Source of the DNA: Romboutsia ilealis
GTDB taxonomy: Bacteria; Bacillota; Clostridia; Peptostreptococcales; Peptostreptococcaceae
Reading direction: 5' to 3'
NCBI RefSeq assembly: GCF_900015215.1
Contig: NZ_LN555523.1
Span: 1,554,381 to 1,618,380, forward strand
DNA length: 64,000 bases
Made by a program: the position numbers and the translations under genes. Every line of letters begins with the position of its first letter. Position 1 is the first letter of the stretch. Below are positions 1-64,000 of the stretch, piece after piece. The notes below the pieces were generated by a model that had not been told where the DNA came from, did not search any database, and saw only the letters and a program-made list of their open reading frames with translations.

Positions 1-457
1 TTTTAAAATCAGGATTTATCTTTTGAGATACATCTGTAAACATTCCTGCGCTTGCTACATTTATAAAATACTTATCATTTATTTTTCCTATATCAAAATT
101 TCTTGGCTTAGAATTTATAATATTATTTACTGCTTTTTTTATATCAAATTCTAATCCTAAAGAATGTGCAAAATCATTAGCAGTACCAACTGGAAGTATA
201 CCCACTGGTAGGTTTATATTTAAATTTTTCATAGTGTTTATTACTATGTCTATTGTTCCATCTCCACCTGCTATTATTAAATGTTCATATGTATCATCTA
301 TATCTAAAAAGGCTTTTTCTATATACTCATTTTTATCTATTCTATATGGTATAAGTATAATGTTATGCTTTTGATATATACTTATTATAAAATCCAAGCT
401 ATTTACTATTGATTTTTCACCTGAATTTGGATTGTATATAAGTTTTGCTTTTCTCAT
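1..457 (-). CDS. Diacylglycerol/lipid kinase, YegS/DagK family (3' end missing)
   Basis: The first 152 residues of a lipid kinase are visible; the gene runs off the window's left edge. Seen: an N-terminal NPNSG (residues 9-13), the catalytic-loop GGDGT (64-68) and GTANDFA (91-97), in the order and spacing of the YegS/DagK/BmrU fold. Family members are usually about 290-300 residues, so roughly half is absent. The family phosphorylates diacylglycerol or related lipids at the inner face of the membrane, feeding phosphatidic acid back to phospholipid synthesis. The ATG at 457 follows AGGAGG by 4-5 bases. It reads in the same direction as the LUD gene upstream, but a terminator lies between them, so it probably has its own promoter. 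The exact lipid substrate cannot be told. Confidence 0.9.
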   Translation of the reverse strand, partial: MRKAKLIYNPNSGEKSIVNSLDFIISIYQKHNIILIPYRIDKNEYIEKAFLDIDDTYEHLIIAGGDGTIDIVINTMKNLNINLPVGILPVGTANDFAHSLGLEFDIKKAVNNIINSKPRNFDIGKINDKYFINVASAGMFTDVSQKINPDFK

Positions 458-502
458 GAAACCTCCTTTAAACTTAACCTTTATGATATATATTATATAT
501 AC

Positions 503-535
503 AAAAGGATATACCTTTATTTTAATATATCCTTT
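503..535 (-). terminator. Intrinsic terminator after LUD gene
   Basis: AAAGGATATA pairs with TATATCCTTT across a short AT loop, lying between the LUD stop codon and the lipid kinase start. On the minus strand it is followed by a T-rich stretch. Confidence 0.7.
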
Positions 536-542
536 ATTTTTA

Positions 543-1190
543 TTAATAACCAAAGTTTTCGTTTAAAAATATTACATGAATTCTATTTGCAGTTCTTTGT
601 CTTTTTATAATTGTATACTCACAGCATATTCTATCTGAGCTACTACAATCCATACAATACCCTTTTATTTTACATGGTGTATTAGTATTTAGCCTTTTAG
701 CATTCGCAGGGGCACACATACTTTTATTGCGCTCTACCGCTTCATTAATATTTTTTACTATTTTATTAACTCCCACTACTACTATAACTTTATCTGGTCC
801 ATAAAGCATAGCTGCTACCCTATTTCCATTACCATCTACATTGTATAACTCTCCATTTTCTGTTATAGCATTAGTACTAGTAAAAAAAGCATCTGCACTA
901 AAAGTCTTTCTATATAATTCTTTTAAATCTTCTTTAGTTAAGTTTTCTTCATATCTATCTATAAAATTAAATCTTTGACTTCTTAAATGATCTATAACAC
1001 CTGTTTCAATTAATGTCATAGATCCTCCGCAACTAACTGTATCACCTTCATTTGTAAGAGAATCTATTATTTTTATAAGCTCGTCTTTATCATTTGCAAG
1101 GTAACCTTTCATATTATTACTTTCTAATGATTTTATAGTATTTTGTATTTTAGTCTCATTTACCCAATTTACATATTTATCCATAAACAT
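543..1190 (-). CDS. LUD domain (LutC/YkgG-like, DUF162) protein
   Basis: A 215-residue protein with the LUD-domain pattern: an early GDTVSCGGSMTL segment, a central ADAFFTSTNAIT strand-loop, and the C-terminal VVVGVNKIVKNINEA segment followed by a run of cysteines (CKIKGYCMDCSSSDRICC). The family includes LutB/LutC of L-lactate utilisation; stand-alone anaerobe members like this are uncharacterised and may handle a small-molecule redox step. The Cys-rich tail suggests a metal or Fe-S site (inference). The ribosome site AGGTGGGAG lies only 3-4 bases before the first ATG and about 10 before a second ATG two codons in (1184), so either could be used. It is 50 bases downstream of the Fe-S protein gene and probably co-transcribed with it. 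Confidence 0.85.
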   Translation of the reverse strand: MFMDKYVNWVNETKIQNTIKSLESNNMKGYLANDKDELIKIIDSLTNEGDTVSCGGSMTLIETGVIDHLRSQRFNFIDRYEENLTKEDLKELYRKTFSADAFFTSTNAITENGELYNVDGNGNRVAAMLYGPDKVIVVVGVNKIVKNINEAVERNKSMCAPANAKRLNTNTPCKIKGYCMDCSSSDRICCEYTIIKRQRTANRIHVIFLNENFGY

Positions 1191-1240
1191 TCTCCCACCT
1201 TAACCTATTTTTATATTATTATAATATCATATTATTTTAA

Positions 1241-2524
1241 TTAATTTGATTTTTTTCGTTCAGGTTTTTTTATACTAAGTAGTCTATCTAGGTAAGTCGA
1301 CTTTAATTGTTCATTAGCTAAGGCTCTTTTAGCTGGTTCTAAGTTTAATATGCTAGATAAAATTGCACCCATAGCTCTATGACTAGCTAAAGCTTCATTA
1401 TCAAATATAAGATTTTGTAACTGACCTTTTTCAATAGCCATTAAAACTGCTCTATGCACAGAATTTGCTGGTGTTATTATTTTTTCCTTACGTTTTCTAA
1501 GTGTAATACTTTTTTTATGACAATTTCTAACGCATACTCCACACCCTAAACATCTATCTTCATCGATTTTTACAACTTCTTTGTTATTTTCAATTGATTT
1601 ACTTATAGCATCTATTGGACAAATCTTTACACACTTGCCACAGTTTATGCAAGAATCGTAGTTTATCTGTGGTATAAAACTAGTTGTCTGAACTGGATTC
1701 ATATTTCCAAATCGTTTTGCTGCTACTAATGCTTCACAACAACATCCACAACAATTACATATAAATGTTACTCCACTTCTTACATTCTCTCCACATTGAA
1801 CTAAGTTATTTTCATAAGCCTGATGAAGAAGCTCCTTACACTCAGATGCATCTACCCTTCTTGCAAAATTATTATTTATTAAAGAGTTTGCTGTATTATT
1901 AAAAGTCATGCATATATCCATAGGCGCATCACATGCCTTTCCTACGTGGCTCATTCTATGCCTACAGTAACACATACTTATACCAATATGTTTTGATTCT
2001 TCTATTATATGCGTTGCTCTTTCGTAATCTAAAATTGTAACTTCATTTTCATTAGTTAATACTTCTTCTTGTACATATACTCTACCTAGCTTAGTATCTG
2101 TTGAATAAAATAATTCCTTTATAAAGTCTTCTTCTTCATTTATATATTGATAATAAAGCTCTGCTAAAAGTTTTTGATCTATATCATGTCTAGTTCTCAT
2201 CATTGAAAACTCAAAAAAACCAGCCATTGGAGGCGGTAATATGTATTTTTTTCCCTTATCATCTTCTATATCTAATATTAATGCTTTTTTAGCTAAATTA
2301 TCTAATATTTTATATGCTTCACTTTGACTTACATTCCATATATTTGCTGCAGTTTTTACCCTAAATGCTTTTATAGGAAGCTTAGCTACTAACCTTGCTT
2401 CTTCTTCTGTAAATAATATACTTAAAATTTGATACAAAGTTTTCGACGGAGGAGCCCCCTGTGGAAATTTATTTATTCTTTCTTCCAAGCTTTTATAAGC
2501 ATTTTTAGCCGTTATATGTGACAT
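1241..2524 (-). CDS. Winged-helix plus dicluster 4Fe-4S ferredoxin-type protein
   Basis: A 427-residue soluble Fe-S protein. Residues about 30-95 resemble a winged-helix (MarR/DUF-like) domain (NIWNVSQSEAYKILDNLAKK). Two classical 4Fe-4S motifs follow at Cys292/295/298/302 and Cys325/328/331/335. Extra cysteine groups lie at 185-205 and in a dense cluster, CNCCGCCC, at 256-263, which could hold another metal centre. This arrangement occurs in anaerobe proteins annotated only as 4Fe-4S ferredoxin; the role is unknown, plausibly electron transfer to the neighbouring LUD protein. The ATG follows AAGGGG by 6 bases. Not a simple ferredoxin: it is about four times too long. Confidence 0.8.
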   Translation of the reverse strand: MSHITAKNAYKSLEERINKFPQGAPPSKTLYQILSILFTEEEARLVAKLPIKAFRVKTAANIWNVSQSEAYKILDNLAKKALILDIEDDKGKKYILPPPMAGFFEFSMMRTRHDIDQKLLAELYYQYINEEEDFIKELFYSTDTKLGRVYVQEEVLTNENEVTILDYERATHIIEESKHIGISMCYCRHRMSHVGKACDAPMDICMTFNNTANSLINNNFARRVDASECKELLHQAYENNLVQCGENVRSGVTFICNCCGCCCEALVAAKRFGNMNPVQTTSFIPQINYDSCINCGKCVKICPIDAISKSIENNKEVVKIDEDRCLGCGVCVRNCHKKSITLRKRKEKIITPANSVHRAVLMAIEKGQLQNLIFDNEALASHRAMGAILSSILNLEPAKRALANEQLKSTYLDRLLSIKKPERKKSN

Positions 2525-2582
2525 AGTATACCCCTTCCATTTTTTATTAAAATTATGTACATCTAACTATTTATTTATAACA

Positions 2583-2613
2583 GAAAAAGACATCAAATAT
2601 TTATGATGCCCTT
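2583..2613 (-). terminator. Intrinsic terminator after repetitive protein gene
   Basis: On the minus strand GGGCATCA pairs with TGATGTC around a TAAATAT loop and is followed by TTTTT; 17 bases past the stop codon of the 534-residue gene. Confidence 0.65.
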
Positions 2614-2629
2614 ATTATAATATTTTTAA

Positions 2630-4234
2630 TTACTGATTTATAGAACTTATTTTATTTGTAGAGTAAATAGTAAGTTCTCCGTCATCTTCAACTAACATAA
2701 TTCCATTTCTTACAAATTCTAAATTTCCTTTTATCTTTTCATTAATACAACTTGCAACTTTCTCCTCTTTAACATCTATATCATTTACAACATTTACAGA
2801 GTCTTTATTTAATTTAACCTTTTCTACAAATTCTCCATAATCTTTTGAAATATCTATAGATTTTACAACTTCAACCGTTTCTACACCTAATATATTTGAT
2901 ACTGTATCATGCTTAATATCTTTTATATTATTTATATATTCACTTCCTTGTTTTGTAACTACTGAGATTGTATCATTTTCATTGATTATATTATTTACAA
3001 TTGCATTTGATGTTTTTAAAATATCTTTTAGAGGTTTTATATCTTCCTTTTTATGTGTTAATACATTATTATCATAATCAACATCTATAGAATTTACAAA
3101 CTCATCTTTTTCTATATTAATATCGCTTACTACCCTATTTGATATATTTTCACCTTCAATATTAGCCAATATATTCTTAGCTTCACTAGGAATTATAGTA
3201 AAAGTTTCTATACTTGCTTTAATAGGTTCAAATGTTCCATCATCTAATACAACTCCTATATATCCTTCTCCTGTCGGGTCTACTCTTAAAGGTCTATTTT
3301 GTATTTCTTCCTTATTTAAATACTTATTCATAGGACCTATAATTAATAACTCTACCGTCTCTGGTTTTATTATTTGTTCATTTATGTCTATATCTTTTAT
3401 TACGTTATTTACATAAGTAGACTCTATATCTCTAACTGATGTTAATTTATTTTGGTTTAATTCCTTTACAACTTTTGTCTTTGATTGATTTATTACTACA
3501 TTATAATTTTGAGTATTAATATCAGACAATACACCAATTTTATTAGTTTTTATAGGTTTTGAAACTTCCACATCTTCACAGTTAGTAGTTAATACTTTTT
3601 TCTTTTCTATTTTTATATCTTTTACTATATTCTTTTTTTCACTTGTTATATTTTCTACTACACCTTTTTCACTTTTCTCTAATTCTATATTTTTCAAAGA
3701 TTTTTTAGTGTTTACATCTAAATCAGTGTTATGTTTTAGAACTTCTTCACTTGTTATATTTTCTATACTACTTATTTTATTATCATTTTTTATTGCATTA
3801 TAATTTATATTTTTTATATTTTTATAATTTCGTCTTATGTAATCCTCGATATTTTTATCTTTTGATTTATTTAAAAATGCTCTAGAATATCCAATATTAG
3901 AATCATATCTATAATTATTTTCCTCATCTATAGTACTGTCTTTTATCTCTTGAATTAATAATTTCTTAAAATTAGGATTATCATTGTTATTTAATATCTT
4001 AATTTTAGTTATATTATCCATTGATATTGCCACATTATCATTCATTATTAAGTTCTTCTTAATTGCTAAATTTTTCTCATTTTCTTTATTTATTTGTATT
4101 TTATTTGTATATCCATCTGTAGTTGTAATTTCTAAATCAACAGAAACTTTTTCCTTATTTGAAGAAGCATCTACTAATTCTTTAATAGTATTAAATATCT
4201 TTTCTATCGATCTGTTATTATAAATTTTCTGCAT
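2630..4234 (-). CDS. Repetitive Asn/Lys-rich protein of unknown function (534 aa)
   Basis: I do not recognise this gene. The 534 residues are hydrophilic with no signal peptide or membrane segment. Residues about 140-520 are built of irregular repeats of the form V-x-x-I-x-D-I-[DN]-x-x-x-x-x-V (examples: NVIKDIDINEQI, VVSDINIEKDEFV, VVNDIDVKEEKV), suggesting short beta-strand units in a solenoid or fibre. One non-repeat segment near residue 310-340 (RVDPTGEGYIGVVLDDGTF) interrupts the series. The ATG has AAAGGAG nine bases upstream. It sits beside two cysteine-rich genes that resemble spore-surface proteins, so a structural coat role is possible, but nothing in the sequence proves it. A terminator separates it from the upstream cysteine-rich gene. 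Confidence 0.75.
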   Translation of the reverse strand: MQKIYNNRSIEKIFNTIKELVDASSNKEKVSVDLEITTTDGYTNKIQINKENEKNLAIKKNLIMNDNVAISMDNITKIKILNNNDNPNFKKLLIQEIKDSTIDEENNYRYDSNIGYSRAFLNKSKDKNIEDYIRRNYKNIKNINYNAIKNDNKISSIENITSEEVLKHNTDLDVNTKKSLKNIELEKSEKGVVENITSEKKNIVKDIKIEKKKVLTTNCEDVEVSKPIKTNKIGVLSDINTQNYNVVINQSKTKVVKELNQNKLTSVRDIESTYVNNVIKDIDINEQIIKPETVELLIIGPMNKYLNKEEIQNRPLRVDPTGEGYIGVVLDDGTFEPIKASIETFTIIPSEAKNILANIEGENISNRVVSDINIEKDEFVNSIDVDYDNNVLTHKKEDIKPLKDILKTSNAIVNNIINENDTISVVTKQGSEYINNIKDIKHDTVSNILGVETVEVVKSIDISKDYGEFVEKVKLNKDSVNVVNDIDVKEEKVASCINEKIKGNLEFVRNGIMLVEDDGELTIYSTNKISSINQ

Positions 4235-4317
4235 TTATGCACACTCCTTTACAACTAACTTTTATAACTAAAATTATTCTCATTATATATATGTTTATGA
4301 ACTATATTTTATTACAT

Positions 4318-4352
4318 AAATATAAGGCTCATTTTTTAATGAGCCTTATACC
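4318..4352 (-). terminator. Intrinsic terminator after cysteine-rich gene copy 1
   Basis: ATAAGGCTCAT and ATGAGCCTTAT form a perfect 11-bp stem around TTTTTTA, directly downstream of the stop codon at 4362. Confidence 0.75.
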
Positions 4353-4361
4353 TAAATATTA

Positions 4362-5336
4362 CTATTCTGTTTTACAATTAGATGTAAAACCTCCATTAGT
4401 ACAACTTAATGTGTTAGGTGTTGTATATACTGCCACTTCATCTTTTACAACTACATATAATTTTTCAGTTACTAAAAGTGATGCAAATATATTAGCATCA
4501 AATCCATAATATGGTGGTTTTACTGTTGCAATTTCTCCTACAACACTTTTTGGTGCTACACATGGCACTGATAAGCATACATCAAATATTGCTCTTAAAT
4601 TTACTTTTTTTCTATCATCTGGTAAACATACTTGACCGAAGAAATCAACATCTTTAAAACCTAATCCTGGATCAGCATTATCTCCTGGATTAGCATTATC
4701 CGCTAAGTTGTTTACAAGATATTGTGCTTTAAAAGGTATACATCCTGCAGTACCTTCTACTATAATATACAATAAGCAAGAACCTGGAGTTATATCTGAT
4801 TGACACACTTTTCTAGTTCTTCCATTTTCACAACAACCTTTACCTGCACAAGGTATACTTCCATTATATTCTGTATTTATCTGCTGACATGTAGGATTAC
4901 TACATTGTGAACATGGATCGTAATTTAAAAGTACAGTTTGATTAAGACCTATTTCAGTTTCTATATTTCCATTTTGTATTCCTAAACAATCATATTGTAA
5001 AGTTATAGTATTTATACATACTTCTTTTCCTACTAATTCATTTATGTTTTCTGTATCTGCCCATATTATTCCAAATGTTTTATCTTTAGCACATCTTGTT
5101 TGCTCATTTTCTAAATATACATAATCATATATTCTCTCTATTAATGCAGGTATACATTTTGCTTCTCTTATATCTGGGCATATAATAGTTTTAGGTATGC
5201 AACATTGTCCTTGACATTGGCTTTCGTTTGTTATAGTTGTTGGACCAGTTTGACAAGTACAACATAAATTATCTGGTTCGTTAGATCCATTTTGTTTTAC
5301 TTCTTCTACACCTTTATTGTCTTTTATTTCACTCAT
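4362..5336 (-). CDS. Cysteine-rich protein, copy 1 (324 aa); candidate spore-surface protein
   Basis: A 324-residue protein with about 25 cysteines spread along its length, many in pairs (CCTC, QCC, GCC, CSQC). It has no signal peptide or transmembrane segment, as expected for a protein assembled inside a mother cell and cross-linked by disulfides. The N-terminal 60 residues and C-terminal 45 residues are nearly identical to those of copy 2 at 5830-6849. The middle carries an Asp/Asn-Pro-rich insert near residue 215 (NPGDNADPG). Copy 2 differs by a proline-rich insert nearer the C-terminus. The family is not one I can name; spore coat or exosporium is inferred from the Cys content. AGGAG lies upstream of the ATG. 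It is transcribed divergently from the propeller-like pseudogene. Confidence 0.75.
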   Translation of the reverse strand: MSEIKDNKGVEEVKQNGSNEPDNLCCTCQTGPTTITNESQCQGQCCIPKTIICPDIREAKCIPALIERIYDYVYLENEQTRCAKDKTFGIIWADTENINELVGKEVCINTITLQYDCLGIQNGNIETEIGLNQTVLLNYDPCSQCSNPTCQQINTEYNGSIPCAGKGCCENGRTRKVCQSDITPGSCLLYIIVEGTAGCIPFKAQYLVNNLADNANPGDNADPGLGFKDVDFFGQVCLPDDRKKVNLRAIFDVCLSVPCVAPKSVVGEIATVKPPYYGFDANIFASLLVTEKLYVVVKDEVAVYTTPNTLSCTNGGFTSNCKTE

Positions 5337-5504
5337 GTCATCTATCCTCTCCTGTATTTATTTTGAAAAGAATACAATCTCTTCTTAATAAAATATATGA
5401 TTTTATAGGATACATGTTACTAATTTAGAATTTCTATTAAAAATATGCATAAATTTACATATTTTAATAGGAATATTAGTATAAATATTTTTAAGAGGAT
5501 AGTT
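5337..5504. promoter_or_regulatory. Divergent promoter region, duplicated copy 1
   Basis: This 168-bp spacer is a near copy of 6850-7030. Both keep the AAATCATATATTTTATTAA block on the minus side and TTTACATATTTTAATA on the plus side. The plus-side CATATTTTA fits the sigma-E/sigma-K-type -10 pattern CATAnnnTA, but no convincing -35 is placed correctly, so sporulation control is only a suggestion. Confidence 0.4.
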
Positions 5505-5829
5505 ATGTCTTTTATAAATAAAATAAATATATCAATAAAAAAATACCTTAATATCTAAAAAATTATTTGATGGAAGCTATTCTTTTGTAGATATATGACT
5601 AGATACAAATAAAAAATACGATATCTATGGAATGATAAAAAAAGAAAAATATTAAACTTAAATCTAGAAAAATATAATATTGATACTCATTCTATAATAA
5701 AGTATAATTATAAAAACTTTATTATAAAGTTTCCATATATCGAATATAAAACATACTATATACTACTCCATAAATAAAAATATACCTCTCTTAGCAAATC
5801 TAATTCATATATATGAAGATATAATATTT
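5505..5829 (+). pseudogene. Truncated, decayed copy of the propeller-like gene
   Basis: This stretch aligns with the first ~400 bp of the intact gene at 7031. It keeps the same ATG, ribosome site and long identical blocks (for example AATATCTAAAAAATTATTTG). Relative to the intact copy it has lost about 80 bp near codon 15, a TGG tryptophan codon has become TGA, and further indels break the frame. It ends abruptly where the 3' end of cysteine-rich copy 2 begins, at a junction containing AATATT found on both sides. It cannot encode the full protein and is the scar of a tandem duplication. Confidence 0.9.
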
Positions 5830-6849
5830 CTATTCTGTTTTACAGTTAAATGTAAAACCTCCATTAGTACAACTTAATGTGTTAGGTGTTGTATATACTG
5901 CCACTTCATCCTTTACAACTACATATAATTTTTCAGTTACTAAAAGTGATGCAAATATATTAGCATCAAATCCATAATCAGCTGAATACAGAGGTACACG
6001 TGCCATCATTACTGCATCATGTACTGGTGGTTCTACTGGTTGTACTGGTTCTACTGGTGTAATATTTTTTATAGCACCTTTTGGTGCTACACAAGGTACT
6101 GATACACATACATCAAATGTTGCTCTTAAATTTACTTTTTTTCTATCATCTGGTAAACATACTTGACCGAAGAAATCAACATATTTAAAACCTAATCCTG
6201 AACCATCAACCTTAGCTAAGTTATCTACAAGATATTGTGCTTTAAAAGGTATACATCCTGCAGTACCTTCTACTATAATATACAAGAAACAAGAATCTGG
6301 AATTATATCTGATTGACACACTTTTCTAGTTCTTCCATTTTCACAACAACCTTTACCTGAACAAGGTATACTTCCATTATATTCAGTATATATCTGTGGA
6401 CATTTAGGATTGCTACATTCTGAACATGGATCTTTCTGTAAAGTTACAGTTTGATTAAGACCTATTTCAGTTTCTATATTTTCATTTTTTATTCCTAAAC
6501 AATCATATTGTAAAGTTATAGTATTTATACATACTTCTTTTCCTACTAAATCATTCCAATTTTCTGTACCTGCCCATATTATTTCAAATGTTTTATCTTT
6601 AGCACATCTTGTTTGTTCACTTTCTAAGCATACATAATCATATATTCTATCTATTAATGCAGGTATACATTTTGCTTCTCTTATATCTTGGCATATAATA
6701 GTTTTAGGTCTACAACATTGTTCTTTGCATTGACTTTCGTTTGTTATAGTTGTTGGACCAGTTTGACACGTACAACATAAATTCTCTGGTTCATTAGATC
6801 CATTTTGTTTTACTTCTTCTACACCTTTATTGTCTTTTATTTCACTCAT
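5830..6849 (-). CDS. Cysteine-rich protein, copy 2 (339 aa); candidate spore-surface protein
   Basis: Paralogue of the 4362-5336 product, 339 residues with about 26 cysteines in mostly the same positions. It differs by lacking the Asp-Asn-Pro insert and by carrying a proline/valine-rich insert near residue 275 (VEPVQPVEPPV) before the shared C-terminal block that ends CKTE. Both proteins start with the same MSEIKDNKG leader and CCTCQTG motif. No signal peptide or membrane helix is visible. The upstream spacer is shared with the divergent propeller-like gene, so the pair may be co-regulated. Its stop codon lies directly against the pseudogene, with no terminator of its own visible, whereas copy 1 has one. 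Confidence 0.75.
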   Translation of the reverse strand: MSEIKDNKGVEEVKQNGSNEPENLCCTCQTGPTTITNESQCKEQCCRPKTIICQDIREAKCIPALIDRIYDYVCLESEQTRCAKDKTFEIIWAGTENWNDLVGKEVCINTITLQYDCLGIKNENIETEIGLNQTVTLQKDPCSECSNPKCPQIYTEYNGSIPCSGKGCCENGRTRKVCQSDIIPDSCFLYIIVEGTAGCIPFKAQYLVDNLAKVDGSGLGFKYVDFFGQVCLPDDRKKVNLRATFDVCVSVPCVAPKGAIKNITPVEPVQPVEPPVHDAVMMARVPLYSADYGFDANIFASLLVTEKLYVVVKDEVAVYTTPNTLSCTNGGFTFNCKTE

Positions 6850-7030
6850 GTCATCTGTCCTCTCCTGTATTTATTTTGAAAAGATTACAATCTCTTCTTA
6901 ATAAAATATATGATTTTATAAGATACATGTTACTAATTTAAATTCTCTATTTAATAATTACTATTAATATATGTATAAATTTACATATTTTAATATAAAT
7001 ATTAGTATAAACATTTTTGGGAGGATAGTT
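6850..7030. promoter_or_regulatory. Divergent promoter region, duplicated copy 2
   Basis: This spacer serves the minus-strand cysteine-rich gene and the plus-strand propeller-like gene and matches 5337-5504 over most of its length. The conserved CATATTTTA on the plus side could be a sporulation-type -10 element. A GGAGG ribosome site sits at 7020-7024. Confidence 0.4.
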
Positions 7031-8008
7031 ATGTCTTTTATAAATAAAACAAATATATTAATTAAAAAAAATAACAACGACTTATACTACTTCGACCTAG
7101 ATAAGGATATAGTATTTACCAAGATAAGTAATAAAACTAATACCTTAATATCTAAAAAATTATTTGATGGAGACTATTCTTTTGTAGATATCTGGCTAGA
7201 TACAAATGAAAAAGACAATATCTATGGAGTGATAAATGATAAAAAAGGAAAAATATTAAACTTAACTCTAGAAAAAGATAATGTTGATACTCATACTATA
7301 ATAAAATATGATTATAAAAACTTTATTATCAAGTTTCCATATACGAAACATATAGAGAATATAAAACATACTATATATTGCTCAATAAACAAAAGTATAC
7401 CTCTTTTAGCAAATCTAATTCATATATATGAAGATGATAATATTTTTATAAAAAATACAATAGATTTTATAGACTTTAACATTCTTAGTAATTTTGTTGT
7501 TGCCTACTCAAATAACAAGCCTATTATATTTTACTTTAAACTAGTGGATAACTTTGAAGAATTATTTGTATCTATCTTTGATTTAAATTCTTATTCTTGG
7601 TCTAATCCTATCCAAATAACTAAATCAAATAAGAATAAGATATATTTATCTGTTTTACAAGATGAAAATAATAACTATCACATAGCTTTTTCAGAAAACC
7701 ATGATAATAAATATTATTGCAAATATATTAATATAAGTTTAGAAAATAATGTTTTAAAAATAAATCAAGAGTCTATTATAAGTAAGGATGTTATGTGCTT
7801 ATTTCCAAGTATAATAAAGAAAAACTCCACACTATATATACAATGGGTTGAATACTTTGATTTATTTATTTGTCAATCAGATGATTTTGGAATGAATTGG
7901 AGTAAACCTATAATAGATAAAAATATATCTAATAAACCTTTTATAAGATATCAATATATTTCTGATAATATAACTTCAATTTTTGCCCCTATAAAACATT
8001 TAAGTTAA
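7031..8008 (+). CDS. Beta-propeller-like protein with one sialidase-type Asp-box (325 aa)
   Basis: Function unknown. The ATG at 7031 is chosen because GGAGG lies 6 bases before it and the same start is conserved in the duplicated pseudogene; a longer frame opens at 6971 without a ribosome site. The 325 residues are rich in Asn, Lys, Ile and aromatic residues, with alternating strand-like segments. Near residue 285 is SDDFGMNWSKP, a good match to the Asp-box S-x-D-x-G-x-x-W of sialidases and other BNR propellers. The catalytic Arg triad and nucleophile context of real sialidases are not evident, so binding or structural use is more likely than hydrolysis. No secretion signal is seen. It is divergent from the cysteine-rich gene and duplicated with it. 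Confidence 0.7.
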   Translation: MSFINKTNILIKKNNNDLYYFDLDKDIVFTKISNKTNTLISKKLFDGDYSFVDIWLDTNEKDNIYGVINDKKGKILNLTLEKDNVDTHTIIKYDYKNFIIKFPYTKHIENIKHTIYCSINKSIPLLANLIHIYEDDNIFIKNTIDFIDFNILSNFVVAYSNNKPIIFYFKLVDNFEELFVSIFDLNSYSWSNPIQITKSNKNKIYLSVLQDENNNYHIAFSENHDNKYYCKYINISLENNVLKINQESIISKDVMCLFPSIIKKNSTLYIQWVEYFDLFICQSDDFGMNWSKPIIDKNISNKPFIRYQYISDNITSIFAPIKHLS

Positions 8009-8037
8009 GAATATTTATCTATAAATATTCTTAACTT
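8002..8037 (+). terminator. Intrinsic terminator of propeller-like gene
   Basis: AAGTTAAGAATATTTA pairs perfectly with TAAATATTCTTAACTT; the stem begins inside the last codons of the gene. The following bases are only weakly T-rich. Confidence 0.65.
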
Positions 8038-8082
8038 AAATGCTATTTATTTTATAATAAAAACTATATATCTTATAATTAT

Positions 8083-8126
8083 AAAAACAACCTATAAAGT
8101 AAGCTACTTTTATAGGTTGTTTTTAT
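8083..8126 (-). terminator. Terminator after 187-aa membrane protein gene
   Basis: A 16-bp perfect stem (AAAAACAACCTATAAA / its complement) around GTAAGCTAC with T-runs on both strands; it can stop transcription from either side and lies 12 bases past the minus-strand gene. Confidence 0.85.
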
Positions 8127-8138
8127 AAAAAAATTTTA

Positions 8139-8702
8139 TTATTTAGTCTTCTGATTATTATTTTTAGACTCTATTTGAGCTTTTATAAGCTCTGATTGTC
8201 TTTTTAATTCATCTATTTTATATCTTATAGTATTTAACTTAACTTCCATTGAATTTCTAGCTTTTTCTGTTTCAGCATTTTTCATACCTTCTTCAGTTTG
8301 TTCATACAGCACTTTTAATGCATTTATCTGATTATTTATTTTATCATATAATATTTGAGGATTCTTGTATAATGCTTCTCTTTTTTTGTATATCATAGAT
8401 AATATTTTAAAATAAATAAATGTTATCATTATATTTGCTATAATCTCGAATATTTCTGTACTCATTCTATTTGTTATAATTGATACTCCTATAAATACAA
8501 TTAAGTTAAATAAAAATAAGTTATTTAGTATTTTTCTATTTTCCGTATATCTTCCTTCTTCTTTATGTTTCATAAATCTATAAGGTATAGATATTGTTAA
8601 TATAGGTGCTAAAAATATTATCTTCATGTCTATAAGAGCATATACAACACTTAGCATAGTTACTAAGATTGTAGATCTGCTCATTAAGTCAACTCGTCTC
8701 AT
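8139..8702 (-). CDS. Membrane protein with C-terminal coiled coil (187 aa), unknown
   Basis: An integral membrane protein of no recognised family. Three or four hydrophobic segments lie at about residues 10-35, 53-72 and 80-105. They are followed by a charged helical tail (110-180) with heptad-like Leu/Ile spacing and Glu/Lys flanks, predicted as a coiled coil facing the cytoplasm. The tail ends in a poly-Asn/Lys stretch. GGAG stands six bases before the ATG. It is a single gene with its own terminator. The role is unknown. Confidence 0.75.
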   Translation of the reverse strand: MRRVDLMSRSTILVTMLSVVYALIDMKIIFLAPILTISIPYRFMKHKEEGRYTENRKILNNLFLFNLIVFIGVSIITNRMSTEIFEIIANIMITFIYFKILSMIYKKREALYKNPQILYDKINNQINALKVLYEQTEEGMKNAETEKARNSMEVKLNTIRYKIDELKRQSELIKAQIESKNNNQKTK

Positions 8703-8930
8703 ATTACTCTCCTTTAATTTTTAAATATAAAAATTATTTTTTATATAAAATAATATCATATATTTTATCATACCTTATAGATAAAATACAGATATTTGTA
8801 TCAAATTTTAATCTATAAGATATACCCTTTATTATATATTCATCTAGTCTAATTAAGTTTCTTTAAATATTCATTTATTTCAGTTGAACTTATACACAAA
8901 TATTTGTCCAAAATCATATATTAGATTATA
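8703..8930. other. Intergenic region, no gene seen
   Basis: AT-rich spacer. The only structure noted is a loose inverted repeat, CTTATAGAT with ATCTATAAG, around 8773-8820. No ORF with a ribosome site is visible. Confidence 0.5.
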
Positions 8931-8931
8931 A

Positions 8932-8994
8932 AAAAATACCTCCTATATTTGAATAAGTAGAACACCATCTTATCAAATATAAAAGGTACTTTAA
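8932..8994 (-). terminator. Intrinsic terminator after ABC-F gene
   Basis: On the minus strand TACCTTTTATATTTGATAAG pairs with CTTATTCAAATATAGGAGGTA (a few mismatches and one bulge) and is followed by TTTTTT; about 60 bases past the ABC-F stop. Confidence 0.7.
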
Positions 8995-9054
8995 AACCTA
9001 TAATAATTAAGTTTTAATTTATTAAATATACAATTTATAATTATATACTATAAA

Positions 9055-10683
9055 TTATGCATTTTGAAGCTCATACATTTTCTTTAATTGAGCTTGTATA
9101 TCTTTATTTTCAAGATACTCTTCTAAAGTAGTCTTTCTGTCCATTATTCCACCTGGAGTTATCTCTATTATTCTGTTTGCAAGAGTTTGTATCATCTCTT
9201 GGTCATGAGAGTTGAATAATAATACTCCTGGGAATTTCTCTAAACCTTTGTTTACAGAAGTTATAGATTCTAGGTCTAAGTGGTTAGTTGGGTCATCTAA
9301 AACTAAAACGTTAGCATTTGATAACATAAGTTTTGATAACATACATCTAACTTTTTCTCCTCCAGATAAAACTTGAGCTTGTTTTAAAGCTTCTTCACCA
9401 GAGAATAACATTCTTCCTAAGAATCCTCTTATGAAACTTTCACTCTTTTCTTCAGAGTATTGTCTTAACCAATCAACTAATGAGTATTCTACACCATCGA
9501 AGTATTGGTTGTGGTTTTTAGGAAGATAACTTTGAGAAGTTGTAACTCCCCACTTAAATGTACCGCTATCAGCAGTATCTTCTCCCATTAATATATTGAA
9601 TAAAGTAGTTATAGCTATTTCATCTCCCATAAATGCTACTTTATCTTCTCTATCTAATCTAAATGATACATTATCTAAAACTTTAACACCATCTACAGTT
9701 TTAGTTAATCCTTCAACCTCTAAAACTTCATTTCCTATTTCTCTTTCAGGAGTGAATCCAACATATGGATATCTTCTTCTAGATGGTTGTATTTCTTCAA
9801 CTTGTATTTTTTCTAATTGTTTCTTTCTAGATGTTGCTTGCTTTGCTTTTGACGCATTTGAACTGAATCTTGCGATGAACTCTTTTAATTGAGCTATTTT
9901 TTCTTCAGCTTTTTTGTTTTGATCTTTAGCAAGTTGTAATGCTAATTGGCTTGACTCATACCAGAAATCGTAGTTACCAACGTACATTTGTATCTTACCA
10001 AAGTCAACGTCAACTATATTTGTACATATTTGGTTTAAGAAGTGTCTGTCGTGTGATACAACTATTACGATAGAATCTTCTAAATCCATTATGAAATTAT
10101 TTAACCAGTTTATTGATTGGAAGTCTAAGTGGTTTGTAGGTTCGTCCATTATTAGTATTTCAGGTTTACCAAATAATGCTTGAGCAAGTAATACTTTAAC
10201 CTTTTCTCCACCTGTTAATTCTTTCATTTGCTTGTAGTGTAAGTCTTTAGTTATACCAAGACCCATTAATAATCTTTCTGCATTAGTTTCTGCATCCCAT
10301 CCATCAAGTTCAGCAAACTCTCCTTCAAGTTCAGCAGCTTTTATACCATCTTCTTCAGAGAAATCTGGCTTCATGTATAATGCATCTTTTTCTTGCATTA
10401 TTTGATATAGTCTTTCATGTCCCATTATAACAACATTTAAAACCGTATCTTCTTCATATTTGAAGTGGTCCTGTCTTAAAACTGACATTCTCTCTTTTTC
10501 TGTTATAGATACACTTCCTGTGTTTGCTTCTATATCACCAGCTAATATCTTTAGGAAAGTTGATTTTCCTGCACCATTAGCACCTATTATCCCGTAACAA
10601 TTACCTTTAGTGAATTTTAAGTTAACATCTTTGAATAACTCTTTATCACCAAATCTAAGTCCAACATTAGTAACTTGTAGCAT
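9055..10683 (-). CDS. ABC-F family ATPase, YkpA/YbiT type
   Basis: A soluble protein of two ABC ATPase domains without membrane segments (542 residues, normal length). Domain 1 has Walker A GANGAGKST (34-42), signature LTGGEK (~155) and Walker B LIMDEPTNHLD. A charged helical linker of about 60 residues follows. Domain 2 has signature LSGGEKVR and Walker B LVLDDPTNHLD, where Asp replaces the usual catalytic Glu. Its Walker A region reads MGDEIAITTL, without the canonical GK[ST]. ABC-F proteins bind the ribosomal E site and modulate translation or give antibiotic protection; this subgroup is a housekeeping one rather than a known resistance type. GGAAG precedes the ATG. The altered second site may be shared by the subgroup (recollection, not checked). 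Confidence 0.88.
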   Translation of the reverse strand: MLQVTNVGLRFGDKELFKDVNLKFTKGNCYGIIGANGAGKSTFLKILAGDIEANTGSVSITEKERMSVLRQDHFKYEEDTVLNVVIMGHERLYQIMQEKDALYMKPDFSEEDGIKAAELEGEFAELDGWDAETNAERLLMGLGITKDLHYKQMKELTGGEKVKVLLAQALFGKPEILIMDEPTNHLDFQSINWLNNFIMDLEDSIVIVVSHDRHFLNQICTNIVDVDFGKIQMYVGNYDFWYESSQLALQLAKDQNKKAEEKIAQLKEFIARFSSNASKAKQATSRKKQLEKIQVEEIQPSRRRYPYVGFTPEREIGNEVLEVEGLTKTVDGVKVLDNVSFRLDREDKVAFMGDEIAITTLFNILMGEDTADSGTFKWGVTTSQSYLPKNHNQYFDGVEYSLVDWLRQYSEEKSESFIRGFLGRMLFSGEEALKQAQVLSGGEKVRCMLSKLMLSNANVLVLDDPTNHLDLESITSVNKGLEKFPGVLLFNSHDQEMIQTLANRIIEITPGGIMDRKTTLEEYLENKDIQAQLKKMYELQNA

Positions 10684-10949
10684 TTGATTACTTCCTTTCT
10701 TTACTCAGAATTTTTTATTACACAATACTTTATATAATATATTATTTTTTTACATTAGTCAACTAATCTAATCCCTTAATATTGCTATATTTTAGCAAAA
10801 TTTATATATAAAATTTACTTTGTATAAACAACGTATTAAGAAGTATTTCATATCACCAATCGTGTATCCTTTCTACCTCTTATGATACATCCACTACTCA
10901 AAATAATCGTTAGATTATAAGTTTGTAACTATAAGTATGTTAATCTATA
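10684..10949. other. Intergenic region, no gene seen
   Basis: AT-rich spacer upstream of the ABC-F gene, presumably holding its promoter. No ORF with a ribosome site, repeat copy or convincing RNA structure was found before the hairpin at 10950. Confidence 0.5.
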
Positions 10950-11002
10950 AAGAGCTACCTTAATATAAATTTTATTTTTTAATTTATATTAAGATAGCTC
11001 TT
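10950..11002 (-). terminator. Terminator after FtsZ-like gene
   Basis: A long stem: AAGAGCTA and CTTAATATAAATT pair with AATTTATATTAAG and TAGCTCTT, with one mismatch. It is AT-rich and lies just past the stop codon at 11018. Confidence 0.75.
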
Positions 11003-11017
11003 AGAAAAATTTATTTA

Positions 11018-11737
11018 TTAGTTATATATTAATGAAACTTTTATTTTTTCTCCTAAGTCTTCTTTTAAATATAAAGAGAATATTGCTTCGTATGAGTCAT
11101 CACTCTTATCTTGTATAGCATTTAATAATTCATTTAGATATAAAATATCATATATTGAGCCCATTTCAACTAATATCATTAACTTTTTCCCAGTTAATTC
11201 ATCACTAGTTTTTATAGAATTTTCTTCAAGTTTATTTGCTATTTCTTCTACTGTATCATTCTTATCAAATTCACCATATGAGTATTTTATCCCCATATCA
11301 CTAGCTAGTCCTTCTTTTATATCTGTTAAATCTATACTTATAGTACATTCATCAGATATAGAGTCTATTATCATATCTATTATATTTAATAAAGAATCTG
11401 TGTTATCATTGTTTATCTTTATTTCTCTATTTATTTTTATCTCATTTTTATTTTCTTTATCACTTAAATCAAGACCTATACATAATACTCGTCTTTCATC
11501 AGCCATATATCCTATTGCATTAACTATTTGAAGAGATTGCTTATCTTCACTACTGTAAGTTAAAAGTAATATATCAACTCCATCAAGTAATGCTCTTACA
11601 TAGTCTTTATCTACATCTTTGTTTATATTTATTTTTTCTGTATCTATTTTTTCTACTATTTTACTTTCAACTTCTTCTAGTTTTTTTATACCTTCATTTC
11701 CTATACCTATTAATTTTGTGTTTTTTACCTCTTCCAT
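11018..11737 (-). CDS. Short divergent FtsZ/tubulin-like protein lacking the GTP loop
   Basis: The 239-residue product aligns by eye with FtsZ in order. KLIGIGNEGIKKLEEV corresponds to the IKVIGVGGGGNNAVN strand, LLDGVDILLLTYSSEDKQSL to ALKGADMVFVTAGMGGGTGTG, ISIDLTDIKEGLASDMG to INLDFADVKTIMSNKG, and the end (FSLYLKEDLGEKIKVSLIYN) to FGSVINENLKDEIVVTVIAT. The tubulin signature GGGTGTG is replaced by SSEDKQS, and much of the region between the two domains is missing. It should not bind GTP normally, so it is more likely a partner or regulator, or a diverged structural protein. It is 30 bases downstream of queT with the same orientation, but the queT terminator lies between. GGAGAT precedes the ATG. 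Confidence 0.65.
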   Translation of the reverse strand: MEEVKNTKLIGIGNEGIKKLEEVESKIVEKIDTEKININKDVDKDYVRALLDGVDILLLTYSSEDKQSLQIVNAIGYMADERRVLCIGLDLSDKENKNEIKINREIKINNDNTDSLLNIIDMIIDSISDECTISIDLTDIKEGLASDMGIKYSYGEFDKNDTVEEIANKLEENSIKTSDELTGKKLMILVEMGSIYDILYLNELLNAIQDKSDDSYEAIFSLYLKEDLGEKIKVSLIYN

Positions 11738-11755
11738 TTTATCTCCTAACTATTA

Positions 11756-11790
11756 ATTAAAGGATATATTAAGCTAATATATCCTTTAAT
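11756..11790 (-). terminator. Terminator overlapping queT 3' end
   Basis: TTAAAGGATATATTA pairs with TAATATATCCTTTAA around GC; the last queT codons are inside the stem. Confidence 0.7.
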
Positions 11791-12275
11791 AATTTTGAAT
11801 ATTTATTATTTAAAAATCTAAATAAAGGAACACCTATTATAGTTATTACCACAAATTGTCCAAATCCTACCTGTAAAATAGAAAGAATTAATGGCAATTT
11901 AAATAATCCATGTAACATTACTCCACCTATTATTATAGCATTTACTATAGTTGGCCACAATGATGCTATTATTAAGTATCCTTTTTTATCTTTCATATGT
12001 TTTCCTGTTAAATATACTAAATATACACTTATAAGTGTAGCTAATGTTCCAAGTATAATATCAGGTACTCCATAAGGACCTATTACATTTGCTAGAAAAC
12101 AACCTATTGTAAGTGATAGTATATATTCTTTTCCAAATAACGGAAGTAGAGTCATTACCTCTGATATTCTAAATTGTATTGGTCCATAGCTTATAGACCC
12201 AAGGACTAATGTTATTGTTGCATATAAGGCTGCAACTACACCTATTCTAGTTATTTTTTTTGTTTTTGATGTCAT
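11769..12275 (-). CDS. queT: QueT-family queuosine precursor transporter
   Basis: A 168-residue membrane protein with about five hydrophobic helices and the QueT-family start (RIGVVAALYATITLVL, followed by SYGPIQFRISEVMTLLPLF). QueT is the presumed membrane component that imports a queuosine precursor such as preQ1 or queuine for tRNA anticodon modification. The identification is strengthened by a preQ1-I riboswitch with terminator and antiterminator 115-220 bases upstream on the same strand. AGGGAG lies upstream of the ATG. The gene stands alone, with its own terminator overlapping the stop codon. Length is normal for the family. Confidence 0.92.
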   Translation of the reverse strand: MTSKTKKITRIGVVAALYATITLVLGSISYGPIQFRISEVMTLLPLFGKEYILSLTIGCFLANVIGPYGVPDIILGTLATLISVYLVYLTGKHMKDKKGYLIIASLWPTIVNAIIIGGVMLHGLFKLPLILSILQVGFGQFVVITIIGVPLFRFLNNKYSKLLKDILA

Positions 12276-12389
12276 ACTTTTTCTCCCTAAAATATATTAA
12301 GCCTATTTAGGTAAAATTTATGTCACGATATAACATCACTGCCACTTCAGTCATATCCGTTACTACACTCATAACTATTGTTTTAAAAT

Positions 12390-12418
12390 AAAATAAACCA
12401 TAGTTATGGGCTACGGTT
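12390..12418 (-). terminator. Riboswitch-controlled terminator upstream of queT
   Basis: On the minus strand AACCGTAG pairs with CTATGGTT around CCCATAA, followed by TATTTTATTTT. Its 5' arm (CCGTAG) is also complementary to CTACGG at the end of the riboswitch aptamer (12455-12460), so terminator and antiterminator exclude each other. Confidence 0.8.
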
Positions 12419-12454
12419 TTTTAATAAAAATTAAGCATAATAAAATACTTTTCA

Positions 12455-12493
12455 CCGTAGTTTTATTTATAGACAGGAGGCTTGCGAACTGTC
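12455..12493 (-). promoter_or_regulatory. preQ1-I riboswitch aptamer controlling queT
   Basis: On the minus strand the P1 stem is GACAG / CTGTC. Its loop reads TTCGCAAGCCTC and the A-rich tail TATAAATAAAACTA. This matches the preQ1 class I layout (short stem, C-rich loop, A-rich tail forming the pseudoknot). The tail runs straight into CTACGG, the antiterminator arm. With preQ1 bound the tail is held in the pseudoknot, CTACGG cannot capture CCGTAG, and the downstream terminator forms, turning queT off. The aptamer is seen; the switching mechanism is inferred from complementarity and from known preQ1-I switches. Confidence 0.85.
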
Positions 12494-12613
12494 TTATTAA
12501 TTTTATTTAAATATTATATATTATATAAACTTAAATTTCAAATTTATTTTTAGTAACATATATTTAAATTTTTTCATATTATAAAACAACAATATTTTAT
12601 TGATGGAGGTAAA

Positions 12614-12958
12614 ATGCCTAAAAATAAATTTCGTACTAAAAGAATGTGCGATATAAAAAATGGATGTAAAGAAATTGGTAATCAGTACATATTTTTAGTA
12701 AGTATAATAGCAGCTATAATAGCACAAGAAGTAGATGACAATGATGATTTAGATAACTTAGCTGGTTTTTTAATTGTACTAGGTGAACAACTAGCATTCG
12801 CTTCATCAATTAGAGACACTTGTGAAGCAGATGCAGGAGAAGAAGCTCAAAATATTATCAATCCAGAATTATCTATAGCTAAAGATTTATATCGATCTAA
12901 ATCACCTAAGAAAAAAATAGTGAAAAAAGTTAAGAAAAAAGTAAAAAAGAAACTCTAG
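12614..12958 (+). CDS. Small protein with hydrophobic core and Lys-rich tail (114 aa)
   Basis: Unrecognised. Residues 26-62 form two amphipathic or weakly hydrophobic helices (FLVSIIAAIIAQE, LAGFLIVLGEQLAFA) that may pack as a soluble helical hairpin; the core resembles small uncharacterised clostridial proteins (possibly DUF6774-like, low certainty). The last 17 residues are almost all Lys and Val (KKKIVKKVKKKVKKKL), suggesting nucleic-acid or membrane-surface binding. Only three cysteines. GGAGG precedes the ATG. It is divergent from the queT riboswitch and convergent with the next gene, sharing a terminator. Confidence 0.65.
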   Translation: MPKNKFRTKRMCDIKNGCKEIGNQYIFLVSIIAAIIAQEVDDNDDLDNLAGFLIVLGEQLAFASSIRDTCEADAGEEAQNIINPELSIAKDLYRSKSPKKKIVKKVKKKVKKKL

Positions 12959-12984
12959 CAGATAAACTACTAGAGTTTCTTTTT
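12949..12984. terminator. Bidirectional terminator between two small genes
   Basis: AAACTCTAG pairs with CTAGAGTTT around an 11-base loop, followed on the plus strand by CTTTTT; the stem overlaps the ends of both convergent genes. Confidence 0.8.
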
Positions 12985-13195
12985 AATATCTATGATTTTC
13001 TGATTCTTGTGGGTTTACAAATTTATGTTTTCTATTCATAGTTTCTTTGCTATATTTTGCTTCGTCTTGAGCTGCCATTTTTGCATTCACTTCTGTGTTA
13101 TTAGCTCCATTTACTCCTAGTTCTCTTGCAAACTCCACTTTTTCCTTCTTATAATCATACATCTTTTCTGTACTTGGTCTTTTCTTATGAGTCAT
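12983..13195 (-). CDS. Small hydrophilic protein (70 aa), unknown
   Basis: A 70-residue, highly charged, cysteine-free protein. The central FARELGVNGANNTEVNAKMA recalls the small acid-soluble spore protein style (FAKELGVN, Asn/Ala/Thr rich) without matching the alpha/beta or gamma SASP signatures, so a spore role is only a guess. AAAGGATG stands upstream of the ATG. Terminator shared with the convergent gene. Confidence 0.6.
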   Translation of the reverse strand: MTHKKRPSTEKMYDYKKEKVEFARELGVNGANNTEVNAKMAAQDEAKYSKETMNRKHKFVNPQESENHRY

Positions 13196-13268
13196 ATTGC
13201 CACATCCTTTTGGTTTTATTTCTAAGTTTATTATTTCACAGTTTTACTTTTTAATTCTTATAAAATTT

Positions 13269-14201
13269 TTAATTACCATGAATATCTTTAAGCTTATCTT
13301 TATCTAATCGAGCATCCTTTTTACCATATGCACATTTGCTAAATATTTTTTCAGCTTCGATTAAATCAAGTCCTAGTATTGTCATATTCTCAGGTCTAGC
13401 TTCTCCTAATCCATCTTTATATAATCCATATAAATAACAAACTGCTTGCGGTAAAAATCCAAGTAATCTTGCTCCTATACTATCTGCTGCTACTGGGTCT
13501 GTTGATGCTATTACAAGGCCAGGTGTATCAACTGCCATACCATCACTAGGTCCAGTTCCTATCATTGCCTTGTCTAAGCTAATAATTGATAAGTCTATTG
13601 GAACTTTTTTTGCAAAGCATCTTATAAAACCATGTAAGTCTTCATGAATTCCAGTTTGCTTTTTAGGGTATCCATGAATACTTGCAGGAGGGTAACCCAT
13701 AGCTATATTTTTAATGGCTGCAGTTACTGTAGCTTCTTCATGGTATTTTAATTGAGTAAATGAAATTATAACATCAGCATCCTTTATAACTTCATTTATA
13801 GGAGTAGATTTTATTATTTCATGATTTAGTTCTAAATCTATAAATGGTCCATAATTCATATCTACAAATTCTAAATTTTCTTCTTCTATTATTTTGTCAT
13901 ATCCAACACTTTTCATAACATCAGGAGTTTTAGCTCCTCCTGACCCAGTTGCTATAACTATTTTTGATGGTTCTTTTGTTTTTATGTATTGTATAAGCTT
14001 TTTCAAAGTTTTAGGACCTACAACTACACCATCTTTAGGTGCTTTATCTTTTACCCAATTAGGAGTTATTATTACTTTATCTCCCTTTTTTATAATCTTA
14101 TCCATAGGAAGTAAATCTAGAGCTTTTTCTAAGGATCTACCTTCACTCATGCCTTTTGTTATAGCTACTATTGGATCTTTTACTTTACGATTTCTTATCA
14201 T
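13269..14201 (-). CDS. DUF362 domain protein
   Basis: A 310-residue soluble protein of the DUF362 family. Features seen: IITPNWV near residue 45, the Gly-rich VIATGSGGAKT segment (~82-92), ISFTQLKYHEEATVTAAIKN, and the late VIASTDPVAADSIGARLLGF block typical of DUF362. Many DUF362 proteins carry a C-terminal 4Fe-4S domain; this one does not. The biochemical function of the family is not established. AGAGGTG precedes the ATG. A terminator lies between it and the OadB gene pair upstream, so it is likely a separate unit. Confidence 0.85.
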   Translation of the reverse strand: MIRNRKVKDPIVAITKGMSEGRSLEKALDLLPMDKIIKKGDKVIITPNWVKDKAPKDGVVVGPKTLKKLIQYIKTKEPSKIVIATGSGGAKTPDVMKSVGYDKIIEEENLEFVDMNYGPFIDLELNHEIIKSTPINEVIKDADVIISFTQLKYHEEATVTAAIKNIAMGYPPASIHGYPKKQTGIHEDLHGFIRCFAKKVPIDLSIISLDKAMIGTGPSDGMAVDTPGLVIASTDPVAADSIGARLLGFLPQAVCYLYGLYKDGLGEARPENMTILGLDLIEAEKIFSKCAYGKKDARLDKDKLKDIHGN

Positions 14202-14240
14202 ATTTTCACCTCTCTAGGTAAGTATTTGCATTTTTAGTAC

Positions 14241-14268
14241 AAAAAAATCCTCTTATTTAAGAGGACTT
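14241..14268 (-). terminator. Terminator after OadB/small membrane protein unit
   Basis: On the minus strand TCCTCTTA and TAAGAGGA pair, followed by seven T residues. Confidence 0.85.
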
Positions 14269-14276
14269 TAATCAAT

Positions 14277-14381
14277 TTATTTATCAAAATTATTTAATAT
14301 CTTTATAGCAAAATAAATTATACCCGTAACTAAAAATACACCACACATTCCGATAGCCATTAATTTTAATCCCTCAATCAT
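14277..14381 (-). CDS. 34-aa single-pass membrane protein downstream of OadB
   Basis: ATG at 14381 follows AGGGGGATATATT, and the ribosome site overlaps the oadB stop codon. The 34 residues start MIEGLKLMAIGMCG, form one transmembrane helix and end with a short charged tail (KILNNFDK). Its place immediately after the sodium-pump beta subunit recalls the OadG/gamma subunit, which is also a small one-helix protein, though it is shorter and lacks the Pro/Ala linker of true gamma subunits. Translational coupling to oadB is likely. Confidence 0.7.
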   Translation of the reverse strand: MIEGLKLMAIGMCGVFLVTGIIYFAIKILNNFDK

Positions 14382-14393
14382 AATATATCCCCC

Positions 14394-15515
14394 TTAAGAT
14401 AATAGTCCAAGTATAAGGCCACCAGCTATAACAGACGCTATTTGACCTGATACATTAGCACTTACTGAATACATTAATATAAAATTTTGAGGGTCTTCCT
14501 TTGTAGCTAACTTTTGAACTACTCTAGCTGACATTGGAAATGCAGATATACCAGCTGCTCCAATCATTGGATTTATCTTTTCTTTTTTAAATATATTTAT
14601 AATTTTTACAAATAATACTCCACCTATTGTATCAAATATAAATGCTATAAGTCCCATACACATTATAAGTAATGTAGATGTTTTTAGAAAATCGTCACCT
14701 TTCATAGTTGATGCTATAGATAGACCTAGTAATATTGTACAAATATTTACAAGTTCATTTTGAGCAGATTTAGATAATCCATCTACAACACCTGATTCTT
14801 TCATTAGGTTACCAAACATTAAAAATCCAATAAGAGGTATTGATTGTGGTGCTATTATCCCTGCTATTACTGTAACTACTATAGGAAATAATATTTTAGT
14901 TCTTTTAGATACTTTGCCTTGAGTATAACTCATTCTTATCATTCTTTCTTCCTTTGTTGTAACAAGTTTTATAGCAAATGGCTGAATGATAGGCACTAGT
15001 GCCATATAAGAATATGCTGCTACAGATATTGGTCCAAGTAAATTCTTGGCAAGTTGAGATGCTACAAATATAGAAGTCGGTCCATCAGCAGCCCCTATTA
15101 TTCCTATAGATGCAGCTTCTTTTAAGTCAAATCCAAATATTAAAGCTACTATTATAGTTAAAAATATTCCAAGTTGAGCTGCTGCTCCTAAAAATATTGT
15201 AAATGGCTTTTGAAGTAGTGGTTCAAAATCAATCATTGAACCTATTCCTATAAATATTAAAAGTGGAAATAGTTCCGTTGCTATTCCTTGTGAAAATAGT
15301 AAATCTAATATACCAACTACCTTACTATCTCCAAACAATTGAGTTATAGCTCCTGACAATGGTAAATTAGCCATTATTACTCCAAACCCCATAGGAAGTA
15401 ACAGAGTTGGTTCAAATTTTTTGTATATAGCTAAGTAAATTAGTATGCATCCAATTACTATCATAATTATATCTTTAATAGATATTGCACTTATTCCTGA
15501 CAGCAAACTATCCAT
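14394..15515 (-). CDS. Sodium-translocating decarboxylase beta subunit (OadB/GcdB family)
   Basis: A 373-residue membrane protein with about nine to eleven helices and the family's conserved blocks: FPLLIFIGIGSMIDF, IGIIGAADGPTSIF, and the late AGISAFPMSARVVQ and SVSANVSGQIAS. The beta subunit carries out Na+ export driven by decarboxylation of oxaloacetate, glutaconyl-CoA or methylmalonyl-CoA. No carboxyltransferase alpha or biotin carrier gene is nearby, so it is an orphan subunit with only a 34-residue partner. The substrate therefore cannot be assigned; the missing subunits may be elsewhere in the genome. The ATG is preceded by AGGGGTGGG. Confidence 0.9.
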   Translation of the reverse strand: MDSLLSGISAISIKDIIMIVIGCILIYLAIYKKFEPTLLLPMGFGVIMANLPLSGAITQLFGDSKVVGILDLLFSQGIATELFPLLIFIGIGSMIDFEPLLQKPFTIFLGAAAQLGIFLTIIVALIFGFDLKEAASIGIIGAADGPTSIFVASQLAKNLLGPISVAAYSYMALVPIIQPFAIKLVTTKEERMIRMSYTQGKVSKRTKILFPIVVTVIAGIIAPQSIPLIGFLMFGNLMKESGVVDGLSKSAQNELVNICTILLGLSIASTMKGDDFLKTSTLLIMCMGLIAFIFDTIGGVLFVKIINIFKKEKINPMIGAAGISAFPMSARVVQKLATKEDPQNFILMYSVSANVSGQIASVIAGGLILGLLS

Positions 15516-15650
15516 ATACCCACCCCTTTTACTATATGTAATTATAATATATTCTAAAGTTTTTTAATTGCTACAATCTATAAACTTCTGTTGTTCTATA
15601 CTATTATAAAATTTTTATCTATTGTCCATATTAAAATTTCTAGCTTATAG

Positions 15651-15864
15651 TTTTGCTTCGCTTATGCCCTGTGTAAGTAAATCACTTTAATTTACATATG
15701 GATGCTATCTTTTCTCTTGCCAATAACTTAATCCAGTGATTAAGTCCCTGTATTAATAATGAATTTCAAAATATTTTTTATGGTGAAAAGCAATTTATTT
15801 ATATTACTCAAATTCAGAAATTCATCTTACTTTTTAATATATTATAATTTACTATAAGCGTAAA
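15651..15864 (+). repeat. Degenerate copy of the intergenic DnaA-box repeat
   Basis: Recognisable at TTTTGCTTCGCTTATG, GAATTTCAAAATATTTTTTATG, CAATTTATTTATATTACT, ATTCAGAAATTCATC and TAAGCGTAAAAG, in the order of the intact copies. The DnaA-box position reads TTCATCTTA, so the box is lost. This copy is old. It fills most of the 395-bp gap between lacZ and oadB; no gene is present there. Confidence 0.75.
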
Positions 15865-15903
15865 AGAGCATATCCTTCATAATTTAGAAGGATATGCTCT
15901 TTA
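15864..15903 (-). terminator. Terminator after lacZ
   Basis: AAGAGCATATCCTTC pairs with GAAGGATATGCTCTT around ATAATTTA, a 15-bp perfect stem, just past the lacZ stop codon. Confidence 0.8.
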
Positions 15904-15910
15904 TAAATAT

Positions 15911-19217
<3,307 letters not shown>

Positions 19218-19262
19218 TAAACGCCCACCCTCCATAACAAAACGTGAGGGAGGGTGGGTGTT
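19218..19262 (-). terminator. GC-rich terminator after recQ
   Basis: AAACGCCCACCCTCC pairs with GGAGGGTGGGTGTTT, an unusually GC-rich stem for this region, 8 bases past the recQ stop codon. Confidence 0.85.
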
Positions 19263-19269
19263 TAATTAA

Positions 19270-21726
19270 TTATTTATTTAAATATCTTTCAAGTATTACA
19301 GCTCTTATGCTTTCATATTTAACATAATCTGGCATTACCTTTTTAATAACACTTACCTTTTCATCTCCAAACCTAGATATCGCATCTAATATCATTTCTT
19401 TTTCATTTTCAGTATACATACATTTTAAATCTATATCAAAATTTATACGATTTCCAAGTTTTATATAATCACAAACATATCCCAGTACTGTAGACACTGA
19501 TATTTCTAATTCATCTACTACTTCATTTATATCTTTATTTTGATTTAATAAGTCTAAAGCTATTTCCTCATTTTTTCTACTATCTCCGTCTATTACTAGC
19601 TTTAGCCTTTTTTTCTCTTCCCATTTAGGAGTTATATTATTTTCTTTTATATATTCTTTAACTATATTTATAATATCTTCTCCATATTTATTTATCTTAA
19701 CAGGACCTACTCCACCTATATCCTTTAATTGCTCTTCATCTAATGGATATCTTCCACTTATCTCTTTTAAACTGTTACTACTTAGTACCATATAAGGAAG
19801 TACACCTTCTAATTTTGATACACTAAGCCTATATTCCCTAAGTCTTTCATATAGCTTTTTATCTGTAGTTACATTAAAATAATCACTATTTAACCCCGTC
19901 GTATTTCCCGACACCTTATTGAGCTTAGATTTGTCTATATTTTTTTCTTTTATATATTTTTCAATTATCTCTTCAAACTTCCTACCATACTTTTCGTATT
20001 TAATTTCTCCAACCCCTGATATATTAAGCATTTCTTCTTTATTTATAGGATAAGAACTTGTCATATTCTTAAGAGTTGCATCTCCAAATACCATATATGG
20101 TGCTACTCCTTCTTCTTTAGCTATTTCACCTCTTAAAGAAACTAACATTTCATATAGCTCATTTTCCACATATCTTGATTTAGTAACCTTATCCTCTTTA
20201 AATTCAACTTTAATTTCTTGTTTTATTACTTTTAAAGATTGTTCATTTAATTTTATAGTAGGAAAACTTCCTCTTGGCCCTATATTCTCTACTACATCTA
20301 AAAAACCATGTGATACTAATGTATTTATAAAGGTTTTTAAATCTTCATTAGAATAATTTTTCATAATTCCATAAGTTGTTAAAGTATCAAATCCAAGGTC
20401 TAATACTTTCTTATTTTTAGAACCTCTTAAAACATCTATTATCATAGTAGCACCAAAACTTCTTTTCATTCTAGCAATGCAAGATATAACTTTTTGAGCA
20501 TCTAGTGTTTTATCTACTACTTCACCTTCATTTAAGCAGTTGCTACAATTGTTACAGTCTTCTAAAAAAGGTTCTCCAAAATAGTTTAATATACTTTTTC
20601 TATAACAAGTATTTGAGTAAACTAAGTCTACCATTTGTTGGAGCTTTTTATATTGAACTCTCTTTCTTTCAGGATTTTCAATCCCAACTTCAACTAAATA
20701 TTTTTGAGTGTGAACATCTCCTGGTGAAAATAATAATACACACTCACTATCCTCTCCATCTCTTCCCGCTCTACCTATTTCTTGGTAATAGTTTTCTATA
20801 CTTTGTGGCATATTATAGTGAAGTACCCATCTAATATTTGGCTTATCTATTCCCATACCAAATGCATTTGTAGCTACCATTATCTTTATATCATCATTTA
20901 TAAAGTTTTCTTGATACTCTTTTCTTGCTTCATTTGAAAGCCCTGCATGGTATTTAGCTACTGAATAATTTCTTTTTAGTAAGCCTTCATATATACTTTC
21001 TACTTCTTTTCTAGTTGAAGCATATATTATTCCACTCTCATTTTTATGATTTTCTACATAATCTAGTGTATATTTATTTTTAGATGATGACTTTACTATA
21101 TTTATAGATAAATTCTCTCTATCAAATCCAGTTATATAAATAGCTGGTTTGTGTAAATCTAGTATATTTACAATATCCTCTCTAACTTCATTACTCGCAG
21201 TTGCTGTAAATGCAGTAACTATAGGTCTTTTATCTAATCTATTTATAAAGTATGGTATTTTTTTATAACTTACTCTAAAGTCATGCCCCCATTGAGAAAC
21301 ACAGTGAGCTTCATCTATTGCAACTTGACTTATATTTTTTCCTCTTATTATATTTACAAATTCCATACTATCCAGTCTTTCTGGTGCTATGTATATTATT
21401 TTACATTCATCATTTTCTATTTCTTCTAAAACTTTACTATATTCACTATTGGATAAGGAACTGTTTATTAAAGAAGCTTTAATTCCCATAGTATTTAATG
21501 CATCAACTTGGTCTTTCATAAGTGAGATTAATGGAGAAATAACTATAGTTATTCCATCTAAGCAAAGAGCTGGAACTTGATAACATATAGATTTCCCACC
21601 ACCCGTTGGCATTATAGCAAGTACATCTTCTTTATTTATTATAGATGTTATAATATTTTCTTGTCCTTTTCTAAAACTTGTATACCCATAATATTTATGT
21701 AGTATATCTAAAGGTTTTATATTCAT
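19270..21726 (-). CDS. recQ: RecQ-type DNA helicase with two HRDC domains
   Basis: An 818-residue 3'-5' superfamily 2 helicase. Seen in order: Walker A MPTGGGKSICYQ (~39-50), DEAH box (AIDEAHCVSQWGHDFR), motif VI QEIGRAGRDGE, the RQC zinc ligands CYRKSILNYF...CNNCSNC near residues 378-405, and two HRDC domains (EGVAPYMVFGDATL and EGVLPYMVLSSNSL). A C-terminal helix-turn-helix (DINEVVDELEISVSTVLGYV) closes the protein. It acts in recombinational repair and fork restart. Two HRDC domains plus the HTH make it longer than E. coli RecQ (about 610). AAAGGAG precedes the ATG. Confidence 0.95.
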   Translation of the reverse strand: MNIKPLDILHKYYGYTSFRKGQENIITSIINKEDVLAIMPTGGGKSICYQVPALCLDGITIVISPLISLMKDQVDALNTMGIKASLINSSLSNSEYSKVLEEIENDECKIIYIAPERLDSMEFVNIIRGKNISQVAIDEAHCVSQWGHDFRVSYKKIPYFINRLDKRPIVTAFTATASNEVREDIVNILDLHKPAIYITGFDRENLSINIVKSSSKNKYTLDYVENHKNESGIIYASTRKEVESIYEGLLKRNYSVAKYHAGLSNEARKEYQENFINDDIKIMVATNAFGMGIDKPNIRWVLHYNMPQSIENYYQEIGRAGRDGEDSECVLLFSPGDVHTQKYLVEVGIENPERKRVQYKKLQQMVDLVYSNTCYRKSILNYFGEPFLEDCNNCSNCLNEGEVVDKTLDAQKVISCIARMKRSFGATMIIDVLRGSKNKKVLDLGFDTLTTYGIMKNYSNEDLKTFINTLVSHGFLDVVENIGPRGSFPTIKLNEQSLKVIKQEIKVEFKEDKVTKSRYVENELYEMLVSLRGEIAKEEGVAPYMVFGDATLKNMTSSYPINKEEMLNISGVGEIKYEKYGRKFEEIIEKYIKEKNIDKSKLNKVSGNTTGLNSDYFNVTTDKKLYERLREYRLSVSKLEGVLPYMVLSSNSLKEISGRYPLDEEQLKDIGGVGPVKINKYGEDIINIVKEYIKENNITPKWEEKKRLKLVIDGDSRKNEEIALDLLNQNKDINEVVDELEISVSTVLGYVCDYIKLGNRINFDIDLKCMYTENEKEMILDAISRFGDEKVSVIKKVMPDYVKYESIRAVILERYLNK

Positions 21727-21755
21727 CTACGCTCTCCTTTAAAATCTTTATTCTA

Positions 21756-21949
21756 AAAATTTGCTTCGCTTGAGCAATGTGTCATCGAAACACTTCATGT
21801 AGCCAACGACTTCGTCCGTTGCTTGAGCCACTACGTTGGCGAAGTATTTCAAAATCTTTTTTACGCTCAAAACCAATTTATTGATATTACTTACATTCAG
21901 AATTTATCCACATTTTTAAAAATATTATAATATCTTTAAGCGTAAAAAA
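21756..21949 (+). repeat. Intergenic DnaA-box repeat, full-length copy
   Basis: One of the best-kept copies (about 194 bp). It opens with ATTTGCTTCGCTTGAGCAATG, continues through GCCAACGACTTCGTCCGTTGC and CAAAATCTTTTTTACGCTC, and ends CTTTAAGCGTAAAAAA. TTTTTTACGCT in the middle and AGCGTAAAAAA at the end are inverted, enclosing about 85 bases that contain a perfect DnaA box TTATCCACA at 21904-21912. It is GC-richer than the flanks and fills the recQ-alcohol dehydrogenase gap. Confidence 0.9.
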
Positions 21950-22003
21950 TTTCAGAAAATAACTATATCATTGATTTATCAATAGTCAAACTATTTTCTG
22001 AAA
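21950..22003 (-). terminator. Terminator after iron alcohol dehydrogenase gene
   Basis: TTTCAGAAAATA pairs with TATTTTCTGAAA; the large loop can fold a second small helix. It abuts the end of the repeat copy. Confidence 0.65.
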
Positions 22004-22032
22004 CTAGTTTAATTTATATAATTAACATTATT

Positions 22033-23148
22033 CTAATAAATACTTTGTAATAATTTTAAAATTTCTTCCTTATTAAGCTCATACGGATTAGCAAATATAT
22101 TTAAAGATGTACATAAGTTAGCTATTGTTTCTAACTCATCCTTTTTTATATTATAATTTCTTAGGTTATTAGCTAGACCTATATCCTTCTTCAATTTATA
22201 TATTTCATCAACAAATTCTTCTACATTAGCATATCCAACATCTTTACTTAACTTATCAATTCTATCAAACTCAACTTTTGAATTTAATAATAATACTTTA
22301 TCTTGAGTAATACCACATGCTTCACCATGAGGTATATTATACTTACTAGTTAATGGATATGATATTCCATGACATGCAGCCGTTCCTGTAACAGAGAAAG
22401 CCATTCCCGCTAATAATGATGCTTGGCACATATTTTCTCTATATTCTATATTATCAAGGTTATTAACTGCATTTTTTAAATTATTCATAACAATCTTTAC
22501 TGATTCTATAGCTAAAATATCTGATATAGGATTATTATTTTTACTATAATAAGATTCTAATGCATGTGATAATACATCTATACCTGAACTAGCTGTAACC
22601 TTTTTAGGTACTGTAAGTGTTAACTCTGGATCAATTATTGCTATTTTAGGATATAGATAATATGATTTTATAGGGAATTTATCTTCAGTATGTGTATCAC
22701 TTATAACAGAAACACTAGTAACTTCACTTCCTGTACCTGAGGTTGTAGGTAATGCTATTACAGGTATATTTTTATTAATCTCTAATTTATTTTCTAGGAA
22801 ATATCTTATGTTAGTATCCATAGCTGCCATACAAGAAGATATCTTTGCACAATCTAGTATACTTCCTCCACCTAAAGCTATAACAAAATCTGCATCACTT
22901 TCTTTTATAGCTTTAGTTGTTCTTTCTACATCTTCTATTGTGGGATTTATGCTTATTCCAAAATGTATGTTTTTTACATTTTCACTTAATAGCTGTAAAA
23001 TCTCTTGTCCATATTCACTATTTATAAATCTCTCACTAGATATTAGTATTCCTTTTTTAAAATTATTATCTTTTATTACTTTGTTTATATTTTTAACTGC
23101 CCCACATTTAAATATTATTTCAACAGGAAGCCCAAATTTATAGTTCAT
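22033..23148 (-). CDS. Iron-containing alcohol dehydrogenase
   Basis: A 371-residue group III dehydrogenase. NAD-binding VIALGGGSILDCAK lies near residue 90. PTTSGTGSEVTSVSVI follows. The metal ligands are in SGIDVLSHALES (Asp and His), in ACHGISYP and in NIPHGEACG. These enzymes interconvert alcohols and aldehydes with NAD(P)H; substrate (butanol, propanediol, lactaldehyde and so on) cannot be read from sequence. Length is usual. It stands as a single gene with AGAGGT before the ATG. A MITE sits in its upstream region, between it and abgT. Confidence 0.92.
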   Translation of the reverse strand: MNYKFGLPVEIIFKCGAVKNINKVIKDNNFKKGILISSERFINSEYGQEILQLLSENVKNIHFGISINPTIEDVERTTKAIKESDADFVIALGGGSILDCAKISSCMAAMDTNIRYFLENKLEINKNIPVIALPTTSGTGSEVTSVSVISDTHTEDKFPIKSYYLYPKIAIIDPELTLTVPKKVTASSGIDVLSHALESYYSKNNNPISDILAIESVKIVMNNLKNAVNNLDNIEYRENMCQASLLAGMAFSVTGTAACHGISYPLTSKYNIPHGEACGITQDKVLLLNSKVEFDRIDKLSKDVGYANVEEFVDEIYKLKKDIGLANNLRNYNIKKDELETIANLCTSLNIFANPYELNKEEILKLLQSIY

Positions 23149-23329
23149 ATAACTACCTCTTTTATATTAGATTTATTAATCTATTATTTTATCATACATA
23201 TTATGATTAAACTATATGTGTAGCTAAATTCTTTTTAATCTAATCATAAAACCTAATATTTTATATTTTCTTGATCATCTTATATAGTTATAAATTTTTT
23301 TATATTCATCTATATATTTTTATAATTTA

Positions 23330-23452
23330 ACTCGTTGTGCTAGTTAAATATAATCGCTGAAAATACTAGAGTTTAATAAAATATATTTTGATAGTTAGAA
23401 AACTTTATATAGTAATTTCAATATATTTAGTAAAATAACTAGCACAATAGAT
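23330..23452. mobile_element. 123-bp MITE related to the IS982-family element
   Basis: Terminal inverted repeats: ACTCGTTGTGCTAGTTAA at the left, and ATAACTAGCACAATAGAT at the right, whose complement is ATCTATTGTGCTAGTTAT. These match the ends of the IS at 34896-36021 (ATCTGTTGTGCTAGTTAA and ACTCGTTGTGCTAGTTAA). Perfect 7-bp direct repeats TAATTTA flank it at 23323-23329 and 23453-23459. The interior has no ORF. It would be moved by the IS transposase in trans (inference). It lies in the 364-bp gap between abgT and the alcohol dehydrogenase gene. Confidence 0.88.
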
Positions 23453-23473
23453 TAATTTAATATCCTTAAACAT

Positions 23474-23504
23474 AAAAAAAGTGCCTATTTATTAGACACT
23501 TTAA
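23474..23504 (-). terminator. Terminator after abgT
   Basis: AAAGTG-CTA pairs with TAG-CACTTT with a single C-A mismatch, 10 bases past the abgT stop; the minus-strand product runs into TTTTTTT. Confidence 0.75.
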
Positions 23505-23512
23505 TATATTTA

Positions 23513-25072
23513 CTAGAATCCAAAAGGTATTCCAGCTACCATCCATATTATAAACATTACTGTCCAAGCTACTAAGAAAGTCATAGAGTAAGGTAACATC
23601 ATAGATGTTATAGTTCCTATACCAGATTTTTTATCATACACTTGAGTAAATACTATAACCATTGCAAAATAACTCATAAGTGGTGATATTATATTAGTTG
23701 AACTATCTGCTATTCTATATGCAGTTTGAACTGCAGCAGGATCAATATTCAACTTTATAAACATTGGTATAAATACTGGTGCCATTATAGCCCATTTAGC
23801 TGAAGCTGACCCCATAAATAAGTTTATAAATGCTGTTATTATTATAAATCCTACAAGAAGTGGTATAGCACCAATATTTGCAGATTGTAACAATTCTGCT
23901 CCAATAATAGCTATTATAGTTCCTAAGTTAGTATAATTAAAGTAACTTATAAATTGAGATGCAACGAATGCTAAACATAAATATCCACCCATTGAACTCA
24001 TTGCTTTACTCATATGAGCTGCTACTTCTTTTTCATTTTTAACAGTCCCAGCTATTTTTCCATAAACTACTGATGGAACGAAGAATAAAAGTGCAACTAT
24101 TGGTATAAGCCCATTCATAAATGTAGAATGATCTATTATTGAATTTAAGAAGCCATCTGCTTCTAAGTTTCTTAAGAAAGAGTTTGGCATTACTATTAAT
24201 ACTATTAATCCAACTACCATTGCTATTAATGTAATATTTGCAGCAGTCATAGCTTTCTTTTCTTTATCACTTATATTTTGTAAATCAGAACCTTTGTCTA
24301 CACTACCTTCATACTTTCCAAGTCTTGGCTCTATAACTTTAGTAGTTAATATAGTCCCAAGTATAGTTATTAAAAATGTTGATACAACCATGAATAAGTA
24401 GTTTGCAGTTGGTGTAATATTTACTGTTGGATCTAATATATGTGCAGCTTCATTAGTTATACCTGCAAGCATTGGATCTATTGTTCCTATAAGTAAGTTT
24501 GCACTAAATCCTCCAGATACTCCAGCAAATGCTGCTGCTATACCTGCAAGTGGATGTCTTCCATAAGCCATAAATACTAATGCACCAAGTGGTATAAGTA
24601 TTACATACCCTGCATCTGATGCAACGTTTGACATTATACCTAAAAATACTACCATTGGAACTATTAATTTAGATGGAGTTATACTAACTACCTTCTTAAG
24701 TAATGTTCCTATGTATCCTGAACTTTCTGCTATACCTATACCTAACATACCAACTAAAACAACCCCAAGTGGTGCAAAGCTTGTAAAATTAGATACTGCA
24801 TTTTCAAGCATATACGAAAATCCTTCACCATTAAGTAACGATACTGCAGATACTACTGTTGTTTCTATTTCATTTGTTGTTCTATTTAATATATCCGCTT
24901 CTACTGATAACCCCATGCTAGCTGCTATTGCTGATATTATAGCTATCGCAACACATAACATAGCAAATAATGTTACAGGATGTGGAAGCTTATTTCCCCC
25001 AATTTCCACAAAGTCTAGAAATTTTTGAATAAATGTTTTTTTCTCAGTTTTTTGTGCTACTGAACTGTTCAT
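23513..25072 (-). CDS. AbgT-family transporter
   Basis: A 519-residue, 10-12 helix membrane protein of the AbgT family. Recognisable blocks: the N-terminal VEIGGNKLPHPVTLFAMLC, then GVVLVGMLGIGIAESSGYIG, then VASDAGYVILIPLGALVF and, late, GSASAKWAIMAPVFIPM and DSSTNIISPLM. E. coli AbgT imports p-aminobenzoyl-glutamate; other members export sulfonamides. No abgAB hydrolase gene lies nearby, so the direction and substrate are open. A run of GGGGG precedes the ATG. Confidence 0.93.
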   Translation of the reverse strand: MNSSVAQKTEKKTFIQKFLDFVEIGGNKLPHPVTLFAMLCVAIAIISAIAASMGLSVEADILNRTTNEIETTVVSAVSLLNGEGFSYMLENAVSNFTSFAPLGVVLVGMLGIGIAESSGYIGTLLKKVVSITPSKLIVPMVVFLGIMSNVASDAGYVILIPLGALVFMAYGRHPLAGIAAAFAGVSGGFSANLLIGTIDPMLAGITNEAAHILDPTVNITPTANYLFMVVSTFLITILGTILTTKVIEPRLGKYEGSVDKGSDLQNISDKEKKAMTAANITLIAMVVGLIVLIVMPNSFLRNLEADGFLNSIIDHSTFMNGLIPIVALLFFVPSVVYGKIAGTVKNEKEVAAHMSKAMSSMGGYLCLAFVASQFISYFNYTNLGTIIAIIGAELLQSANIGAIPLLVGFIIITAFINLFMGSASAKWAIMAPVFIPMFIKLNIDPAAVQTAYRIADSSTNIISPLMSYFAMVIVFTQVYDKKSGIGTITSMMLPYSMTFLVAWTVMFIIWMVAGIPFGF

Positions 25073-25406
25073 TTTTATTCCCCCTTTTTATATATAACGT
25101 AATTTATAACGTAAAAAATTATTTCTATATGTTAATAATATATTATCTTCTTTCAATTGTCAAACAATTTAAAATATATTTAATAATCGAATATTTAAAA
25201 TACGATTTGTATATTTATCTCATATCTATAGTTTTCTAAATATATCATCTATTTTTTGCCAGTTCATTTATTTATTTAAAGTTTTTATATATTTTTTATA
25301 TTTTTAATAAACTCTTTGAAACATATTAAATATATTATTAATTCATATATGAAAATTGATATTTTAGAATTTAATACTTACTTTATATTTTTTATATTAT
25401 AATAAT
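25073..25406. other. Intergenic region upstream of abgT
   Basis: Extremely AT-rich spacer, presumed abgT promoter region. No ORF, repeat-family copy or stable structure was recognised. Confidence 0.45.
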
Positions 25407-25437
25407 AAAAAGGATATCCATTGGATATCCTCTTATT
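25407..25437 (-). terminator. Terminator after GH36 gene
   Basis: AAGGATATCC pairs with GGATATCCT around ATT immediately past the alpha-galactosidase stop codon; T-rich on the minus strand. Confidence 0.75.
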
Positions 25438-25438
25438 A

Positions 25439-27529
25439 TTAAACTTCTTTTATATAAAGAACTAAACTAGCGTAATCACCTTCTAGTTTAACAGTTAAAC
25501 CATGATTCATTAAGTATCTACCTGATTTAACAACATCTTGACCAAATAAATTAAATTTATAATTTTTATTTTCATCAAGTCCTCTTAGCTTTATAGTTGT
25601 AAATCTATGACCTACTTTAGATTGTGGCAAGAATACAAATAATAAAGCTTCATCTTTATTAACATATTCAAATATATGGTAATCATTATCTACTAAATTT
25701 CCTTGTAATCTATAGAATTTACCCTCTTGAACTATATGTCTTATCTCTTTATATTTAGCTATTTTTTCTTTACATATATTTAATTCTTCTTCACTTAATT
25801 TTAGTAAGTTACATCCTACTCCAAGTGTTCCCATCATAGAGCTATCAAATCTAAATTCCATAGGTATAACTCTCTTTGATAAGAAATTAGGGCAATCAGT
25901 AACCCAAGCTCTCATAGCCTTTATAGGGTATATATGAGAGTATGAATTTTGTATAAATAATCTGTCATATGCATCTGTGTTATCACTAGTCCAGAAATCA
26001 TCAAAATGTGTAAGCATTCCTAAATCTATTCTTCCTCCACCTGATGCACAAGCTTCAAATAATACATTAGAGTGCTTTTCTTTTAATTTGTCTACTATTT
26101 CATATACTGCTTCTATGTGCTTTAACCATAAGCTTCTTTCTTGTTTTCCTAAGTTTTTAGCTCCTGGTTCTGATATAGGTCTATTTGCATCCCATTTTAT
26201 ATAGTCTATATCATATTTTGTTAGGTAATCATCTAACATATTAAATACAAATTCTTTAACTTCAGGTTTTGTCATATTAAGTACAAATTGGTCTCTTGAT
26301 AAGTTACCTTCTCTATTGTCAAATTGATATATCCAATCCGGGTGTTCTTTATATAATTTAGTTAAAGGATTTACCATTTCTGGCTCAAACCATATACCAA
26401 ACTTCATGTCCATATTTTTAACTTCTTTTATAAGTTCTTCAAGACCATTAGGGAATTTACCTTCATTTACATACCAATCACCTAAACCATCTTTTGTACT
26501 ATGTCTTTCACCAAACCAACCATCATCCACAACAAATAACTCTGTTCCTATTTCTTTTGCAAGTTTTGCAAGATTTATTTGTTCTTTTGCATTTACTTTA
26601 AACTCCATAGCCTCCCAAGAGTTATAAAGTACAGGTCTTATTTCTTTATTTTTTAATATGTATTTGTTTGCATAGTCATGCATATTATGACTCATTGATT
26701 CTAAACCTTTGTCTGTATATCCTATAACCATATGAGGAGTTTCTATACTTTGACCATTTTCTAAATATATTAAAAAGTCAAAGTCATTTATCCCCATTTG
26801 AACTAAAGTTTCTCCATATGAAGTTTGTTCGACTACCCCTTTAAAGTTTCCAGTTAATTTTAGTGCTCCAAAGTAAACCTCACCAGTAGTTTCAGTTGCA
26901 TCTTTGTCTAATATAAAGTATGGATTGTGGTTATGACCTGATATACCTTTTCTATTTTCAAAATATATTTTCCCATAATTTACTTTTTGAGTAAACATTT
27001 GTTGTTCTGCACCCCAGTAACCATGAGTATTTCTAAATGTTAAATTTTCATGAGGTATATGCACTTGTCCACTTGCTATATTTTCTATAGCTAAATCTTT
27101 TTCTTCATTATTTTTTACTACAGTGTATCTTTCTATTAAATCAACATCTTCTAATACTATATAATGTAAATCTATTTCTATATTATAATGTGCATCTTTT
27201 AAGTTTATAACAAGTTCATTTTCATTTATACAGTGTCCTATATACTTATAAACTATATCCCTTGTTTTATCTTCAAAGCTAACCTTTAAACAATTTTCTT
27301 TGTATCTAAGACCTCCATATACTGGATATTCTTCCTTTGTTATCTCATATACTGGATCGTTAGTTGATACTTCAGTTAACATTGGTATATCAAAGTCTTC
27401 TGGACTATTTATTTTATCTCCCCAATATAAATGTCTAACTAATCCTTCATTATCTATACAAAATGCATATTCAGTATTTTCTGTTGTTAAAGAAAATAGT
27501 TTTCTCTCATCGTTTATATATATTCCCAT
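25439..27529 (-). CDS. Alpha-galactosidase, glycoside hydrolase family 36
   Basis: A cytoplasmic enzyme of 696 residues from the chosen ATG at 27529; an ATG four codons earlier (27541) overlaps the ribosome site, since GGAGG lies between the two, so the later start is preferred. Family 36 motifs: LFVVDDGWFGER, the nucleophile Asp in YIKWDANR, and the acid/base Asp in WTSDNTDAYDR. It releases galactose from melibiose, raffinose and related alpha-galactosides. It is 20 bases downstream of the GH42 gene, in an operon-like run with the GPH symporter. The paired alpha- and beta-galactosidases suggest import of mixed plant or host galactosides. Confidence 0.94.
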   Translation of the reverse strand: MGIYINDERKLFSLTTENTEYAFCIDNEGLVRHLYWGDKINSPEDFDIPMLTEVSTNDPVYEITKEEYPVYGGLRYKENCLKVSFEDKTRDIVYKYIGHCINENELVINLKDAHYNIEIDLHYIVLEDVDLIERYTVVKNNEEKDLAIENIASGQVHIPHENLTFRNTHGYWGAEQQMFTQKVNYGKIYFENRKGISGHNHNPYFILDKDATETTGEVYFGALKLTGNFKGVVEQTSYGETLVQMGINDFDFLIYLENGQSIETPHMVIGYTDKGLESMSHNMHDYANKYILKNKEIRPVLYNSWEAMEFKVNAKEQINLAKLAKEIGTELFVVDDGWFGERHSTKDGLGDWYVNEGKFPNGLEELIKEVKNMDMKFGIWFEPEMVNPLTKLYKEHPDWIYQFDNREGNLSRDQFVLNMTKPEVKEFVFNMLDDYLTKYDIDYIKWDANRPISEPGAKNLGKQERSLWLKHIEAVYEIVDKLKEKHSNVLFEACASGGGRIDLGMLTHFDDFWTSDNTDAYDRLFIQNSYSHIYPIKAMRAWVTDCPNFLSKRVIPMEFRFDSSMMGTLGVGCNLLKLSEEELNICKEKIAKYKEIRHIVQEGKFYRLQGNLVDNDYHIFEYVNKDEALLFVFLPQSKVGHRFTTIKLRGLDENKNYKFNLFGQDVVKSGRYLMNHGLTVKLEGDYASLVLYIKEV

Positions 27530-27549
27530 AATATCCTCCATTTACCCTT

Positions 27550-29502
27550 CTATGCTTTAACTATTTTAGCTTCATATGCTCTTAATATTTCATTTCTAAA
27601 TTTCTTTTCATCTGAAGTATGATTCATAACAAAATAATAATCTTCATCATTTAAACTTCTTCTTACGACTTCAACACCTTCTTCAGATTCTATTACTTCA
27701 AGTTTTGACTCATTTATTATTTTATTAATTATAGCATCCATTATAGTATTGTCTGCTCCACTTCCTATGTAATAAACTTTTCCACCTTCATATTCATTTA
27801 AAGTTACTGCTGCTAAATCTTTAAAGAATTCATCTTCATATTTAAATAAAGTTTTAGCTGTAGTAGTCTTTAGCATATCTCTAAATACTGTAGCTGTTCC
27901 ATTTATACCTTCAAATTCTTCATTTCCTATAAGGAATGCTACTTGATCATCTTGGAATGATTCAACTTCTTCAACATATCCTCCTACCAAATCAGTGTAA
28001 TATGTTGGATTAAATTGTCCTAATGTTAAGTTGTTATAATAATCTTTAACTGCAGTTCTATAAGTAAATACTACTGTACCACCACCTGATACAAATTTTC
28101 TTACTTTATCTTGAACTTCTTTTTTATGTACTATCATAACTGGTAGTAAAAGGACTTTATATTTATCAAAATCAGAATCACTTGGTATAACATCCATATT
28201 TATATTTTTCTTATAAAATGGTCTGTATAATCTATATACTTCTTGCTTATAATCCATTAAGAAACTTTGTCTTTGTATTCTAAAACTTGCCATAGATTCA
28301 TAATCATAAACTACCGCTACATCTGATTTAACTTCACTTTGAGTTAAAGCTTCATTTTCCTTCATTTCCTTAAAGAAACTTTGAACTTCATAGAACTTTC
28401 TTCTTTTTACATTATCCTGGTCTATTATACCGTAGCAGTATTGTTCTGCACCCTTAGTTGCTCCTCTATATCTAAAGTACATAAGAGAACTACATCCATG
28501 AGCTATCCCTTGATATGACCACATTTTAGCTTGTCTTGGTCTTGGTAAATATCCTATAACATCATGTCCTTGAGCTCCCATTATAGCTTCTGTTATCCAG
28601 AAGTTTTGACCCTTTATTCCTCTCATATAATCAAGGCCACAAGCTATTTCCCATGCAGGAATTGGTTCTTTTTGACCACCCCATACTGGATAGTTATTGT
28701 ATGCAACTACATCCATATGCTTTCCTACTTTGGAAAAGTCATAACTCTTATCAAAGTATCCTCCAGAGAAATCATGTATAATTACAGAATCTTTCCCTAA
28801 TATTTCTTTTAATAAATCAACTTGGAATTTTGCATACTTTTCTATACTTACACTTCTAAATCTTTCATGTTCCATACGAAGTGATGGATTATGAGTTGTT
28901 ATAGTTGGCTTTGGAAGTGGTATTTCTTCAAATGTGTTGTACGTTTGAGACCAAAATATCGTTCCCCAAGTTTCATTTAATTTATTTATATCATTATCAT
29001 ACTTTTCTTTTAAGTATTCATTAAATTCTTTTTTACATAAATCACAGTAACATAAATCGCTACCTTCATGACCAAATTCATTATCTATTTGCCATGCAAC
29101 TATACTTTCTTCATTTTTATAATGATTAGCTAACTCTCTTATTATTATTTCTGAGTATTTATAATACGTTTTACTATTAAAACAATATTGTCTTCTTCCA
29201 CCAAATACTCTTTTATTATTAAATTCATCTTCACTTAAAACTTCTGGATACTTATTAGCTAGCCAAGCTGGCATTGTAGCTGTTGGTGTACCAAAGATAA
29301 CCTTAAGCCCTTTTTGTTTAGCTTTTTCTATTACTCTATCAAAATATGAAAAGTCAAAGCTTCCTTCAGTACTTTCCATCATATGCCATGCAAACTCCCC
29401 AATTCTTATAACATTGCAGTTAAGTTCTAATATGTTATCTAGATCTTCATCTATCATATTCTTATCCCAGTGTTCTGGATAGTAATCTACTCCTAAATAC
29501 AT
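27550..29502 (-). CDS. Beta-galactosidase, glycoside hydrolase family 42
   Basis: Start at the ATG 29502, which follows GGGAGGAATACAA; an in-frame TTG 15 bases earlier overlaps the ribosome site and is rejected. The 650 residues begin MYLGVDYYPEHWDK, typical of GH42. Acid/base Glu is in WQIDNEFG, the nucleophile Glu in FWITEAIMGAQ, and the zinc-binding cysteines in CYCDLCKKEF. The A4-trimer domain follows from about residue 380. It hydrolyses beta-galactosides, often galacto-oligosaccharides, inside the cell. The gene follows the GPH symporter after a terminator-like hairpin and precedes the GH36 gene. Confidence 0.94.
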   Translation of the reverse strand: MYLGVDYYPEHWDKNMIDEDLDNILELNCNVIRIGEFAWHMMESTEGSFDFSYFDRVIEKAKQKGLKVIFGTPTATMPAWLANKYPEVLSEDEFNNKRVFGGRRQYCFNSKTYYKYSEIIIRELANHYKNEESIVAWQIDNEFGHEGSDLCYCDLCKKEFNEYLKEKYDNDINKLNETWGTIFWSQTYNTFEEIPLPKPTITTHNPSLRMEHERFRSVSIEKYAKFQVDLLKEILGKDSVIIHDFSGGYFDKSYDFSKVGKHMDVVAYNNYPVWGGQKEPIPAWEIACGLDYMRGIKGQNFWITEAIMGAQGHDVIGYLPRPRQAKMWSYQGIAHGCSSLMYFRYRGATKGAEQYCYGIIDQDNVKRRKFYEVQSFFKEMKENEALTQSEVKSDVAVVYDYESMASFRIQRQSFLMDYKQEVYRLYRPFYKKNINMDVIPSDSDFDKYKVLLLPVMIVHKKEVQDKVRKFVSGGGTVVFTYRTAVKDYYNNLTLGQFNPTYYTDLVGGYVEEVESFQDDQVAFLIGNEEFEGINGTATVFRDMLKTTTAKTLFKYEDEFFKDLAAVTLNEYEGGKVYYIGSGADNTIMDAIINKIINESKLEVIESEEGVEVVRRSLNDEDYYFVMNHTSDEKKFRNEILRAYEAKIVKA

Positions 29503-29639
29503 TTGTATTCCTCCCAATAGTTTAAATTTCTTCTTAAATATATAATAACAAATATCGTTTTCTTTGTAAGTATTTTTACTAATTTTTTACTAAAAATTTT
29601 ACTAATTTTATATTTATAGTTTAATTATTTTTTATAATT

Positions 29640-29702
29640 AAAAAGCCATCTCAAACTAACCTATTCAATAGAGAAACTACTAAATTTTATTTTGAGACAG
29701 CC
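29640..29702 (-). terminator. Hairpin after GPH symporter gene
   Basis: On the minus strand AGGCTGTCTCAAA pairs with TTTGAGATGGCTT (one mismatch), then TTTT. It may end or attenuate transcription between symporter and GH42. Confidence 0.6.
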
Positions 29703-29711
29703 TATTTTTAT

Positions 29712-31076
29712 CTATATAGCATCATTAACTTTTTTTCTTTTTTCTAATTCTACTAACATTTCATCATGGAATTTACCATTTATTTTGTACTTAGATTTGT
29801 ATATAGCATACATTACAACTGCACAAACTATAGGTATCCATATCATTATTACTCTCATTCCAAGTATAGTTGTTGCACTTTGAGCTTCCCCTGCTACATA
29901 TCCTACTAAAGATAAACCAACACCTACTAACCATCCAGCTACTGCAGATGCACCTTTAACCAATAATGTTTGCACTGAGAATACTATACTTTCATTTCTA
30001 GTTCCTAATTTAAATTCTCCATAATCAACAACATCTGCAAGCATTATAGTTGTAGAACCTAATAAGAATCCACTTCCTAATTTTAATATTGCTCCTGCCA
30101 TTCCTATAAATAAAGCATTTTGAGGTGCAACTATTCCAGCTACAAATAATAATAAAAATCCTGCTATTGGTAATATACTTCCGAATTTAAATACATCTTC
30201 TCTACCGATTTTCTTAGTTAATATAGGTAGTAATACAAGACCTGATATTTCTGCTATACCAGCAAATGCTTGATATACTGAGAATAAACTTTCTTTGCCT
30301 ACAACATATGTAAAGTAATAAATAGCCATACTACCTGATATTTGCATAATTAAGTTCATACCTAAAACAATTCCAATAAATACTACTAATTGATCATTTT
30401 TTCTTATTATATTTAAAGTTTGTTTAAATGATACTTTCTCAGCATTTTTAGGTGTTTCAACTCTTTCTTTAACATTTAAACAAGTTATTATTGTGGCTAT
30501 TACAAATACTACAGCTATAACTACAGCAAATGCCGAGTAACCTTTTACTACATTTCCGTTACCAAGTTTTTTAATTATTGAAAGTCCAAATGTTCCCATT
30601 ATAAGCCAAGCTGTACTTGCAAATATTCTTGGTATTACTGCTACCTGCTCTCTTTCTTCTTTGCTACTAGTTAAAGATGGTATCATTGACCAATACGGTA
30701 TATCCATTATTGTATATGTCATCCCCCATAATATATACATAATTGAGAAATACGCATATAGTGGTAAACCTTCTAAATCTGGTTTTCTAAATAAGAATAC
30801 TATAACAAGTGCATTTAATACTGTACCTATAAATATCCATGGTCTAAATTTTCCAAATTTACTTCTAGTATTGTCAACTAGCATCCCCATAGCTGGATCG
30901 TTTACTGCATCCCAAAGTCTTGCTACCAAGAATAATGTTCCTACAAATGCTGGATTTAATCCAACTGCATCTGTAAAGTAAACCATTAAATATGTTGATA
31001 CTATTGCATATGCTAAATCTTTTCCTAAAGCACCTATTCCATAAGAGTACTTTTCTCTAAACGTTAATTTGTTCAT
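29712..31076 (-). CDS. GPH-family sugar:cation symporter (MelB-like)
   Basis: A 454-residue, 12-helix transporter of the glycoside-pentoside-hexuronide family. Seen: EKYSYGIGALGKDLAYAIVS at the N-terminus, the family signature AVNDPAMGMLVDNTRSKFGKFRPW in loop 2-3, and a conserved TIMDIPYWSM. It imports oligosaccharides with H+, Na+ or Li+. The GH42 and GH36 genes downstream make a galactoside the likely substrate (inference). GGAGG precedes the ATG. A palindromic AAACGTTT lies 57-65 bases before the start and could be an operator. Confidence 0.92.
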   Translation of the reverse strand: MNKLTFREKYSYGIGALGKDLAYAIVSTYLMVYFTDAVGLNPAFVGTLFLVARLWDAVNDPAMGMLVDNTRSKFGKFRPWIFIGTVLNALVIVFLFRKPDLEGLPLYAYFSIMYILWGMTYTIMDIPYWSMIPSLTSSKEEREQVAVIPRIFASTAWLIMGTFGLSIIKKLGNGNVVKGYSAFAVVIAVVFVIATIITCLNVKERVETPKNAEKVSFKQTLNIIRKNDQLVVFIGIVLGMNLIMQISGSMAIYYFTYVVGKESLFSVYQAFAGIAEISGLVLLPILTKKIGREDVFKFGSILPIAGFLLLFVAGIVAPQNALFIGMAGAILKLGSGFLLGSTTIMLADVVDYGEFKLGTRNESIVFSVQTLLVKGASAVAGWLVGVGLSLVGYVAGEAQSATTILGMRVIMIWIPIVCAVVMYAIYKSKYKINGKFHDEMLVELEKRKKVNDAI

Positions 31077-31129
31077 ATATCTCCTCCATTTTTTATTTTA
31101 TCCCCTTTTATAAGTTTATTATACCACTA

Positions 31130-31147
31130 TAAGAAACGTTTGCCAAC
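31130..31147. promoter_or_regulatory. Possible LacI/CcpA-type operator upstream of the symporter
   Basis: Read on the minus strand this is GGCAAACGTTTCTTA, with a central AAACGTTT palindrome resembling cre or LacI-family sites (A-N-CG core). It lies between the symporter start and the probable promoter. The match to cre is partial. Confidence 0.35.
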
Positions 31148-31324
31148 TTTTTAAGTAAACTTTTTCCTATTTTTTACTGAACTTTTAGTTTCCTTTTATT
31201 TAACTTTTAAACATATATAATTTGGGTATAAATATTTTGTAAGAATTTTAAATATGATACATTATTTTTAGTTATAATGTAGACAATCCACTTTGCTAAT
31301 ATTATTTATAGAGTTCCCAGTTTT

Positions 31325-31349
31325 TAATTTAATCTGTTGTGCTAGTTAA
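31325..31349 (+). repeat. Solitary end of the IS982/MITE family
   Basis: ATCTGTTGTGCTAGTTAA at 31332-31349 is identical to the IS left end and is preceded by TAATTTA, the same 7 bases that flank the MITE at 23.3 kb. No partner end was found within several hundred bases, so it is a remnant after deletion. It lies about 40 bases upstream of the next gene's start. Confidence 0.75.
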
Positions 31350-31387
31350 TTTAATATTATATAACTTTTTAATTTAGGAGGCCTTTA

Positions 31388-32152
31388 ATGGAATTTAATT
31401 ATAATTTAGAAATTGATAATATATTAAACAAAATATATCAAAGAAAGATATTTGAGTTAGCTTGTGAAAATAACATTTCAACCATAGATTTAAAAGATAT
31501 AAAATCTTATAAAGATAGATTTAAATCTTTCAATGTTTATCTAGGAAGCGAAATAGAGGAATTTATAAAAGATTCATTACCTAAAGAAAAAGATGGATAC
31601 TTCTTTAGATGTAATGTATCAAAACATAAAAATAATTATTATCCTAAGATTTATGATGCTTTAGGTAATAAGCTTGAATATGAAAGTGATTCTAAATTTG
31701 CTACTATCCTTTGGAAGGAGCATATAAATAATTTAATCATAAAAGATGTTTATGAATCTTTTAATAAAGAAAACTTCCACGAGTTTATTGATAATAATTT
31801 AGAAAATATTTATGAAGATATAAATAAAAGTATAATTGATTTTTACAACACTAATAAATTAACTATAGCATTTTCTAATAAATCTGAATTAGTCTCAGTT
31901 ATTAAAGATATGATTTTAAAAAATGAATTAGATATTTCTTTTGCTCATGACTTTGTTGATTTAGATAAGATTAGAGAAGAGATGATAATGTACTCTACTC
32001 CACTTGATATGTATAACGAATACGATAAATTAGAAGATGATTTAAACTATTGCTTAAATAACTTCTTCAAATATAATAATGATGAATTATTTAATATCTT
32101 AGTAGATGAGAAGAATTTTAAATTCATTGAAAATGTTGGTCTTGTTAGATAA
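31388..32152 (+). CDS. Hypothetical cytoplasmic protein (254 aa)
   Basis: Not recognised. The 254 residues are soluble, acidic, rich in Asn, Asp, Glu and Lys, and predicted mostly helical; residues 195-245 (EEMIMYSTPLDMYNEYDKLEDDL is part of it) look like a helical bundle. There is no signal peptide, membrane segment, cysteine motif or nucleotide-binding motif. TTAGGAGG stands before the ATG. It is a single gene with its own terminator, opposite in direction to its neighbours. The upstream region contains the solitary IS end and may be partly rearranged. Confidence 0.7.
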   Translation: MEFNYNLEIDNILNKIYQRKIFELACENNISTIDLKDIKSYKDRFKSFNVYLGSEIEEFIKDSLPKEKDGYFFRCNVSKHKNNYYPKIYDALGNKLEYESDSKFATILWKEHINNLIIKDVYESFNKENFHEFIDNNLENIYEDINKSIIDFYNTNKLTIAFSNKSELVSVIKDMILKNELDISFAHDFVDLDKIREEMIMYSTPLDMYNEYDKLEDDLNYCLNNFFKYNNDELFNILVDEKNFKFIENVGLVR

Positions 32153-32168
32153 TTCTTTAAATAAGCTA

Positions 32169-32206
32169 AAAAATGGGAAAGTTAATAATAAAATTTTCCC
32201 ATTTAA
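32169..32206 (+). terminator. Intrinsic terminator of the 254-aa gene
   Basis: AAATGGGAAA pairs with TTTTCCCATTT around a 12-base loop, about 17 bases past the stop codon. Confidence 0.75.
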
Positions 32207-32395
32207 CTTTAAACATATTTAATTATTCTAGTTCATTTTTTCTACTTCTTAATTGCATATTTACTGATATTGACTTATTGTCATCTAGAAAAGTATAATA
32301 ATAAAAATTAAATATATTATAAATTATTATATTAATTTAAGGTATCTTAATAAATCTTTTAATACACTCTTTTAGTAATACTATATTTGATTTTC

Positions 32396-34759
32396 CTATT
32401 CCCTATTTAGTATTTTTATCTTATCTATAATACTAGATATAATTTTTATAGTTATAGGTGTTATTATCATAAAGATTGCTAATATAACAATTTGTACAAA
32501 ACTCAGTCTATATATCATTAATCTTTCTCCAAATAATATTACAATTGAGAAAAATAATATCGTCATAAATGCAAATAAAAGTTTCCTTTGACTATTAAAC
32601 GGAATACTTACTCTATACAAAATAACTAAACCTGTAAATCCAGTTAATATAGCAGATATACTTGATACTTGACTCTGAGGTATATTTATTTTATATGATA
32701 TAAATACAACGCATAATATATTTATTACTATAGTCAATGCCCCTGCTAGCGCTCTTTTTATTATATTTCTTAAAAATCCTTTTTTTATCCTATTGTTATT
32801 AGATTCAAGCGCAAAGAAAAATGAAGGTATCCCAATAGTCAATGTACTTATAAGCGTTAATTGTATCGGTACAAATGGATAAGGTTTCATTATAATAAGA
32901 TATAATATAGAAAGTAAAAATGAATATATAGTCTTAACTAAAAATAATGATGCACTTTTTTCTATATTATTAATAACCCTACGTCCTTCCTTTACAACAC
33001 TAGGCATAGATTTAAAATTCGAATCCGTAAGTACAAGCTGTGATGTTCTACGGGCTGCATCACTACCTGATGCCATAGCTATACTACAATCACTATCTTT
33101 AAGAGCTAATACATCGTTTACTCCATCACCTGTCATAGCTACTGTATGACCTTTCTCTTTAAGAGAATTTATAATCTCTCTTTTTTGTTCTGGCCTTACC
33201 CTTCCAAATACAGTATACTTATCTACTGCTATATTTATATCATCTTTGTTGTTAAGAGTTGAAGCATCTACATATTTATCTGCATTTTTAATACCTGCAG
33301 TTTTTGCTATTTCTGATACCGTAACAGGATTATCTCCAGATATTACTTTTATTTTAACTCCTTGCTTTTCAAAGAATTCAAATGTTTTTTCTACATTGTC
33401 ACGTATTTTATCTTCTATTATAATAAGTGCGATTTTTTCTATATCATCGTCTAATTTATCATTAGCTAAATACTTATTATACTTAGATAATAAAAGCACT
33501 CTATATCCTTTTGATGAATATTCTTCTACTTTATTTTTTATACTTATATATTTTTCATTTAATACAAATTCGGGTGCACCTATTACAAAACTTCCTTCTT
33601 CTTTAAAAGAAACACCACTCCATTTTCTTTCAGATGAAAAAGGCACTTTATTTTTGTATTCCCAGTTTGGATTTTCTTTGAAATATCTTCTAAGTGAATT
33701 AAAAGTTGAATTTTCATCATCTAATGTATGAGTTATCGCTCCTATTATCTTGTTTATATTTTCATCATTATATTTATCATCTAGTATTATAATCTCTCGA
33801 ACTTCCATTTTACCTTCTGTTATTGTCCCTGTTTTGTCAAGACATATCATATCCACACGAGCTAGAGTTTCTATACAATGAAGCTCTTGAACTAATATTT
33901 TTCGTTTTCCTAATCTTATAACTGATACCGCTAAAGATATACTTGTAAGTAAATAAAGTCCCTCTGGAATCATACCTATAATTGCGGCAACTGTACTTAC
34001 TATAGATTTTTTAAATCCATAATTTAATACATACATTTGTTTAAGAAACAGTATCAATCCTATTGGAACTATAATTATTGCTATATATTTAATTATTTTA
34101 TCAAGAGATTTCATAATCTCAGAGTTTACTTTTTTTCTCTTTTTTACTTCTTTTGTTATTTTAGATGCATAGCTATGTTCTCCTACCTTATCTGCTTTTG
34201 CATAACAAGTACCTGATACTATAAAACTTCCTGATAATAATGTATCTCCTTCTACTTTTAATATTTCATCGACTTCTCCAGTTAGTAAAGATTCATTTAC
34301 TTCTACACTTCCCTGTAAAACTATAGAGTCTACACTTATTTCATCTCCACTTGAAAACTTTATAATATCATCTAATACTATATCTTCCGTATTTACTTCA
34401 ACTTCCTTAGATTCTCTTATTACCTTTGCCTTAGATGCTGATACTAAGGACAATTTGTCTATAGTTTTCTTAGCTCTTACCTCTTGTATTATACCTATCA
34501 CAGTGTTTGATATTACTATTCCCATAAATAATGCATTTTCATAGGATTTTACAATAATTATAAGTATTGCAAGTACAAGATTTAATAAGTTAAAAAAGGT
34601 AAATACATTATCTATTACTATCTCCTGAGTTGTTTTTGAAACACTATCTATAGCTTTATTATAATTACCTTCTTTTATGCGTTTATCTACTTCATCTTTT
34701 GATAAACCTTGAAGGATATCTTTATTTTGTATATTATTTATATTTTTATTAAGCTTCAT
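32396..34759 (-). CDS. Cation-translocating P-type ATPase, CtpE-like
   Basis: A 787-residue P-type ATPase. Motifs seen: actuator LLTGEVDE (~160), IIGMIPEGLYLLTS in helix 4, phosphorylation site CLDKTGTITEG (~308), nucleotide-binding region with RKWSGVSF, and hinge AMTGDGVNDVLALKDSD (~543). About six to eight helices flank these, including a C-terminal helical set. There are no N-terminal heavy-metal binding Cys motifs. The MIPEG motif and the run RKILVQELHCIETLARVD resemble CtpE of mycobacteria, implicated in Ca2+ uptake; ion specificity here is inferred only. AGGGGT precedes the ATG. It lies between an intergenic gap and the IS982 insertion. Confidence 0.88.
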   Translation of the reverse strand: MKLNKNINNIQNKDILQGLSKDEVDKRIKEGNYNKAIDSVSKTTQEIVIDNVFTFFNLLNLVLAILIIIVKSYENALFMGIVISNTVIGIIQEVRAKKTIDKLSLVSASKAKVIRESKEVEVNTEDIVLDDIIKFSSGDEISVDSIVLQGSVEVNESLLTGEVDEILKVEGDTLLSGSFIVSGTCYAKADKVGEHSYASKITKEVKKRKKVNSEIMKSLDKIIKYIAIIIVPIGLILFLKQMYVLNYGFKKSIVSTVAAIIGMIPEGLYLLTSISLAVSVIRLGKRKILVQELHCIETLARVDMICLDKTGTITEGKMEVREIIILDDKYNDENINKIIGAITHTLDDENSTFNSLRRYFKENPNWEYKNKVPFSSERKWSGVSFKEEGSFVIGAPEFVLNEKYISIKNKVEEYSSKGYRVLLLSKYNKYLANDKLDDDIEKIALIIIEDKIRDNVEKTFEFFEKQGVKIKVISGDNPVTVSEIAKTAGIKNADKYVDASTLNNKDDINIAVDKYTVFGRVRPEQKREIINSLKEKGHTVAMTGDGVNDVLALKDSDCSIAMASGSDAARRTSQLVLTDSNFKSMPSVVKEGRRVINNIEKSASLFLVKTIYSFLLSILYLIIMKPYPFVPIQLTLISTLTIGIPSFFFALESNNNRIKKGFLRNIIKRALAGALTIVINILCVVFISYKINIPQSQVSSISAILTGFTGLVILYRVSIPFNSQRKLLFAFMTILFFSIVILFGERLMIYRLSFVQIVILAIFMIITPITIKIISSIIDKIKILNRE

Positions 34760-34842
34760 ATATACCCCTTCTAACCTTTTATTATGATAATTAGTATTTC
34801 CATTTTTTAATAAATCATTATATAAAAGTGCATTTTCAAAAT

Positions 34843-34885
34843 AAATAAGGAGTATATAACGTTTATTATATACTCCTTACTTATT
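34843..34885 (-). terminator. Terminator cut off from the methyltransferase gene by the IS
   Basis: AATAAGGAGTATATAA pairs with TTATATACTCCTTA plus flanking TTATT, just left of the IS target duplication. If the IS is removed it would lie about 15-60 bases past the methyltransferase stop codon, the normal place for its terminator. Confidence 0.7.
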
Positions 34886-34963
34886 TTCTAATTCAATCTG
34901 TTGTGCTAGTTAAAATTATTTTCCAAATAAAGTAAATTGATTTTTTCAAAAACAATCTTCCAT

Positions 34964-35005
34964 AAAGATTAGTATTTGTAAATATTAACCAAATACTAAT
35001 CTTTT
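34964..35005 (-). terminator. Terminator inside the IS at the transposase 3' end
   Basis: AAAGATTAGTATTTG pairs with CAAATACTAATCTTT; the stem spans the transposase stop codon. Confidence 0.7.
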
Positions 35006-35929
35006 TATCTTAGCCATAGAATCATCATTTCTCATCAATTTATTTATTAGAAATGAAATATTATGAGCCAAAACTTTTATTGAGGTTCTAGTTATAAATC
35101 CTAGCATCGATTTACTTTTAACCTTATTTAAATTTAATTGTTCTGTTAATTGAGAAAAACTAGTTTCTATCCTTCTTCTAACTTTAAATAATAGTTGTCT
35201 TACTTCTCTTGGATAGTTATCTCTACTATTTGCCCTTTTTAAGAATAGTAAATCTATATCTCTTTCACTTTTTAATTCAGGCGTTAGCCTTTTGTTAATA
35301 TATCCTTTATCTCCGATTATAGAGATAGATCTATATTTATCGCATAAATCCCATACCGCATTTCTATCATCTATGTTTGCTGGAGTTATAACATAATCAG
35401 TTAAAAATCCATCTACAGTAGTAAGTGCATGAAATTTAAATCCGAAATAAGTTTCTTTTTTAGAAGCGCATCTTCCATAGGAGGCTTCACCTTTGAAACA
35501 CTTACTAAAACGAGCTCTTCCAAATTCACATACAGGAATAGGCATACTATCTATAACTCTTACATTGTTAGAGTAAAGTTGCATAAATTCAGATATATAT
35601 CCTCTTATTTTAGATATTACTAAATGTAAATTTCTTTTAGTTCTATTAAATCTAGTTCTATCTCCTAATCTTGGAAATAGTTCTTTATATTCTCTTTTTA
35701 ATAAACTAAAAAATGATTTCTCTGAGTCAATAGTTAAAAGTTCTCCAACTATACTAATAGTGATTATCTCACTATCTGAAAGTTTGCTATCCTTAATATT
35801 ACGTCTATTCCTTATACCAATAGGTATAATTTCATTGTATATATCATCTATAATTACAAAAATATTTGTAAATAAATCTGTTAAATTTTCTAACTCCTGG
35901 ATATAATAATTATTAAGCTCCAACATCAT
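34985..35929 (-). CDS. IS982-family DDE transposase (314 aa)
   Basis: The full-length, uninterrupted transposase of the IS. The DDE residues are visible: Asp in VRVIDSMPIPVCEFGRA, Asp in SIIGDKGYINKRL and Glu in RRRIETSFSQLTEQLNL. KKETYFGFKFHALTTVDGF and the TPANIDDRNAVWDL segment are typical IS982-group blocks. AAAGGAGG lies 7 bases before the ATG. It presumably moves both this element and the short related MITE at 23.3 kb. Confidence 0.92.
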   Translation of the reverse strand: MMLELNNYYIQELENLTDLFTNIFVIIDDIYNEIIPIGIRNRRNIKDSKLSDSEIITISIVGELLTIDSEKSFFSLLKREYKELFPRLGDRTRFNRTKRNLHLVISKIRGYISEFMQLYSNNVRVIDSMPIPVCEFGRARFSKCFKGEASYGRCASKKETYFGFKFHALTTVDGFLTDYVITPANIDDRNAVWDLCDKYRSISIIGDKGYINKRLTPELKSERDIDLLFLKRANSRDNYPREVRQLLFKVRRRIETSFSQLTEQLNLNKVKSKSMLGFITRTSIKVLAHNISFLINKLMRNDDSMAKIKRLVFG

Positions 35930-36035
35930 ATAGTAAACCTCCTTTAAATTAGTATTGATAATCTTAGGTTGCTATATTTGTTGGAGTTTTATTATTGAAA
36001 AAATTAACTAGCACAACGAGTTAATTCATAATTAT

Positions 36036-36647
36036 TTAATAATAACTTAACTCATAAACTAAAAATCTTTCTTGATTATCACTTCTATATAAAGCATCTA
36101 ATCTAACTTCTTCGATTTGCATAAATGGTGTACAATTTTCTAGGTAATATATATAATCATCAGATGGATAATAAAGTATTATATCTATCTTCCTAGCATT
36201 ATTTTCAAATGATATTAATATATTTTCTACGACCTTCATAAATATGTGAACAGAAAATGGATTAAAGAAATAAAATTTATTATCTTTATCACCTATTTCG
36301 TATTCTTGGGCTAAAGTGCATAAAAAATTAATTTTATCGTCTTCTCTTTTATTATTTTTCAAATACTCTTTTTTATTTTCCATACATTGATTGTAAAAAT
36401 TTTCATCCATTTCTATACCTAAAACATTACATCTATAATTATAATTTAAATAAAAATTAAGTCGTCCTTTTCCACAACCAAAATCAATTACAGAATCATT
36501 TTCATTTATATGGTAATTTTCAAACAATTTATCTAGTGCAAAATAAGGCGTTGGCTCATATGGATGATAACATTTCTTAGTCTCGTCCCAACTTTGATCT
36601 CCCGTAGTTTTTATATTAAGTAGCTCTTCATAATATTTTTCTTTCAT
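36036..36647 (-). CDS. Class I SAM-dependent methyltransferase (203 aa)
   Basis: A Rossmann-fold methyltransferase with motif I VIDFGCGKGRLNFYL (~54-68), the acidic LGIEMDENFY (~78) and a later FYFFNPFSVHIF. The NPF in motif IV position is seen in some methyltransferases, and protein substrates are possible, but the target is unknown. AAGGAAAAAT precedes the ATG. Its terminator now lies beyond the IS982 insertion, so transcripts may read into the IS. Confidence 0.82.
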   Translation of the reverse strand: MKEKYYEELLNIKTTGDQSWDETKKCYHPYEPTPYFALDKLFENYHINENDSVIDFGCGKGRLNFYLNYNYRCNVLGIEMDENFYNQCMENKKEYLKNNKREDDKINFLCTLAQEYEIGDKDNKFYFFNPFSVHIFMKVVENILISFENNARKIDIILYYPSDDYIYYLENCTPFMQIEEVRLDALYRSDNQERFLVYELSYY

Positions 36648-36840
36648 ATTTTTCCTTCCTGCTTGATTTTATTATGTATATCTATTTAAGCTTATTATAA
36701 TATTATTTTTTGTCAACTAATGAGTAAAATATTGTAAATATATTTTAAATTTATTTATTTTATATTGAAATTTAGACATCTTATAGCTACGATTATAGTA
36801 AGAATTAATTTAGGAAGATACCTTAGGGAGGAAATAAACA

Positions 36841-38012
36841 TGAACTTTAATTTTGATAAAATTATAGATAGAAGTAACAACTTTTCAGCTAAATGGTCTG
36901 AGATGAATAAAATTTTTGGTACTAATACTTTACTGCCTATGTGGGTTGCTGACATGGATTTCTTAACCGCTCCTTGTATAATGGATGCTTTAAAAGATAG
37001 GCTTGAACAAGGAATATTTGGATATACAACTAGACCCTATTCTTATAATGAGTCTATAGTAAATTGGCTTGATAATAGATTTAGTTGGAAGATAAAACAA
37101 GAATGGTTAATGTTTAGCCCTGCAGTTATAACTAGCATTAGTTTATTAATACAAAATTTAACTCAAAAAAATGATAAAATAATGATTCAAGAACCAGTTT
37201 ATAGTCCATTTCATAGTATCGTTGAGTCTAATGAAAGAGATTTAGTTATAAGCCCTTTAGTAAAATTAGATGATGGAAGCTATGTTATGGATTATGAAGA
37301 TATAGAAGCTAAAATAAAAGATGTTAAAATCTTTATACTTTGTAATCCTCACAATCCAGTTGGTAGAGTTTGGACTCGTGAAGAACTAACTAGATTAGGT
37401 GAAATATGTTTAAAGCATAATGTCTTAGTTATATCTGATGAAATACATAGCGATATAATATTAAAAAATCATAAGCATACTCCATTTGCCTCTATTTCTA
37501 AGGAGATTGAAGAAAATACTATAACTTGTATGGCACCAACTAAAACTTTTAATTTAGCTGGCCTTCAAAGTTCTTTTTTAGTAATTCCTAATCCTTCTCA
37601 TTACGAGGTTATGGATAAAGCTTTTTCAAGATTAGATATAAAAAGAAATAATGCATTTAGTTTAGTAGCAACAGAAGCGGCTTATAACTACGGTGAAGAT
37701 TGGTTAGATGAATTACTAAAATACATAGAAGATAATATTGATTTTGCTATTGAATATATAAAAACTAATATACCTCAACTAAAAGTAAAAAAACCTGAAG
37801 GAACTTACTTACTATGGGTTGATTTTAATAACCTTAATGTAGATGAAAAAGATTTAAAGAATGCTTTAATAAGTAAAGGTAGAGTTGCATTAAGCGATGG
37901 ATCTTCTTTTGGAATAGGTGGAGATGGCTATTATAGAATAAATTTAGCGTGTCCTAGATCTATGGTTTTAGAGTGTCTTAAGAGAATTGAATTTGCTATA
38001 AACTCTTTATAA
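36841..38012 (+). CDS. MalY/PatB-type PLP-dependent C-S lyase/aminotransferase
   Basis: Start chosen at ATG 36841 because AGGGAGGAAATAAAC precedes it; an upstream in-frame extension lacks any ribosome site. The 390 residues have the fold-type I aminotransferase pattern of the MalY/PatB group: WVADMDF near residue 38, ILCNPHNPVGRVW, VISDEIHSDI, and the PLP-binding Lys in APTKTFNLAGLQ (~234). Such enzymes cleave cystathionine or cysteine conjugates to thiols, pyruvate and ammonia. It is a stand-alone gene with a perfect terminator. It reads opposite to the methyltransferase gene. Confidence 0.9.
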
Positions 38013-38013
38013 A

Positions 38014-38050
38014 CAAAAGGTGAACTATAATAATATAGTTCACCTTTTTA
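38014..38050 (+). terminator. Bidirectional terminator after the malY-like gene
   Basis: AAAGGTGAACTATA pairs perfectly with TATAGTTCACCTTT around ATAA, followed by TTT; also positioned for the convergent Cys-rich gene at 38052. Confidence 0.85.
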
Positions 38051-38051
38051 T

Positions 38052-38579
38052 TTAACATCCGCAACCTTTATTTAAATTACATCCACATTCGTTATTATGC
38101 TTATTGCATTCGCATTGATTGTGATGATTACATCCACATTCATCATAGAAATCACAATCATCTTCATCATATCCAAAATCATCTAGGTTGCATCCAACAT
38201 CATCTTTATAACAATCTCTATAACATTTAGCTGCTTCTTGTAAACAACATTGTGCTTCTTCCATTAATTCCTGAGCTGAGTTTGCAGCATCCTCATAGCA
38301 TTCCCAAAGTTCATTAGCCTTTTTACATTCTTCTATAGCTTGGCGTTTTAGACATTCAGCTCTATTTTCTGCTTCCTCTGCCTCTTGAGCTATTTTATTT
38401 GCTCTATTCATAGCGCACTCTGCTTGCTGACATTTTTGATTGGCCATTTCTTTGAACTTATTACATTCTGAGATACAAGTATTATGTTTGGAATTACATA
38501 TGAAGTTTTTATTATTGCATTCATTTTGATTACAAGAGTTATTAAATTTGTTATTTTTTTTAATATTTTTCTGTCTCAT
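38052..38579 (-). CDS. Cysteine-rich protein with coiled coil and C-terminal CGC-type motifs (175 aa)
   Basis: Start chosen at the ATG 38579, preceded by AAAGGTGG; an earlier frame opening has no ribosome site. The first 40 residues are Asn/Lys/Cys-rich (NNKFNNSCNQNECNNKN). Residues about 40-125 are a helical Glu/Ala/Lys stretch with evenly spaced cysteines (CQQAECAMNRANKIAQEAEE), a likely coiled coil. The tail is acidic with many Asp/Tyr, then ends in short Cys-His-Asn repeats (CGCNHHNQC, CECNKHNN, CGCNLNKGCGC). This is the style of disulfide-linked coat or exosporium morphogenetic proteins such as C. difficile CdeC/CdeM, but I see no specific match. Metal binding by the tail is also possible. 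Confidence 0.7.
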   Translation of the reverse strand: MRQKNIKKNNKFNNSCNQNECNNKNFICNSKHNTCISECNKFKEMANQKCQQAECAMNRANKIAQEAEEAENRAECLKRQAIEECKKANELWECYEDAANSAQELMEEAQCCLQEAAKCYRDCYKDDVGCNLDDFGYDEDDCDFYDECGCNHHNQCECNKHNNECGCNLNKGCGC

Positions 38580-38797
38580 TAAATAACCACCTTTTAAATT
38601 GAATATTTTAGAGAATTTATTAACTCCTATTAACATACTATTCATTCATTTAAAAACTGTGATATAGTTACTATGCATTTGTTATTTTTATTAGTATTTA
38701 TAAAAAATAATTTAAATTCTATAAAAGGTATTTTATTATTATTAATAATATATAATAGATTAAAGTAATTAACTCTAATTAAAGAGGTGAGTATTGA

Positions 38798-39187
38798 TTG
38801 CTAAATAAAATAAATAATTTTATCTTAAAAAAACCGGTATTATTTGGTGGATTATTTTTTCTTTTATTATCATTTATATTTAACATGATAGAAATTTTAA
38901 TTTTTAAATCTGCTCATATAAATGATATAATTCATATATTTCCTACTATATTGGTGTATGAGCCTATAATAAATGCTTTAGAAGGTTTAAAACTAAACCC
39001 AATATACTATATTCCACTTTCATGTATAATAGATTTTTTAATAGGATTAGTCTTAAGCTTTATTTTAAGTAAGTTTAAATATATAAAAAATCATTTTTTA
39101 ATAAGTCTTATAATTACTTTTTTTTATTTATTGGTTTTTCGTAACCTTTCAATGGTTACCTATAATATAAAATATTGTATATTATAA
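38798..39187 (+). CDS. Small membrane protein (129 aa), unknown
   Basis: Begins at the TTG 38798, eight bases after AGGTG; no ATG start with a better site exists. Four hydrophobic helices are expected (residues about 15-35, 45-60, 68-88, 97-115) with short polar loops. No recognised domain. It may share a terminator with the convergent yitT-like gene. The function is unknown. Confidence 0.6.
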   Translation: MLNKINNFILKKPVLFGGLFFLLLSFIFNMIEILIFKSAHINDIIHIFPTILVYEPIINALEGLKLNPIYYIPLSCIIDFLIGLVLSFILSKFKYIKNHFLISLIITFFYLLVFRNLSMVTYNIKYCIL

Positions 39188-39210
39188 TTAATAAATTAAG
39201 GTATAGTATA

Positions 39211-39262
39211 AAAATAAGGAGCTATCTCAAAGTTTTATCTTTTAAATAGCTCCTTATTTTTA
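39211..39262. terminator. Bidirectional terminator between small membrane gene and yitT-like gene
   Basis: AAATAAGGAGCTAT pairs with ATAGCTCCTTATTT across an A/T-rich loop (TCAAAGTTTTATCTTTTAA), with T-runs at each side; it overlaps the yitT stop codon. Confidence 0.75.
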
Positions 39263-39868
39263 TACTTTTACTAATTTACTTTTATTAAAATTATATATAA
39301 AATCTATAGTTCTCCCACTTATATTCACTGCTATAAGAGACCAAAATATATCATATACTGATAAATATGTTAGTGATAACATTAATACGGCTACATCACC
39401 TATCATATAAACATTACCTATATTTAAGGATGTAATTTTAGAAATTACCATAGCTAGAGCATCATCTCCACCTGCTGCAGCTCCGTTTCTAACAATTATC
39501 CCTACTCCAACTCCTACAAATAATCCTGAAAGTATGGTAACTATGAACTTACTATTTAACACGGGTATTAATGGTCCTATAGATTCAAAGACTTCATAAA
39601 ATGTTGAAAAACTAAAAGTCGCTATTATTGAATATATTAAGAATTGTTTTCCAAAAAATTTATATGCCATTATAAGCAAGGCTGTGTCTATTATTAGATT
39701 TGCTACTGAAAGTTCTATATTGAATAAGTTTTTTAAGAGTAATAAAAGTCCTAATACTCCACCCTCTGTTATATTATTTTGATAATTTAAGTTATAAATT
39801 CCAAATGATAATATTAATGATCCTAGTAATATTAGTATTATGTGTTTTGCGTGCGTCCGCTTCTCCAC
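39260..39868 (-). CDS. YitT-family membrane protein lacking the C-terminal DUF2179 domain
   Basis: About 202 residues from a GTG at 39868 (VEKRTHAKHI), which has AAGGATGGG upstream; the ATG at 39913 has no ribosome site. The five or six hydrophobic segments match the YitT/DUF161 membrane domain, including the N-terminal NNITEGGVLGLLLLL motif and the Gly-rich GVGVGIIVRNGAAAGGDDALA segment. Usual YitT proteins have about 280 residues with a soluble DUF2179 domain after the helices; here the protein stops after the last helix. The molecular role of the family is not established. Start is less certain than the family call. Confidence 0.75.
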   Translation of the reverse strand: MEKRTHAKHIILILLGSLILSFGIYNLNYQNNITEGGVLGLLLLLKNLFNIELSVANLIIDTALLIMAYKFFGKQFLIYSIIATFSFSTFYEVFESIGPLIPVLNSKFIVTILSGLFVGVGVGIIVRNGAAAGGDDALAMVISKITSLNIGNVYMIGDVAVLMLSLTYLSVYDIFWSLIAVNISGRTIDFIYNFNKSKLVKV

Positions 39869-40194
39869 AAATATCCCATCCTTTTCTTTTTGATTTACTA
39901 ATATTATATACACTTGAATTTAATTTGTATAGTGCATTTTCATAAACTAAATATTATAAAATATTTTTATTTTTTTTTCAATCTATTTCTGTGTATTTTT
40001 ATGTATTTTTATTTTTATATCTTTAAACCCAGTATTTCCAATAGTTTCACTTATATACAATTTTTATAAAGTTTAGATTAAAATTTTTTAAGTTTAGTAT
40101 ATATAATTCTTTGTTTATATAAATTTTTGTTTTATTTAGTTTTACTAAACTAAGGACAAGTTAAATACTATCACTTTTTAATATTTTAATAAAT

Positions 40195-40235
40195 AAAGGA
40201 GCTAATCTTTATTTTAAGATAGCTCCCTTATTTTA
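40195..40235 (-). terminator. Terminator after hcp
   Basis: AAAGGAGCTA pairs with TAGCTCCCTT (one mismatch) around an A/T loop that itself folds, just past the hcp stop. The rest of the gap from 39869 to here is AT-rich with no gene seen. Confidence 0.7.
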
Positions 40236-40239
40236 ATAT

Positions 40240-41961
40240 CTATTGTAAGAACATTTTTAAATCATCTTCAACATTAGTTATTCCACCTATTCCAAAGTTT
40301 TCAACTAAAACTTTAGCTACATTTTCAGATAAGAATGCTGGTAATGTTGGTCCTAAGTGTATGTTTTTAACACCTAAGTATAATAGTGATAATAACACTA
40401 TTACAGCTTTTTGCTCGTACCAAGCTATGTTAAATGCTATTGGTAATTCATTTATATCTTCAAGTTCAAATACTTCTTTTAATTTAAGTGCTATAAGTGC
40501 TAATGAGTATGAGTCGTTACATTGACCTGCATCTAATACTCTTGGTATTCCATTTATATCACCTAACTCTAATTTATTGTATTTATATTTAGCACATCCT
40601 GCAGTAAGTATTACTGTATCTTTTGGTAAGCCTAAAGCAAAATCAGTATAGTAGTTTCTTGATTTAGCTCTTCCGTCACATCCTGCCATTACTATAAATT
40701 TCTTTATTGCTCCAGTTTTTACAGCATCTACTACTTGATCTGCAAGTGCAAATACTTGATTATGTGCAAATCCACCTACTATTTCTCCAGTTTCTATTTC
40801 AGTTGGAGGAGCACATTTTTTAGCTTGTTCTATTATTTCTGAGAAGTCTTTGTTATCTTCACTTACACCTTTTATATGCTTAACACCTGCAAATCCAGCT
40901 GCTCCTGTAGTATATATTCTATCTTTGTAGCTGTCCTTTGGTGGCACTATACAGTTTGTAGTCATTAATATTGGACCATTGAAGCTTTCAAATTCTTCTT
41001 TTTGTTTCCACCAAGCATTTCCGTAGTTACCTGCAAAGTGAGAATACTTTTTAAATGCTGGGTAGTAATGAGCTGGTAACATTTCTGAGTGAGTATATAC
41101 GTCAACTCCTGTTCCTTCTGTTTGTTTAAGTAATAATTCTAAGTCTTTTAAATCATGTCCTGATACAAGTATACCTGGGTTATTTCTAACACCTATGTTT
41201 ACTTTTGTTATTTCTGGATGTCCATAAGTTCCTGTATTTGCACTATCAAGTAGAGCCATACCATCTACCCCAACTTTACCAGTTTCTAAAGTTAATGCTA
41301 TTAATTCATCTATACTTAAATTATCATCTAAAGTTTTTGCTAAAGTAGCTTGCATAAATGCATTTATATCTTCACTATCATATCCTAATGCATTAGCATG
41401 CTTCATATATGCAGACATACCTTTTAATCCATATATTATTAATTCTCTTAAACTTCTTATATCTTCATCTTTAGTTGCAAGTACTCCAACTTTAGTAGAT
41501 TTTTCATCTAATATTTTATCTATATTTGATTCTTCTTTTCCACTTCCAAGTATAGCATCTTTTATTTTGCTTAATAAGTTTACTTTAACATCCATTTCTT
41601 CATTTGATACTGCATTCCATAATGCTGCTTCTGATAAGTTTTCTTTGTTATCTAATTTAGCTAATAAATCTTCTTTAGTTGCTAAAGTTTCTTTAACTCT
41701 TTGATAAAATACTTCATCATCAAAGTTTGCATTTGTTATTGTAGTAAATAAGTTTATAGTTATTAAGTGGTTAACGTCTTTACTTACTTCTTTTCCTTCT
41801 TCTCTAAGTCTTGTTGTTACTTCTGATAATCCTTTTGTTGTATATATTAATAAATCTTGCATTCTTGCTAGATCTGGTGATTTTCCACATACTCCAAATT
41901 TTGTGCATCCGCTGCATCCTGCTGTTTCTTGACATTGAAAACAAAACATCGTGCTTGTCAT
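40240..41961 (-). CDS. hcp: Hybrid cluster protein (hydroxylamine reductase)
   Basis: A 573-residue Fe-S oxidoreductase. The N-terminal cubane ligands are in [20 protein letters not shown] (Cys 7, 10, 16, 19, 25). The hybrid-cluster residues lie in [12 protein letters not shown], in [11 protein letters not shown], and in the later [10 protein letters not shown] and [11 protein letters not shown]. Hcp reduces hydroxylamine in vitro and nitric oxide in vivo, protecting anaerobes from nitrosative stress. The length fits the full-size class. GGAGG precedes the ATG. Its promoter carries a 14-bp palindrome near -41, the position for a CRP/FNR-type activator such as HcpR. The divergent neighbour is an unknown membrane-anchored protein gene. 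Confidence 0.95.
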
Positions 41962-41995
41962 AATTATTCCTCCAATTTGTTAATGTTTATTTTAT

Positions 41996-42043
41996 ATACA
42001 CATTATATATATAATTGGAAGTAATTTCGGTAACGTACGTTAC
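41996..42043 (-). promoter_or_regulatory. hcp promoter with GTAAC-N4-GTTAC palindrome
   Basis: On the minus strand a perfect palindrome GTAACGTACGTTAC lies at 42030-42043. About 30 bases downstream is a TATAAT-like -10 at 42002-42007. The palindrome's centre is therefore about 41 bases before the likely transcription start, the classic class II activator position. CRP/FNR-family HcpR sites in clostridia are of this general form as I recall, so HcpR is the suspected regulator; no such regulator gene is in the window. Confidence 0.6.
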
Positions 42044-42224
42044 ACTATTTTCAAACTTATTATTTTTATTTCAAAATTAAAATATAAAATATGTTATAAA
42101 GTATAATAACTATTTTTAGTTGGTAAATTATTCAATAAAGTTTATAATGTAATAAGGTTTACAATTGTTATATAATCTGAAATAAGTAAAGGATTTACGA
42201 AAAATCAATAAGGGGATGGAAAGT

Positions 42225-42737
42225 TTGAAAATATTTAATAATAAATTGATTTTAGGTTTAACTTCTATAATATTTTTACTTTTAATTATATTCAGTTACT
42301 CTAAAATAAAAGAATATAATATATTAAAAGATGTTTTTGTATTCAAAAAAGAAAATGTAGTTTCAATTTTTAGAGTAAAAAAAGGTGAAGATATTCATGA
42401 TTATAATTATAAATTGGAAAGCAATGAGATTGATGCTTTAAGTGATATACTTACAAACTCAAAATTAAAAAAAGCCACTACAAATGATTCTCCATCTAAT
42501 ATGTTGGGAAGTCTGACTATTTTACTTGATGGAAATACAAGAGAAGTAGATGGTGGTACATCATTTGAATTTGAAAGAGGTATGACTTTAACTCCAATAA
42601 ATAAAGATAGTGTATATGTTTTTTTAGAGATAAATAAACTTAGAAATGATAATAGTTTTAATACAGATATGGTTATGCAAAGATCTTATATTATAGATTC
42701 TGAAAAATTAGTAGAATTCATAAATAAAAATACTTAA
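42225..42737 (+). CDS. Membrane-anchored hypothetical protein (170 aa)
   Basis: The AAGGGG ribosome site directly abuts the first ATG (42216, zero spacing), whereas a TTG three codons later (42225) has normal 8-base spacing and is preferred. The protein has one N-terminal hydrophobic helix (residues about 9-25) and an outside domain of about 140 residues with alternating strand-like stretches and no cysteines. It is not recognised; secreted or membrane-anchored location is inferred. It is divergent from hcp across a 263-bp spacer, so it could respond to the same signals. Confidence 0.6.
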   Translation: MKIFNNKLILGLTSIIFLLLIIFSYSKIKEYNILKDVFVFKKENVVSIFRVKKGEDIHDYNYKLESNEIDALSDILTNSKLKKATTNDSPSNMLGSLTILLDGNTREVDGGTSFEFERGMTLTPINKDSVYVFLEINKLRNDNSFNTDMVMQRSYIIDSEKLVEFINKNT

Positions 42738-42796
42738 TAGAATTAATTTCTAAGTTAAGTTCACAATTTTAATAAAATGCGAATTAAAATATATAG

Positions 42797-42840
42797 AAAT
42801 ATCTAGATTTATTAATATAATATATCTAGATATTTTTTGA
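42797..42840 (+). terminator. Terminator after the membrane-anchored protein gene
   Basis: AAATATCTAGAT pairs with ATCTAGATATTT around an A/T loop and continues into TTTTTT, about 60 bases past the stop codon. Confidence 0.65.
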
Positions 42841-42877
42841 TTATTATATAATTTATTATTTAATTTATAGTTAATTT

Positions 42878-42945
42878 TGTTAATGTTTATTTTATATACA
42901 CATTATATATTGAACAAATAAAATCCGTAACATACGTTACTGATT
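42878..42945 (-). repeat. Second copy of the hcp promoter block
   Basis: This block repeats the hcp 5' flank: TGTTAATGTTTATTTTATATAC, the CATTATATAT -10 region, and a palindrome GTAACATACGTTAC at 42927-42940. On the minus strand no ORF follows it, so it is an orphan promoter-like copy. Spacing between palindrome and -10 is close to that in the hcp copy. Confidence 0.8.
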
Positions 42946-43000
42946 CTTTTTTACGCTTAAGAATATTATAATACTAAAAAAAATGTGGATCTATTAAGTT
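42946..43000 (-). repeat. Partial inverted copy of the DnaA-box repeat
   Basis: Reversed relative to the others: TTTTTTACGCTTAAGAATATTATAA corresponds to the repeat's 3' end; AAATGTGGATCT is the box region with a changed base. Only the terminal 55 bases remain. Confidence 0.7.
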
Positions 43001-43180
43001 AGTGTCTAAAAAAAGTATTCGTTACATTTTTATTAAAATAAATTGTCTATCTAAAAGGTATTTCTTCGACAAATCCCAACATTTCTATAATATTATATCT
43101 ACATTGATTAATACTTAACTGTATTCTTTATTACATTTAATTAATAAGTTTCATACCTATATTTTATTTTCTATTTATGT

Positions 43181-43230
43181 TATACTATGAAAGTTAATAC
43201 CGTAGATGGATGGCTACGGGGGTTTTTTGA
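43181..43230 (+). promoter_or_regulatory. Promoter and leader hairpin of the first toxin-like gene
   Basis: TATACT at 43182 is a likely -10. Just beyond, CCGTAG and CTACGG pair around ATGGATGG and are followed by GGGTTTTTT, an intrinsic terminator or attenuator in the leader. Its function before the small gene is unknown. Confidence 0.5.
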
Positions 43231-43240
43231 ATATTTTTAT

Positions 43241-43283
43241 CCTCCATGGGTTATCAGTGATTTTTCACTATAATCAAAGGAGG
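43241..43283 (+). promoter_or_regulatory. Hairpin sequestering the ribosome site of the first toxin-like gene
   Basis: CCTCC (43241-43245) pairs with the ribosome site GGAGG (43279-43283). Within it TTAT pairs with ATAA and AGTGA with TCACT around TTTT. The folding would block translation until the leader is processed or unfolded, as for known type I toxin mRNAs. Confidence 0.6.
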
Positions 43284-43294
43284 TGGTATCAGAT

Positions 43295-43462
43295 ATGCTT
43301 GAATTCTTACTAGTAATACTACTTTTACTTACTTTTATTAGTTTAACTATTAAAAGTAACGTATTTTTTAATTACATACGAATTAAAATTAAAGTAATTG
43401 GACTTGATATAGAGATTAAAAGTAAAGAAAAAAGCGCCCCATCCTGCAAAGATAAGCGCTAA
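43295..43462 (+). CDS. Candidate type I toxin, small hydrophobic peptide (55 aa)
   Basis: A 55-codon gene with strong AAAGGAGGTGG before the ATG. Residues 2-18 are a hydrophobic helix (LEFLLVILLLLTFISL), followed by a basic, beta-like tail (IRIKIKVIGLDIEIKSKEK) and a Cys/Lys end. This is the style of membrane-acting type I toxins. Support: the ribosome site is locked in a hairpin, and a minus-strand intrinsic terminator sits inside the ORF's 3' end, as expected for an overlapping antisense antitoxin RNA. A second gene with the same layout is at 58947-59093. No protein family is recognised. Confidence 0.6.
   Translation: MLEFLLVILLLLTFISLTIKSNVFFNYIRIKIKVIGLDIEIKSKEKSAPSCKDKR
43427..43460 (-). 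terminator. Minus-strand terminator inside toxin-like gene 1 (putative antitoxin RNA end)
   Basis: On the minus strand AGCGC and GCGCT pair, with inner ATC/GAT pairing, followed by TTTTTTC. It overlaps the last codons of the toxin-like ORF, so its only evident purpose is to end an antisense RNA. Confidence 0.55.
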
Positions 43463-43521
43463 CTTCTGTAAATATTCTTATTACTATCTGATAGCCCCAA
43501 AACAAAATAAATGTTCTAAGG

Positions 43522-43557
43522 ATACTCAGTGCTACCAACACTGGGTATTTTTATTTA
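43522..43557 (+). terminator. Terminator after toxin-like gene 1
   Basis: ATACTCAGTG pairs with CACTGGGTAT (one G-T pair) around CTACCAA and is followed by TTTTTATTT. Confidence 0.8.
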
Positions 43558-43611
43558 TATATTTATTATATCAAATTTATCTTAAATTTACACATATATT
43601 TTATATTACTG

Positions 43612-43750
43612 CTAGTTTAAGTCTTGGCATTGAAAACAAAACATTTTATTATCCTTAATACTTTCCTCCAATATTTTAATGTTCATTTTATATACACATT
43701 ATATATAATTAGAAGTAATTTCGGTAACGTATGTTACACTAATTTTTAAA
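43612..43750 (-). pseudogene. Third hcp promoter copy with remnant of the hcp start
   Basis: The block at 43676-43750 repeats the hcp promoter, including GTAACGTATGTTAC at 43724-43737. It is followed on the minus strand by an ATG at 43644 that encodes MFCFQCQDLN and a stop, the first residues of Hcp ([11 protein letters not shown]) cut short. It is a partial duplication of the hcp 5' end, inactive as a gene. It lies just past the araC stop codon. Confidence 0.8.
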
Positions 43751-43780
43751 TTATTATATTTATTTCAAAATTAAAATATA

Positions 43781-44614
43781 TCACTTATATTTTTTTATTT
43801 CATTATAGTATTCTTTAGGGGTAATCCCAAATTCTTTTTTAAAAACACGAAATAAATTATTATAGCTTCCTAAATTACAAATTTGTGCTATATCAGTAAT
43901 TGACTTACCTTCTTCTATAAGCTTTTTACATAAATCTAATTTAGCTTTTATTATATATTTATGTAGTGTTGTTCCAGTTAATTTTTTAAATTCCCTAGAT
44001 ATATGAAATTTACTTACATAAAATTCTCTTTCTAGGCAATCTAATGAAATCTCTTCTGTTATATGATTACTTATATATGCAAATATATCATCAATAAGAA
44101 ACGGCGTATTTCTTTTAATTTTTTGTTTTGACTGTGCATATATGCATGATCTAAGTATCATTACAACAACAATTGATAACATACTTTTAATATAAATACT
44201 CTCTGCAAACTCATGTTTATTTTCTTTTGACCTATATAGTTTTTTTAATATATTTTTAATCAACATTGTTGTCTCAGTATTTGCATTTACTACGTTACAT
44301 CCAAAAGGTACACTATTAAAACTTTTAGCCAAATTAACATCTTCATCAGATAATATATTTAATAACTCAGTGGTAATAACCAACTCGTAAATTGTAATTG
44401 TCTGATTTAATTTCAATACAACTTCAATACTATTATTAGGACTTATTAAAATAATACTATCTTTATTTCCATCTTGAGATTTATATCCCCATTTAATTTC
44501 ACAATTACCTTCAAATATAAATAATATTTTGTAATACTCATTTGATTTAATTTGCTTACTTTTTATATTATTAAAATTAATTCTATTTACATAATAGCTA
44601 TCTTTGTATGTCAT
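43781..44614 (-). CDS. AraC-family transcriptional regulator
   Basis: Start at ATG 44614, preceded by AAAGGTGGGG; an upstream TTG lies inside the ribosome site. The 277-residue protein has an N-terminal cupin-like ligand domain (VNRINFNNIKSKQI, then EIKW-type strands) and a C-terminal double helix-turn-helix of AraC type (EISLDCLEREFYVSKFHISR and SITDIAQICNLGSYNNLFRVF). It is divergent from the old-yellow-enzyme gene and probably controls it, sensing an organic substrate. TATCAATTTTTGATA in the spacer is a candidate operator. The cupin residues do not reveal the ligand. Confidence 0.9.
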   Translation of the reverse strand: MTYKDSYYVNRINFNNIKSKQIKSNEYYKILFIFEGNCEIKWGYKSQDGNKDSIILISPNNSIEVVLKLNQTITIYELVITTELLNILSDEDVNLAKSFNSVPFGCNVVNANTETTMLIKNILKKLYRSKENKHEFAESIYIKSMLSIVVVMILRSCIYAQSKQKIKRNTPFLIDDIFAYISNHITEEISLDCLEREFYVSKFHISREFKKLTGTTLHKYIIKAKLDLCKKLIEEGKSITDIAQICNLGSYNNLFRVFKKEFGITPKEYYNEIKKYK

Positions 44615-44736
44615 TAATATACCCCACCTTTTCAAATATCAATTTTTGATAGTTTTATATCAATATCCGAATATAATTTTATTTTATAATATGAGACAAT
44701 TAAATTACAAATAAATAATTTTGTGGGGTGATTTAT
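44615..44736. promoter_or_regulatory. Divergent araC / old-yellow-enzyme promoter region
   Basis: The 122-bp spacer contains the palindrome TATCAATTTTTGATA (44637-44651) and a second ATATCAATA nearby, candidate AraC-type sites. Each gene has its own strong ribosome site. Confidence 0.4.
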
Positions 44737-46659
44737 ATGAAACTTTTAGAATCAATTAATGTAGGAAGTATCACTTTAAAAAATAGAGTTATGTTTCCTC
44801 CTCTAACTACTGGATATGAAGGCAGGGATGGTAGCATAACTACTCAAAGTATTAGTTTTTATGAAAGATTAGCTAAGGGTGGTGTTTCATACATTGTAAT
44901 AGGTGATGTATCCCCTATTAATAGCTTCTCTCCTACTCCAAAATTATATGACGATAGTCAAATAATAGGTTTTAACAAATTATGTGATTCAATACATAAG
45001 CATGACGCAAAAGTAGCTGTTCAAATTTTCCATCCAGAATATGATTGTGATGCAATAAATAACTTGTTTACTAGTGGAGATATGAAAGCTGTTAGAGAAA
45101 AATTACATCATGATATGAAACACTTTGTTAATGAAGTTAGTGAAGATGCTTTAAATGATATTATAAATAAAATGTGCAATTGTGCAATTCGTGCCCAAAA
45201 AGCCGGAGTTGATATAATTCAAATACATGGTGATAGATTGGTAGGTTCATTATGTAGTACTATTTTAAATAAAAGAAATGATAAATTTGGTGGTACCTTA
45301 GAAAACCGAACAAGATTTGCACTACAACTTGTAAAATCATTAAAAAAAGCTGTTCCTGGTATGCCTATTGATTATAAGTTTTCAGTTGTCACACCTGAAA
45401 GAGGCAAAGGTGGAATAGATTTAAATGAAGCTCCTATATTTGCTAAATGGTTAGAAGAGGCTGGTGTTGATATGCTTCACATAGCTCAAGCAAACCATAC
45501 TGGTAATATGGCAGATACTATTCCTCCTATGGGTATTCAACCATATGGATTCTTTGTTGATATAGCAGCTCAAATAAAAAAAGAAGTAAATATTCCAGTT
45601 AGTACAGTTGGTAGAATATTTAATCCTAAAATGGCTGAAAGTATTTTAGAAGCTGATAAAGTAGATATAATAGGACTTGGTAGAACTTTACTTACTGATC
45701 CTGATTGGGTAAATAAAGTAAAAGATAATAAATTTGAAGATATACGCCAATGTATATCTTGTAATAAAGGATGTACTGATAATATTCAAAATCGTAAATT
45801 TTTAAGTTGCGTACTAAATGCTGAGAATGGATATGAAGAAACTAGAAAAATTACCAAGGCTATAACTAAGAAAAAAGTTGTGGTTGTAGGAGGAGGACCT
45901 GCTGGTCTTGAGGCAGCTCGTGTTGCAAGCTTAAAGGGCCATGATGTTATTTTATTTGATGAAAATACATCTCTAGGAGGTCAATTAAACTTAGCATGTA
46001 TACCTCCTAGAAAAAATGAAATTAAAAGAGCTATTAAGTTTCTAACTCATTCAGTATGTTCTCAAAATGTAGATTTAAGACTTGGTAAAAAAGTAACTCA
46101 AAACGATTTATTAACTTTAAATCCAGATGCTGTATTAGTTGCTGTAGGAGCAAGTAATGTTATACCAAATATAAATGGATCTAACAATCCAATAGTATGT
46201 GATTCATGGAAAATACTAAATGGAGAACAACAAGTATTTGGTAATATCGCTGTTATTGGCGGAGGTATGGTAGGTTGTGAAGTTGCTGAATACTTATGTA
46301 GTGAATCTAAAAATAAAGTTTCTATAATTGAAATGGATAATAGTATAGCTAAAGGTGAAAGTAATACTATACTTCCTACATTAATGAATAATTTTACTAA
46401 ACATAATGTAAAAATATATACTAACCATAAAGTAAATGAAATACATAAGGATTATATACTTTGTGAAAATGATAATAATGAGATTAAAATTCCTTGTGAT
46501 TATGTTGTTATGGCAATAGGTGCAAGACCTAACGAATTTGATGTTGATAAATTATTAGAAAATAATATAAAAGTAGTTAAAATAGGCGATTGCAAAGATA
46601 AAGCGTCTGACATAGAAAATGCTATAAAAACTGCTTATGATGCTGCTAACGAAATATAA
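44737..46659 (+). CDS. NADH:flavin oxidoreductase / 2-enoate reductase-type enzyme (old yellow enzyme + FAD domain)
   Basis: Start at ATG 44737 after GTGGGGTG; a GTG nine bases earlier lies in the ribosome site. The 640-residue protein has an FMN-binding TIM barrel (ESINVGSITLKNRVMFPPL, GDRLVGSLCSTILNKRND, KFGGTLENRTRFALQLV), a 4Fe-4S site (CISCNKGCTDN...LSC near residues 340-358) and a C-terminal NAD(P)/FAD domain (VVVVGGGPAGLEAARVASL). This is the architecture of 2,4-dienoyl-CoA reductase, 2-enoate reductase, BaiCD/BaiH and trimethylamine dehydrogenase. The natural substrate cannot be told from sequence; an unsaturated carbonyl compound sensed by the AraC neighbour is the working idea. Confidence 0.92.
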   Translation: MKLLESINVGSITLKNRVMFPPLTTGYEGRDGSITTQSISFYERLAKGGVSYIVIGDVSPINSFSPTPKLYDDSQIIGFNKLCDSIHKHDAKVAVQIFHPEYDCDAINNLFTSGDMKAVREKLHHDMKHFVNEVSEDALNDIINKMCNCAIRAQKAGVDIIQIHGDRLVGSLCSTILNKRNDKFGGTLENRTRFALQLVKSLKKAVPGMPIDYKFSVVTPERGKGGIDLNEAPIFAKWLEEAGVDMLHIAQANHTGNMADTIPPMGIQPYGFFVDIAAQIKKEVNIPVSTVGRIFNPKMAESILEADKVDIIGLGRTLLTDPDWVNKVKDNKFEDIRQCISCNKGCTDNIQNRKFLSCVLNAENGYEETRKITKAITKKKVVVVGGGPAGLEAARVASLKGHDVILFDENTSLGGQLNLACIPPRKNEIKRAIKFLTHSVCSQNVDLRLGKKVTQNDLLTLNPDAVLVAVGASNVIPNINGSNNPIVCDSWKILNGEQQVFGNIAVIGGGMVGCEVAEYLCSESKNKVSIIEMDNSIAKGESNTILPTLMNNFTKHNVKIYTNHKVNEIHKDYILCENDNNEIKIPCDYVVMAIGARPNEFDVDKLLENNIKVVKIGDCKDKASDIENAIKTAYDAANEI

Positions 46660-46679
46660 ACTTAAATTTAATAATAATC

Positions 46680-46716
46680 TAAAAGAATCTCCTTCTTTAT
46701 TTGGAGATTCTTTTTG
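46680..46716 (+). terminator. Terminator after old-yellow-enzyme gene
   Basis: AAAAGAATCTCC pairs with GGAGATTCTTTT around TTCTTTATTT, followed by T. Confidence 0.85.
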
Positions 46717-46798
46717 TTGTAAACTATATTATTATATTTAAATATCTATATTAATATTTTAATTTTCTATATTTACACTATTTTAGTTTTTAATAAAA

Positions 46799-46943
46799 TA
46801 AAAAATTCGCTTCGCTCATATCGCCAACGACTTCGTCCGTTGCTCAAAATCTTTTTTACGCTCAAAATCAATTTATTGATATTACTTACATTCAGAATTT
46901 ATCCACATTTTTTTAAGTATTATAATATCCTTAAGCGTAAAAT
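46799..46943 (+). repeat. Intergenic DnaA-box repeat, internally deleted copy
   Basis: Starts AAATTCGCTTCGCTCATATCG, retains GCCAACGACTTCGTCCGTTGC, loses the following 40 or so bases up to CAAAATCTTTTTTACGCTC, and ends CTTAAGCGTAAAA. A perfect TTATCCACA lies at 46899-46907. It occupies the middle of the 570-bp gap before typA; no gene is in the gap. Confidence 0.9.
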
Positions 46944-47164
46944 ATTTATAAGTTTTAATTAAATTTATTATTATCGAACCTACTCCAATATATCATCATA
47001 ATATTTAATAAAAATGTATAATTAATTACCTAAAACATTTTCCTTATGTATAATTTTATATTTTATTGTGTATTTTTATATAAATCGACTTTAAGATTTT
47101 ATTTTTTACATAAAATATATAAACATTCTGCCTTTAACTTTATTTTATTTTAAGTACTAGTATC

Positions 47165-47194
47165 TTGTATACACCCCTATACTTGTGCTATACT
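47165..47194 (+). promoter_or_regulatory. Sigma-70/A-type promoter of typA
   Basis: TTGTAT (47165-47170) and TATACT (47189-47194) are 18 bases apart, 36 bases before the start codon. This is a good -35/-10 pair. Confidence 0.6.
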
Positions 47195-47229
47195 TAAAAA
47201 GTTATTTTAAGCTGAAAGGAGCAAAATAT

Positions 47230-49056
47230 ATGTCAAAAAATAAAATAATAAACATAGCAGTTATCGCCCACGTTGATGCTGGTAAATCAACTTTAGTTGA
47301 CGCATTCCTACATCAATCAGGGACATTTAGAGATAACGAAGTAGTAAAAGATTGTGTAATGGATAGTAATGATCTTGAAGCCGAAAGAGGTATAACTATA
47401 TATTCTAAAAACTGTTCAATAAACTATAAGGATTACAAAATAAATATAGTTGATACACCAGGACATAGTGACTTCTCTTCTGAGGTTGAACGTGTTATAA
47501 AAACTGTTGATACAGTTATATTACTAGTTGATGCTAGTGAAGGTCCAATGCCTCAAACAAGATTCGTTTTACAAAAATCTTTAGAAGCTGGACTTAGACC
47601 AATATTATTCATAAACAAAATAGATAAGCAAGATCAAAGAGCTGAAGAAGTTGTTGATGAAGTATTTGACTTATTCGTTGACTTAAATGCAACTGATGAG
47701 CAATGTGAATTCCCAATAATATACGGTATAGCTAAGCAAGGTATAGCTAAAAAAGAAATGGATGATGAAAGTGAAAACTTAGCTCCATTATTTGAAACTG
47801 TTGTTGAACATGTTGAAGCATACCCTGATTATAGCGAAGAGCCTTTACAACTTCAAATATCTGCTCTTGCATACGATGATTATGTAGGAAGACTTGGTAT
47901 AGGTAGAGTTTACAAAGGAACTGTAAAAAATGGTGAAACAGTATCTATATGTAAAGCTGATGGCTCTGTTGCTAGAGGTAGAATAAGTAAGCTTACAGTT
48001 TATGAAGGATTAAAGCAAGTTGAAAAAAGTGAAGCTTATGCTGGTGATATAGTTGTTGTTGCTGGTATGGCTGATATATCTATAGGTGAAACTATATGTA
48101 ATGCTGATAATCCATTACCAATGGAAATGATACACATAGAAGAACCTACTCTATCTATGAACTTCTTAGTTAACGATTCTCCATTTGCAGGAAAGAGTGG
48201 TAAATTCGTTACAACTAGACACTTAAAAGATAGATTAGATAAAGAATTAGAAGTTAACGTTGGTCTTAAAGTTGAACCAATGGATACTACTGATGGATAC
48301 AGAGTATCTGGACGTGGAGAGCTTCACTTATCTATACTTCTTGAGAACATGAGACGTGAAGGATACGAAATAGGTGTATCTAAGCCAGAAGTTTTATTTA
48401 TAAAAGATGAAAATGGAAAATTAATGGAACCAATGGAAAGAGTTATAGTTAACTGTCCAGAAGTTTACTCAGGAACTGTTATAAACAAATTAAACTTAAG
48501 AAAAGCTATGATGGAAGCTATGGAAATCGAAGGAGATTATGTTAAAATAACATTTATAGCTCCTACAAGAGGATTATTAGGATACAGAAGTGAATTCATA
48601 AATGATACTCGTGGAGAAGGTTCTTTAGTTAGATCATTTGAAAGATATGAAGAACACAAAGGTGAAATGCCAGGAAGAACTAACGGAGTTTTAATATCTC
48701 AAGTTGCTGGTTCAACTATGGCTTATGCACTTAATGCTTTAAGCGAAAGAGCTCAAATGTTTGTTGATCCTGCTGTTGATGTTTATGAAGGTATGATAAT
48801 CGGTATGAACTCAAGAAAAGAAGATATGACTGTTAACCCTTGTAAGAACAAGAAATTAACTAACGTTCGTGCTTCTGGTACTGATGATGCTGTTAAGTTA
48901 CAAGCTGCTAGAACATTTACATTAGAAGAAGCTTTAGAATTTATAGATGATGATGAGTTAGTTGAAATAACTCCAGATGCTATAAGACTTAGAAAGAAAT
49001 TCTTAAATGAACACGATAGATTAAGATACAACAAGTCAAGACAAGCTAATAAGTAA
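47230..49056 (+). CDS. typA: Translational GTPase TypA/BipA
   Basis: Start at ATG 47230 with AAAGGAGC upstream; a longer in-frame opening at 47185 has no ribosome site and would add residues not in the family. The 608-residue protein is a translation-factor GTPase: G1 [13 protein letters not shown]2/G3 with [16 protein letters not shown]4 INKID, then EF-G-like domains III and V and the BipA-specific C-terminal domain. It associates with the ribosome and is needed for ribosome assembly or translation under stress and low temperature. G1 carries Ala-Gly-Lys-Ser where the more usual version is His-Gly-Lys-Thr, still a functional P-loop. Confidence 0.93.
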
Positions 49057-49059
49057 TAT

Positions 49060-49095
49060 AAAAGGCAATCTCTATTTCAGAGGTTGCCCTTTTAT
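49060..49095 (+). terminator. Terminator after typA
   Basis: AAAGGCAATCTCT pairs with AGAGGTTGCCCTTT (one G-T pair and a bulge), then TT. Confidence 0.8.
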
Positions 49096-49122
49096 GTTAC
49101 AATTGAATATATTATGACAGAT

Positions 49123-49170
49123 AAAAAAGAGTATTACTATAACTAATCCTATAAGAATACTCTTTTTTAT
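49123..49170 (-). terminator. Terminator after 36-aa membrane peptide gene
   Basis: AAAAAAGAGTATT pairs with AATACTCTTTTTT across a loop containing its own short hairpin; on the minus strand it follows the small gene by about 20 bases. Confidence 0.7.
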
Positions 49171-49190
49171 TAAATATTATATATAAAATA

Positions 49191-49301
49191 CTAGTTTTCT
49201 GAAACTAATTCATCTAGTACTTTGCTTTCTGATAAATAAGATAGAAATGTTAATCCATACATCACACTTAGTGACACTAACGTTATTATAACTATACCCA
49301 T
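49191..49301 (-). CDS. 36-aa single-pass membrane peptide
   Basis: ATG at 49301 follows GGAGGG by 10 bases. The peptide (start MGIVIITLVSLSVMYG) is one hydrophobic helix of about 22 residues plus a short acidic tail (ESKVLDELVSEN). It is flanked by a terminator and stands alone. No family is recognised; the strong ribosome site is the main reason to believe it is expressed. Confidence 0.55.
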   Translation of the reverse strand: MGIVIITLVSLSVMYGLTFLSYLSESKVLDELVSEN

Positions 49302-49738
49302 TAATTTTTATCCCTCCTTTTATTTATATTATATCCATCTTATATGAATATACTATGAATTTTTTATGAAATTAAAACATTTTAAATTTTCAAATTTTAA
49401 GATATCTCTTTTGATAAATTCATTATAATTATAATTTTAATTCAAATTATATTCTAGTTACTATTTTGTAAATTTTTCCATACAGTGTATTTATTGTACC
49501 TATTGCATCGATAAAAATTATTTATAAAATTTGTCTGTAGGACATTTACTACTTCATTTAATGATGCATTATTTAGCAGTTTAAGTTAATCTGATATAGA
49601 AGGTATAATCTTTTACTATTAACATATGGTATTTTTAAAGCCTTAGATATTTGAAAATTTGTATCTTCAGGAATATTCCTCACATTCAGAAGTTATTAAT
49701 ATATTTTTTAAGTATCATAGTATTCTTATTAATAAAAA
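49302..49738. other. Intergenic region with one decayed repeat end
   Basis: AT-rich spacer. Near its right end 49673-49735 holds an eroded copy of the DnaA-box repeat end (CATTCAGAAGTTATTAATA, TTTTTTAAGTATCATAGTATTC), in which the DnaA box has decayed. No gene is seen. Confidence 0.5.
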
Positions 49739-49762
49739 AGAAATGCCAAATGGCATTTTTAT
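49739..49762 (-). terminator. Terminator after aldo-keto reductase gene
   Basis: AAATGCCA and TGGCATTT pair with a two-base loop; the minus-strand product runs into TCTTTTTT. Confidence 0.7.
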
Positions 49763-49766
49763 ATAA

Positions 49767-50900
49767 TTACTTTTCTAAAGTATTTACTACTTCTTCAAGT
49801 TTTTCTCTAATTCTTATATGCTGCGGACATTTCTTCTCGCAAGATCCACATTTAACACAGTTAGAAGCTTGAGCATTTTCACTAACTACAAAAGCATTGT
49901 ATTTACTTTTAGGAGTTTCTATATCATTAAACATTGATGAATTATTAAGAAGTTCAAAACACTTTGGTATATCAACTCCTACAGGACATGGTATACAGTA
50001 TTTACATCCTGTACAGTTTACTTTAATTTTAGATTTAAATTCCACTTTAAGTTTATTTAAAGTTTCTTCTTCTTCACTAGTCATAGAATTTGGTATTCCC
50101 TCATTATCTGCTATCTTTAAATTATCAATAACTTGTTCAATAGTTGACATCCCACTTAATACTACATCTATTTCATCCTTATTATATAAAAACTTAAATG
50201 CCCACATAGGTGCTGTTTTCTCTATTTTAGAATCTCTTATAATTGCTTTTATTTCAGGTGATAAATTATTTACTAATGAACCACCGCGAAGAGGTTCCAT
50301 TATAATAATTCCCAATCCTTTATTTCTTGCATATAAAAGTCCTTCATTCCCAGCTTGATAATCTTCATCTATATAGTTATGTTGTATTTGAGCAAAGTCC
50401 CAATCATAATCATCTACTATTTCTTTAAATACATCAAACGTATCATGGAAAGAAAATCCTACATATCTTACTAATTTTTCTTTTTTTATTTTCTTTATAA
50501 AATCAAATAATCCATTTTCTTTAAGTCTTTTATAATCATCTTTATTTAAGTTATGAATTAAATAAAAGTCTATATAATCAGTTTCTAGCTTTTCTAACTG
50601 TTCCTTAATGACTCTGTCCATATCTTCTCTATTTTTTATTAACCATGATGGTAGCTTAGTAGCTAATTTTACTTTCCCTCTATATCCATTATTCAAAGCT
50701 TTCCCCACTACTACTTCACTTTGGCCATTATGATATGGATATGCCGTATCTATGTAATTAAGTCCATTATCTATAGCATATCTAAGCATTGTTATTGTTT
50801 TTTCTTCCTCTATTCTTCCATCAATTTCAGGAAATCTCATACATCCAAATCCTAATATTGAAACATATTCATTGGTCTTTCCTAATTTTCTATATCTCAT
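49767..50900 (-). CDS. Aldo-keto reductase with C-terminal 4Fe-4S domain
   Basis: A 377-residue fusion of an AKR barrel and a ferredoxin tail. The AKR tetrad region is visible: Asp and Tyr in YIDTAYPYHNGQSE, Lys in VKLATKLPS and His in FYLIHN. The C-terminal part has CTGCKYCIPCPVGVDIPKC (~299-317) and CVKCGSCEKKCPQHI (~352-366), two Cys-rich clusters. Such proteins are common in anaerobes and annotated as oxidoreductases; the Fe-S part probably exchanges electrons with NAD(P)H-dependent chemistry in the barrel. Substrate unknown. AGGGGG precedes the ATG. Confidence 0.92.
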   Translation of the reverse strand: MRYRKLGKTNEYVSILGFGCMRFPEIDGRIEEEKTITMLRYAIDNGLNYIDTAYPYHNGQSEVVVGKALNNGYRGKVKLATKLPSWLIKNREDMDRVIKEQLEKLETDYIDFYLIHNLNKDDYKRLKENGLFDFIKKIKKEKLVRYVGFSFHDTFDVFKEIVDDYDWDFAQIQHNYIDEDYQAGNEGLLYARNKGLGIIIMEPLRGGSLVNNLSPEIKAIIRDSKIEKTAPMWAFKFLYNKDEIDVVLSGMSTIEQVIDNLKIADNEGIPNSMTSEEEETLNKLKVEFKSKIKVNCTGCKYCIPCPVGVDIPKCFELLNNSSMFNDIETPKSKYNAFVVSENAQASNCVKCGSCEKKCPQHIRIREKLEEVVNTLEK

Positions 50901-51004
50901 ATTTTTCCCCCTTTATAAAGTACTCTATATTAATTATGCTTAATATTTTAAAAATATATTGAAACAATCTTGTAAAAATGCTAAATTAAATATAATAGAA
51001 TATT

Positions 51005-51180
51005 TTTAGGAGAGTGATGGAAAATGGACCATAGTCCTTTGGGAGGACAGAACTTAACAACCATCACTTATTTATTGTCTTTATTTAGTTAATTTTTTAT
51101 TTTGTTTATATAAATCAACTATTTAATAGATAATATTAAGTGATGAGATTTATATAAAACTTAATAAAGGATGGTTTCAA
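51005..51180 (+). promoter_or_regulatory. Structured leader RNA upstream of corA with mutually exclusive helices
   Basis: AGTGATGG (51013-51020) is perfectly complementary to CCATCACT (51061-51068), enclosing an inner stem GTCCT/AGGAC. CATCACTTA (51062-51070) is also perfectly complementary to TAAGTGATG (51137-51145). In addition CCATC (51061-51065) complements GATGG in the corA ribosome site (51170-51174). So one strand can choose between three partners, the usual design of a switch. It does not match M-box, fluoride or other riboswitches I know. A 22-codon ORF (start MDHSPLGG, at 51024) lies inside and could be a leader peptide. Confidence 0.55.
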
Positions 51181-52116
51181 ATGATAAGGTACTATAAAAC
51201 TATTGAAAATAAATTGGAAAAACTAAATTCTTTTGAAGAAGGATGTTGGATAAATCTTGTTGAACCTAACCAAAGTGAAATTAACGAAATTGCTAATTTA
51301 CTAAATATAGATATAGATAGTATAAAATCTGCACTAGATGAAGAAGAACGTTCAAGAATAGATGTTGAAGACAATCATACACTTATACTTATAGATATAC
51401 CAGTTGATGAAAGTGATGATAAATCTTCTCATTATACTACTATTCCTTTAGGTATAATTCTTCTTGAAAATGCCTTACTAACTGTTTGTACTGCTCAAAC
51501 TAAAATCTTAAATGATTTTATAGTAGGTCATGTTAAAGAGTTTTACACTTATAAAAAAACTAGATTCATACTTCAAATTCTTCATAAAAATGCAACTTAT
51601 TATCTTCACTACTTAAGAAGAATAAATAAGATGACAACTATTATAGAAAAAGAAATCTATAATTCTATGAAAAATAAGCAACTTATCCAACTTCTTGAAT
51701 TAGAAAAATCACTAGTATACTTCTCTACTTCACTTAAGGCTAATGAACTGGTTTTAAATAAGATGATTCGTACAAGTAGTATAAAAAAATACTCAGAAGA
51801 TGAAGATTTACTAGAAGATGTTTTAGTAGAAAATAGACAGGCCGTTGAAATGGCAACAATTTATGGAGATATATTAAGTAGAATCATGGATGCATTTAGT
51901 GCTATAATAAGTAACAATCAAAATGGCGTTATGCAATTTCTTACATCAGTAACATTAATAACTACTATACCAACTATTATATCAGGGTTCTTTGGTATGA
52001 ACGTTGGAGGTATACCTTATGCTAATGATGTAAATGGTTTTTGGATTGTTATGTTAATTACAACTTTAATTTGTTTAGTTATAACATTTTTCATGTCTAG
52101 GAACAAGTTACTATAG
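51181..52116 (+). CDS. CorA-family divalent metal transporter
   Basis: A 311-residue protein of the CorA family: a large N-terminal cytoplasmic domain with CorA-like strands (GCWINLVEPNQSEINEIANLL), long helices, two C-terminal membrane segments and the conserved loop signature GMNVGGIPY (GMN at ~281). It forms pentameric channels for Mg2+, sometimes Co2+ or Ni2+. AAAGGATGG is the ribosome site, itself part of a possible switch. Its leader of about 170 bases is structured. It converges on the TPR gene. Confidence 0.92.
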   Translation: MIRYYKTIENKLEKLNSFEEGCWINLVEPNQSEINEIANLLNIDIDSIKSALDEEERSRIDVEDNHTLILIDIPVDESDDKSSHYTTIPLGIILLENALLTVCTAQTKILNDFIVGHVKEFYTYKKTRFILQILHKNATYYLHYLRRINKMTTIIEKEIYNSMKNKQLIQLLELEKSLVYFSTSLKANELVLNKMIRTSSIKKYSEDEDLLEDVLVENRQAVEMATIYGDILSRIMDAFSAIISNNQNGVMQFLTSVTLITTIPTIISGFFGMNVGGIPYANDVNGFWIVMLITTLICLVITFFMSRNKLL

Positions 52117-52121
52117 ATTTA

Positions 52122-52155
52122 AAATAAAAAAGAAAGCATGCGCTTTCTTTTTTAT
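52122..52155. terminator. Bidirectional terminator between corA and TPR gene
   Basis: AAAAAAGAAAGC and GCTTTCTTTTTT form a perfect stem around ATGC, overlapping the TPR gene's stop codon. Confidence 0.85.
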
Positions 52156-54011
52156 TTATCTATTATCATATCTGTTATACTCTCTTCAAACATATTCTCT
52201 ATATCTTCATTTATATCTAGTATATATATAGGAACATATTCATCATCATCTTTTGCTCTTTCTTCTAATTCAAATTGCGCTATTAATGACTTGTGGAAAT
52301 CTATATTTAAATTTGGCATTTTACTTAATATATCTTTACTATCTTCATAATTTCTATTTCCTAATGATGTATACATATCTAAGCTCTTTTTATAATATAG
52401 CCATGCTAACATATACTCACATCTTGAATCTTCAAATCTAAGACCTTCTTTAAAATATTTCTCAGCTTCGTTGTATTCATTTAGTCTTAAATTTAATAGT
52501 CCTAAGTTATATATAGATTCTATACATTTTTTACTTCTAGATTTTTCATACCAATACTTAGCATTATCATATTCTTTGTAATGAATATCGTATATTAATC
52601 CTAACATATGCTCTGAATATGTATTTGCATCATTTGCGGGTATTTCAAAATATTTTTTTGCCTCTTCATACTTACCTTCATCAAAATATAATTTACCCAA
52701 GTATATATATGCATTTATATTATTTTTACTTGTTGCTATTTCAAAATATTTTTTTGCTTCTTCGTTATCTCCTAAATCTAGATAAATCTGAGCTATTTTA
52801 TAGCTTGAGTTTGAATCTCCATTTTCGCTAGCTTTTTTATACCATATTATTGCTTCATCATAGTTTTCAAACTCTTCATATATATTACCAATTTTAATTT
52901 GACATCCCACACTATCACTTTGTCTTAAATAAAAAGATAATGCTTTTTCTTTCTCATCAGTTTTATAATATAAATCTCCTAAGTTTTCAAATGATTCTCT
53001 ACATCCATTTTCTATGGCTTGCATATAATACATTTTTGCTTCTTCATAATTTTCTTCTTCAAAATATAAACCTGCTAAGTTATTTTTAGCTTCAACCATT
53101 TCACTTTCTACACACATTGTATAGTATTCTTTAGCTTTTTCAATTTCATTTTCTTTATTGTATAAATTGGCTAATCTAAATTTTGAATGTATATGATCTT
53201 TATCACAAGCTTTTTTATAGTATTCTATAGCATCCTCATATTCTTCACGTCTATCATAAATATAAGCTAATCTATATTGAGACTTAGTATGGCCTTGATC
53301 TGCACTTTTTTTATAATATCTTTCTGCCTCATCTAGATTATTATTTTTTTCCATTATAAGGCCTATATTAAAACATCCTTTATCATTACCAATTTTATGT
53401 AGATATTTATAAAGAGAGATTGCCTCTTTTTCATCTTTATTATTTTGATTTATAATAGCTAGATTATATTTGCAATTTTCCTCTAACATTATTGAGCCTT
53501 TTTTATAGTATTTAAAGGCATTCTCCTCATCTTTTAACACTGTGTATAGTACACCTAAGTTAAAACATGCTATAGGTAAACTTGAATCTGATGCTTCTAT
53601 TAACCATTCTTCAGCTTTTTTATATTTCATTAATTTAAAATAAGATACGCCTAGGTTATTTTGTGCCTTTAGATGTCCTTCTTTTGCTGCCTTTTCATAC
53701 CAATAAAGACAGTGTTCATATGCATCTACATTAAAATACATATTGCCTATATCAAATGCTGCATCTATTATTCCATTTTTATATGCTCTAGAATACCACT
53801 CTTCTGCTTCACTATATTTCTTTTTGTCATAGTATATATTAGCTAAAGCATATTGAGATTTTGCATAATCATATTCAGCTGCAATCTTATATTGTTTTAT
53901 TGCATTATCTATTTTACCTATTTTTTCAAAAAAAGTTCCTTTTGTATGATATATCATAGGATCTTTAGGTATGTTTTTTATTTTATCTAAAGAAGATTTT
54001 ATATCACTCAT
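52152..54011 (-). CDS. Tetratricopeptide/Sel1-repeat protein (619 aa)
   Basis: A soluble helical repeat protein. At least 14 repeats of about 34-36 residues run from near residue 20 to 560, with W/Y-Y-x-KA and A-x-x-x-LG patterns (SQYALANIYYDKKKYSEAEE, AQNNLGVSYFKLMKYKKAEE). Mixed TPR and Sel1-like features; each repeat forms a helix pair. There is no signal peptide or catalytic domain. It probably serves as a scaffold for protein interactions; the partner is unknown. AGGGAGT precedes the ATG. Confidence 0.85.
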   Translation of the reverse strand: MSDIKSSLDKIKNIPKDPMIYHTKGTFFEKIGKIDNAIKQYKIAAEYDYAKSQYALANIYYDKKKYSEAEEWYSRAYKNGIIDAAFDIGNMYFNVDAYEHCLYWYEKAAKEGHLKAQNNLGVSYFKLMKYKKAEEWLIEASDSSLPIACFNLGVLYTVLKDEENAFKYYKKGSIMLEENCKYNLAIINQNNKDEKEAISLYKYLHKIGNDKGCFNIGLIMEKNNNLDEAERYYKKSADQGHTKSQYRLAYIYDRREEYEDAIEYYKKACDKDHIHSKFRLANLYNKENEIEKAKEYYTMCVESEMVEAKNNLAGLYFEEENYEEAKMYYMQAIENGCRESFENLGDLYYKTDEKEKALSFYLRQSDSVGCQIKIGNIYEEFENYDEAIIWYKKASENGDSNSSYKIAQIYLDLGDNEEAKKYFEIATSKNNINAYIYLGKLYFDEGKYEEAKKYFEIPANDANTYSEHMLGLIYDIHYKEYDNAKYWYEKSRSKKCIESIYNLGLLNLRLNEYNEAEKYFKEGLRFEDSRCEYMLAWLYYKKSLDMYTSLGNRNYEDSKDILSKMPNLNIDFHKSLIAQFELEERAKDDDEYVPIYILDINEDIENMFEESITDMIIDK

Positions 54012-54343
54012 ATCGCACTCCCTATTTTTACATTTTTTTACTTAATTATACATACAATTATATAACATATTTATTTACATTAGTATCTATATTTTAGTAA
54101 TAACTATATATTTATATTCATGTTGATATTATTTTTTACACTTATTAATGTTTTTATATATATTTAAATCAGATATAGATTTAGGTATATATAGTCTACT
54201 GTATTTTCTAGTGTTTGATTTATTGTATATAAGTTGCTAAATCCATTTATAAGTTTTTATTTATTAAATAGTTAAAAACTCACTTTACTAAAAGTATTTA
54301 TTATATTAGTATAAGATATACACAATAGATATATCAATGTATT
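54012..54343. other. Intergenic region, no gene seen
   Basis: AT-rich spacer between the TPR gene start and the next hairpin. It presumably holds the TPR promoter. No repeat-family copy or ORF with a ribosome site is visible. Confidence 0.45.
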
Positions 54344-54374
54344 ATAAAAGAGGGTCTTAGCCCTCTTTTATGTA
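54342..54374. terminator. Terminator downstream of 76-aa gene
   Basis: ATAAAAGAGGG and CCCTCTTTTAT pair around TCTTAG. It can end minus-strand transcripts of the 76-residue gene about 95 bases past its stop. Confidence 0.75.
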
Positions 54375-54466
54375 TAAATTATTTAAGTTTTGAGTAGTTA
54401 ACCTACCTGATACAATCTGAATCTAATCTTTTTATTTTAGATATAGATTCATAATTTCCAATCAAT

Positions 54467-54697
54467 TTATATTTTTTTTAAGTCTATATAAGCTTCTATT
54501 TGTGGAATATAGATCATGTTGTCTTTAATATGAGTATTTCCAAATTCTTTAAGCTCTGTGCCATCTTTATCTTTTGTTATCTTATATTTTATTATCTCAC
54601 TATTTTCATTTATATTAGCGTGAAAAAACAATCCTTCATATTGTTTGAATCTAAAATTAAAATTATCTCTTGTAAGTTTTATAACTAAGTCTTTCAT
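54467..54697 (-). CDS. Small hypothetical protein (76 aa)
   Basis: A 76-residue soluble protein with no cysteines or motifs known to me; alternating strands (DLVIKLTRDNFNFRF, then YIPQIEAYIDLKKI) suggest a small beta-rich fold. AAAGGAAAAAAT stands before the ATG. No context clue to its role. Confidence 0.55.
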   Translation of the reverse strand: MKDLVIKLTRDNFNFRFKQYEGLFFHANINENSEIIKYKITKDKDGTELKEFGNTHIKDNMIYIPQIEAYIDLKKI

Positions 54698-54802
54698 ATT
54701 TTTTCCTTTCCCTTTTTTAATTTATTATATCACTATAATATAATTAGAATAATTTATCAATTATTATATAATATAAGTATAATACTTTTTTTGAGGTGGT
54801 TT

Positions 54803-55927
54803 ATGAGTAAAAAATTAAAACTGTTATCCTTATTACTTTTTCCATTATCTATTTTAATTAATACTATATCATCAAGATATCCTTATTTTATAGAAAAATA
54901 TTATTCTATTAGTATAAATAAATTTATAGTTGCAATTTTAAGTAATATAAGTGGTATTTTTCCATTTTCTCTTTATGAACTTACAATATATTTAATAGTT
55001 ATATCTATAGTTTCATTTATTATTTATACAATTTACATAATTATAAGTAATCCAAATAAATTAAAAGTTTTTATAAAAAATTCTTTACTTAATATTTTAT
55101 CAATAATATCTATTGCTTATTTTTTATTTATAATTTTATGGGGATTAAATTACAATAGGATACCTCTTGAAACTACTCTAATAGAAAGTTATAACTTAAA
55201 ATATAATAAATCTATATCAAGTATTGATAAAACTAAAGAAAGCCTTGCAAATTTATATGAATTCTTAATAGAAAATGCTAACGAGGCTAGAAAACTTGTT
55301 AAATCAAGTGATGGTGTTATGAAAGCTAATACTGATTATAAAGGAATAATAAATAGAGCTTATCTTGGATATGAAAGTATATTAGATTTTCTGCCTAACT
55401 TATCAGGAAATTATAGTAATGCCAAATATGTTATGTCTTCTAAGCTTATGTGTTATACAGGCATAACAGGCATTTATTTCCCATTTACAGGTGAAGCTAA
55501 TGTAAATATTGCTATTCCTGATATTTATATACCATCTACAACATTACATGAAATGGCCCATCAAAGGGGTTATGCTAGTGAAGATGAAGCTAATTTTATA
55601 GCTTATTTGGCTTCTATAAATCACCCTGATATAGATTTTAAATACTCAGGATATATTTTAGCCCTAAATCATACAGCTAATGCTCTTTACTCTGTTGATT
55701 ACGATACTTATGTTACTTTATCTAAAAATATATCTGAAGATGTTTTAGATGATTTAAAAAATAATAGAGATTTTTGGGATAAATACGAAGGAAAGATAGA
55801 TGATATTTCAAATGAAATTAATAACAATTACCTTAAAGCTAATGGTGTTTCTGAAGGTGTTAAAAGTTACGGAAAAATGGTTGATTTATTATTAACCTAT
55901 TATAGTTTATATCCATATAAAAATTAG
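54803..55927 (+). CDS. DUF3810 family membrane metalloprotease-like protein
   Basis: Start at ATG 54803 following GAGGTGG; the TTG at 54791 lies within the ribosome site. 374 residues: three N-terminal helices (residues about 5-25, 45-80, 95-115), then an outside domain holding a zinc-protease-type helix HEMAHQRGYASEDEANF near residue 250, which is HExxH in form (HEMAH) with a downstream Glu. The family DUF3810 is uncharacterised. A membrane-bound peptidase is inferred from the motif. Terminator and partial repeat copies follow. Confidence 0.85.
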   Translation: MSKKLKLLSLLLFPLSILINTISSRYPYFIEKYYSISINKFIVAILSNISGIFPFSLYELTIYLIVISIVSFIIYTIYIIISNPNKLKVFIKNSLLNILSIISIAYFLFIILWGLNYNRIPLETTLIESYNLKYNKSISSIDKTKESLANLYEFLIENANEARKLVKSSDGVMKANTDYKGIINRAYLGYESILDFLPNLSGNYSNAKYVMSSKLMCYTGITGIYFPFTGEANVNIAIPDIYIPSTTLHEMAHQRGYASEDEANFIAYLASINHPDIDFKYSGYILALNHTANALYSVDYDTYVTLSKNISEDVLDDLKNNRDFWDKYEGKIDDISNEINNNYLKANGVSEGVKSYGKMVDLLLTYYSLYPYKN

Positions 55928-55987
55928 CTTTGCTAATGTCTCCAACGATATATCATTGCTGCTACGGATACATTCGTTGCTCAAAAA
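55922..55987 (+). repeat. Fragment of the DnaA-box repeat
   Basis: Shortened, diverged 5' part of the repeat (AGCTTTGCTAATGTCTCCAACGA, then CATTCGTTGCTCAAAAA). It lies between DUF3810 and the AI-2E gene terminator. The box-containing half is absent. Confidence 0.6.
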
Positions 55988-56014
55988 ATGCTAGAGATTA
56001 ATCTCTAGCATTTT
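55988..56014 (-). terminator. Terminator after AI-2E transporter gene
   Basis: AATGCTAGAGAT pairs perfectly with ATCTCTAGCATT around TA, overlapping the gene's last codons. Confidence 0.8.
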
Positions 56015-57176
56015 GTTTATAATCATCGGTTTCAGTTGGAAGCCCTTTTTTTCTTAATTTAGCCTCTACAATATCTTTTATTACAGAGTATATTACCGCA
56101 AATAATGGAACACCTATAATCATACCAACTAATCCGCATACTTTACCTGCTACTAACAATGCAAATAATATCCAAAATGCTGATATTCCTATAGAATCTC
56201 CTAATATCTTTGGACCTATAATATTACCATCTATTTGTTGTATTATAAGTATTATAAGTAAGAACCATAATGCCTTAATTGGCGATACAAACATTATTAT
56301 TACAAATGAAGGTATAGCTCCAAAGAATGGTCCAAAAAATGGTATTATATTAGTTATACCTATTATAACAGATATAAGTATTGTATATGGCATTTTAAAC
56401 ACTGTAAGTATTATAAATGTTAATACACCTATTATAGCTGAATCTATTATTTTACCGCTTAAAAACTTACCAAATGTATCGTTAGTTCTATGAGTAAGCC
56501 CTATTACTATTTGTGCATTTTTTTCATTAAATAATGCATAAGTTATCTTTCTACTTAAAGCACAAAACTTTTCTTTATCTATTAACAAGTATATTGATAC
56601 AATTAATCCTAAAACTATATTCCATACACTAGATGCCACAACTTTAAGTGTATTCCCAAGTATTGGAAGTACATTAGTTATTATATTTATAGTATATGTT
56701 ACTATTTCATTCCACTTTTCCATAGCCATTCCTACATATTCATTATTTGCATCTAAGTTTCCAGTTAACTCTTCTATTAGTTTCGTTGCATCTGCTACAT
56801 ATGTAGGTATGTCGTTGACAAGACCTACTATACTATCCATTAATTGAGGAAGAACAAATTGCATAAATAAACCAATTATTAAAATTGCTGTTATATATGT
56901 AAGTAATATAGATATGCCTCTTTTTGATTTCTTTTTTAAACTTTTAATTGAATCAAATACTAATACTTTTTCTTCATAAAATACTAATATAAAATTTAAT
57001 AAATATGCCATTACAAACCCTATTATAAAAGGTTGTAATGTAGATACTAACCATCCTATTTTGGCAGTAAATGCACTAATTTCACCTATTACGCTAAAAA
57101 ATATCATACTAGCACATATTACTAAAAATGAATAGACTGATATAGTTGTATACTTTTTATTCCAATCTATCTTCAT
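55998..57176 (-). CDS. AI-2E family transporter
   Basis: A 392-residue membrane protein with 7-8 helices of the AI-2E/PerM family (UPF0118): the N-terminal NKKYTTISVYSFLVIC, IGFVMAYLLNFI, then a cytoplasmic loop, and the C-terminal FGPFFGAIPSFVIIM and KALWFLLIILIIQQIDGNIIGPKILG segments. Members are linked to autoinducer-2 export or Na+/H+ antiport. GGGAGG precedes the ATG. No quorum-sensing gene lies near, so the role is left general. Confidence 0.9.
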   Translation of the reverse strand: MKIDWNKKYTTISVYSFLVICASMIFFSVIGEISAFTAKIGWLVSTLQPFIIGFVMAYLLNFILVFYEEKVLVFDSIKSLKKKSKRGISILLTYITAILIIGLFMQFVLPQLMDSIVGLVNDIPTYVADATKLIEELTGNLDANNEYVGMAMEKWNEIVTYTINIITNVLPILGNTLKVVASSVWNIVLGLIVSIYLLIDKEKFCALSRKITYALFNEKNAQIVIGLTHRTNDTFGKFLSGKIIDSAIIGVLTFIILTVFKMPYTILISVIIGITNIIPFFGPFFGAIPSFVIIMFVSPIKALWFLLIILIIQQIDGNIIGPKILGDSIGISAFWILFALLVAGKVCGLVGMIIGVPLFAVIYSVIKDIVEAKLRKKGLPTETDDYKQNARD

Positions 57177-57305
57177 AAAATCCTCCCTAAAATTTAGTTA
57201 TTTTAAATCTAAACGTACTATTTTACATACGTAAGTGTAATATATCATATATAGTTGAACTTGTCATTAAATTTTATATAGTAATATTTAAATTTTTATT
57301 CATTG

Positions 57306-57503
57306 TAAAAAATTCGCTTCGCCTGAGCGACGTGTCGGCGAAACATTTCATGTCGCCAACGACTTCGTCCGTTGCTTGAGCCACTGCGTGGGCGAAGTAT
57401 TTCAAAATCTTTTTTACGCTCAGAACCAATTTATTGATATTACTTACATTCAGAATTTATCCACATTTTTTTAAGTATTATAATATCCTTAAGCGTAAAA
57501 AAT
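57306..57503 (+). repeat. Intergenic DnaA-box repeat, full-length copy
   Basis: The cleanest full copy (about 198 bp): AAATTCGCTTCGCCTGAGCG, CATTTCATGTCGCCAACGAC, CTTCGTCCGTTGCTTGAGCC, CTGCGTGGGCGAAGTATTTC, TTTTTTACGCTC and the closing CTTAAGCGTAAAAAA. TTATCCACA is at 57457-57465. Upstream of the collagen-like gene and not overlapping it. Confidence 0.92.
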
Positions 57504-57613
57504 TAATAATAGCAATTTAATCGACTATCGAGTGTCTCTTTTTTGTCCATTTAATCATATATTTATAGTATGTAGTTAAAAACTACTAAAATATTTATCA
57601 TGGAGTGTTGTTT

Positions 57614-58333
57614 ATGCATAAAGAATACATTAGCAAAGACAAAATTTGTGGTTGCCAAACTTCAAAACCATCAAATAAAACTAAAAAGAAAAATTATTGC
57701 GACGTAAAGCCTGATATGGGGTCTATGTTTGTATATCCTGTAAACTTGTGTGATGTTCAAATCTATCAAATATTATGTCAATGTATCGGAAGAGTTGTTG
57801 GTTTAAAATTAGTAGATAGTGACTGTATACTAAGATTAAAAATAAAACAAGTAAATCAATGTGCCGTTATGGGGAAAACTTGTTCTGGAAAAGGTCCTCT
57901 ATATGTTAAATTATCCTCTATACAATATGTAGATTTAGGAAAAGAAACTTATGTAAATCCATTATGTAACGTTGGTGTAGCTCAAGGTATCCAAGGCCCT
58001 CCTGGACCTATGGGTCCTCAAGGCCCTAAAGGTGATAAAGGTGATATGGGGCCTCAAGGTCCTCAAGGTCCTGCTGGCAATAAAGGTGATAAGGGTGACA
58101 TGGGTCCTGCTGGTCCTCAAGGCCCTGCTGGTGCTATGGGTTCTCAAGGTCCTCAAGGCCCTACTGGTCCTACGGGCGCTATGGGTCCTCAAGGCCCTAC
58201 TGGTCCTCAAGGTGCTATGGGCCCTCAAGGTCCTACTGGTCCTCAAGGTGCAAAAGGCGATATGGGTGCCACAGGTCCAACTGGAAAACCTGAAAAATAT
58301 ATGCCTCCTAAAAAGGTACCTTATAAAAACTAA
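57614..58333 (+). CDS. Collagen-like protein with cysteine-rich N-terminal domain
   Basis: Start at ATG 57614 after GGAG; a GTG nine bases upstream overlaps the ribosome site. The first 120 residues are a compact domain with about 12 cysteines ([17 protein letters not shown]). Residues about 124-228 are Gly-X-Y triplets with GPQ, GPT, GDK and GAM units ([20 protein letters not shown]), around 35 triplets in all. A short Pro/Lys tail ends it. The DNA of this region repeats every 9-18 bases and is locally GC-rich. BclA-type exosporium glycoproteins have such a collagen middle, but they usually also have a C-terminal trimerisation domain, which is missing here. Spore-surface location is inferred. 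Confidence 0.85.
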
Positions 58334-58346
58334 TATTAATTTTAAA

Positions 58347-58420
58347 TTTACTTCGCTTAAGCAATGTGTTTACTAATCATTTAAGATATCAGTTGTTCAA
58401 AATATTATTTTTTACTTTTT
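58347..58420 (+). repeat. Decayed fragment of the DnaA-box repeat
   Basis: ATTTACTTCGCTTAAGCAATGTG is still close to the repeat 5' end (compare the copy at 21756), the rest diverges quickly. Confidence 0.55.
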
Positions 58421-58478
58421 AAGCCTATTGATACAAAAGTTATAAGCAGTTTTTAATATATTATAAAATAATAGTAAT

Positions 58479-58520
58479 AAAAGGAGTACCTATTATTTTT
58501 CTAAAATAGATACTCCTTTT
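58479..58520 (-). terminator. Terminator after GIY-YIG gene
   Basis: AAAAGGAGTA-CTATT pairs with AATAGATACTCCTTTT (one mismatch) around a T-rich loop; overlaps the GIY-YIG stop codon. Confidence 0.75.
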
Positions 58521-58818
58521 ATTCATTATATGGAATATTATAACATTCCTTATTTTCTAATGTTTCTAAAAATTCCTTTGGATTTTTGATAATCCATAGC
58601 TTCTTATTCCGATTTAATCTTTTTATATAGTATTCAAGCTTCATAGCATTACTTTTACTATCCGCTATAAAATAAGTTTCTAATCTTTTAAATCCCTTCA
58701 CTCTACTATATTTACAGTTTATGCCACTTTCATGTTCTTTCATTCTTCTAACTATATCTGTTGTATATCCAGTATAAAGTGAATCATCCTTGCATCTTAT
58801 TATATATGTAAAATACAT
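58519..58818 (-). CDS. GIY-YIG nuclease-superfamily protein (99 aa)
   Basis: A single-domain GIY-YIG protein of the UPF0213/YhbQ size class. Motif seen: YFTYIIRCKDDSLYTGYT at the start (Y-I-I and Y-T-G-Y-T standing in for GIY and YIG), the Arg in DIVRRMKEHE, and a distal Glu/Asn segment. The family is a putative structure-specific endonuclease; whether it cuts DNA or RNA is unknown. GAGGAG precedes the ATG. It ends in a terminator and stands alone. Confidence 0.85.
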   Translation of the reverse strand: MYFTYIIRCKDDSLYTGYTTDIVRRMKEHESGINCKYSRVKGFKRLETYFIADSKSNAMKLEYYIKRLNRNKKLWIIKNPKEFLETLENKECYNIPYNE

Positions 58819-58914
58819 CCTAATCTCCTCTATTAATTCCTTATTAATAAAATTCTAAATAAAAATTGAATATATTCTTTGAGTGCATTCATACTTGACT
58901 TATCAAAAGACAAT

Positions 58915-58940
58915 CACCTACTTTCTAGTGAAAGGAGGTG
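58915..58940 (+). promoter_or_regulatory. Hairpin sequestering the ribosome site of the second toxin-like gene
   Basis: CACCT-A-CTTTC (58915-58925) pairs with GAAAG-G-AGGTG (58930-58940) around TAGT, hiding the AGGAGGTGG ribosome site in an almost perfect 10-bp stem. This is a hallmark of type I toxin mRNAs. Confidence 0.65.
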
Positions 58941-58946
58941 GAAAGT

Positions 58947-59093
58947 ATGGAAATTGCAACAATATATTACATAGTAAAATTTTTACTTGATTTATATAAA
59001 GCAAAAAAGCACTCAAACACGACTAAGAGTACTTTTAGCTTTAAGCTAGAGACTTCTAAATTTAATTTAGAAATCAATAGCAAAAAATATTAG
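58947..59093 (+). CDS. Candidate type I toxin, small peptide (48 aa)
   Basis: A 48-codon gene with AAAGGAGGTGG before the ATG. It has a short hydrophobic start (MEIATIYYIVKFLLDLY) and a basic, beta-like tail (FKLETSKFNLEINSKKY). The tail FNLEINSKK resembles LDIEIKSKEK in the 43295-43462 product, and the ribosome-site sequences are the same in both. Occluded ribosome site and antisense-oriented terminator inside the ORF support a type I toxin-antitoxin unit. The helix is short for a classic toxin, so this is weaker than the first locus. No family is recognised. Confidence 0.55.
   Translation: MEIATIYYIVKFLLDLYKAKKHSNTTKSTFSFKLETSKFNLEINSKKY
59003..59034 (-). terminator. Minus-strand terminator inside toxin-like gene 2 (putative antitoxin RNA end)
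   Basis: On the minus strand AAGTACTC pairs with GAGTGCTT (one G-T pair) around a 12-base loop and is followed by TTTTGC. It lies in mid-ORF, so a minus-strand RNA ending there would overlap the gene's 3' half. Confidence 0.5.
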
Positions 59094-59107
59094 ATTATTA
59101 ATATAAG

Positions 59108-59155
59108 TTAGGAGAATACACTCTACACGACTAGAATATACTCTCTAATTTTTTA
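59108..59155 (+). terminator. Terminator after toxin-like gene 2
   Basis: TTAGGAGAATA pairs imperfectly with TATACTCTCTAA, followed by TTTTTTA. Confidence 0.6.
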
Positions 59156-59258
59156 TTGATAGTTATATTATATCATAATTTTTGATATATAAACTATCAT
59201 TTTTTTATTGTATATTATTAATTTCACATTATATTAAAATTGTGAATACTAACTCAGT

Positions 59259-59762
59259 TTAGTTAACTAATATCAAAATAGATAATAAGCCTACTAATCC
59301 AACTGTAGCACTAGATGCAAGTATATTAAGTATTTTAATGGCTTTATTTTTGAAAAACTTAGCAAATAAGTAAAATATTCCAATACCTATTACTCCACCT
59401 AGTGTATTTCCTATAAGGTCTGTTATATCAGTTGATCCAATAGCTAGAACGAACTGTAAAACTTCAATCCCTAAACTAATAAAAAAAGCTATTGAAATCT
59501 TATTAAGAATAGACCATTCTTGTTTTAACATACATGCATAAATTCCAACAGGAACAAACACAATTATATTATTAATAATCTCAGCCATATGTATTCTTCC
59601 ATTAACAGTAGCTGTTCCTGCAAAAGGAATTAGATTTATACTTCTACTTCGATAAAGTTCTTCCAAAGAAAAATTCAGCTTAAACAAAAGTGTCCATACC
59701 AATATTAAAAAGTACACTCCAAACAAAATTTTAGTTAAATTTAGTTGTTTTTTATCTCCCAT
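59259..59762 (-). CDS. VanZ-like family membrane protein (167 aa)
   Basis: A membrane protein with four to five hydrophobic helices and the VanZ pattern: RSINLIPFAGT early, a conserved NNIIVFVPVGIY, then SLGIEVLQFVLAIGSTDITDLIGNTLGG. The family includes VanZ of teicoplanin resistance, but most members have no known function. AGGAGG lies before the ATG. It has no resistance operon around it, so a general membrane role is assumed. Confidence 0.88.
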   Translation of the reverse strand: MGDKKQLNLTKILFGVYFLILVWTLLFKLNFSLEELYRSRSINLIPFAGTATVNGRIHMAEIINNIIVFVPVGIYACMLKQEWSILNKISIAFFISLGIEVLQFVLAIGSTDITDLIGNTLGGVIGIGIFYLFAKFFKNKAIKILNILASSATVGLVGLLSILILVN

Positions 59763-59836
59763 ATAAAATCCTCCTTGAAGAAAATATAATAAATCACAAA
59801 GTTAACTAACAGAGCATAACTTTTAAGTAAATTCTT

Positions 59837-60445
59837 TTATATAAATAAGCTCTCACCTAGTTTTTCAAACATTTGAAGCATTAAATATGCTTTTATATCT
59901 ATACTTTCTTCATTTTCTAAAATATTTTTAGCATCTTCTTTAGATATTAACATTGCTTTTATATCTTCATCATCTTCTTGATATTTATCAGTTATTTCTC
60001 CATCACATAAACAATATACAAATGCCACAGATTCATCTGTCATACCTGGAGATAAATATAACTTATCTTTACTGTTTATTTTGTTTATACTTATTAAATC
60101 AAGTCCTGTTTCTTCTTTTAATTCTCTTCTTACAGAAGTTTCAATATCTTCATTATTATCAACAAGTCCTGCTGGTAATTCGTATATGTATTTATTTATA
60201 GGTACTCTATATTGATTTATAAGTACTAATTTATTTTGTGCTTTATGAAGTGCACATATTACTACTGCATCAATTTTATCTTCCTTATTTTCTAAATATA
60301 CTTTTTCTAGTTCTTCTTTACTTTTTCTAGATGATACCATCCAGTGCTTTTCTTGACCTTTTTTATTTTTATATTCTACATCATATAAACCTACAAAATC
60401 TGTTTCTACTAATGGCTTTAATCCTTTTATCTTTGAATTTTCCAA
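59837..60445 (-). CDS. NUDIX hydrolase (202 aa), ADP-ribose pyrophosphatase-like
   Basis: The start is a TTG at 60445, 6-8 bases after AAAGGGG; no ATG fits as well. The Nudix box GLVDNNEDIETSVRRELKEE (G-x5-E-x7-REL) starts near residue 91 and continues TGLDLISI. INQYRVPINKYIYELPAG precedes it, characteristic of ADP-ribose/NADH pyrophosphatase-type NUDIX enzymes (NudF-like). It hydrolyses a nucleoside-diphosphate linked compound; the precise substrate is not readable. About 200 residues is usual. It is 75 bases upstream of the VanZ-like gene in the same direction. Confidence 0.88.
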   Translation of the reverse strand: MENSKIKGLKPLVETDFVGLYDVEYKNKKGQEKHWMVSSRKSKEELEKVYLENKEDKIDAVVICALHKAQNKLVLINQYRVPINKYIYELPAGLVDNNEDIETSVRRELKEETGLDLISINKINSKDKLYLSPGMTDESVAFVYCLCDGEITDKYQEDDEDIKAMLISKEDAKNILENEESIDIKAYLMLQMFEKLGESLFI

Positions 60446-60517
60446 AATTATACCCCTTTCTAATTGTTATAGTTTTATTATATCAATGATATTGCTTTTT
60501 ATCATTATTTTAATAAA

Positions 60518-60561
60518 AATTTGCTTCACTCAAGCGACATATCAGTAAAACACTTCATTTT
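60518..60561 (+). repeat. Truncated repeat fragment next to a full-length copy
   Basis: AATTTGCTTCACTCAAGCGACATATC and AAAACACTTCATTTTA match the repeat's first 45 bases, diverged; the 3' half is absent. Confidence 0.6.
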
Positions 60562-60594
60562 ACTAAAAATTTTATATCCTAGTTTTATATACAT

Positions 60595-60753
60595 AAAAAA
60601 TTCGCTTCGCTTGAGCGACGTGTCTGCGAAACACTTCATGTCGCCAACGACTTCGTCCGTTGCTTGAGCCACTGCGTTGGAGGTTGATATTACTTACATT
60701 CGGAATTTATCCACATTTTTTTAAATATTATAATATCCTTAAGCGTAAAAAAA
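60595..60753 (+). repeat. Intergenic DnaA-box repeat with internal deletion
   Basis: Begins AAATTCGCTTCGCTTGAGCG, passes GCCAACGACTTCGTCCGTTGC, then jumps from CTGCGTTGG straight to TTGATATTACTTACATTC (about 40 bases lost, including TTTTTTACGCT), and ends CTTAAGCGTAAAAAA. TTATCCACA at 60707-60715 is intact. Confidence 0.9.
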
Positions 60754-60792
60754 GATTACTGAAAGTTAAATTTTCCAGTAATCTTTTTTTAA
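60747..60792 (-). terminator. Terminator of the feo operon
   Basis: AAAAAAAGATTACTG pairs with CAGTAATCTTTTTTT around an AT-rich loop, with T-runs both sides. It overlaps the end of the repeat copy and lies about 35 bases past the small Cys gene. Confidence 0.8.
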
Positions 60793-60828
60793 TAACCAAT
60801 TTATATAAATGTATCTTTTATTTCTAAA

Positions 60829-60978
60829 CTATTTATTACAACCTTTACAGCTAGAAGAACCAGAACATTTATAACATCCATAATCCGAACTTCCCTTATT
60901 CTTATTATGTTTAATTATAGGTCTAATAGCTAAGAATAATATAAAAGCTACTACAATAATTACTATTAAATTTCCCAT
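60829..60978 (-). CDS. FeoB-associated Cys-rich membrane protein (49 aa)
   Basis: The ATG at 60978 follows AAAGGAG, 20 bases past the feoB stop codon. The 49 residues are one membrane helix (LIVIIVVAFILFLAI) followed by a basic stretch and a Cys-rich end (YGCYKCSGSSSCKGCNK). This matches the small FeoB-associated Cys-rich membrane proteins found after feoB in Firmicutes (Pfam p12 type). It probably helps iron delivery at the membrane; a role is inferred from position. Confidence 0.82.
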   Translation of the reverse strand: MGNLIVIIVVAFILFLAIRPIIKHNKNKGSSDYGCYKCSGSSSCKGCNK

Positions 60979-60998
60979 AACTAATCTCCTTTAATATA

Positions 60999-62975
60999 TT
61001 ATTGTACTTGTACTTTTGATACTTTCTTTTCACTTTCACTAACCTTATTAGATTTTATCTTATATACTATATAAATTGCTGCTAAAGCTAATATTATAAC
61101 TGCAGGTATAAATCCTTGACCTAACTCTTTATATACTAATATAGTACCAACTTGATAAGTTATCATAGCTACAATATATCCTACACTTAATTGAAGTAAT
61201 ATTGATTTTAACAACCACTTATTAGATTTCATTTCTGATTTCATAGCACCTATTGCTGCAAAACAAGGTGGTGTAAATAAGTTAAAGAACATAAATGACA
61301 GGGCTGAAACTGCTGTTATTGCCATAGTTTCTTGTACTGCCATTGCATTAACTAATTCAAAATCAGAGTTTATTGCCGCTCCCATTGAATAAACTACCGC
61401 TAATGTTCCAACAACTTCTTCTTTAGCTATAAATCCTGTTATAGCAGCTGCTGCAAGTTGCCATACACCGATTCCTACTGGTATAAGTAAAAATGCAAAT
61501 GGTGTAGCTATATTAGCAAGTATTGAAGTATTTACTGCATCTTCTACTAATTGTAATTTAAAGTTAAATGATGACATTATAAATACTACTGTATTACAAA
61601 CTATTATAATAGTACCTGCTCTTGTTATAAAATCTTTCCCTGTTTCTAACATTTTAAAGAATGCTCTTTTTATGCTAGGTATGCGATACTGTGGTAATTC
61701 TATTATAAAGTAATTTTTTATATTATCTGCTCCAGTTACTTTTTTTAATATTAATCCCACACATATTATAACTGTAAAAGCTACAAGATAAGTAAGCGGA
61801 AACATATATCCTTGTTCTGGGAAAAATGCCGCTGTAAATAATGCTATTATAGGTAATTTAGCCCCACAAGGAACAAATGGTGTAAGCATTGCTGTAAGTC
61901 TACGTTGCTTTTCATCTTTTATAGTTCTAGTTGCCATAATTCCAGGAATTGAACATCCATACCCTACTATCATAGGTATTATAGACTTTCCTGATAATCC
62001 AACTTTTCTAAATAATGGATCGAATATTAAAGCTATACGAGCCATAAATCCACTGTCTTCTACTAATGACAACATAAACATTAATACCATAACTAATGGA
62101 ACAAATCCAACTACTGCTCCAACCCCACCTATTATACCGTCAGTTAATAATGAATTTAAAAAGTCTGATGTTCCTATACTTGCTAACAGCCCTGAAACTG
62201 CATCTTGAAAGTTTTCTATATATCCAACTAAAGTATCTGCAACTAATGGACCTAATGTATTTATAGATAAATTAAAAATAAATGCCATAATTAAAATAAA
62301 AAGTCCAGTTCCTATTATAGGATTAGTTACAAACCTATCAATTTTATCTTCTAAAGTTTCTTCATTATGTCTAATTATTCTGTTTTCAACTTTTGATATT
62401 ATATTATTAACTATGCTATATCTTTTTTTATCTTGTTTTTCTTCATTATGTATATTTGATAATTCTTTAAATAAGTTCTTTTGTTCTTTTAATTTAGAGC
62501 TTTCAGACGCTACCTTAATTAAATTTTTAAGACCTTCATTTTTAGCTGCTGATATTTCAACAACTTTGCAATTTAATTCTTTTTCTAATTTATTAATATC
62601 GATATCCGTTACATTTTTTGATATATCAACTTTATTAAGTGCAACAACTACTGGTATATTAAGTTCTAATAGTTGTGTTGTAAAGAATAAACTTCTATTT
62701 AAGTTTGTAGAATCTACCACATTTATTATAACATCAGGATTTTCAGTTTTTATAAAATCTGTTGTTATACTTTCTTCACTTGTATATGGTCTTATTGAAT
62801 ATGCACCTGGTAAATCTACAATATCTATATTATTTCCTAAGCTTTCTTTTAATTTTGCTTCTTTTTTACTTACTGTAACCCCAGCCCAGTTACCAACGTA
62901 TTCTTGTTTTCCTGTAAGAGCATTGTAAAGTGTTGTTTTTCCACTATTTGGGTTTCCCGCTAATGCTATCTTCAT
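60999..62975 (-). CDS. feoB: Ferrous iron transport protein B
   Basis: A 658-residue membrane GTPase. The N-terminal G domain shows G1 GNPNSGKTTLYNALTG (~7), G3 VDLPGAYSIRP and G4 ALNKVD; a helical insert follows, then 8-10 helices with the FeoB gate motifs (GYGCSIPGIMATR, FVPCGAKLPI). It imports Fe2+ into the cell in anaerobes. Slightly shorter than E. coli FeoB (773) as in many clostridia. It is 17 bases downstream of feoA and followed by the small Cys protein gene, all under a likely Fur box. Confidence 0.95.
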   Translation of the reverse strand: MKIALAGNPNSGKTTLYNALTGKQEYVGNWAGVTVSKKEAKLKESLGNNIDIVDLPGAYSIRPYTSEESITTDFIKTENPDVIINVVDSTNLNRSLFFTTQLLELNIPVVVALNKVDISKNVTDIDINKLEKELNCKVVEISAAKNEGLKNLIKVASESSKLKEQKNLFKELSNIHNEEKQDKKRYSIVNNIISKVENRIIRHNEETLEDKIDRFVTNPIIGTGLFILIMAFIFNLSINTLGPLVADTLVGYIENFQDAVSGLLASIGTSDFLNSLLTDGIIGGVGAVVGFVPLVMVLMFMLSLVEDSGFMARIALIFDPLFRKVGLSGKSIIPMIVGYGCSIPGIMATRTIKDEKQRRLTAMLTPFVPCGAKLPIIALFTAAFFPEQGYMFPLTYLVAFTVIICVGLILKKVTGADNIKNYFIIELPQYRIPSIKRAFFKMLETGKDFITRAGTIIIVCNTVVFIMSSFNFKLQLVEDAVNTSILANIATPFAFLLIPVGIGVWQLAAAAITGFIAKEEVVGTLAVVYSMGAAINSDFELVNAMAVQETMAITAVSALSFMFFNLFTPPCFAAIGAMKSEMKSNKWLLKSILLQLSVGYIVAMITYQVGTILVYKELGQGFIPAVIILALAAIYIVYKIKSNKVSESEKKVSKVQVQ

Positions 62976-62992
62976 TCCCTCATCTCCTCTTT

Positions 62993-63205
62993 TTAAAATA
63001 TTTCTATAACCTCTGCAAGGTCTTTGTCTATACCGTATCTTCCACCTTTTATATTAATTATTAAGTTTGAGTACATTTTTTTAACTATATTTATAGTTTC
63101 TCCTTCAAAACATCCTAGCGTAAATAAAAATTTATTTATTTCTTCATCCCCGTTTATGGATTTTATTGTGTATATAACACCTTTTTGGCCTTCTGGTAAT
63201 TTCAT
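62993..63205 (-). CDS. feoA: FeoA family protein
   Basis: A 70-residue SH3-like protein of the FeoA family (EGQKGVIYTIKSINGDEE then FTLGCFEGETINIVKK). FeoA helps FeoB iron transport, probably at its cytoplasmic face. GAGGTG precedes the ATG. It starts the feoA-feoB-Cys protein operon, with a Fur-like box 35-50 bases upstream. Confidence 0.92.
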   Translation of the reverse strand: MKLPEGQKGVIYTIKSINGDEEINKFLFTLGCFEGETINIVKKMYSNLIINIKGGRYGIDKDLAEVIEIF

Positions 63206-63239
63206 TTTTACACCTCTTCCCTTCCCAATTTATCGGTTT

Positions 63240-63254
63240 TGATAATTACTATCA
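63240..63254 (-). promoter_or_regulatory. Fur box upstream of feoA
   Basis: TGATAATTACTATCA differs from the 7-1-7 consensus TGATAATnATTATCA at one base. A second GATAATCA lies about 10 bases further out. It predicts repression of the iron-uptake operon by Fur when iron is plentiful. Confidence 0.7.
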
Positions 63255-63356
63255 TTAATTATATGATAATCAATTTCAATTGCTTTGTCAACTTGATTAT
63301 TCATATTTATAATAAAGTCCTCAAATAGAAATTTTATTATATAGTTTCCCTAAGCG

Positions 63357-63528
63357 TAAAAAATTCGCTTCGCTCATGTCGCCAACGACTTCGTCCGTTG
63401 CTTGAGCCACTGCGTGGGCGAAGTATTTCAAAATCTTTTTTTACGCTCAAAAACAATTTATTCATATTACTTACATTCAGAAGTTATCCACATTTTTTAA
63501 AGTATTATAATATCCTTAAGCGTAAAAA
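63357..63528 (+). repeat. Intergenic DnaA-box repeat, copy preceded by a second end motif
   Basis: Copy of about 172 bp lacking part of the front (AAATTCGCTTCGCTCATGTCG) but otherwise full, with GCCAACGACTTCGTCCGTTGC, CTGCGTGGGCGAAGTATTTC, TTTTTTTACGCTC and CTTAAGCGTAAAAAA. TTATCCACA is at 63483-63491. A further CTAAGCGTAAAA just before it (63350-63361) looks like the end of another, lost copy. Confidence 0.9.
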
Positions 63529-63553
63529 AAGCTGTCTAAAATTAGACAGCTTA
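63527..63553 (-). terminator. Terminator after polysaccharide deacetylase gene
   Basis: AAGCTGTCTA pairs perfectly with TAGACAGCTT around AAAT, joined to the A-rich end of the repeat copy, which supplies T's on the minus strand. Confidence 0.85.
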
Positions 63554-63557
63554 TATA

Positions 63558-64000
63558 CTATGATAATGTTTTAAATTCATATCCATTATCTTTAAAATAT
63601 TTTATTATTGTTGGAAGTGCTTTAGCTGTTTCTTCTTTTCCGTAAGTATCATGCATTAATAAAACAACTATATCTTTTCCTTGAGATGTATTTATAGCAT
63701 AATCTAATAATTCTTGAGCATTTTTCTTTTTACCTTCAGCATCTGCAATTAATGCGTTCCAATCTATTGATGCCATATTATTTTCATCTAAATAATTATC
63801 AAGTTGATCCATGCCCTTCCAAGACATATGTCCACCTGGACATCTTATAACTCTTGTTGAGAAGTATGGACCTAATATTTCCTTTAATAATTCATCTGTT
63901 TTATTAAAGTCGGCTAAGAAGTTGTCTAAGTTTAAAGTTCTACCTGGATATAAAACCTTGTAGTCATGTGTATAAGAGTGATTAGCTATAGCATTTCCAT
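63558..64000 (-). CDS. Polysaccharide deacetylase (NodB-like), 5' end missing
   Basis: The reading frame is open to the right edge of the window; the ATG at 63827 is internal. The visible 147 residues include GNAIANHSYTHDYK at the start, holding the HxxxH metal-binding pair of NodB deacetylases, the conserved VIRCPGGHMSWK (R-x-P-G-G, substrate groove) and a later VVLLMHDTYGKEET with the His of the last motif. Enzymes of this family remove acetyl groups from peptidoglycan N-acetylglucosamine or other wall polysaccharides, helping lysozyme resistance. The missing N-terminal part may carry a membrane anchor. It is followed by a terminator. Confidence 0.88.
   Translation of the reverse strand, partial: GNAIANHSYTHDYKVLYPGRTLNLDNFLADFNKTDELLKEILGPYFSTRVIRCPGGHMSWKGMDQLDNYLDENNMASIDWNALIADAEGKKKNAQELLDYAINTSQGKDIVVLLMHDTYGKEETAKALPTIIKYFKDNGYEFKTLS

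Follow-up and report, generated by a model that had tools for sequence, protein, structure and literature searches.

In the window, by which we mean the whole 64,000-nucleotide stretch of Romboutsia ilealis DNA analysed here, a corA gene is preceded by a leader that contains a short ORF with its own Shine-Dalgarno sequence (SD) and segments that can pair in alternative ways. The CorA of R. timonensis is 99% identical to that of the window. The mapped elements, in window coordinates, are as follows:

50959..50987, + strand: candidate promoter TTGAAA-17-TAAATT, from a consensus scan in which the number of sites was not above regional chance
51008..51012, + strand: leader-ORF SD, AGGAG, conserved among the aligned relatives
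51013..51020, + strand: 5′ arm of helix H1 (region 1), AGTGATGG, pairing with 51061-51068
51024..51092, + strand: leader ORF of 22 codons, MDHSPLGGQNLTTITYLLSLFS, with conserved Asp2 and Pro5 (ORF comparison)
51061..51068, + strand: 3′ arm of H1, pairing with 51013..51020
51062..51080, + strand: 5′ arm of helix H2 (region 2), at the end of the leader ORF (covariation; duplex test)
51086..51121, + strand: hairpin H4 inside H2, arms 51086-51095 and 51112-51121 (double changes in 3/7 pairs)
51093..51116, + strand: 5′ arm of helix H3, the anti-SD strand (minimum-energy fold)
51128..51145, + strand: 3′ arm of H2 (region 3; covariation and duplex test)
51147..51170, + strand: 3′ arm of H3, over the corA SD (minimum-energy fold)
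51167..51174, + strand: SD region of corA, AAGGATGG (sequence)
51181..52116, + strand: corA, 311 aa (Pfam CorA PF01544, E 5e-58)

By eye, the leader of L021 has a similarly placed TTGATT-17-TATTAT upstream. A terminator-like hairpin lies at window positions 52122-52157, between corA and a converging repeat-protein gene. The 177 nt from 51009 to 51185 out-folded 200/200 dinucleotide shuffles (z −3.95). A 7-mer with at least three G/C and perfect complements at two other places arose in 3/2000 shuffles, and at least one 8-bp pair in 95/2000.

The original prediction described a switch in which one strand could pair with three places, and the elements that it named are present: AGTGATGG (51013-51020), CCATCACTTA (51061-51070), TAAGTGATG (51137-51145) and GATGG (51170-51174), together with GTCCT from 51034, AGGAC from 51044, GAACTTAACAA from 51050 and the ORF at 51024-51092. 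Two of the three pairings are conserved, namely H1 (AGUGAUGG/CCAUCACU) and H2 (CAUCACUUA..UCU/AGAUAAUAUUAAGUGAUG), which spans 18-19 nt and exceeds the length first given. The third, which joins CCATC to GATGG at the corA ribosome site, lacks conservation: most aligned relatives have GGATGTGTTGCC instead at this position, and the conserved mask of the SD is H3, made up of GAUUUAUAUAAAACUUAAUAAAGG and the U/A-rich strand 51093-51116. The central idea of mutually exclusive helices is supported, with H1+H3 (corA SD masked) excluding H2+H4 (SD open).

Covariation in the helices, proposed as a check at the time, was found in part: H2 and H4 show compensatory changes and H1+H3 show none beyond shuffles. 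Among 16 sequences, both sides had changed in 6/25 pairs of H2+H4, with 10 such cells; in 500 shuffles this cell count was never reached (0/500), the number of pairs was reached in 15/500 and the covariation score in 1/500. Pairing was possible in 85.7% of the H2+H4 cells and in 27-53% when the partners were slid. An opposing measure was that further pair types were rarer than in most shuffles (491/500 as high or higher). H1+H3 was 93.9% paired and too invariant to covary, its covariation being not above shuffles, and RNAalifold on alignment A2 returned chiefly H1 + H3 with little covariation. By eye, the H4 pairing is held by different sequences in other genera. In duplex tests on 21 Peptostreptococcaceae representatives, two or three from several genera, H2 with H4 outscored 95 or more of 100 shuffles in 21/21 (mean z −4.8), H1 in 10 and H3 in 13. 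The same test on a wider set of corA leaders gave H1 in 20/27, H2 in 8/20 and H3 in 7/13 testable leaders, and in leaders before mgtE, H1 passed at this level in 13/14.

A search for the leader before corA in related genomes had also been proposed, and it is conserved there. We found a CorA match in 65/71 Peptostreptococcaceae genomes and compared the upstream regions of 59 strong orthologues. An SD-preceded MDxxP ORF was present in 42/59 regions, against a chance expectation of 0.06 (mean; max 1) in 100 shuffle rounds. It was absent before the other 17/59 corA genes, which include all nine of genus g14 and L045; in six of genus g14, an upstream reading frame ends 22-99 nt before corA. The peptides begin, for example, MDHSPLR, MDSYPLQ, MDASPLS, MDTSPLRREFF (Clostridioides difficile) or MDSIPIRLFR (a Terrisporobacter). 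Asp2 and Pro5 occur in 32/32 distinct ORFs of 16-24 codons. As these ORFs were picked by that very motif, conservation of the two residues is in part circular, but the synonymous variation is free of this circularity: Asp2 is encoded by GAC in 20 and GAT in 12 ORFs, and Pro5 by CCG in 17, CCC in 6, CCT in 5 and CCA in 4. By this computation, the N-terminus of the leader ORF, Met-Asp-x-x-Pro, is under selection at the peptide level.

RNA model R1, for which the motif was not required, yet which was built from 16 motif-bearing sequences, matched 38 genomes, all carrying the MDxxP ORF and all among the 42. Over 247 genomes of the order, R1 located the RNA in Peptostreptococcaceae only (38 genomes, under strict filters that may lose weak matches), at one site per genome besides opposite-strand echoes of the same sites. 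A leader DNA pattern run over 391 genomes of the class gave 3 matches, all in Peptostreptococcaceae. Because both kinds of match are confined to this family, the RNA looks family-specific as judged from sequence, whereas the peptide motif and the architecture appear to travel and to be widespread in Clostridia. Among 60 named loci near the window's CorA, the strict motif was present in 18, consisting of 17 Peptostreptococcaceae and Anaeromonas, and was absent from many uncultured Bacilli. A second weak DNA match in the window's own genome (L002, E 8e-4) was set aside, as by eye it looks like A/T-rich coding sequence.

Outside Peptostreptococcaceae, we examined corA in all 89 genomes concerned of the 95 with a CorA match of E 1e-60 or better among 291 genomes of the class. 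An SD-preceded M[DE]xxP ORF was found in 22/89, all with Asp, and was absent from 67/89; chance gave a mean of 0.53 and a maximum of 3 in 100 shuffle rounds, and the reverse complement gave 0. The motif was first noticed on 24 of the 89 (13 with motif) and was present in 9 of the 65 fetched later. (Asp2, Pro5) was the top residue pair, with 22 occurrences compared with 5 for the next. Typical peptides are MDCDPDSNYH, MDADPGEK, MDTDPDTNYY and MDADPKRTN. One of the 22, the L217 leader (MDSYPSILNLKE), showed no response in the folding test and may be a chance occurrence. Four leaders in one family (L114, L116, L117 and L119) offer by eye a compact 2:3 versus 3:4 choice, GAGUAUCUUUUGAC/GUCAAAAGCUACUC versus GCUACUCU/AGGGUAGC, and the 3:4 duplex is reached in at most 5 of 100 shuffles in L116, L117 and L119, not in L114. 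Four Bacillaceae corA genes (L302, L303, L304 and L305) failed the strict motif; their leaders, upstream of position 601, use a TTG start codon and contain GPEPS or KEPDPD. MgtL, the leader peptide of mgtA, has the sequence MEPDPTPLP, which these Bacillaceae peptides resemble; their relationship to the MDxxP leaders is only suggestive. In L302 and L305, the corA SD faces competition from a helix between GAGGAAGTC and a GACTTCCTC-type strand.

We also looked at mgtE, another Mg2+ transporter gene. In the 30 best-scoring of the mgtE loci found, an M[DE]xxP ORF with an SD preceded the gene in 14 (chance mean 0.14, max 2 in 200 shuffle rounds; reverse complement 0), and (Asp2, Pro5) was again the top residue pair (14 versus 3 for the next). 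The peptides include MDSSPLP, MDPVPLP, MDSGPLP and MDYDPLP, and 11/14 have a second proline, Pro7. The mgtE of the window's own genome is without such a leader. A DNA pattern modelled on the corA leaders (GGTGA, 1-8 nt, TGGAY NNN GAY CC) had 63 sites in 53 of 391 genomes of the class, compared with 11 for the reversed pattern. After a mechanical filter, 18 free-standing short ORFs were left, 12 before corA, 2 before mgtE, 1 before a CNNM/CorC gene and 3 before other genes; 45/63 sites failed, some of them unjudgeable since 26 loci had only ~100 nt upstream, and the upstream-stop rule alone excluded three further corA sites and one further mgtE site. As the pattern was derived from corA, matches before this gene are partly expected, whereas those before mgtE and CNNM are not. 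The CNNM case is single: in L220, a MDDDPADVDSN leader (112-201, +) is followed by a CNNM/CorC_HlyC gene (281-1579, +). A match reading VDIDPVNML before a deformylase-like gene was rejected, as in three loci it is the in-frame terminus of a long ORF lying upstream, which we take to be PriA, and the match VDDDPRAAYFEQ is presumably the end of PyrB.

An M-box (ykoK) riboswitch (RF00380) lies upstream of the leader in 10/20 scanned loci, all chosen as leader-bearing; nine of the ten are corA loci, one with the variant leader MECDTGN, and one is an mgtE locus. In G061 (Peptostreptococcaceae), too, an M-box at 738685-738844 is followed by the leader MDSGPEP and then by this corA at 739188. The M-box, like the leaders, is associated with Mg2+ transporter genes, which it controls, but it binds Mg2+ directly and has no match in the window. 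It was present in 19/71 Peptostreptococcaceae genomes and was not found by the same search in the window's own genome. An M-box with uORFs has been described for Mycobacterium tuberculosis (PMC12810186). Where M-box and leader occur together, the gene may be under two distinct Mg2+ sensors in series. The tie to a metal that was originally suggested is borne out to the extent that the M-box upstream at leader loci makes a link to Mg2+ likely. Close to the corA locus of another family there is a fluoride riboswitch match (RF01734; L100:1390-1461, − strand; 36.5 bits, cut-off 34).

The leader is real and conserved, and it reads as a leader-peptide attenuator, not as a ligand-binding riboswitch; the evidence favours the leader-peptide mechanism that the original prediction had offered last. 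The computed support consists of the conservation of the ORF at the peptide level, the exclusive helices, the H2/H4 covariation and the link to several Mg2+ transporter families. Three traits of Mg2+ leader-peptide attenuators are found here: the leader ORF with its own SD stands directly before a Mg2+ transporter gene; its N-terminus is of the acidic/proline type, although sparse compared with MgtL; and exclusive folds of the mgtQ type, one masking the downstream SD, are indicated by H2/H4 covariation, the duplex tests and the energy fold. We consider that the corA leader is probably a ribosome-read translational attenuator of a magnesium transporter gene, with low Mg2+ as the proposed signal. 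Since a like leader precedes unrelated Mg2+-transporter genes in many related bacteria, translation of the tiny peptide may itself be the Mg2+ sensor.

In the direction of control that we infer, ribosomes would start in vivo on the short ORF with the N-terminus Met-Asp-x-x-Pro. With no ribosome, H1 would join the leader start region to the ORF end, H3 would mask the corA SD and the gene would be off. A ribosome pausing or falling off at about codons 2-6 would cover region 1 and leave region 2 free; H2 (with H4) would then form or persist, H3 would be kept from forming and the gene would be on. If the whole ORF were translated, region 2 would be covered, H3 would form and the gene would be off. 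Low Mg2+ would act through the acidic/proline N-terminus, which would destabilise or pause the ribosome, the presumed sensor, as reported for Salmonella mgtQ and mgtL. Masking of the SD suggests translational control, rather than Rho-dependent termination of the mgtL/corL type.

Mg2+-reading leader peptides have been described for Proteobacteria, mainly enteric (PMC8092293, PMC11552253), and an mgtQ-like ORF is mentioned for Brucella (PMC8092293). The description of Salmonella mgtQ-mgtB has in common with the leaders reported here a short ORF with a strong SD before a Mg2+ transporter gene, control at the level of translation, an acidic residue at position 2, and stem-loops 1:2 + 3:4 (RBS masked) that exclude 2:3 (RBS free; PMC8092293). 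By analogy, the proposed switch logic matches the reported mgtQ model, though the mgtQ Pro codon is described as unneeded (PMC8092293). mgtQ differs in having 8 codons with Asp2 and Glu5 and in lying inside the mgtCBRU operon (PMC8092293), whereas the leaders here have 12-50 codons with Asp2 and Pro5, are found in Bacillota, where they precede corA, mgtE and a CNNM gene, and follow an M-box in half of the scanned loci (10/20). The corL leader of E. coli and Salmonella also precedes corA, can adopt two alternative folds and is described as conserved in an N-terminal region with a single proline, but it has a UUG start, is subject to Rho-dependent termination in the leader and belongs to enteric bacteria, and its description names no Asp-x-x-Pro peptide (PMC11552253). 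In mgtL-mgtA, too, acidic residues and prolines are described as destabilising their own translation upstream of a Mg2+ transporter gene (PMC11552253); there, however, control is at the level of transcription (Rho), and in the Peptostreptococcaceae motif such residues are fewer, with a single Asp and a single Pro.

The same attenuator could in principle read another early-elongation signal, such as prolyl-tRNA, EF-P status, polyamines or a drug. The conserved Pro5 and the second proline of the mgtE leaders (Pro7 in 11/14) speak for this, and Salmonella mgtP is described as responding to charged tRNA-Pro (PMC8092293). We nevertheless regard it as unlikely: Asp2 is kept as strictly as Pro5, a lone Pro codon would be a weak tRNA sensor and all four Pro codons are used, and the genes downstream are Mg2+ transporters, with an M-box at 10/20 scanned loci.

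The proposed attenuator requires that the position of the ribosome bears on the corA SD, and folding predictions speak to this with different strength in different groups. In a ribosome walk over the wider corA leaders (27 leaders, 3 dropped for length), placing the P-site on codons 3 and 5 left the SD more accessible than placing it on codons 10 and 12 in 18/24 leaders, with 2 opposite (p 4e-5; 15% in shuffles); the same walk gave 10/14 for and 0 opposite in mgtE leaders (p 9e-4; 8% in shuffles) and was weak in Peptostreptococcaceae, with 7/21 for and 2 opposite (p 0.23; 17% in shuffles), all three P values ignoring relatedness. In the leader of the window itself, predicted SD openness is 0.01 and rises to no more than 0.25 with an early ribosome. 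We also folded nascent RNA for 19 of the 21 Peptostreptococcaceae representatives, two being left out. When the 3′ arm of H3 was not yet made, H2 was present in 19/19 leaders with or without an early ribosome, which indicates that the ribosome is not the maker of H2 at that stage; with a ribosome on codon 12, H2 was down to 10/19. In the full-length RNA, H1+H3 win, and H2 (at least 8 bp) was present in 1/19 free RNAs and 5/19 with an early ribosome. The clearest computed effect in Peptostreptococcaceae is therefore the predicted removal of H2 by a ribosome deep in the ORF. Equilibrium folding was tested as a complete account of the mechanism in this family and is unsupported, given that H1+H3 is mostly preferred even with an early ribosome, and the proposed switch would have to rely on the order of folding.

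A ribosome at the stop codon opened the SD in many members too, which allows the opposite direction of control, in which translation of the full leader opens the corA SD, through coupling or the stop-codon ribosome, and early abortion closes it. This polarity agrees with the predicted opening of the SD by a ribosome on the last codons in many leaders, but it leaves H2 without a role and the conserved part of the ORF is the N-terminus. Terminating ribosomes are also short-lived. As corL and mgtL are reported to have the other polarity (PMC11552253), we consider the reverse direction quite improbable.

As the original prediction had stated, no known riboswitch matches the leader: the Rfam riboswitches (M-box, NiCo, yybP-ykoY and others) gave no match in the window at the gathering cut-off, and at E up to 10 there were two sub-threshold matches near the leader, both with E above 5. 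A metal-binding riboswitch (Mg2+, Co2+ or Ni2+), in which the H1 hairpin would house the aptamer and H2/H3 would serve as expression platform, is very unlikely: although the leader folds well, its exclusive helices adjoin a divalent-metal channel gene and the lack of an Rfam match would permit a new class, the H1 loop is coding sequence in an ORF that varies between 16 and 24 codons, the fixed parts are codons 2 and 5 with synonymous third positions, and the same ORF motif occurs with unrelated RNA sequence before other corA and mgtE genes. The suggested ligand pocket is unsupported, as the fixed positions are those of the two codons, with synonymous change, and the supposed pocket loop is unconserved. 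Of the inner stem GTCCT/AGGAC and its conserved-looking loops, the stem is only partly kept, and relatives have variable coding sequence where the GAACTTAACAA loop lies.

Returning to the Mg2+-responsive attenuator, we lean somewhat towards a wider reading, namely that Bacillota have their own widespread Mg2+-sensing leader peptides (Met-Asp-x-x-Pro) ahead of the genes of three or more unrelated Mg2+ transporter families (CorA, MgtE and CNNM/CorC), often behind an M-box, and that these arose independently of enterobacterial MgtL, CorL and MgtQ. If so, a single transcript would carry two Mg2+ sensors, with an RNA aptamer acting on transcription and a destabilised ribosome acting on translation; ribosome stability would be a general bacterial Mg2+ gauge, with natural variants at hand for testing the key residues; and this would account for how corA is controlled in Romboutsia, Clostridioides and their relatives. 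Among titles and the starts of abstracts, we found no description of leaders of this kind ahead of corA or mgtE in clostridia. Two RNA-motif screens of genomes, one of which includes Clostridioides difficile (PMC11109978) and the other of which is PMC8632094, do not mention corA in their main texts, and no corA motif stands in the passages compared, an unnamed candidate in the supplements being possible.

A mini-stem is located at and after Pro5 in the leader ORF. By eye, and uncounted, it reads UCCU/AGGA in the window (51034-51048), UCCG/CGGA in many relatives and UCCGA/UCGGA in another genus, and is absent in some; such a stem could slow the ribosome at this point.
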